Below are positions 1 to 32,154 of a DNA stretch of 32,154 nucleotides, in pieces. Each line of letters begins with the position of its first letter. Position 1 is the stretch's first letter. The DNA is from an uncultured Bacteroidales bacterium (GTDB taxonomy: Bacteria > Bacteroidota > Bacteroidia > Bacteroidales > F082): positions 1 to 32,154 of the forward strand of contig ONJF01000056.1 in NCBI GenBank assembly GCA_900318085.1, read 5' to 3'. The translations under genes were made by a program, and so were the position numbers. The notes under the pieces were generated by a model, which was given only the letters and a program-made list of their open reading frames with translations, made no database searches and was not told where the DNA came from.

Positions 1-1
1 T

Positions 2-2443
2 GTTGTCGCCGCATTGTTATTCGCGGCAAATGTGAATGCTCAAAACAATGAAGTGGTGTATGACACCACGAAGTACGAAGTACTTAACGAGGTGGTGGTT
101 GGCGGTTTGCGTGTCCAAAAGAACGCCCCCTTCTCCGTCACCAACATCGAGAAGGTGGAGCTCAACGACTTTTCGAAGACCGGCCAAGAGCTCCCCTTCC
201 TGTTCGCCAAGACGCCCGGCATCATCGCATGGGGTGAGAATGGCATAGGCTCCGGCACCTCTTACATGCGCATCCGTGGCGCTGGCGACTCGCGCATCAA
301 CGTCACCCTCGACGGCGTGTCGCTCAACTCGCCCGAGGATCAGTGCGTGTTTTGGGCCAACATGAACAGCTATGGCTCGCTGCTCGGCTCAGTGCAGATC
401 CAACGCGGAGTGGGTAGCTCCACTAACGGCGACGGCGCCTTCGGCGGCACGATATCGCTGACATCGGCCAAACCTTCCTTCGTGCCGAGTGCCGAGATCA
501 CGGGCTCCTACGGTTCATTCAACACGCTCAACTTCGGCGCCAAGGCCTCCACTGGCTTGCTTTGGAACCACCTCATCGTCGACGGAGCCTACCACGAGAC
601 CCACACCGACGGCTTCATCCACGGCACCAAGGGCCGCAGCGGCAGCTACTATGGCGGCCTCACCTGGATGGGCAAGAACTTCATCCTCCGCTACAAGAAC
701 ATCGGTAACTTCGAGATGACCGGCCAGGCCTGGAATGGCGTGACGGCAGGCAACAACGACCTCAGCCTTATGGACGGCACCTATGGTGAGCACACGGGCA
801 TCAAGACCTACGCCGATATGTATAAGGTGGGCTTGGGACAGTTCAACTCGCTCTACGAATACCTCGTCACCGACGAGGACGGTAACTTCGTCCAAGACGA
901 GAACGGCCACTACATGACCCAACGCTACCAGATGAACGACGGCACCTTCTGGGACCGCACCACCGACAACTTCTGGCAAGACCACAACCTGCTCTCCGCT
1001 GCATGGGAGATCAACGAGCACTGGTCGACCACGGCCACGCTGCACTACACCTACGGCTACGGCTACTACGAGGAGTTCCGTCCTAACAACAAACTTTCCA
1101 AGTTCGGCATGACCTATTACGACGCCGAAGGCAACCAAGTGAAAAAGACCGACTTCGTTCGCAAGAAAGGACTTCGTCAGGACACCTATGGCCTCGTGTG
1201 GTTCACCCGTTACAAGGACGCACATTGGAACATCATCGGCGGCATCTCGGCCCAGAATTTCCAAGGCAACCACTTCGGTTATGTGAATTATATCGCCAAC
1301 CAAGACGTCGCTGACAAATATCTCGCTGATGGCGACTACAAGTACTACGACTCCGACGCACAGAAGCTCGACGGCAACGTCTTCGTCAAGACGGCCTACA
1401 CCTTCGCCGACCACTGGACCATCTTCGGCGACATGCAGTTCCGCTATGTGGATTACAAGACCAACGGTATCAACGACAAGTTCTACGAAGAAAATAGCCA
1501 ATACTACAACCAAGAGCTTAACATCCACGAGAAATACCCCTTCTTCAACCCCAAAGGCGGTATCTCCTTCGACACGGACAGCCATCACGTCTACGCCTCC
1601 GTGGCCATGAGCCACCGCGAGCCCGAGCGTAACAACTTCACCGACAACGGCTCCTACCCCTTCCCCAAGCCCGAACAACTCCTCGACTATGAGTTGGGCT
1701 ACAACTACAACGGACGCATCTTCCAAGCCGGCGCCAACCTCTATTATATGGACTACAACAACCAGTTCGTGCAGACCGGTGCCGTCAGCGACATCGGCGA
1801 GGCCCTCACCACCAATATCAAGGACTCGTACCGCATGGGCGTCGAGCTGCAGGCTGGCGTGAGCCCCACCAAATGGTTGACCATCGAGGCCAACGCCGCC
1901 TTGAGCCAAAACAAGATCAAGGACTTCGACGAAGTCGTGGAGAACTGGGACGACTGGGAAGGCAACACCGATGCCAACGGCCAGGCCTACGACGGTGACG
2001 GCTACGATGTCATCCACTACGACAACTCCACCGACGGCTACGATGTCATCCACTACGACAACTCCACCTTAGCCTTCTCGCCTTCGGCCATCCTGAACGG
2101 TTTCGTCACCTTCCACCACAAGGGATTTGAGGCCACCTGGCACACGAACTACGTCTCACGTATGTATCTCGACAACACCCAGAACCTCGACCGTTCGTTG
2201 CCGGCCTACAGCACCTCCAACGTCAGCCTCGGCTACACGCTGAAACCCAAGAAAGTCGTCAAGGAAGCCATCTTGAAGGTGAACTTCAACAACATCTTCA
2301 ACAAGCGCTACGCCGCCAGCGGATGGGTCTACTCAGCCATCTGCGACAGCTACGGTCACCCCAACGACAACCGCTACTACCAGATCGGCTTCATCCCGAT
2401 GGCTGGTTTCCATGTCATGGGCAATCTGACGTTGAGGTTCTAA
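2..2443 (+). CDS. TonB-dependent outer-membrane receptor, 5' end cut by window edge
   Basis: This is an outer-membrane TonB-dependent receptor, which imports a scarce ligand (iron chelate, cobalamin, oligosaccharide or peptide) using TonB energy. The open frame enters from the left edge (the first codons read VVAALLFAANVNAQ, the end of a signal peptide), so the true start is outside the window. The mature protein starts almost at once with EVLNEVVVGG, a TonB-box and plug start, so it lacks the N-terminal carboxypeptidase-like domain of SusC proteins. The plug shows RIRGAGDSRINVTLDGVSLN and QIQRGVGSSTNGDGAFGG. A long beta-barrel rich in Tyr/Asn/Asp follows and ends in NLTLRF, with the usual terminal Phe. 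The substrate cannot be read from sequence. A heme/siderophore/B12-type ABC transporter lies about 10 kb away but is not linked. A 12-residue stretch is tandemly duplicated near residue 670. Confidence 0.93.
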   Translation, partial: VVAALLFAANVNAQNNEVVYDTTKYEVLNEVVVGGLRVQKNAPFSVTNIEKVELNDFSKTGQELPFLFAKTPGIIAWGENGIGSGTSYMRIRGAGDSRINVTLDGVSLNSPEDQCVFWANMNSYGSLLGSVQIQRGVGSSTNGDGAFGGTISLTSAKPSFVPSAEITGSYGSFNTLNFGAKASTGLLWNHLIVDGAYHETHTDGFIHGTKGRSGSYYGGLTWMGKNFILRYKNIGNFEMTGQAWNGVTAGNNDLSLMDGTYGEHTGIKTYADMYKVGLGQFNSLYEYLVTDEDGNFVQDENGHYMTQRYQMNDGTFWDRTTDNFWQDHNLLSAAWEINEHWSTTATLHYTYGYGYYEEFRPNNKLSKFGMTYYDAEGNQVKKTDFVRKKGLRQDTYGLVWFTRYKDAHWNIIGGISAQNFQGNHFGYVNYIANQDVADKYLADGDYKYYDSDAQKLDGNVFVKTAYTFADHWTIFGDMQFRYVDYKTNGINDKFYEENSQYYNQELNIHEKYPFFNPKGGISFDTDSHHVYASVAMSHREPERNNFTDNGSYPFPKPEQLLDYELGYNYNGRIFQAGANLYYMDYNNQFVQTGAVSDIGEALTTNIKDSYRMGVELQAGVSPTKWLTIEANAALSQNKIKDFDEVVENWDDWEGNTDANGQAYDGDGYDVIHYDNSTDGYDVIHYDNSTLAFSPSAILNGFVTFHHKGFEATWHTNYVSRMYLDNTQNLDRSLPAYSTSNVSLGYTLKPKKVVKEAILKVNFNNIFNKRYAASGWVYSAICDSYGHPNDNRYYQIGFIPMAGFHVMGNLTLRF
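1997..2068 (+). repeat. 36-bp perfect tandem duplication inside the receptor gene
   Basis: Positions 1997-2032 and 2033-2068 are identical 36-bp units. Each encodes DGYDVIHYDNST, so the reading frame is kept and 12 residues are added. The position is in the C-terminal half of the barrel, in an Asp/Tyr-rich stretch that is probably an extracellular loop or periplasmic turn. Confidence 0.95.
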
Positions 2444-2513
2444 AGCTGGATGAGATTCCCTTCGGGAAATCGAAGATTCAACGAAGTTAATGGAGAATTC
2501 GTCCAACTAAAAT

Positions 2514-2560
2514 GCGGCGGCTTGTAGCGTTTACAACGGGTAAACATTACTTGCCGCCGC
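2514..2560. terminator. GC-rich hairpin between convergent genes
   Basis: GCGGCGGC at 2514-2521 pairs perfectly with GCCGCCGC at 2553-2560. The 31-nt loop can itself fold (TTGTA with TACAA, or GTTTAC with GTAAAC). It lies between the stop codons of the receptor (+) and preA (-), so it probably acts as a transcription end for one or both. There is no long T-tract, so the termination mechanism is uncertain. Confidence 0.5.
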
Positions 2561-2583
2561 TTATTATACGAGTACTTTACGCC

Positions 2584-2600
2584 ATTCCCCGCAGGGGAAT
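2584..2600. terminator. Short hairpin next to the preA stop
   Basis: ATTCCCC (2584-2590), a 3-nt loop and GGGGAAT (2594-2600) form a perfect 7-bp stem 11 nt beyond the preA stop codon. A similar weaker stem, ATTCCC with GGGAAAT, sits at 2455-2470 just after the receptor stop. These are likely 3'-end structures. Confidence 0.45.
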
Positions 2601-2611
2601 CTTAATTCCGT

Positions 2612-4033
2612 TTATTTCGTTTTCGCAATCCGTTTAGCCACGCCGATGGCGCCTGTGGGACAGACAAGTCGGCAGAGATGGCAGCCCACGCAACGCTTTC
2701 CATCGAGATGCGGCTGACGCAAGTCGGCATCAAAGGTGATGGCTTGATGGCCGCCATCTTGACACGAGGTGTAGCAACGGCCGCAGCCGATGCATTGCTC
2801 ACGGTCGAAGGTGGGATACACGATGGTGTCGCGGTCGAGGTTGGTGGGCGTGTCGAAATTGGGCAGCTCCTCTCCTACCAGATCCTCGTCGATGATGCGG
2901 TAGCCATACTGCATCACGGCGGTGCACACCTGCACGTTGCTGCAGCCCAGCTGGATGAACTCCAAAGCGTCGCGCCAGGTCTCGATGCCACCGATGCCAC
3001 TCAACTCGATGCGTTTGCCATCGTTGGTGGCGGTGAAAATGGGATTTTTCGCCATCTCGAGGATATGACGCAAAGCGATGGGCTTCACGGCGCGGCCTGA
3101 GAGTCCGGAGACAGTCTTCTTTTCGGCAACTGCACCGCGACTGTTCATCGTCACGCTCTTGATTGTGTTGATGGCCGACACCGCATCGGCGCTGGCGAAG
3201 TGGGCAGCCATGGCGGGTTGGTTGATTTGTGTGATGTTGGGTGTCATCTTGGGGATGACCGGGATCTTGACATTATGTTTCACATAGGCCGTATAGAACA
3301 GCACCAGTTCCGAGTTCTGCCCCACGTCGCTGCCCATGCCGGCCAACTTCATCTGCGGGCAGGAGAAATTCAGCTCCACGGCGTCGACGCCGGCCTCTTC
3401 GGCCATTTTCGCCAGCGTGATCCACTCCGTCTCGGCGTTGCCCATGATGGAGGCGACGACAATTTTCGAGGGATAGTCCTTTTTCAGCCTGCGCAAGATG
3501 TCGAAGTCCACCTCCACGGGGTTCTCGCTCAGCTGCTCCATGTTACGGAAGCCGAAGAAATCGGAGCGGCCCGGCTCGTTGACGGCATCGAAGCGCGGCG
3601 AAACCTCGCGGATGTCCTCCATGCAGATGGTCTTGTAGAACACGCCCGCCCATCCAGCTTCGAAGGCCCGCGCCACCATCTCGTAGTTGGTGCAGATGGC
3701 CGACGAGGCGAGGAAGAAGGGATTCTCGCAAGGGATGCCGCAGAAGTCGATGGCGAGGCTGGGGAGATCCTTTTGTGGCTTCGTGCCTTTGACGGCTTCC
3801 GCCAGCTCCCTGATGCGGATCGGCCTATCGTAGTGGATGCAGGCTGCCTCGGCGGCTTGCAGCTCGGCGTCGCTGCACGGGTCGAGCCACAGTCCGGCGA
3901 CGGCTTCGTTGTCGAATCGTATGGCGCGAATGGTGCGTGCCGGGTCGCCATTCTTGCAGGCCTTGCTGCACGGCGCATCGGCGCAGAGCAGACAGCGTAC
4001 GGCTTCTTCTTGGAGGTGTATTTTTCTGGTCAT
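2612..4033 (-). CDS. preA: PreA-type dihydropyrimidine dehydrogenase subunit with N-terminal PreT-like Fe-S domain
   Basis: This is a flavin/Fe-S enzyme of the dihydropyrimidine dehydrogenase family; PreA with PreT reduces uracil and thymine using NADH in the cytoplasm. The 473-residue protein has three parts. Residues 1-85 resemble the Fe-S start of PreT/GltD (CLLCADAPCSKAC: C14, C17, C22, C26, then DRPIRIRELAEAV). About 90-390 is the FMN-binding dihydroorotate-dehydrogenase-like barrel (ELNFSCPQMK, GMGSDVGQ, KMTPNIT, SGIGGIETW). The C-terminus has two 4Fe-4S motifs (CIGCGRCYTSC and CVGCHLCRLVCP). Ordinary PreA is about 410 residues and lacks the first part. No preT with the FAD/NADH domain is adjacent, so the electron donor is unknown. 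The start at 4033 places MTRKI before the first Cys motif and is well supported. Confidence 0.9.
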   Translation of the reverse strand: MTRKIHLQEEAVRCLLCADAPCSKACKNGDPARTIRAIRFDNEAVAGLWLDPCSDAELQAAEAACIHYDRPIRIRELAEAVKGTKPQKDLPSLAIDFCGIPCENPFFLASSAICTNYEMVARAFEAGWAGVFYKTICMEDIREVSPRFDAVNEPGRSDFFGFRNMEQLSENPVEVDFDILRRLKKDYPSKIVVASIMGNAETEWITLAKMAEEAGVDAVELNFSCPQMKLAGMGSDVGQNSELVLFYTAYVKHNVKIPVIPKMTPNITQINQPAMAAHFASADAVSAINTIKSVTMNSRGAVAEKKTVSGLSGRAVKPIALRHILEMAKNPIFTATNDGKRIELSGIGGIETWRDALEFIQLGCSNVQVCTAVMQYGYRIIDEDLVGEELPNFDTPTNLDRDTIVYPTFDREQCIGCGRCYTSCQDGGHQAITFDADLRQPHLDGKRCVGCHLCRLVCPTGAIGVAKRIAKTK

Positions 4034-4062
4034 GGGGTCAGTTTTAGGATGTTTGGTGGGGA

Positions 4063-4070
4063 CAAAAGTA
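4063..4070 (-). promoter_or_regulatory. Candidate -7 element for preA
   Basis: Read on the minus strand this is TACTTTTG, matching the Bacteroidota consensus TAnnTTTG, 29 bp upstream of the preA start codon. No clear TTTG -33 box lies at the expected distance. That position falls at the degenerated outer edge of the CRISPR array. Confidence 0.4.
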
Positions 4071-4088
4071 GAAAATAATCTGTACTAA

Positions 4089-5384
4089 TAGCAGAATTGC
4101 TTGCATTTATCTTGTATCTTTGCTCTTTGAAACAACGATTGTGGCCATGGAAACGATGCTGACCTTGTTGTGAATTGCTTGCATTTATCTTGTATCTTTG
4201 CTCTTTGAAACAACATATCAGCACGAAATTGCTCTTCCTCATAAGTTGTGAATTGCTTGCATTTATCTTGTATCTTTGCTCTTTGAAACAACTTGGATGT
4301 ATTAAGGGACGAAGTAGAGACAGTTGTGAATTGCTTGCATTTATCTTGTATCTTTGCTCTTTGAAACAACCGAAAAATGCTTTACGTTGCTTGAAGTAGA
4401 GTTGTGAATTGCTTGCATTTATCTTGTATCTTTGCTCTTTGAAACAACTTATGAGTTTACGATAGAATCTAACAATTGTTGTGAATTGCTTGCATTTATC
4501 TTGTATCTTTGCTCTTTGAAACAACGGGCGTAGTTGCTGTCGTAACCGATGACCTGTTGTGAATTGCTTGCATTTATCTTGTATCTTTGCTCTTTGAAAC
4601 AACTTATAGGCTATATTTGCATAAACCTAATCAGTTGTGAATTGCTTGCATTTATCTTGTATCTTTGCTCTTTGAAACAACCGACAAACTCGTCTATCAT
4701 CTTCCCGTTGGAGTTGTGAATTGCTTGCATTTATCTTGTATCTTTGCTCTTTGAAACAACGAATACGAAAAGCCTTGAATCTTAAAACCTGTTGTGAATT
4801 GCTTGCATTTATCTTGTATCTTTGCTCTTTGAAACAACTCAATTTATCCCACAATATCGCGCCAACGGGTTGTGAATTGCTTGCATTTATCTTGTATCTT
4901 TGCTCTTTGAAACAACCCGCAGACGGACTTCGACTTCGACGCGGACGTTGTGAATTGCTTGCATTTATCTTGTATCTTTGCTCTTTGAAACAACTCTTAA
5001 AACTTTGGACTTACCTTATGGTTTGTTGTGAATTGCTTGCATTTATCTTGTATCTTTGCTCTTTGAAACAACTTTCTGTCGTGAGACCCCGCGCCGCCCT
5101 CCGTTGTGAATTGCTTGCATTTATCTTGTATCTTTGCTCTTTGAAACAACATAGGGACAAGAAAAAAACCGCTTCAAATAGTTGTGAATTGCTTGCATTT
5201 ATCTTGTATCTTTGCTCTTTGAAACAACGGCAGCGGGGACGATTGAAAGCCTATTGAAGTTGTGAATTGCTTGCATTTATCTTGTATCTTTGCTCTTTGA
5301 AACAACGTCAGTGTGATGGTGGGCATCAGCGCAATTGTTGTGAATTGCTTGCATTTATCTTGTATCTTTGCTCTTTGAAACAAC
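4089..5384 (+). CRISPR. Type II-C CRISPR array, 17 repeats and 16 spacers
   Basis: There are 16 identical 48-bp repeats (GTTGTGAATTGC...CTTTGAAACAAC) starting at 4167, 4245, 4323, 4401, 4478, 4556, 4634, 4713, 4791, 4869, 4947, 5025, 5103, 5181, 5259 and 5337. A 17th, at 4089, has its first five bases changed (GTTGT to TAGCA). Spacers are 30 bp except one of 29 (4449-4477) and one of 31 (4682-4712). No duplicated spacers were seen. Repeat ends are complementary (GTTGT/ACAAC). The plus-strand direction is chosen because the tracrRNA anti-repeat at 11469-11491 pairs with the plus-strand 5' half of the repeat. The degraded copy at 4089 suggests the old end is there and new spacers enter on the cas2 side. 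Confidence 0.98.
4115..5370 (+). promoter_or_regulatory. Candidate promoter element inside every CRISPR repeat
   Basis: Repeat positions 27-34 read TATCTTTG in all 17 repeats (for example 4193-4200), an exact fit to the Bacteroidota -7 box TAnnTTTG. GTTG at repeat positions 1-4 is a possible -33 box, 22 bp upstream (consensus is about 19-21). A start site would fall about 5-8 nt later, just before the spacer. Each repeat could thus start a short crRNA. This parallels repeat-borne promoters known in Neisseria type II-C arrays, but it is inferred here from sequence only. Confidence 0.5.
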
Positions 5385-5436
5385 ACGATATGTGTAAAGC
5401 AAAGAGCCACAACAATTTAGAAGTTGTTTCAGAAAA
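5385..5436. other. Probable leader-side flank of the CRISPR array
   Basis: This AT-rich stretch lies between the last perfect repeat and the terminator hairpin next to cas2. It holds GTTGTTTCA at 5423-5431, the reverse complement of the last nine bases of the repeat, and ACAAC at 5409-5413, which is complementary to its first five bases. It may be a leader segment or a repeat relic. The leader role rests on the intact repeats on this side and the degraded repeat on the other. Confidence 0.4.
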
Positions 5437-5473
5437 GAAAAATCCAGCTCATTTGAGTTGGATTTTTCTTTGT
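5437..5473. terminator. Strong bidirectional terminator between cas2 and the CRISPR array
   Basis: Positions 5437-5451 and 5454-5468 form a 15-bp stem with one G-T pair (GAAAAATCCAGCTCA with TGAGTTGGATTTTTC). A T-run follows the stem on the plus strand and an A-run precedes it, so it can stop transcription in both directions. It would end the cas9-cas1-cas2 message on the minus strand and crRNA transcripts on the plus strand. Confidence 0.85.
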
Positions 5474-5492
5474 TATGACTATTTTTCCCGAT

Positions 5493-6735
<1,243 letters not shown>

Positions 6736-6739
<4 letters not shown>

Positions 6740-9700
6740 AGCTTTTGGCCATTAAGTTCAATGATGTTTCCTAATCTGTCAACTTTTATGGGGACACAGA
6801 TCTCTTTGATAGAATCCTTATTGTCAGAAAATTCCACTTTGTTTAATTGGGTATATTCAGTCTTATCAACAATGCTTCGGGCAACATTATACGGTATAGC
6901 ATAGAACCTATTACCCGTAAAAGAAACTGCTTTATAAATACGAGATCTTTCAACAATTCTACTGGCACCATCATTGTCAATCTTAGTAGGCAAATAAACC
7001 AAATCATTAGGAGAAAGGATAAACAGCAATGTAGCATCAACGGAAACAAGTTCCATTTCTTTCAAAAATGACTCAATCTCAACACGCCACTTTGAACCAT
7101 ATCTCTTCTGACAGCCAATCATCACATTGAGTGGAATAGTCAGATACGAGCGAACTGATTCTGTTTCCCCCGTTTCTTTGTTCAATTTTTCTATGCCAAA
7201 CACAGCAAAGAAAAGATTGGTTCCTTTGTCAGCTTCAACATATTTAGTCGTTTTATTGCCCGTTTGACCAATTGCGAACTTATTGCCTCTCTCGAATCTA
7301 CGAATTTTATAAATGGGATAATGGAACTTACCGCGGTTCAAAGCGACAATGTTTCTATTCATTTCATCAATGCCATCAGGCGAGAAAGCTAATTCGGGAT
7401 TATTTCCTTTTGCTTGCAAATGAGCTTTCAATATGCTTTGTATGCCTGTGTCCGTAACTGCCTCAATCTTTTTTATTGCATCTTCAAACTTCGTCACACC
7501 TGCAAAATAACTCACAAGGTCACTAAGAAAACGTGTGGCATAATAGCGTTCGCTAGTTTCTTTGGTAAAATAATACACCTCAATCCTGGACAAATTGATG
7601 TCCGACCAAACATCCTTGTTTTCCTCAACATACTTTTTGATGTATTTGGCATCACGGCCTTCTCTCAACAATTCCATGATTTTGGCCTTGAAATCCTTAT
7701 TTACAATCCTTTCTGGTCTTTTTATTGCTTCGCCAAATGAAACAGTCTTTTTCATCCTTAAGTTCACCTCTCCAAAAACCGTATCTTTGTGCATCGACTT
7801 ACGGATTGCCCAACTGTCACCTTTTTCTTGTTTCCTCATTGTTTTTTTGCCCTCATCATCGTAATGCTGATAATGATTGGTGGCCTTGTTAATAACACGC
7901 AGATTCTGCTTAAAACTTACAATGATGTTTTCCAGCACTTGCTTTGCATCCGTAGTAAAAGTATCCCACGGTTTAAGAAACTCTTTGGCAATTTCTTTTT
8001 CTTTTCCATCAATGATTATCTTCTCAAACCTACGCAGTTTCCGTTGCAACTGATAGCGATTGGCATTGTGTTTTGAATGGGCGGCCTCATTGTTCAACAG
8101 ATTCACATGGTCGCGTGTGGCGCATGCAATTACTATGGCATCCATCGCATGATGACGATGGTCGATACGCTTCTTGTTGAAGCCTTTTTGCAATTCAAGC
8201 GGCATATTAGGTATCTCATGCCCTTCTGCATTGTAAGCGGTGAAACATTGTCTCCCCGTCAATTCATTTAGTCTCTGGAAACGAGGCAGAATGATGCTAT
8301 TCCAAACATCATTCATTCCCCAATCCTTTTTCAGTTTGTCGGTAATCGAACCATTGCACGAAATCAAGTTCTTTGAAACCGCTTCTTGTTCATATTCACC
8401 ATTTTCCAACTTCTCACGGACAATATTCGAAAGCAATCCTTTCACCCATTTACTGATATAACGGCTGTCGTTCAATTGTCGTTCGATGAATCCGTCTGGA
8501 ATATCATCCATCAACAACTTTTTCATCTTCATTCGATTGCTGGAATAATGCTCCTTTACAAACTTTTCGTACTCTTCAACAGTGAATACTTTAACCGTTT
8601 TTCCTTGGCTGATTTGCACAATTCTTCCCGCGTTGCTCTTAACAAACTCATAGCCCAGCAACCTGTCCTTTAACTTGTTGACTTCCGCCTCACAAATCAC
8701 CTTATTACTAAAAGAATCATCAAAATAGCGTGATTGAGGAATGATGTGTTCAATCTCATATAAAGGAGTAAAAAGTTTTGACAAAGGAATCACTTCGCCT
8801 GTGTAGGGAGAACGGTATTTCTGTTCCAACCAACACTTATACCTTAGGATATCTGACTTTGAAGGATTGGCCGTTTTCGACATCTTGCTGATGAAATCGA
8901 AATCTTTGTCATCTTTTGACAAATTATCAAGCGCATTCTCCTCATATATGCGCAGAATATCCTGTTGACTCGGCGAATAGGGGCGAACATTTTCAATACC
9001 CATATCAGGGTCCATAAACTCCGCAAGCATAGCCTTGATGCGCAAATTGGTATTCTCGTTTTGAAGAATGCTTTCTGTCATCTTTTTGCGCTTGTCGGCA
9101 GGATTTTTCATTTCACGGCCTAACTCAAGATGGATTTCGTCAATCTGGCCTTCCTGCTTCCAGATGTCGCGTACAGTTCGAAGGGTTTCTGTAAGCACCT
9201 GTTCTACAATAGGATTTCGCAATGAATGCTGCTTGAATTGTTTGAGATAGGCATCTATATCTTCGGGGGTTTCCCATTTAACAATCTCTTTGGCTTCTGA
9301 ATGGCGGCAATATACAATATAACAAGCCAACCATATTGGCAAGCCTTTGAAATGGGTAATGTCTGTCAAATTGATGGCCTTTTCGCGCACTCGATTCTTT
9401 ATGTTTTCATCATATTCGCCAGTGATTATTTTCTCAACACGCTCTTTCGTCTTTGAATCAATAGTATCGGCACTCCAATACTTGCCCATGCGCATTAACG
9501 GAAGCAACTTTTTGATTGCCTTTTCAGAATATGAGCCATAGTCTTTCTTGAAGGGTTTAATTTTGGCAAAAACCTCCACGAATGTATCAGGCAAATCATT
9601 CTTCTCCGCATACTTTTTTAATGCTTTGACAATTTCATTTTTATCGTCAATTGAATAAAGCAAATGCCAAAGCCCCATCTCTTGTTCGTGAGTTAGAAAA

Positions 9701-11373
9701 TCAGAACTCACATCGCATTTTGACAATCCGCTTAAAATGACAGCACGGGTCTCATTGCATGGATATTCTTTTTCCTCAACATAATTCCAACGATAGGGAT
9801 ATTGGTCTTTGCCTTTCTCCTTTTTGATTTTGAAATAAGAATTGAGCAATGTATCTTGTTTGATTGAGGCTCTTTCATTCAGCCACTCGAACAATTGTAC
9901 AAAATCATCTTCCGACTTCAGGAATTCACTCGTTACATCAACATCAGTTTGCAACTTGCCCGCCAACTCATTACCAAACAAATCCAACTGGCCACCACTC
10001 ACCATTTTTTCTCTTTGATAGATTTTCAAGTTTTGGACAAACTGCCACAAACGTATTTCTTGAAACAATGGATTTGACTTGGCAATGCATTTCACCGGAT
10101 GTGGGGTACCGTCTTTATCATAATGAGATTCATACGGGCAGTCGCTAATCAATGATTTCTTGCTCTTTAATGGACGCTGATAAAAAAGGATATCGTTGAT
10201 GAACAGATTGATAAAATCTGGTTTCGTAATATTGTTTCGATGAGCCTCATTGTTTGGATAGAGTGCTTCGATGCAGGCTTGATACAGCGCAGTGTCCTGC
10301 AGTTCATGAATCAACTCTTTCTGAACCTCCAAAATCTGTTTCAGCTCTTCTTTATAATATTTACGGTCAACGGTTCGTACTAGTTTACCAATAATTTTCT
10401 GATCAGGATTCTTTAACAAGGAAGCATAGATATAACAACCGACTGTCATATTGCTATTGTCAATATCCAATTCGGTTTTCTTTTTCAACAACGTCCAATC
10501 ATCTTCCTTGGGTGCCCGGAAAGATCGTTTGACTTTTCCTTCTTTGTCTATTTTGGGTGATCCATCTTTTTCTAGTTCGGTGGTGACAATAAATTCCTTT
10601 ATCTTCCCTTCCCAATCTAAAGGAAAACGACTCGTGCGTCGATATACCATTCCATTTTCCAGATACACGTTATACCAAACATCATCACCTTTTTTTTCAC
10701 CGGTCGCTTCCACTTTTATAACCTTTTGAGCCAGAAACTCCACCAATCTATCATGTTGTTCTTCCTCTTCTTCTCCTCTAAGTTGATAATACCCGCGTTT
10801 TTGATTGAACTGCAATAAAATCCATGCAAGTTCCTCTTTGGTAATTCTTTGAGCCAATGCTTTTTTGCGCAAATAATAAACCGTCCAATCATATGGCACT
10901 TTTTTGCCGTCTGAAACAAGTTGAGGCTGGCTTGTTGCAAATTCTTTCAACATTTCCTCAAATGAATCCTTGAAAACAAACTCATACTTTCCATTCAACC
11001 CTTTTCTCCAAGCCAATTTCGGCTCATCATAATCGACAAACTTTCCAAACTCGTCAATCTGATTTGCAAAGTGTTCGGGCAGAAAACCCATCAGTTTAAG
11101 GACTCGAAGAAGACGCTCCCTACGTAGTAAGTAACGTTCCAGTAGTCGACGTGCACTACGAAAATCGGTTCTTCCTTTCGTCTGCGATTTTGTATTTCCT
11201 CTATCAAAATCCCCTAATACTCCTTCGTCCATCGGTATTATTCTACTTCCAGCCGAGCTAATACTCTTAGGTTGCAAATAAGAAGTTTCATTTTCACGGA
11301 CTATTTCATCCGCATTCACCACCGCCCAGCCAATGCTGTTGGTTCCTAAGTCAAGTCCTAATATTTTCTTCAT
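6736..11373 (-). CDS. cas9: Type II-C CRISPR RNA-guided endonuclease Cas9 (1545 residues)
   Basis: Cas9 cuts DNA matched by a crRNA held with tracrRNA. All nuclease residues are present: RuvC-I D8 (ILGLDLGTNSIGW), RuvC-II E750 (IHLELGREM), HNH H876 with N890 (YEIEHIIPQSRYFDDSFSNKV) and RuvC-III H1075/D1078 (DHRHHAMDA). The residue before the HNH His is Glu (E875) where SpCas9 has Asp. An Arg-rich bridge helix lies at about 58-92 (GRTDFRSARRLLERYLLRR). The PAM-interacting region should be the last roughly 300 residues. The large size fits the long Bacteroidota branch of II-C and exceeds the 1000-1100 residues of Neisseria/Campylobacter enzymes. The DNA is visibly more AT-rich than the genes on either side. 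No frame breaks were seen. Confidence 0.99.
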
Positions 11374-11406
11374 TTGTCAAATATTTATCAATTCAAAAAA
11401 GATGGT

Positions 11407-11414
11407 CAAAATTA
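11407..11414 (-). promoter_or_regulatory. Candidate -7 element for cas9
   Basis: On the minus strand this reads TAATTTTG, a match to TAnnTTTG, 33 bp upstream of the cas9 start codon. A matching -33 box is not obvious. It is back to back with the tracrRNA promoter, so cas9 and tracrRNA diverge from one roughly 60-bp control region. Confidence 0.45.
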
Positions 11415-11434
11415 CTATTTTTTTCAAAAAACAC

Positions 11435-11463
11435 TTGCAGTATTGAAAAATTATGTATTTTTG
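11435..11463 (+). promoter_or_regulatory. Promoter of the tracrRNA
   Basis: TTG at 11435-11437 and TATTTTTG at 11456-11463 (TAnnTTTG) are 18 bp apart, close to the Bacteroidota promoter layout. The expected start site, about 11468-11470, coincides with the first base of the anti-repeat. Confidence 0.7.
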
Positions 11464-11468
11464 CAGCA

Positions 11469-11552
11469 CAAGATATGCAGCAATTCACAATAAGGATTAT
11501 TCCGTTGTGAAAACATCAAGTTCGGGGCGATTTCGGTCGCCTCGTCTTTTTT
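11469..11552 (+). ncRNA. tracrRNA, divergent from cas9
   Basis: tracrRNA pairs with the crRNA repeat and anchors it in Cas9. Bases 11479-11491 pair with repeat positions 1-13 (12 Watson-Crick pairs and one G-U). Bases 11476-11478 pair with repeat 15-17, and 11469-11475 with repeat 20-26; repeat bases 14 and 18-19 are bulged. The segment AATAAGG right after the anti-repeat matches the nexus start known from Neisseria II-C tracrRNA. The RNA ends in an 8-bp GC-rich hairpin and T-run at 11523-11552. Estimated length is about 84 nt. It lies outside the array and cas operon, on the opposite strand. No expression data are available; the call rests on pairing plus promoter plus terminator. Confidence 0.9.
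11523..11552 (+). terminator. Intrinsic terminator of the tracrRNA
   Basis: CGGGGCGA (11523-11530) pairs with TCGCCTCG (11537-11544) around the loop TTTCGG, with one G-T pair, followed by TCTTTTTT. Confidence 0.9.
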
Positions 11553-11615
11553 GCCCAAATCTTATCGCTGTTCATTTCTTAAATTCTATAATCGCGCCAA
11601 AAATACAGCACATCT

Positions 11616-11632
11616 GTTTCAAAACATGAAAC
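11616..11632. promoter_or_regulatory. Operator-like inverted repeat before the WYL regulator gene
   Basis: GTTTCA and TGAAAC are perfect 6-bp arms separated by 5 bp. The site ends 16 bp before the -7 box at 11649-11656, so it would cover the -33 region. It is a plausible binding site for the WYL protein itself. This is inferred from position and symmetry only. Confidence 0.4.
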
Positions 11633-11648
11633 GGTGATGTTTTTTTAC

Positions 11649-11656
11649 TATTTTTG
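11649..11656 (+). promoter_or_regulatory. -7 element of the WYL regulator gene
   Basis: TATTTTTG matches TAnnTTTG, with a predicted start site near 11662. It shows that the longer reading frame beginning at 11634 is not the true start, because that codon lies upstream of the promoter. Confidence 0.6.
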
Positions 11657-11675
11657 CACAAAAATCATTTTTCTA

Positions 11676-12581
11676 ATGAAAAGCTCGAACACATTTAGAC
11701 AATTCACCTGGCTAGTGAACACCATACTACGTGCCGAAAAGATCGATTTCGAACACATCTGCCAACTTTGGCTCTCCAACGACCTAAACGAAAGCCGTCC
11801 CCTCTCCCGCACCACCTTCTACCGCATCCGCCAAGCCATCGACGACATGTTCGGCATCTGCATCGAATGCGACAACCAACACCAATACTATATAGCCAAC
11901 CCCGAAGCACTCCGCGACAACTCCACACAAAACTGGATGCTCCGCACCCTCACCGTCAACAATATCCTCCTCGACGGCCTCTCCATCAAGGACCAACTCC
12001 TGTTGGAGGACATCCCCGCCGGGTTGGAACACCTACAAACCGTTATCAACGCCATCAAAGACCATCACACCTTACGAATGGGATACAAGAAATTCAGCGA
12101 TTCAGAGCCCTACTCCACCCTCATCGAACCCTACTGCCTGAAACTCTTCCACCAACGCTGGTACCTGCTCGGCAAAACCGAAAGAAAAAAGGGCAACCTC
12201 GGAGTCTTCGCCCTCGACCGCATGACGAAACTCACCGAAACCGACCACTGCTTCAAAATGGATCCGACATTTGACGCAGAGACCTTTTTCCATGATTATT
12301 TCGGAGTCATCCCTGACCAAAACGTCAAAGCAGAACGCATCGTGCTACGCGCCTACTCACCCATGGACAACTACCTGCGCACCTTGCCCTTGCACCACTC
12401 CCAAAAAGAGATAGCCACCGAAAAACAAAGCGCTCTCTTTGAGTACCATGTGGCCCCCACCCATGATTTCATCCAAACCATCCTCAAAGAAGGCAACGAA
12501 TTGGAGGTCATAGAGCCAAAATCGTTGCGCAAAACCATTCATGACGAGTTGACAAAGGCACTAAAACGATATAGGAAATAG
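11676..12581 (+). CDS. WYL-domain transcriptional regulator
   Basis: WYL proteins are DNA-binding regulators that sense nucleic acid or nucleotide-like ligands; several control CRISPR or phage-defence genes. The 301-residue protein (start MKSSNTFRQF at 11676, chosen because a -7 box sits at 11649) has an N-terminal winged-helix-like region (about 5-75, with LSRTTFYRIRQAIDDMFGI). The WYL core is at about 130-190 (MGYKKF, LIEPYCLKLFHQRWYLLGK at 148-167, then FALDRM). A C-terminal WCX-like region follows (VLRAYSPMDNYLRTLPLHHSQ). It is transcribed away from cas9 in the same direction as the tracrRNA and starts 124 bp after it. Regulation of the CRISPR locus is possible but unproven; such regulators are also common elsewhere in Bacteroidota. 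Confidence 0.88.
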   Translation: MKSSNTFRQFTWLVNTILRAEKIDFEHICQLWLSNDLNESRPLSRTTFYRIRQAIDDMFGICIECDNQHQYYIANPEALRDNSTQNWMLRTLTVNNILLDGLSIKDQLLLEDIPAGLEHLQTVINAIKDHHTLRMGYKKFSDSEPYSTLIEPYCLKLFHQRWYLLGKTERKKGNLGVFALDRMTKLTETDHCFKMDPTFDAETFFHDYFGVIPDQNVKAERIVLRAYSPMDNYLRTLPLHHSQKEIATEKQSALFEYHVAPTHDFIQTILKEGNELEVIEPKSLRKTIHDELTKALKRYRK

Positions 12582-12614
12582 TTTGCTTTCTGGAAACACA
12601 TAACCTTTGCGGCC

Positions 12615-12664
12615 AATAATCCGCAAAATCTGCGGATAACTAACCGCAAGATTTGCGGATTATT
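12615..12664. repeat. Long imperfect inverted repeat, possible terminator
   Basis: Arms of 21 bp at 12615-12635 and 12644-12664 (AATAATCCGCAAA.../...TTTGCGGATTATT) match at 18 of 21 positions around an 8-nt loop. The site lies 34 bp after the WYL stop and 64 bp before the permease start. It could end the regulator transcript or be a dispersed palindromic repeat. Confidence 0.6.
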
Positions 12665-12699
12665 TGTTTCCCATATCCTATCCCAATCAAATTAAACCC

Positions 12700-12707
12700 T
12701 ATCTTTG
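12700..12707 (+). promoter_or_regulatory. -7 element of the permease gene
   Basis: TATCTTTG fits TAnnTTTG, 20 bp upstream of the ATG at 12728. It lies inside the longer frame that begins at 12653, so 12728 is the more likely start. Confidence 0.55.
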
Positions 12708-12727
12708 CAACGCAAAACAATCCCATA

Positions 12728-13789
12728 ATGACATCCGACACCGACCATACCCTCCGCCGCAAAACGCCACCCATCGCGCTGGTTTCCATCGCGATCCTGG
12801 CCGTCGGCATCGTGCTGTTCGTCCTGAACCTGCGCTACGGCTCGGTGTCGATCCCGTGGAATGAATTCTGGGATGCGCTGCTGCATGGCGACACTTCGAC
12901 CTACCGCGCCATCATCCTCGACTACCGCCTGCCACAAGCCATCACGGCGCTGCTGGCTGGCATCGGTCTATCGGTGTCGGGCCTTCTGATGCAGACCCTC
13001 TTCCGTAATCCCCTCGCCGACCCTTCCCTGCTGGGCATCAGCAGCGGCGCGAGCCTCGGCGTGGCCTTCGTGGTCTTGCTGGGCACGGCCACAGGCCTGT
13101 CGGTCAGCACATTGTCGCTGTGGTCGACCTTCGGTGTCACCATAGCGGCTTTTCTGGGCGCCTTCGCGGTATTGCTGCTCATCCTCGCACTGAGTTCAAG
13201 GCTCCGCAGCATGGTCAGCCTTGTTTTAGTGGGCATCATGATCGCCTACATCGCGGGCTCGGTCACCGACATCCTGAAGTTCTTCAGCCAGAAGGAAGGG
13301 CTGCACTCTTTTGTCATCTGGGGCATGGGTAGTTTCTCCAACGTGAGCAAAGCACAACTGCCGTTCTTCGCCATCGCAGTGGTAGTTGGCACCATAGGCT
13401 CGTTCCTGCTCTTCAAGACCTTGAACCTATTGCTGCTCGGCGAGCGTTATGCTGAGAACCTCGGCGTCAACATCCGTCGAAGCAGCATGCTCATCATCCT
13501 GGCCTCGGGCTTCCTCACTGCCCTCATCACGGCGTTTTGCGGTCCCATCGCCTTCTTGGGTTTGGCCGTGCCGCATATTGCACGCTTCCTCTTCCGCAGC
13601 AGCGACCACAAGCTGCTCATCCCCGCCACGGCCTTCCTCGGCATGGACCTGGCCCTGTTCTGCAACCTCATCGCACGGCTGCCCTCCTTCGAAGGCAACC
13701 TGCCCATCAACTCGGTCACGGCACTGATTGGCGCGCCTATCGTGCTTTGGGTGATTTTCCACCGGCAAAAAGTCAGTCATATACAATGA
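12728..13789 (+). CDS. FecCD/BtuC-family ABC transporter permease
   Basis: This is the inner-membrane channel of an importer for siderophore-iron, heme or cobalamin. The 353-residue protein has the family's length and about ten hydrophobic helices. The hallmark segment is RLPQAITALLAGIGLSVSG followed by MQTLFRNPLADPSLLGISSGASLG near residues 70-115. The cytoplasmic coupling region GPIAFLGLAVPHIARFLF lies near 275-295. The start at MTSDTDHT is preferred because a -7 box lies just upstream. The partner ATPase follows after 193 bp that hold a repeat element; such genes normally overlap or nearly touch. No substrate-binding protein gene is in the window, so the substrate is undefined. Confidence 0.93.
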   Translation: MTSDTDHTLRRKTPPIALVSIAILAVGIVLFVLNLRYGSVSIPWNEFWDALLHGDTSTYRAIILDYRLPQAITALLAGIGLSVSGLLMQTLFRNPLADPSLLGISSGASLGVAFVVLLGTATGLSVSTLSLWSTFGVTIAAFLGAFAVLLLILALSSRLRSMVSLVLVGIMIAYIAGSVTDILKFFSQKEGLHSFVIWGMGSFSNVSKAQLPFFAIAVVVGTIGSFLLFKTLNLLLLGERYAENLGVNIRRSSMLIILASGFLTALITAFCGPIAFLGLAVPHIARFLFRSSDHKLLIPATAFLGMDLALFCNLIARLPSFEGNLPINSVTALIGAPIVLWVIFHRQKVSHIQ

Positions 13790-13797
13790 TGATAATA

Positions 13798-13964
13798 AAC
13801 TACAGATTATACAGATTGTACAGAATGTCGCCACATAATTTCAAGGACGCAAGCGTCCAAATGACACAGATTCTCTCCCTCTCTTGGCCATCTGTAATAA
13901 TTGGATGCTTGCATCTCAAAAATTATCAGACTAGGAATCGGTTTAATCTGTCAAATCTGTAGTT
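13798..13964. mobile_element. MITE-like or REP-like element with terminal inverted repeats
   Basis: The ends AACTACAGATT... (13798-13817) and ...AATCTGTAGTT (13945-13964) are 20-bp inverted repeats with two mismatches, enclosing 167 bp without coding potential. Inside is a perfect hairpin GGACGC-AA-GCGTCC (13845-13858). It separates the permease and ATPase genes of one transporter. No transposase is present and no clear target-site duplication is visible. Confidence 0.55.
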
Positions 13965-13982
13965 AATAAACAATCCCAGTCC

Positions 13983-14690
13983 ATGAGCGAAGTCCTTCAT
14001 ACAGACCATCTGTCAATCGGCTACAAAGGCCAAGCCCTGATGCCCGCCATCGACGTGAGCCTCAACGAAGGCGACATCGTGGCCTTGGCGGGTCCCAACG
14101 GCTGCGGCGAAGTCAAGCTGTTCGGCAAGGACTTGCGCGACTACTCGCCCACCGAGCGCAGTTCGTTGTTCAGCCTCGTGCTCACCGAAAAGCCCGACGA
14201 CCTTTTCCTGAAGGTCTTCGACATCGTGGCCGCAGGACGCTATCCCCATCTCGGCCTCCTGGCCAAACTGAAAGCCGAAGACGAACAAATTATCTACGAC
14301 AGCCTTGAAACCGTCGGCATCAGCCATTTGGTCAACCGAAACTTCGTCTCCTTGAGCGACGGCGAGCAACAGAAAGTGATGATTGCCAAGGCATTGGTGC
14401 AGGACACGCCCCTCATTTTCATGGACGAGCCTGCTGCCTTCCTCGACTATCCGAGCAAAATCGAGCTGGTCAACATCATGCACAAGCTCTCGCGCGAGAA
14501 GCACAAGACCATCCTCTTCAGCAGCCACGACCTCGACCTTTTGCTCCGCCACGCCGACGTGATGTGGGTCGTCGCACCCCAGCAGCCATTGCGTCAAGGC
14601 ACGCCGAAAGCGCTTGTCGAACAAGGGATTATCGACGATTATTTCAAGCCAATCGTCGCTAAGGAAGAGTTTTTCTGGATGAAAAACTAG
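13983..14690 (+). CDS. ABC transporter ATPase (FecE/BtuD type) with deleted Walker A
   Basis: This would be the ATPase partner of the upstream permease. The signature LSDGEQQ (124-130), Walker B LIFMDEP (144-150, E149) and the switch His H182 (SSHDLD) are intact. The P-loop reads GPNGCG directly followed by EVKLFGKDL (residues 37-51). The family norm is GPNGCGKST, then roughly 20 more residues, before the GxVxLxGxDL strand. The Lys and Ser/Thr that bind ATP phosphates are therefore missing by an in-frame deletion, and the 235-residue protein is shorter than usual. As read it should not bind or hydrolyse ATP, so the transporter is probably dead unless another ATPase serves it. An assembly error is the other explanation. 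Confidence 0.9.
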   Translation: MSEVLHTDHLSIGYKGQALMPAIDVSLNEGDIVALAGPNGCGEVKLFGKDLRDYSPTERSSLFSLVLTEKPDDLFLKVFDIVAAGRYPHLGLLAKLKAEDEQIIYDSLETVGISHLVNRNFVSLSDGEQQKVMIAKALVQDTPLIFMDEPAAFLDYPSKIELVNIMHKLSREKHKTILFSSHDLDLLLRHADVMWVVAPQQPLRQGTPKALVEQGIIDDYFKPIVAKEEFFWMKN

Positions 14691-14742
14691 GGAGAAGAAC
14701 CAAGAACATTATTTTAGGAAAACACTTCTAATATGTTCGTCG

Positions 14743-15834
14743 TTATTCGTTGAGGACAACACGGATGACTCCAAGGTTAAGTTCTTCGATGGCCGTCAGT
14801 TTGCTGCCATCGGCGTGACGATCGAGAATCTCATTCATGACGACATGCAGGTCGCCTTTCGGTAGCAGACGTAACATTTCCGTGGGCAACGGACGCACCG
14901 ATGCGATGGGTAAGCGTCCCTTAATGCCTTCGTAGGGACCTTCAACCCACGTAAGTTCAGCCTCGCCCCCCTCGATGCTCGGACTATGCTCTACGAAAGG
15001 TTCATCGTGAATGACTTTGACTTTAAGACCCATTGGACAGGGAGTCACTCTCCACTGCATCGGTCCCATAATCGCACCGGCACCGCCTCCGCCAGGCATC
15101 TTGCCCCACTTGGATGAAGAAGGATTGCCCCGGCTCACGCGTCCGCCACCGTATTCAAGGGTGTCTGTGACTGCAAAGTATTTGTCGGAATGGAAATAGA
15201 AGAAGCCTGGGTCGCACGAATAACCGAGGTCTTTGTAGTGTTCCATGACTGGACCAAACACGACTTTTGTTCCGTCTTTCATTTCATATACACCGTCGTA
15301 GAGGTCGTGCATCGACAGGTTCTGCACATTCCTGTAGTTCGTTACATCGTCCCAAGTGGTGCCAATATAGCAGTCCTTGACCGCGCCTGTTCCATCTCGG
15401 AACACCAGCACGCGCCATGGTCCTACCTGCTGCATGGCTACTTTCCAACCAGCATGATCTTTAACTGTCACCGTTGTGCCGTTCTTGTCTTTTTTACAGA
15501 TGAGGGTGTAGAGTGGCTGTGGGTCGCGATGTGTCGAGAAAGGGAGAAATGGACGGATGTCATCAGTTTCACCATATCCCAAGACATAGACTTGCTGACC
15601 GCTCCACCAAAATTGTGTATCTTCAATGAGTTCGCTGACGGGCAACGTGCGAAGATTTTCCTTTCGCGCATCCATCAGGGTCTGCATACGCTGCTTCATG
15701 AGAGCGAGATTTTCGCGTTCGTAGTGAAATCCTGCCCACCAAATTTTCATTTCTTCTTGAGCACTCATATTCATCGGAATTGTGGCAAGGATGATAACGG
15801 TCACCACGCCTGCCAGTGTACGTTTTTTATTCAT
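14743..15834 (-). CDS. Secreted protein of unknown function
   Basis: I do not recognise the family. The 363-residue product from 15834 has a clear signal peptide (MNKKRTLAGVV...MSAQEE, cleavage likely after SA), so it is exported to the periplasm or beyond. The mature part is rich in Trp, Gly and Tyr (KIWWAGFHYERENLA, QFWWSGQQVYVLGYG, DGVYEMKDGTKVVFGP, MPGGGGAGAIMGPM) and suggests a beta-rich fold. No catalytic motif stands out. A longer frame begins at 15915, but the -7 box at 15864-15871 lies inside it, and the signal peptide starts cleanly at 15834. The gene is divergent from typA and convergent with the ATPase gene. Confidence 0.8.
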   Translation of the reverse strand: MNKKRTLAGVVTVIILATIPMNMSAQEEMKIWWAGFHYERENLALMKQRMQTLMDARKENLRTLPVSELIEDTQFWWSGQQVYVLGYGETDDIRPFLPFSTHRDPQPLYTLICKKDKNGTTVTVKDHAGWKVAMQQVGPWRVLVFRDGTGAVKDCYIGTTWDDVTNYRNVQNLSMHDLYDGVYEMKDGTKVVFGPVMEHYKDLGYSCDPGFFYFHSDKYFAVTDTLEYGGGRVSRGNPSSSKWGKMPGGGGAGAIMGPMQWRVTPCPMGLKVKVIHDEPFVEHSPSIEGGEAELTWVEGPYEGIKGRLPIASVRPLPTEMLRLLPKGDLHVVMNEILDRHADGSKLTAIEELNLGVIRVVLNE

Positions 15835-15863
15835 AATTTTGTGTACTAAAGAATTCTTTGTGG

Positions 15864-15871
15864 CAAAGTTA
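15864..15871 (-). promoter_or_regulatory. -7 element of the secreted-protein gene
   Basis: On the minus strand this is TAACTTTG (TAnnTTTG), 29 bp upstream of the start at 15834. Confidence 0.55.
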
Positions 15872-15892
15872 ATAATAAAATCTGAAATTTTG

Positions 15893-15900
15893 TATTTTTG
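15893..15900 (+). promoter_or_regulatory. -7 element of typA
   Basis: TATTTTTG (TAnnTTTG) lies 31 bp upstream of the typA ATG at 15932 and is back to back with the element for the divergent gene. Confidence 0.6.
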
Positions 15901-15931
15901 CGCCTTGATTTTCAAGATAATATCTACTAAA

Positions 15932-17746
<1,815 letters not shown>

Positions 17747-17765
17747 CCCTTGAAAAATAATTCCT

Positions 17766-17795
17766 AAAAGTCGGGCATTATGTCCGACTTTTTTT
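17766..17795 (+). terminator. Intrinsic terminator of typA
   Basis: AAAAGTCGG (17766-17774) pairs with CCGACTTTT (17784-17792) around a 9-nt loop and continues into a T-run, 20 bp after the typA stop. Confidence 0.85.
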
Positions 17796-17888
17796 GTATT
17801 ATTGCAACTTTGAAAACGAGTAAAGGCTATTGCCTTGCCTTACATGGTATTTTTCTTTTTAATTAATTGATAATAAAATATTTAGAAT

Positions 17889-18479
17889 ATGTCAAAGATT
17901 AAGAAAACCCTCATTATCCTTTTCGTCACGATGGGATTGGCCTCTTGTGATGTCCTGACCCAAATCGCCCAAATGGCCAATTTTGCCAACTGCACCTTTG
18001 ACTTCAACAGCGTCAACCAGATCCAGATGCTGGGAGTCAACTTGAGCAAAGGCATGTCGAAGAACGACCTCAACGCCATGCAGCTTCTCTCGTTGGCCAA
18101 CGCCATTTCCAACAGGCAGCTGCCGGTGACCTTCAATGTCAACCTCAACGTGAAGAACCCCAACAGTATTGCCGCTTCGATGAGCAAGATGGACTACATA
18201 TTGAGTCTTAACGGCAAGCAGGTGGTCAGCACGACGATGAACAACAGTGTCAGCGTGCCTGCCAACTCAAGCAGTGTCGTGACGATTCCCATCACCACCG
18301 ACTTGTTCCAGCTGTTCAGTGGCGAATCGGCCGATGCCATCGTCAACCTGGCCTTCAAATTGGCCGGTGCCAGCAGCGAGCCTGTCAACGTGGGACTCAA
18401 GGTGAAGCCATACATTAGCGTCAACAACCAACAGCTTGCCTATCCCGACTACATCACGATGAACAAAGTGCTGAACTAA
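17889..18479 (+). CDS. Lipoprotein with LEA type-2 (WHy)-like domain
   Basis: This is an exported lipoprotein. The signal peptide MSKIKKTLIILFVTMGLASC ends in a lipobox LASC with the lipidated Cys at 20; the next residue is Asp. The 196-residue product contains a beta-sandwich pattern like LEA14/WHy domains: VTFNVNLNVKNPNSIAASMSKMDYILSLNGKQV, then VPANSSSVVTIPITTD. Such domains are structural and are found in stress or surface proteins; the exact role is unknown. The next gene starts 20 bp later on the same strand, so the two are probably cotranscribed. The family assignment is from pattern only. Confidence 0.8.
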   Translation: MSKIKKTLIILFVTMGLASCDVLTQIAQMANFANCTFDFNSVNQIQMLGVNLSKGMSKNDLNAMQLLSLANAISNRQLPVTFNVNLNVKNPNSIAASMSKMDYILSLNGKQVVSTTMNNSVSVPANSSSVVTIPITTDLFQLFSGESADAIVNLAFKLAGASSEPVNVGLKVKPYISVNNQQLAYPDYITMNKVLN

Positions 18480-18499
18480 CCTTCTGAAAGCAAAAGGAA

Positions 18500-19255
18500 A
18501 TGGATTTTTTCAAGGAAAGGCGTTTCAGCATTGACCCTGGAAAGGGCAAGAAGATGGACGGTTGCCCCTACTCCATCTATGAGGACGGGCGCGACGTCAA
18601 AGAGTACATCATCCCTCCCAAGGGCTATATTTTCAAAGGATTCCGCTTCGACCCCGACGCCAGCAACCAGATCTATGACGGCATGCTGATCGCCGAATAC
18701 GAAAAGGAGCCTTTCAACGACATGCTTAAGTCAAACCTTTGGAAGGTTTTGTTGGCCGTAGGCATCGTCGCCGTCGTGGCCGTCGTCGTGTTTTTGGCCT
18801 TGAGCGTTTTCAAGGACCCCAAACCAAAACCCACCAACGACCCGAAGACGGAAGTGGTCACCACGGATACCGTGGCTCAAAACGACACTATCTCCGCCGT
18901 ACAACCTAAAGAAAAAGAAGTAGAGGAGGAAAAACAACCCGTTGTAAAGCCAGAGGAGACGGCACAGCCAGAAGAGCCGCAGCCCGCCGCTGACGACCCG
19001 AGCGCACAATTCAAGAAAGACTTCTGGAACCTCGTCCACCAGCGGACCATCCAGATGGATCCTTATGACCTGCTTTACAAAGAGAATAAAGCCACGGCTT
19101 CAGGCGAAGAATACGACTATCTAAGGTTCGAAGTCTTGAAAGACACCCCGCATTTCAAGGAATGGTCTACCAAACTGCGCAAGGTACCGGCCAGCGAACT
19201 GGAAAGTATCAACACCGTCAACGACTTGAAGAACAAACTACGTGAGATAGAATGA
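18500..19255 (+). CDS. Single-pass membrane protein of unknown function
   Basis: I do not recognise the family. The 251-residue protein has a soluble N-terminal part with two similar pieces (YSIYEDGRDVKEYIIPPKGYIFKGFRFDPD), one hydrophobic segment at about 80-104, a Pro/Glu/Lys-rich linker (about 107-168) and a charged C-terminal domain (FKKDFWNLVHQRTIQMDPYDLLYKEN is part of it). The topology suggests an inner-membrane anchor with a flexible stalk, comparable in outline to TonB-like or cell-envelope linker proteins, but no known motif supports that. The start is preceded by AAAGGAAA. It shares a transcript with the upstream lipoprotein, and an inverted repeat follows 18 bp after its stop. Confidence 0.75.
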   Translation: MDFFKERRFSIDPGKGKKMDGCPYSIYEDGRDVKEYIIPPKGYIFKGFRFDPDASNQIYDGMLIAEYEKEPFNDMLKSNLWKVLLAVGIVAVVAVVVFLALSVFKDPKPKPTNDPKTEVVTTDTVAQNDTISAVQPKEKEVEEEKQPVVKPEETAQPEEPQPAADDPSAQFKKDFWNLVHQRTIQMDPYDLLYKENKATASGEEYDYLRFEVLKDTPHFKEWSTKLRKVPASELESINTVNDLKNKLREIE

Positions 19256-19273
19256 GCCGTCAGCTGTAAGCCG

Positions 19274-19316
19274 TCAGCTATCAGCACAATGCTGACTGCT
19301 GAAGGCTGATAGCTGA
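19274..19316. repeat. Inverted repeat between the membrane-protein gene and gcvP
   Basis: TCAGCTATCAGC (19274-19285) and GCTGATAGCTGA (19305-19316) are perfect 12-bp arms with a 19-nt loop. Shorter AGCTG/CAGCT units repeat around it. The structure may end the upstream transcript or be a dispersed REP-like sequence. Confidence 0.65.
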
Positions 19317-19334
19317 TAGCAAAAAAAAGAAATA

Positions 19335-19370
19335 CAACAATTAAACATTTCAACAATAAACAATTCAACA
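19335..19370 (+). repeat. CAACAATT-type leader before gcvP
   Basis: Degenerate direct repeats of CAACAAT/TTCAACAAT run right up to the gcvP ATG. The same motif family precedes the exonuclease gene at 24297. No Shine-Dalgarno sequence is visible; an A-rich unstructured leader may replace it. Confidence 0.5.
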
Positions 19371-20887
19371 ATGATTAGAAACAACTTCATCAAACGCCAC
19401 AACGGCCCCACCGCATCGGATGCTGAAAAGATGCTCAAGGTCATCGGCGTTGCCTCGCAAGAACAACTTGTCGACGAAATCATCGCTCCCGAGATCCGTC
19501 TGCCGAAAGACCTCAACATCGGCGAGGGCATGAGCGAATACGAAGTCATCAGCCACCTCAAGGCCTTGGGTGCCAAAAACAAGCAGTTCCGTAGCTACAT
19601 CGGCTTGGGCTACTACAACACCATCACCCCTGGCGTCATCATGCGCAACATCCTTGAGAACCCGGGCTGGTACACCTCTTATACCCCCTACCAAGCTGAG
19701 ATTTCGCAAGGCCGTCTCGAAGCCCTCGTGAACTACCAGACCGTCATCAGCGACCTCACCGCCCTGCCGTTGGCCAACGCCAGCCTGCTCGACGAAGGCA
19801 CTGCCGCCGCCGAGGCCATGCTGATGTTCTGGCACTCCCGCAGCCGCGCCCAGGTGAAGGCCGGCGTGAAGAAGTTCTTCGTCGCCAACGATGTGTTCCC
19901 GCAGAGCATCGAAGTCATCAAGACCCGTGCCCACTTCCAAGGCATCGAGGTCGTGATCGACGACATCGACAAGTTCGACTGCAGCGAGGAATATTTTGGC
20001 ATCCTGATCCAATGCCCCAACCAATTCGGTGAGATTGTCGACAACCGCGCCAAGGTCGCCGCATGGAAAGAGAAAGGCATGCAAGTGGCCGTCGCCGCCG
20101 ACTTGCTCAGCCTCACCCTCATCACGCCTCCTGGCGAATGGGGTGCCGACGTCGTCTTGGGCTCCAACCAGCGTTTCGGTCTGCCGATGGGATTCGGTGG
20201 CCCGCACGCCGGTTACTTCGCCACTACCGAGGCCTACAAGCGTGAGATGCCCGGCCGTATCATCGGCATCAGCGTGGATGCTCTTGGCAATCCCGCTTTC
20301 CGTCTGGCCCTGCAGACCCGTGAGCAGCACATCAAGCGCGAAAAAGCCACGTCCAACATCTGCACGGCTCAAGCTTTGCTCGCCATCATGTCGGGCTTCT
20401 ACGCCTTGTATCATGGTCCAGAGGGCTTGATAGAAATCGCACATCACATCAACTGCCTCGCCGGCAAGCTGACCTCCGAACTGGCCAAGCTCGGCGTGAA
20501 GCAACTCAACAAATACTTCTTCGACACGCTGTTGTTCGAACTGCCCGAAGGCGCTTGCACCTGCAAGGTGAAAGAAGCCGCCGAGAAACACGGCATGAAC
20601 TTCCGCATCATCGACAAGCAACACTTCGGCATCAGCCTCGACGAGACCACCGCTCGCGAAGACATCAACGAGATCGGCCAGGTCGTCGCGGAAGCCCTCG
20701 GCAAGCAGCACGAGGAGCTCGTCTGCGACCCGAACTGCCAGAAGTTCAGCGGTATCCCTGCCGAGATGCAGCGTACCTCCAAGTTCATGCAGGCCCCGAT
20801 GTTCTTCAAGTACCGCAGCGAGACCGACATGATGCGTTACATGAAGAAACTCAACTCGAGAACCGCGACCTCAGCCTCAACCGCTGC

Positions 20888-20891
<4 letters not shown>
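19371..20891 (+). CDS. GcvP N-terminal fragment (P1 region)
   Basis: This intact frame of 506 residues covers the P1 half ([19 protein letters not shown] at the start, [36 protein letters not shown]). It is in frame until about residue 493, after which 14 residues are frameshifted. Its TGA stop (20889-20891) overlaps an ATG of the other frame. Confidence 0.85.
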
Positions 20892-22231
<1,340 letters not shown>

Positions 22232-22242
22232 TTATCAACCTT

Positions 22243-22270
22243 GTAGAGACGCGATTAATCGCGTCTCTAC
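22243..22270. repeat. 28-bp perfect palindrome after gcvP
   Basis: GTAGAGACGCGATT followed at once by its exact reverse complement. This palindrome type is a dispersed intergenic repeat in many bacteria. A degraded relative lies at 24204-24227. It could also end the gcvP transcript. Confidence 0.8.
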
Positions 22271-22284
22271 CAACCTAAACAAAA

Positions 22285-22313
22285 AAAACGCAGCCAAAAG
22301 GCTGCGTTTTTTG
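22285..22313. terminator. Bidirectional terminator between gcvP and the S4 gene
   Basis: AAAACGCAGCC (22285-22295), loop AAAA, GGCTGCGTTTT (22300-22310), with A- and T-runs outside. It can serve both gcvP and the convergent S4-protein gene. Confidence 0.9.
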
Positions 22314-22336
22314 TTTTGCATCATTTGTCATGCGCG

Positions 22337-22579
22337 CTAGGCATCCCAACCCTCGACAAGGATTTCATAATTCTCGAATATAATGACCTCACCGGCGGTG
22401 ATCTTCGCCCGTTTTCGGGTCTCTACCTCGCCGTTGCGGAGCACCATGCCCGCCGTGACCACCTCTTGGGCCTCGCTGCCCGACTCGATCACATCAGTGG
22501 CTTTCAGCAATCCAATCAGAGGAATGAAGTCTTCGCCTTCACGAAGCGTGAAGATGATTCTATTTAGTTTTTTTGCCAT
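22337..22579 (-). CDS. Small S4-domain RNA-binding protein (YbcJ-like)
   Basis: This 80-residue protein consists mostly of an S4 RNA-binding domain: FIPLIGLLKATDVIESGSEAQEVVTAGMV, then LRNGEVETRKRAKITAGEVI. YbcJ-type proteins are thought to bind structured RNA or ribosomes, with no enzyme activity. Its start lies 20 bp inside the 3' end of the upstream DUF368 gene, so translation is likely coupled. The bidirectional terminator at 22285-22313 ends the unit. Confidence 0.88.
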   Translation of the reverse strand: MAKKLNRIIFTLREGEDFIPLIGLLKATDVIESGSEAQEVVTAGMVLRNGEVETRKRAKITAGEVIIFENYEILVEGWDA

Positions 22580-23528
22580 GATGTTTGCGTTTAGGTTTAG
22601 GAGGGTTTTGCAATCTCTCCGCTTGTTTCTTCTCGGTATGCCTTGCCATCACCTCCAGCATATAGACTGAAAAGGCGCCCAAGGCAACCATGACGAGTGC
22701 GATCAGCAGTTCGGAGTTCCACGGGGGCAATTCGAAGACATAGTCAGTCCCGACCGCTTCCTTCCATGGATACACCACGGGCAAACTGCCCAGCATGAAG
22801 CCGGCCAACACCGCCAGTGTGCCGTCACGATAGTCGCGCATCAGCCACGAAAGCAGGTGCGAGAAGGCGACCAGACTGACAATGGCGCCCAACAGGAAAG
22901 GAGCCAGAAGACTGGCGCCATGCCCAAAGGTGGAGAACTTTGTCAAAGATGGGATGGCCTCTGTGACAATAAGTTCATAGTTGCCCATCAGCAGCATCAT
23001 ATGCGATCCCGAAACTCCCGGAACAATCATGCCCGTAGCTCCAACGACACCGCAAAAGAAAAGATAGAGAAAATGGCTGTTGGAATAGGGATTGGCCTTG
23101 ATGGAGAGGAAGAAAGAGAGCGCCATGCCCAACACAGCAAGGATGATGTTTTTGGCATTCACCTTCTCGATACGCTTGGCCACATAGACAACCGAAGCGA
23201 TGATGAGGCCGATGAAAAACGACCAAGTGTAGACCTCATAGGATTTCAAGGTCTGCTTGAGGAAGAGGGCGGTCAACACCATGCCAGCGACCACACCCAC
23301 CACAATCGTAAGGAGGAACTTCATGTCGGTCTGCCGGGCAAACTCGCGGACCTCACCCTTGAAAAGCAGTTTGAAGTTCTTGATTCTAAGTGAGTTGATA
23401 GCGTTGATGAAGCGTTCATACACGCCCAAGACAAGCGAAATGGTGCCGCTTGAGATGGGAAACACGTTGACCGCGCCCATAATCATGCCTTTGATAAACA
23501 CCTTAATCGATTGCCAAAGCTTCAGCAT
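22560..23528 (-). CDS. DUF368 membrane protein (PopT-type polyprenyl-phosphate transporter)
   Basis: DUF368 proteins such as PopT move undecaprenyl phosphate back across the inner membrane for cell-wall and O-antigen cycles. The 322-residue protein shows the two family re-entrant motifs: GAVNVFPISSGTISLVLG near residue 18-36 and GATGMIVPGVSGSHMMLLMG in the middle. About eight hydrophobic segments are visible. The C-terminal tail is basic (KPKRKHHGKK). In the first motif, the usual PGxSGGT appears as PISSGT. The family function is from published work on homologues; the substrate here is inferred. Confidence 0.87.
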   Translation of the reverse strand: MLKLWQSIKVFIKGMIMGAVNVFPISSGTISLVLGVYERFINAINSLRIKNFKLLFKGEVREFARQTDMKFLLTIVVGVVAGMVLTALFLKQTLKSYEVYTWSFFIGLIIASVVYVAKRIEKVNAKNIILAVLGMALSFFLSIKANPYSNSHFLYLFFCGVVGATGMIVPGVSGSHMMLLMGNYELIVTEAIPSLTKFSTFGHGASLLAPFLLGAIVSLVAFSHLLSWLMRDYRDGTLAVLAGFMLGSLPVVYPWKEAVGTDYVFELPPWNSELLIALVMVALGAFSVYMLEVMARHTEKKQAERLQNPPKPKRKHHGKKTK

Positions 23529-23552
23529 CGCCTTGAATTTTGTTTAATGACG

Positions 23553-23560
23553 CAAAAATA
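23553..23560 (-). promoter_or_regulatory. -7 element of the DUF368 operon
   Basis: On the minus strand this reads TATTTTTG (TAnnTTTG), 24 bp upstream of the start codon at 23528. Confidence 0.55.
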
Positions 23561-23616
23561 CGACAAAAATTGTTCCCTAAAGGAAATTATCCACACCTTT
23601 CATCACCATTTTTTAT

Positions 23617-23624
23617 TATTTTTG
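23617..23624 (+). promoter_or_regulatory. -7 element of the DUF493-acylphosphatase operon
   Basis: TATTTTTG (TAnnTTTG), 19 bp upstream of the ATG at 23644. A perfect DnaA-box sequence TTATCCACA happens to lie at 23587-23595. Confidence 0.55.
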
Positions 23625-23643
23625 CATAATAATACCCACAATT

Positions 23644-23913
23644 ATGAACGAGCAAGAAGAAAAACTCCTTTTCCCACAGAATTTCGACATCAAAGTCATC
23701 GTTTCGGCCACCATCCCCATCGAAGAGAGCAAGGCCAACATTAGCCGCGTGTTCAGCGAATGCCGGACGGTGCACAGTTTCGTCAGCGCAAGAGCCAGTG
23801 CCAAAGGGAGTTACATCACCTACACCTACAACATCGACTTGGACAGTCAAGAGCAAATGAATGCTGTCTATGACGCCCTGAAACAAGTGCCAGAAATCAA
23901 GTTTGCGCTATGA
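23644..23913 (+). CDS. DUF493 (YbeD-like) small protein
   Basis: This 89-residue protein matches the DUF493/YbeD pattern: an N-terminal strand FPQNFDIKVIVSA, a helix, YTYNIDLDSQEQMNAVYDALKQVPEIKFAL at the end, an ACT-like alpha/beta fold. The molecular function is not established; the fold suggests ligand-regulated control. It overlaps the acylphosphatase gene by 4 bp (ATGA), indicating one operon with coupled translation. Confidence 0.85.
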   Translation: MNEQEEKLLFPQNFDIKVIVSATIPIEESKANISRVFSECRTVHSFVSARASAKGSYITYTYNIDLDSQEQMNAVYDALKQVPEIKFAL

Positions 23914-24188
23914 CAAAAGCCTATTCCATAAGGATTTACGGACGCGTATTCAATGTGGGATTCCGTCGCTATGTGCATCGCTACGGATTGCAATGCCATC
24001 TGGTAGGCTATGTGGAAAACGACCATGCCGACGAATGCGTCCACATCGAGGCAGAAGGCGAAGAAGCCGACCTCGACCGCTTCACCCTACTCTGCGGCGA
24101 AGGCACTCCTTATTCATTTATTACGAACATGAAGATTGAGGCGGTTGAACCGACAGGGAAATATGATGATTTTAAGGAAATACGATAA
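23910..24188 (+). CDS. acyP: Acylphosphatase
   Basis: Acylphosphatase hydrolyses acyl phosphates such as carbamoyl phosphate and 1,3-bisphosphoglycerate in the cytoplasm. The 92-residue protein has the signature YSIRIYGRVFNVGFRRYV with the phosphate-binding Arg (R19) and GYVEN with the catalytic Asn (N37). Length is normal for the family. It starts inside the last codons of the DUF493 gene. Confidence 0.95.
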   Translation: MTKAYSIRIYGRVFNVGFRRYVHRYGLQCHLVGYVENDHADECVHIEAEGEEADLDRFTLLCGEGTPYSFITNMKIEAVEPTGKYDDFKEIR

Positions 24189-24203
24189 ACATAATTTCAT
24201 CAG

Positions 24204-24227
24204 AGACACAATAAATCGGCGTCTCTA
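24204..24227. repeat. Degraded copy of the intergenic palindrome
   Basis: AGAGAC (24204-24209) and GTCTCT (24222-24227) frame AATAAATCG. It shares its ends and ATCG core with the perfect palindrome at 22243-22270. Confidence 0.5.
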
Positions 24228-24244
24228 CAAAACCTAATTATCAT

Positions 24245-24292
24245 TTCAACGATCCAACAATTCAACAATCAACAATTCAACAATTCAACAAC
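24245..24292 (+). repeat. CAACAATT-type leader repeats before the exonuclease gene
   Basis: About five tandem, imperfect TTCAACAA/CAACAATT units end a few bases before the ATG at 24297. They belong to the same motif family as the gcvP leader at 19335-19370. Confidence 0.6.
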
Positions 24293-24296
24293 AGAT

Positions 24297-25001
24297 ATGA
24301 TAGACTTCTCCAAAATCCTTTTCCTCGACATCGAGACCGTCTCGCACGAGAAGAGCTTCGACCGGCTCAGCGAGCGCATGCAGAAACTGTGGGCACACAA
24401 GGCCGAACAGATTGGCAAGGGCGACGAAAACGCCACTCCAGAAAGCCTATACGACCGTGCTGCCATCTACGCCGAGTTTGGCAAAATCGTCTGCATCTCG
24501 GTTGGTTTCTTCAACGACCAGCGCTTCCGCCTCAAGTCATTTTACGGACACGACGAGAAAAAACTGCTTGCCGACTTCGCTGAGATGTTGAGTCGCTTTT
24601 ATAGCGCCCCCGATGCCTTGCTATGCGCACACAACGGCAAAGAGTTCGACTTCCCCTATATCGCCCGCCGCATGATGATCAACGGCATACAAATCCCAAA
24701 AATCCTGCAAGTGGCAGGCAAGAAACCTTGGGAAACCAACTTCATCGACACCATGGAGCTTTGGAAGTTTGGCGACTACAAGAGCTACACTTCCCTCGAC
24801 CTGCTCTGCGCCATCCTCGACATCCCCACTCCCAAGGACGACATCAACGGGAGCGAGGTGGGCCGCGTGTACTGGCAAGAAAACGACTTGGAGCGCATCA
24901 AGACCTACTGCCAAAAAGATGTGTTAGCCATCGCCCAACTCATGCGCCGATTCAACTACCTGCCGCTCATCGCCGACGACTGCGTGGACTACACCAACTA
25001 A
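24297..25001 (+). CDS. DEDDy-type 3'-5' exonuclease (DNA polymerase B exo-like)
   Basis: This is a stand-alone exonuclease domain of the RNase H-like fold, of the predicted PolB-type 3'-5' exonuclease family. Of 234 residues, the metal ligands are visible: D11 and E13 (LFLDIETVSHE), D118 (AHNGKEFDFPYIARR) and Y204...D208 (YCQKDVLAI), making it DEDDy. It probably trims single-stranded DNA in repair. The next gene, a RecB/Cas4-like nuclease, starts 2 bp after its stop, so the two are almost certainly coexpressed and may act together. Confidence 0.9.
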   Translation: MIDFSKILFLDIETVSHEKSFDRLSERMQKLWAHKAEQIGKGDENATPESLYDRAAIYAEFGKIVCISVGFFNDQRFRLKSFYGHDEKKLLADFAEMLSRFYSAPDALLCAHNGKEFDFPYIARRMMINGIQIPKILQVAGKKPWETNFIDTMELWKFGDYKSYTSLDLLCAILDIPTPKDDINGSEVGRVYWQENDLERIKTYCQKDVLAIAQLMRRFNYLPLIADDCVDYTN

Positions 25002-25003
25002 AC

Positions 25004-26467
25004 ATGCACATCCTCTCCAAATCGACATATATCAAAGGCTTACAGTGCGAGAAGGCGTTGTATATGCAAAAGAAACACCCTTACTTGCGCGACAAATTGA
25101 GCATCGAACAACGGGCCAAGTTCCAACGCGGCACCGATGTGGGCGTGCTAGCCCACGAAGTCTTCCCTGGCGGCATCGACATGTCGCCTAACTCTCCATC
25201 GCAGTTTTCCAAAAAGGCGCAAGAGACCTGGGACAACCTCAGCAACCCCAGTGTCAACGTCATGTATGAGGCCGTGTTTCAATACAACGAAACGCTCATC
25301 ATGCTCGACATCCTGGTCCGCGATGGCGACCGTTGGTTGGCCGTGGAAGTAAAAAGTTCGCTTCGCCTCAGCGACACCTATTATAATGATGCCGCCTTGC
25401 AATACTATGTGCTGAAAGGCTGTGGCGTACCGCTCAGCGACTTCCGCCTGATGTATCTCAACGGAGACTATGTGAAAAATGGCCCCATCGACGTGCAGCA
25501 ACTCTTCAAAATGGAGTCGGTGATGCAATATGTAGTCGATCGTGAAAGTTATGTGGCAAAGAACGTGGAAAGGCTGAAGGCCGTCGTCGCGCTGCCTCAT
25601 GCGCCTTTGGTCGACATCGGGACACAGTGCAACGTCCCCTACCCTTGCGATTTCCAAGGCCACTGTTGGAAACACGTTCCCAAAAACAGCTTCCTCCTCA
25701 CCACCGCCTTGGATGACGAGACATTGTTTCATGACTACTTCAACGGCGTGAACACCAACGCCAAGATGCTCCAACAACTCGACCCCGATTCGGAAGAAAC
25801 GCGTCAGATCGAAGCTCTGGAAACCAACTCATATTACATTGATTACAAGACCCTTTATTCCCTTTCGCCACAACCCAAGCCGAAGTCGGTGGTCTATCTC
25901 AACCTGCTGCTCAACCGTCCCGCCGTGCCTGAACTAGACGGCACCAAGCCGTATGAGGAGATGATTTTGGCCTTTGCCTTGCAAGGCAAGCACGAGCAGG
26001 ACGCAGCCATAGATTCCCCGCCCCCCACATACCCTCGCAGGAATGACATGGCTGCTGAAAGCTGTTTCGTTTGGGACTGTTTCGAGGACCACAGCCGCTG
26101 GAAGGAAGCCATCGACCTTCTCATAGAGAAACTATCCCACTATGAGTTAATTGTGTGCTTCACACCCCAAAACCTGACCACTACCCTGCTCCGACACGAA
26201 ATCATCCGAAACCAGACGGTGGGTTACAAGATCTTCAACCTTTTCGAGGTGTTGCAGGAGGCCCGTTTTTACCATCCTGCCATCAAGCGGGGACTCACTT
26301 TACAGCGGCTCGAAAACGCCCTTTTCAGCGAGGCTAAACTCTTCGAGCACAGCCGAATTCTCCTTGAAGCCACCAGCAATGACCTCATAGGTTATCAACA
26401 AGCGAGAGAAGACCTAATCACTGAGAATGAAATAGTTGCAAAAACTTATCAACATCTTTTCAAGTAG
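25004..26467 (+). CDS. Cas4/RecB-like Fe-S nuclease with C-terminal DUF2779-like region
   Basis: The N-terminal half is a PD-(D/E)XK nuclease of the RecB/Cas4 type. Visible are motif I H51 (GVLAHEVFP), D102 (MLDILV), E115-x-K117 (LAVEVKSS) and Q133-xx-Y (ALQYYVL). Four Cys, C15 (GLQCEKALY), C209, C215 and C221 (CNVPYPCDFQGHC), match the split Fe-S cluster of Cas4 and AddB. The C-terminal half (about 270-487) resembles DUF2779. The 487-residue protein starts at 25004 (MHILSKSTYI); the frame is open far upstream inside the exonuclease gene, but that is a shadow. It is 13.6 kb from the cas genes and is likely a housekeeping repair nuclease rather than part of the CRISPR system. Confidence 0.85.
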   Translation: MHILSKSTYIKGLQCEKALYMQKKHPYLRDKLSIEQRAKFQRGTDVGVLAHEVFPGGIDMSPNSPSQFSKKAQETWDNLSNPSVNVMYEAVFQYNETLIMLDILVRDGDRWLAVEVKSSLRLSDTYYNDAALQYYVLKGCGVPLSDFRLMYLNGDYVKNGPIDVQQLFKMESVMQYVVDRESYVAKNVERLKAVVALPHAPLVDIGTQCNVPYPCDFQGHCWKHVPKNSFLLTTALDDETLFHDYFNGVNTNAKMLQQLDPDSEETRQIEALETNSYYIDYKTLYSLSPQPKPKSVVYLNLLLNRPAVPELDGTKPYEEMILAFALQGKHEQDAAIDSPPPTYPRRNDMAAESCFVWDCFEDHSRWKEAIDLLIEKLSHYELIVCFTPQNLTTTLLRHEIIRNQTVGYKIFNLFEVLQEARFYHPAIKRGLTLQRLENALFSEAKLFEHSRILLEATSNDLIGYQQAREDLITENEIVAKTYQHLFK

Positions 26468-26513
26468 TTGATAACTTCCTTGGCTCCACTCCATAGGCTG
26501 GGGAAATAATGCG

Positions 26514-26521
26514 TAATTTTG
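26514..26521 (+). promoter_or_regulatory. -7 element of dnaB
   Basis: TAATTTTG (TAnnTTTG) lies 53 bp upstream of the chosen dnaB ATG at 26575. The earlier ATG at 26509 precedes it and is unlikely to be used. Confidence 0.5.
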
Positions 26522-26574
26522 CCCTTCGAAAACGACTTTCCGACATTGTCAAAACCATCACAGAAATCCATTTT

Positions 26575-28131
26575 ATGCCAAACGACAATACAACACGCCG
26601 GCCTTTCGGCGATACCGCAAAACGCAATTTGATGACTCCCGAGCAGGTTTTTGCCAACCAGGGACGCATCCCTCCCCAAGCCACCGACCTCGAAGAGGTC
26701 GTGCTCGGCGCCCTCATGCTAGAGAAAGATGCCGTCAATGAAGTCATTGACATACTGACCCCAGAAGCCTTTTATTTGGACAAGCACCAGAAGATCTTCG
26801 ACGCCATCAAGTCACTATTCGGGAAATCAGAGCCCATCGACATCCTGACCGTCACCAACGAGCTCAAACAACGGGGCGATTTGGAAATGGTAGGCGGAGC
26901 CTATTACATCTCGAAGCTGACCAACCGCGTGGTTTCGGCGGCCAACATCGAGTACCATGCCCGTATCATCCTCCAGAAGCACATTCAACGGCAGCTGATC
27001 CTGATTTCATCCGAAATGATCCACGAGGCCTTTGAAGACACCACCGATGTCTTCGACTTGTTGGACAAGGCAGAGAACAACCTCTTCCAAATCAACGAGA
27101 ACAACCTGCGCAGAAGCTACGACTCGATGCAGGCATTGGTAAGCCGTGCCATCACCGAGATACACAGCGCCAAAGACGCCGATGACAAGTTGCGTGGCGT
27201 GCCTTCGGGCTACACCGAACTCGACCGTATCACACAAGGCTGGCAGAAGTCGGACCTCATCATCCTGGCTGCTCGTCCCAGTATGGGTAAGACCGCTTTC
27301 GCCTTGAACCTGGCCCGCAACGCCGCCGTTGACTTCCACCGCCCTGTGGCCTTTTTCTCCTTGGAGATGTCGTCTGTTCAACTGGTCACCCGTCTGATCT
27401 CTACTGAGACCTCGCTTCCCGCCGACAAACTACGCAGTGGCGACTTGGCCGAATACGAATGGCAGCAGCTGAACACCAAAGTCACCCCTTTGACCGATGC
27501 GCCTATCTTCATCGACGACACGCCACAGCTCTCCATCTTTGAGCTCCGTGCGAAATGCCGACGCTTGAAGCAACAGCACGACATCCAGATGGTCTTTATT
27601 GACTACCTGCAGTTGATGACTGCGAAGGGTGACCGCGGCTTCAACCGTGAGCAAGAAATCAGCACCATCTCCCGTTCGCTCAAGAGTTTGGCCAAAGAGC
27701 TTGAGATTCCCGTGTTGGCGCTCTCGCAGCTGAGCCGTAGTGTAGAGCAACGTCCTGGCTCAAAGAAGCCCATCCTGTCCGACCTTCGTGAGTCGGGCGC
27801 CATCGAGCAGGACGCCGACATGGTGATGTTCATTTATCGTCCAGAATACTACAAAAACGAAGCCGATGCCGAAGACAAGCCCAAGGGTTACAGCGTCATC
27901 GACATCGCCAAGCACCGTAACGGCAAGCTGGGCGAGGTGGAGCTCCGGTTTGTGGGACAATACGCCCGTTTCGAGGAATTCGAGCAAAGCTTCGACAACA
28001 GCGAGTTCACCAGCATCGGGCCCAACAGCCAATTTGAGAACACGCAAATCATCAGTTCGAGATTCAACGACGACGACAGTATGGAGCCCTATAACCCCTC
28101 CATCACCTCCGACCAACCTAATCCCTTCTAA
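26575..28131 (+). CDS. dnaB: Replicative DNA helicase DnaB
   Basis: DnaB is the hexameric helicase that unwinds DNA at the replication fork. From MPNDNTTRRPF the protein has 518 residues. The N-terminal domain (about 30-175: PPQATDLEEVVLGALMLE, LTVTNELKQRGDLE) and RecA-like C-terminal domain are complete: Walker A ARPSMGKTAF (233-242), Walker B MVFIDYLQL with D343, and QLSRSVEQRP then SDLRESGAIEQDADMVMF. No intein interrupts it. The acidic Asn/Asp-rich tail is usual for Bacteroidota. The upstream start at 26509 would add 22 residues but lies before the -7 box. Confidence 0.97.
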   Translation: MPNDNTTRRPFGDTAKRNLMTPEQVFANQGRIPPQATDLEEVVLGALMLEKDAVNEVIDILTPEAFYLDKHQKIFDAIKSLFGKSEPIDILTVTNELKQRGDLEMVGGAYYISKLTNRVVSAANIEYHARIILQKHIQRQLILISSEMIHEAFEDTTDVFDLLDKAENNLFQINENNLRRSYDSMQALVSRAITEIHSAKDADDKLRGVPSGYTELDRITQGWQKSDLIILAARPSMGKTAFALNLARNAAVDFHRPVAFFSLEMSSVQLVTRLISTETSLPADKLRSGDLAEYEWQQLNTKVTPLTDAPIFIDDTPQLSIFELRAKCRRLKQQHDIQMVFIDYLQLMTAKGDRGFNREQEISTISRSLKSLAKELEIPVLALSQLSRSVEQRPGSKKPILSDLRESGAIEQDADMVMFIYRPEYYKNEADAEDKPKGYSVIDIAKHRNGKLGEVELRFVGQYARFEEFEQSFDNSEFTSIGPNSQFENTQIISSRFNDDDSMEPYNPSITSDQPNPF

Positions 28132-28149
28132 TACAAATCAAGATTCATT

Positions 28150-28908
28150 ATGATGAAAAAACTCATCAGACACACATTGCCCGTCATCCTCATCTTCGTT
28201 GGACTGGCACTTACATCTTGTAGCAGCAAGGCTCAAGGCGTCTTGCTGAGATACAACACCAAAGTGGGCGAAACCGTAACCCTCAACACAGCCATCACCC
28301 AGAACACAGACCTCGAAGGACAAGGGGTGTCGACTCTCATCACCACGAAGATGGAAATGACCACCACCGATAAGACCGATAGTCTTGTGTACACACAGTC
28401 AAGGTTGAAAGAGATGACATATAAGACCAGCATTATGGGAAAGACCATATCCTTTGACTCCAATCACATGGAAGACGCCGACCCCTCTGTGGCTGCCAAT
28501 TTTCAAAGCTTTCTTGACAGGACCTTCGACATCGTCTATGACATCTATGGAAACATAGTCAGCGTGCCTGATGACTATCCCCAAGAGCAAGGCATCACTG
28601 CCGTTTTCCCAAAAGAAATGGTTTACGTAGGAAGCCAATGGAGCAGAGAGACCGACAGCCAGATCAACGGCTTATCGGCCCATTCCAAAGGGACATATAC
28701 GGTGAAGAGCATCACTGCCAAAACCACCGAACTCGATTTCACCGGAACCATCACGGCAGAGAGCATAAATGGCGACATTAACGGCACGATGCTCATCAAC
28801 AACGAGACGGGGCTCCCGATTATTGCCACATTGGACATGCCCACTACCATTTCCACCACCGGTATCACCGTCACCCTTATGCAGACCATCACCCTTACCA
28901 CAGAATAG
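28150..28908 (+). CDS. Lipoprotein, DUF6263-like
   Basis: This is an exported lipoprotein. The signal MMKKLIRHTLPVILIFVGLA ends in LTSC with the lipid-bearing Cys at 24 and Ser at +2, which allows outer-membrane sorting. The mature part is Thr-rich and beta-strand-rich (LLRYNTKVGETVTLNTAITQNTD, KMEMTTTDKTDS), resembling Bacteroidota proteins grouped as DUF6263. Function is unknown. It follows dnaB by 18 bp and precedes the pseudouridine synthase by 8 bp, so it could be cotranscribed with both. Family naming is from memory of the pattern. Confidence 0.8.
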   Translation: MMKKLIRHTLPVILIFVGLALTSCSSKAQGVLLRYNTKVGETVTLNTAITQNTDLEGQGVSTLITTKMEMTTTDKTDSLVYTQSRLKEMTYKTSIMGKTISFDSNHMEDADPSVAANFQSFLDRTFDIVYDIYGNIVSVPDDYPQEQGITAVFPKEMVYVGSQWSRETDSQINGLSAHSKGTYTVKSITAKTTELDFTGTITAESINGDINGTMLINNETGLPIIATLDMPTTISTTGITVTLMQTITLTTE

Positions 28909-28916
28909 TAATTTCG

Positions 28917-29852
28917 ATGAAAAAAGACGACAAGAAAGTCCCCCATTCCAAGAGCAACCCACTGAAATTCAACGTCACGGAGCCGACGCAGCTGATGGAC
29001 TTCCTGATGAAGAAGTTGGACGGCATCAGCCGTAGCAAAGTCAAGCGCATGCTGGCCAACAAAACCGTATCCGTCGATGGCGAACGCACCACCCAGTTCG
29101 ACTACGCCCTCGAGCCCGGCATGGTGGTTGAAATCGGCAAGCCCACAGCCAAGGAACGCTTCCGCAGCCCTTGGCTGAGCATCGTCTACGAGGACAAGTA
29201 CCTCCTCGTCATCGACAAGAAGGAAGGACTGCTTACCAATAGCCCCACTAAGGAAAAAGACACAGCGCAAAGCATCCTGAACGACTACTTCATCTACACC
29301 CAGCAGCGTTGTCGCGCCCATACCATCCACCGCCTCGACCGCGACACCAGCGGGCTGATGCTCTTCGCCAAGAGCAAGGAGGTAGCACTCATGTTTGAGG
29401 AGGATTGGAAAAACACCGTCTACGACCGCCGTTATGTGGCCGTGGTATGCGGCTGCATGGAGAAAAAGGAAGGCGTGGTGAAGTCGTGGCTGAAGGACAA
29501 CAAGGCCTTCATCACCTACTCTAGCCCTACCGACAACGGAGGCAAATACGCCGAGACCTATTACGAGACCCTCTATTCCACCTCGAAGTATTCGTTGGTC
29601 GAGCTGCAGTTGGAGACGGGTCGCAAGAACCAGATCCGCGTCCACATGGCCGACATCGGGCACCCCGTAGTGGGCGACCCGAAATATGGCGTTTCAGAAT
29701 CAGGAGCTTACGACAACTCGCTGGGCCGCTTGTGCCTGCACGCCTACAAACTCTGCTTCCACCATCCCATCAAGAACGAAGACATGGAGTTTGAGACGCC
29801 CTTCCCGAAGGTGTTTGCGAGGCCGTTCCCGGGGATGATAGACAAAATGTAA
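28917..29852 (+). CDS. RluA-family rRNA/tRNA pseudouridine synthase
   Basis: This enzyme converts uridine to pseudouridine in rRNA or tRNA. The 311-residue protein has an N-terminal S4 domain (MDFLMKKLDGISRSKVKRMLANKTVSVDG) and the RluA catalytic domain with HRLDRDTSGLMLFAKS, in which D141 is the catalytic Asp. ETGRKNQIRVHMADIGHPVVGD is the second conserved block. RluC/RluD cannot be told apart safely. It converges with the Hdr-like operon, the two stop codons being only 5 bp apart, and no hairpin lies between. Confidence 0.95.
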   Translation: MKKDDKKVPHSKSNPLKFNVTEPTQLMDFLMKKLDGISRSKVKRMLANKTVSVDGERTTQFDYALEPGMVVEIGKPTAKERFRSPWLSIVYEDKYLLVIDKKEGLLTNSPTKEKDTAQSILNDYFIYTQQRCRAHTIHRLDRDTSGLMLFAKSKEVALMFEEDWKNTVYDRRYVAVVCGCMEKKEGVVKSWLKDNKAFITYSSPTDNGGKYAETYYETLYSTSKYSLVELQLETGRKNQIRVHMADIGHPVVGDPKYGVSESGAYDNSLGRLCLHAYKLCFHHPIKNEDMEFETPFPKVFARPFPGMIDKM

Positions 29853-29857
29853 AACGC

Positions 29858-31585
29858 TTACTTCAATTGGTTGGCAACAACCTCCGCAATATCCTTTACC
29901 GCTACAGGCGATTTCCTCGCAAAGGTCTTCAGACACAACGGACATGCTGTCACAATCTCATCTGGATTGTTGAATATCAAATCGTTGACCGAGTTAGTCG
30001 TTATTTCATCGCGCTCCTGCTGAGTCAGATTAAAGCTACCGAGGCTTCCACCACAGCAGATGCTCAGCTCCTTCTCTGATTTCGCCTTGCGCAAATGACC
30101 GATGTTTTCAATCACCTCACGAGGTTCGTCATAGACGCCAAAGGCTCTTCCGAGTTCGCACGGGTCGTGATACACGTAGTTGAGATCGTTCTTGTCAACC
30201 TTCAGCTTGCCCCGCTTGATAAGCTCGTCAATATATTGTGAATGATGCAGGATTTCGATGTCTTCAAGTTGATACTCTTCTTTGAAAACCTTATAGCAAA
30301 TCGGGCAGGATAGTACGAGTCGCTTGGCCCCTGATTGCTTGATCAACTCGGTGTTTTTGGCCATCATGGCTTGGGCTTCGGCCGTCTTTCCGCTCAACAG
30401 CATCGGCCTGCCGCAACAGACGCCTCCGTCTTTGTCCAAAAACGCATACTTCTCGTCCGCAGCCTCCATGATTTGCTTCATGGCACGCATGATTTTGGGC
30501 GTCAGTTGGGTCATGCAGCCGGCGAAATAGAGGACTTTAGCGTTTCCCTTCGTTTCTGGCTCCACGTTGTCAAGATACGAGTGGTCGCTGTTGATAGTAT
30601 AAGGCACCGCCTCGCGTTGGCTCATCTTGATGTCGCACGACTCGATGCTCACAGGGCAAACCGCGACGCATTTGCCACACTGCATGCAGGTCTCGGCAAT
30701 GCGTTGGGCCTCTTCCCTATCTCCGTTCCTCAAGCGTTTCATGAAATAAGCCGAAGTGTTGCCGCTGTTTTTGTCGTTGACGCTCATCGGGCAGGCGTCG
30801 ATGCACAAACCGCAACTCGGGCAAGAATAAATCTGGGCCAAGGCATAACCCTTGCGTGGCTCACGCGGCTTCAGACCTGCATGACGCAATAGGATAAACA
30901 AGGCCTCAGTCGGGATGTGCATATACCTTGTGAACGGAAGCATAAACATAAACACCATCAAATCAATGGAATAGAGCCACCAAAAGGCCATGATGTTGGT
31001 CTTCTCAGCGATGAGACGGAAGGGGAAGATGGTCCACAAAGCGAATCGGATCAAATTGTCGGCAAAACCGAAGTGCATGATACGCTTCACCCCTACTATC
31101 TTTGAATGGATCTTCTTCACAACAGCAATCAAAATGCCGCTGATGATCATCAGAAGGAAGAAATCCATAAGGATGGCAAAAATGGGTGTTTCTTCAGCGA
31201 AATACTTGAAGAAAATCGGATAATAGAAGTTGGGAAGCGTCCGCTCAATGCCTTGGAGTTCAATACCTTCAAGCGGTTTCAACGTAAACAGCATCACATG
31301 GCCGATCACGATAATCATGAACCAGCCAAAGGCGATGGCCGTGTGCATGTAACCCAGCACAGGATTGCGTTTCCAAATCTTCACATGGAAGAGGCAGTCG
31401 CCAACCAGGTCACGGATGTTGGCCCATGCTGTCTTAGGCGTCACCAAGGAACGCCAAAACTTCTTTCTGTCGTCTTTCGGCAGCTGGCCTATGACGCGTA
31501 AAAGCCCCACAACACAATACGTCAGCACGAAAGCCATGCCGAGCACGAAGGGGAGCACAAAAGGATGGAATATCTGTGAATTCAT
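29858..31585 (-). CDS. Membrane-bound HdrDE-like iron-sulfur reductase
   Basis: This is an electron-transfer subunit that links a quinone-facing membrane part to a heterodisulfide-reductase-like soluble part. Residues 1-245 hold about five membrane helices of the NarI/HdrE type (around 8-30, 78-100, 134-156, 176-190, 200-218) with His residues that could bind heme b (H81, H96). Two 4Fe-4S motifs follow (C255/258/261/265 and C300/303/306/310), then two CCG domains (C357, C390-391, C427, C430 and C476, C510-511, C548, C551). All cluster Cys are intact in 575 residues. The start overlaps the upstream HdrC-like gene by 4 bp. The physiological donor and acceptor are not shown by sequence. Confidence 0.92.
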   Translation of the reverse strand: MNSQIFHPFVLPFVLGMAFVLTYCVVGLLRVIGQLPKDDRKKFWRSLVTPKTAWANIRDLVGDCLFHVKIWKRNPVLGYMHTAIAFGWFMIIVIGHVMLFTLKPLEGIELQGIERTLPNFYYPIFFKYFAEETPIFAILMDFFLLMIISGILIAVVKKIHSKIVGVKRIMHFGFADNLIRFALWTIFPFRLIAEKTNIMAFWWLYSIDLMVFMFMLPFTRYMHIPTEALFILLRHAGLKPREPRKGYALAQIYSCPSCGLCIDACPMSVNDKNSGNTSAYFMKRLRNGDREEAQRIAETCMQCGKCVAVCPVSIESCDIKMSQREAVPYTINSDHSYLDNVEPETKGNAKVLYFAGCMTQLTPKIMRAMKQIMEAADEKYAFLDKDGGVCCGRPMLLSGKTAEAQAMMAKNTELIKQSGAKRLVLSCPICYKVFKEEYQLEDIEILHHSQYIDELIKRGKLKVDKNDLNYVYHDPCELGRAFGVYDEPREVIENIGHLRKAKSEKELSICCGGSLGSFNLTQQERDEITTNSVNDLIFNNPDEIVTACPLCLKTFARKSPVAVKDIAEVVANQLK

Positions 31586-31893
31586 CGTGTAATGTCTAAC
31601 AAAATCTTACGGATATTGATGCCGCGCGGACAAACCAAAGTGCATTTGCCGCAGAGCATGCAATGTTGAATCATTTTTTTGGCCTCGTCTTCCTTGCCTC
31701 GCTGAAGCATCAGAAGAATGCGACGGAAACTCATCTCGGTGAAGTGACCTGCAGTGCAAGTGGCAGTGCATGAGCCACATGCAATGCAGGTGTTGAGGTC
31801 AGGGTTGGTTTCCTTCAGACGGTTGAACGTCGTCAGGTCGACGCTGTCCATCTTGACATGCGAGCTGGGTGACAAACAAAAACCGAAATCCAT
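31582..31893 (-). CDS. HdrC-like ferredoxin subunit
   Basis: This small electron carrier of the Hdr/Qmo type has 103 residues with two 4Fe-4S motifs: CIACGSCTATC (C36, C39, C42, C46) and CMLCGKCTLVCP (C78, C81, C84, C88). It lies between the HdrA-like gene (3 bp upstream) and the HdrDE-like gene (4-bp overlap), so the three form one translationally coupled operon. Confidence 0.92.
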   Translation of the reverse strand: MDFGFCLSPSSHVKMDSVDLTTFNRLKETNPDLNTCIACGSCTATCTAGHFTEMSFRRILLMLQRGKEDEAKKMIQHCMLCGKCTLVCPRGINIRKILLDITR

Positions 31894-31896
31894 GGC

Positions 31897-32154
31897 TTAC
31901 CTATTCAAATAATTATACACTTGTGTCGCCACGGAACGCGCCTCACCAATGGTGTCGGGCAGCGACTTCGGAGCGGTACAGGCACCAGCAACGAACACGC
32001 CATCTTGAGCAGTGTCGTTCATGCCCAGATACATGTCCTTGTTTTGCATGAAGCCGTCGCTGTTGTTGCCAACGCCGAGCTTCTGCTGTATTGCGTCGAT
32101 GCTCTTGTTTTTCTCCATGCTGCACATCAAAACGAGCAAGTCAAGCGTCATCTT
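31897..32154 (-). CDS. HdrA-like FAD/Fe-S subunit, C-terminal end only
   Basis: The open frame runs off the right edge; only about the last 85 residues are present. They match the end of HdrA/QmoA flavoproteins: DLLVLMCSM, then DGFMQNKDMYLGMNDTAQDGVFVAGACTAPKSLPDTIGEARSVATQ, where the GVFVAGAC stretch is the FAD-contact motif. The start codon lies outside the window. With the next two genes it forms an hdrA-hdrC-hdrDE order typical of Hdr/Qmo-like complexes. Confidence 0.88.
   Translation of the reverse strand, partial: KMTLDLLVLMCSMEKNKSIDAIQQKLGVGNNSDGFMQNKDMYLGMNDTAQDGVFVAGACTAPKSLPDTIGEARSVATQVYNYLNR

Follow-up and report, generated by a model that had tools for sequence, protein, structure and literature searches.

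A candidate Bacteroidota-type promoter element within the repeats of a Bacteroidales type II-C CRISPR array

Is each spacer of a CRISPR array in the Bacteroidales, which are among the main gut bacteria, transcribed from a promoter in the repeat before it? This question is raised by an array from an uncultured member of the order (contig ONJF01000056.1 of assembly GCA_900318085.1), whose repeats contain a match to a promoter element of the Bacteroidota. We analyzed positions 1 to 32,154 of the forward strand of this contig, which we call the window, along with related repeats from other genomes. The features of the locus are listed in Table 1.

Table 1. Coordinates in the window of the array, the cas genes, the predicted tracrRNA, and the proposed promoter elements
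Feature	Position	Strand	Remarks
CRISPR array	4089..5384	+	17 repeats of 48 nt, spacers of 29-31 nt; strand from the tracrRNA anti-repeat
Outermost repeat, probably the oldest	4089..4136	+	bases 1-5 differ from the other repeats; box and 3' tail unchanged
17 TATCTTTG boxes, proposed -7 elements	4115-4122 to 5363-5370	+	repeat positions 27-34
TTG, proposed -33 element	4168..5340	+	repeat positions 2-4 of repeats 2-17; 22 nt from the box; missing in repeat 1
Predicted start sites	4127 (first repeat) to 5375 (last repeat)	+	repeat position 39, taking TAnnTTTG as -12 to -5
Leader-side region, last repeat to cas2 end	5385..5492		inverted repeat 5434-5451/5454-5471 within
cas2	5493..5825	-	TIGR01573, 70.6 bits
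cas1, type II form	5825..6739	-	TIGR03639, 316.5 bits
cas9, 1545 aa	6736..11373	-	TIGR01865, 383.1 bits
TAATTTTG, possible cas9 promoter box	11407..11414	-	ahead of cas9
TATTTTTG, proposed tracrRNA promoter box	11456..11463	+	same placement in relatives sharing the repeat
Predicted tracrRNA	11468..11552	+	anti-repeat from +1, hairpin, GC-rich hairpin, then T run

The array and its tracrRNA gene

The locus is type II-C, given its gene content and the predicted tracrRNA: cas9, cas1, and cas2 are the sole cas genes there (no csn2 and no cas4), and they adjoin each other between the array and the tracrRNA gene. The neighboring ORF farther out (11634-12581) had no NCBIfam match. The 17 repeats are identical except that in the outermost one, TAGCA replaces GTTGT. 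By analogy with Riemerella anatipestifer, as described in the available text of PMC6008519, we infer that new spacers are acquired at the cas2-proximal (leader) side.

The predicted tracrRNA has a folding energy of -25.4 kcal/mol (z -3.8), and its anti-repeat is complementary, in silico, to the 5' part of the repeat as read on the + strand. This implies that the crRNAs are transcribed from the + strand, toward cas2. We also noticed that the end of the anti-repeat can fold onto an internal TTGTGAA copy, which mimics the repeat start (11484-11511).

Because the crRNA strand is the + strand, TATCTTTG is on the crRNA strand. As the first-pass annotation of this DNA had claimed, TATCTTTG occupies the same position in all 17 repeats, so each repeat has, by sequence match, a box of the main sigma factor on the crRNA strand. 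In sigma-ABfr promoters, TAnnTTTG is at -7 and TTTG is near -33 (PMC7366714, PMC9723704), and TAnnTTTG spans -12 to -5 (PMC9723704); here, the same boxes are inside a CRISPR repeat. Bacteroides thetaiotaomicron itself lacks CRISPR (PMC7366714). The GTTG at the repeat start, which was the candidate for the -33 box, is present in 16 of the 17 repeats and missing from the first. (We scored any TTG that was 17-23 nt from the box.) The combination TTG-N22-TATCTTTG has 16 matches in the window and none in shuffles. However, this TTG lies in the part of the repeat that pairs with the tracrRNA, so it is not an independent sign of a promoter. The same box had also been seen before several other genes of the window, and this seems reasonable for at least two of them, cas9 and the tracrRNA gene.

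TAnnTTTG occurs 37 times in the whole window, versus 15.4 expected, and 17 of the 37 occurrences are copies of one repeat, which amount to one event. The chance of finding TAnnTTTG in a single long Bacteroidales repeat is about 6% (4.19 of 69, from dinucleotide shuffles). Thus, the window alone is weak evidence, and the comparison with relatives decides.

Related repeats and promoter-like sites

We obtained cas9 loci from named genomes (45 loci), from a phylum-wide draw in which 67 of 392 genomes were over the cut-off of the cas9 model (the window's own genome included), and from a draw within the same order (60 of 125 genomes over the cut-off; these genomes were not picked at random). Arrays were detected as 14-mers repeated at CRISPR spacing; 30 of the 172 fetched loci had no array. 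This gave 127 distinct repeats, of which 96 are long (at least 44 nt). Among the arrays with a confident anti-repeat, 50 of 51 agreed in orientation with the 5' motif of the repeat, and the 5' motif was then applied to all.

An exact TAnnTTTG is present on the crRNA strand of 55 of the 69 distinct long Bacteroidales repeats, and it always starts at positions 23-28. Shuffles of these 69 repeats had a mean of 4.19 matches and a maximum of 11. Allowing up to one mismatch, 64 of the 69 repeats match; of the 14 without the exact box, 5 are off by two or more bases. On the reverse strand, TAnnTTTG was found in none of the 69 repeats and in none of any other group. The 20 distinct control repeats, which are from type I-B, type I-C, and Cas13a loci of the same order, lack the motif on either strand. 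(14 of the 38 control loci had no array; one of the two Cas13a loci gave only a 25-nt repeat, which may not be CRISPR; and one set of 30 type I-C loci, 26 of them with arrays, was left out of the motif scoring.)

Among other long Bacteroidia repeats, the exact box is found in 2 of 14, and 12 of 14 are within one mismatch, mostly as TAnnTTTA or TAnnTTAG. Of the 11 long repeats from other classes of the phylum, 2 contain the exact box, and the usual sequence at that place is GTTCTTTG or TTTCTTTG. Several of these repeats, but not all, have ATATT a few bases later (L086, L088, L141, L142, and others). Neither of the two long Fibrobacter repeats has the exact box. We noticed that two loci on Fibrobacter-labelled contigs, L023 and L028, encode Cas9 proteins that share 69% and 62% identity with the Cas9 of the window over the best segment, and that their repeats have a palindrome in place of the box (CTACTTTAAGTAG and CTAGTTTAACTAG).

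These repeats share ancestry. With the box masked, clustering at 90%, 80%, 75%, and 70% identity gave 60, 29, 12, and 4 clusters, and the first member has the box in 46, 18, 6, and 2 of them. The signal is strong relative to shuffles, but it represents far fewer than 69 independent cases.

The annotation had proposed checking whether TAnnTTTG is kept more than other bases of the repeat. In an alignment that was made without regard to the box, the six fixed columns of the box average 1.15 bits, as compared to 0.40 bits for the 10 columns after it and 1.67 bits for the part that pairs with the tracrRNA. The box is therefore better kept than what follows it, but not better than the paired part. 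The mean pairwise identity between species is 0.92 for the box and 0.35 for the 8 nt after it, which are the least conserved segment.

The shorter repeats, of 36 nt, are another matter. None of those from Bacteroidia have the exact box (0/8 in Bacteroidales and 0/6 in other Bacteroidia, or 0/14 together), although it is found in 4 of 17 from other classes, so the box is not universal. The annotation had named functional relatives without the box as a case against its proposal, and the 36-nt type II-C repeats of Bacteroidia touch on this. Because they have a different architecture, we take them as a limit on the scope of the proposal, and they do not refute it for long repeats. The short repeats in our survey that are of the GTTGTGGTTTGATTAAAG type, which presumably is the type of Flavobacterium, are 36 nt and lack the box. 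We also noticed that 36-nt type II-C repeats end in a TATAAT-like hexamer (GATATT, TACATT, or TATATT; for instance L107, L113, L121, and L173). Across the 31 distinct 36-nt repeats, the best match to TATAAT in the last 9 nt averages 3.81 of 6 positions, versus 3.14 in shuffles (standard deviation 0.16, maximum 3.61). This end may be a promoter of another type.

We also compared the box to TAnnTTTG sites upstream of genes. Of the 55 repeats with the exact box, 38 have a gap of 18-19 nt between TTG and the box, 16 have a gap of 20-23 nt, and one has no TTG. At 208 upstream sites from the same order and the window's own genome, the gap peaks at 18-20 nt (11, 17, and 19 sites), with 9 sites at 22 nt. 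Thus, most of the relatives have a gap that is favored at genomic sites, and the window's own gap of 22 nt is off the peak. The bases that flank the window's box are at the 34th percentile of genomic sites and at the 97th percentile of random flanks.

Is the box tied to the host's sigma factor? In 46 upstream regions from the window's own genome (the window and 20 other contigs of 93), TAnnTTTG occurs 24 times in the sense orientation and 9 times in antisense, versus 3.0 in mononucleotide shuffles. In pooled Bacteroidales upstream regions, the counts are 228 sense and 184 antisense, versus 46.9 in shuffles, and in this set, the 12 motifs of the same form with the strongest strand bias do not include TAnnTTTG. 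Other classes have 39 sense and 32 antisense, versus 17.8. Given the high antisense count, the lack of a top strand bias, and the enrichment in other classes, the tie between the box and the host's sigma factor is weak. The sequences are only suggestive of such a tie, and we do not claim that the box tracks the sigma factor, as TAnnTTTG is above shuffles in other classes as well.

tracrRNA pairing, decay of the oldest repeats, and other explanations

We considered whether pairing with the tracrRNA could be the reason for the box, and rejected this. Across 50 Bacteroidales loci, the fraction of repeats that pair with the tracrRNA is 0.72-1.00 at each position before the box and 0.86 at the box's first T. 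Over the rest of the box it is 0.58, 0.52, 0.28, 0.38, 0.32, 0.52, and 0.70, and beyond the box it is 0.18-0.62. Because pairing drops within the box, beginning at its second base, pairing does not explain the box. The apparent pairing climbs again at the last base of the box (0.70) and at the next base (0.62); we counted G-U as paired and allowed gaps, and part of the profile is alignment noise. Also, the 36-nt repeats that lack the box have anti-repeats too, so the box is not needed for pairing with the tracrRNA.

The tracrRNA genes themselves often have the box. TAnnTTTG places +1 at 15-34 nt before the end of the anti-repeat in 60 of the 67 Bacteroidales tracrRNA genes with the CACAATAAGG signature, and the same placement is found in 5 of 13 from other Bacteroidia, 1 of 10 from other classes, and 0 of 2 from Fibrobacter (these are raw counts). 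A 6-nt match was found at 48 Bacteroidales loci, and in 30 of them the +1 of the tracrRNA is opposite the first T of the repeat's box, which suggests that in most such loci the tracrRNA begins where the box begins. (We allowed the start to shift by up to 2 nt, and the shift was 0 in 41 of the 48; two further loci had no match.) Relative to the box, the end of the duplex, as judged from alignments, varies between -6 and +5. The correlation between the position of the box and the end of pairing is -0.11 (rho) in the gapped alignment and 0.51-0.52 only if the predicted starts are the anchor.

Another line of evidence is the decay of the outermost, presumably oldest, repeats. We could compare both ends in 44 arrays, and their leader-side repeats are almost unchanged. 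In the outermost repeat, the positions that changed were 308 of 1044 (30%) before the box, 13 of 264 (5%) at the six fixed positions of the box, and 25 of 674 (4%) after it. The exact box is kept in 37 of the 44 outermost repeats and in 18 of the 25 that are eroded (three or more changes). Erosion extends beyond the first base of the box in 7 of these 25 (uniform expectation 0.47, p 0.04). The TTG at 17-23 nt is found in only 8 of the 18 eroded repeats whose box is intact. The outermost repeat does not contribute a tracrRNA-pairing part to any useful crRNA, so a promoter in each repeat predicts that its 3' half would be kept. We count in favor of a promoter that the box is outside of the main tracrRNA duplex and is mostly kept in eroded repeats. 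However, windows within the 3' tail are kept in 18-21 of the 25 eroded repeats, or as often as the box, so the decay fits any function of the 3' half and does not single out a promoter. In the available text of a study of type II-C arrays (Feussner 2025, PMC12080349), the oldest (extra) repeat is mutated mostly in its first 15 nt, and upkeep of a promoter is suggested; words that start with "bacteroid" or "flavobact" are absent from its main text.

These results also bear on explanations without a promoter in the repeat. First, read-through or a promoter ahead of the outermost repeat could yield the array as a single precursor, with TATCTTTG inherited without any promoter function. Related repeats share descent, each repeat family counts as only one event for the motif, and 5 of the 44 arrays do have TAnnTTTG in the 60 nt that precede the outermost repeat. 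But 39 of the 44 do not. In the window, we looked for TAnnTTTG on the + strand ahead of the array (1-4114) and found none, and the gene beside the array (2612-4033, - strand) points away from it. Furthermore, the outermost repeat of a single precursor would be in no useful crRNA, yet its box and tail are mostly kept, and pairing with the tracrRNA does not require the box. We consider a single precursor to be unlikely.

Second, the box might be a recognition element or ruler for Cas1-Cas2 during spacer insertion, instead of a promoter. The length of the repeat grows with the position of the box (rho 0.72), which leaves an almost constant stretch between the box and the 3' end: in 36 of 55 repeats, 12 nt separate the predicted +1 from the spacer. 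This would suit an integrase ruler as well as a promoter. However, if insertion is at the leader side, as reported for R. anatipestifer (available text of PMC6008519), then the outermost repeat gets no new spacers, yet the exact box persists in 18/25 of the eroded ones. Also, the form and the spacing of the box match those of promoter-like sites upstream of genes. A role in insertion without a promoter seems improbable to us.

Third, it is very unlikely that the segment functions as RNA and signals cleavage or trimming of the crRNA's 5' part. In outermost repeats, the tail that follows the box is kept like the box itself (25/674 versus 13/264 positions changed), but between species, no segment is less conserved than the 8 nt that follow the box (0.35 versus 0.92), and the fixed TA and TTTG around two freer bases resemble a promoter pattern in DNA.

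A transcription model and its precedents

The best reading of these comparisons is that each repeat contains a promoter of the sigma-ABfr type, and we put the probability of this at roughly 75%. The proposal of a Bacteroidota-type promoter in every repeat thus has in silico support from the strand of the box, its presence in 55 of 69 long relatives, and a TTG gap that, in most relatives, is favored at genomic sites. The 48-nt repeat would be modular. Positions 1 to about 27 would form the duplex with the tracrRNA, with their TTG serving as a -33-like element, and positions 27-34 would be the -7 box (TAnnTTTG) for the main sigma factor of Bacteroidota. Transcription would start near position 39 and proceed toward cas2, which is the side where new spacers presumably join. 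The primary transcript would comprise about 10 nt of repeat, the spacer, and then the next repeat, whose 5' part would pair with the tracrRNA and be cut by RNase III, by analogy with Campylobacter. How far a spacer is from any outside promoter would not affect its expression.

The idea that a start site would fall just ahead of the spacer agrees with the predicted +1, which is 10 nt before the spacer. But the accompanying claim, that 5' processing of the crRNAs would be unnecessary, is not supported: the predicted transcript opens with 10 nt of the repeat (12 nt in 36 of the 55 relatives), so the 5' end of the crRNA would probably still be trimmed.

A broader reading is that the 46-48 nt repeats of Bacteroidales type II-C systems are long because two modules stand end to end: a part that pairs with the tracrRNA and, from the tracrRNA's 5' end, a Bacteroidota promoter core. 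The type of promoter would follow the sigma code of the lineage, with TAnnTTTG in long repeats and a TATAAT-like end in 36-nt repeats, and the start of the tracrRNA would be tied to the position of the box. We offer this combination tentatively, as the odds are somewhat against it.

Repeat-borne promoters are not a new principle. Zhang and colleagues reportedly described, in 2013, crRNA promoters within the repeats of a type II-C array from Neisseria meningitidis. The available text on the type II-C array of Campylobacter jejuni describes a promoter in each repeat, with the start within the spacer (Dugar 2013, PMC3656092). Our model resembles these systems in having one promoter element per repeat, on the crRNA strand, with a separate start for each spacer and with only cas9, cas1, and cas2. 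In contrast, their -10 box is in the 3' part of the repeat and transcription starts in the spacer; here, the repeats are 48 nt, and the distance to the spacer is 14 nt from the end of TAnnTTTG and 10 nt from the predicted start. So, the predicted start is not of the Campylobacter type, which is inside the spacer and leaves no repeat-derived 5' part.

Within the Bacteroidota, the reading of the first-pass annotation was partly anticipated, as promoters with a repeat-encoded TTG (-33) have already been put forward for Flavobacterium columnare (PMC8092290, where the support was eight array reads) and F. psychrophilum (PMC10309648, where TAnnTTTG is named for cas9 and not for the repeats). These proposals and ours both concern a type II-C array that is transcribed toward the leader and has a TTG near the repeat start as the -33 element. 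Unlike ours, the available text of those proposals names only TTG for the repeats. R. anatipestifer has 47-nt repeats, cas9-cas1-cas2, and an anti-repeat upstream of cas9 (TGAAAGCAATTCACAA), much like the window's locus; the available text reports no potential promoters in its repeats and names the BDGP neural network, for the leader (PMC5006608). In the available passages of the CC-licensed PMC literature, we found no mention of TAnnTTTG within CRISPR repeats. What would be new here, judging from sequence, is the box, how far it is from the spacer, and how it fits the start of the tracrRNA.

If every repeat is a promoter, then old spacers could be expressed like new ones, and the length of the array need not dilute expression. 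Type II-C arrays are reportedly hard to orient (available text of PMC12638026), and tools that rely on a leader promoter may misread the orientation of arrays like this one. Long repeats have been noted in type II-C systems of Bacteroidota (cited in the available text of PMC5704556), and a promoter module would offer a reason for them. Users of these Cas9 systems should be aware that a bare repeat may drive transcription. The predicted start sites become directly testable.

Other scans gave little. A sigma-70 scan of the array found 3 sites, versus 4.2 expected; a terminator scan of 3900-5700 found none; a plasmid search with the repeat as the query found none; and there was no match in Rfam. 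On the leader side, GTTGTTTC (5423-5430) is the exact reverse complement of the 3' end of the repeat (GAAACAAC), and RNA transcribed from the last repeat could form a hairpin with it. Finally, the ORF at 14-2443, which by eye looks like an outer-membrane receptor, contains a tandem duplication at 2000-2068, with GGCTACGATGTCATCCACTACGACAACTCCACC present twice, 36 nt apart.
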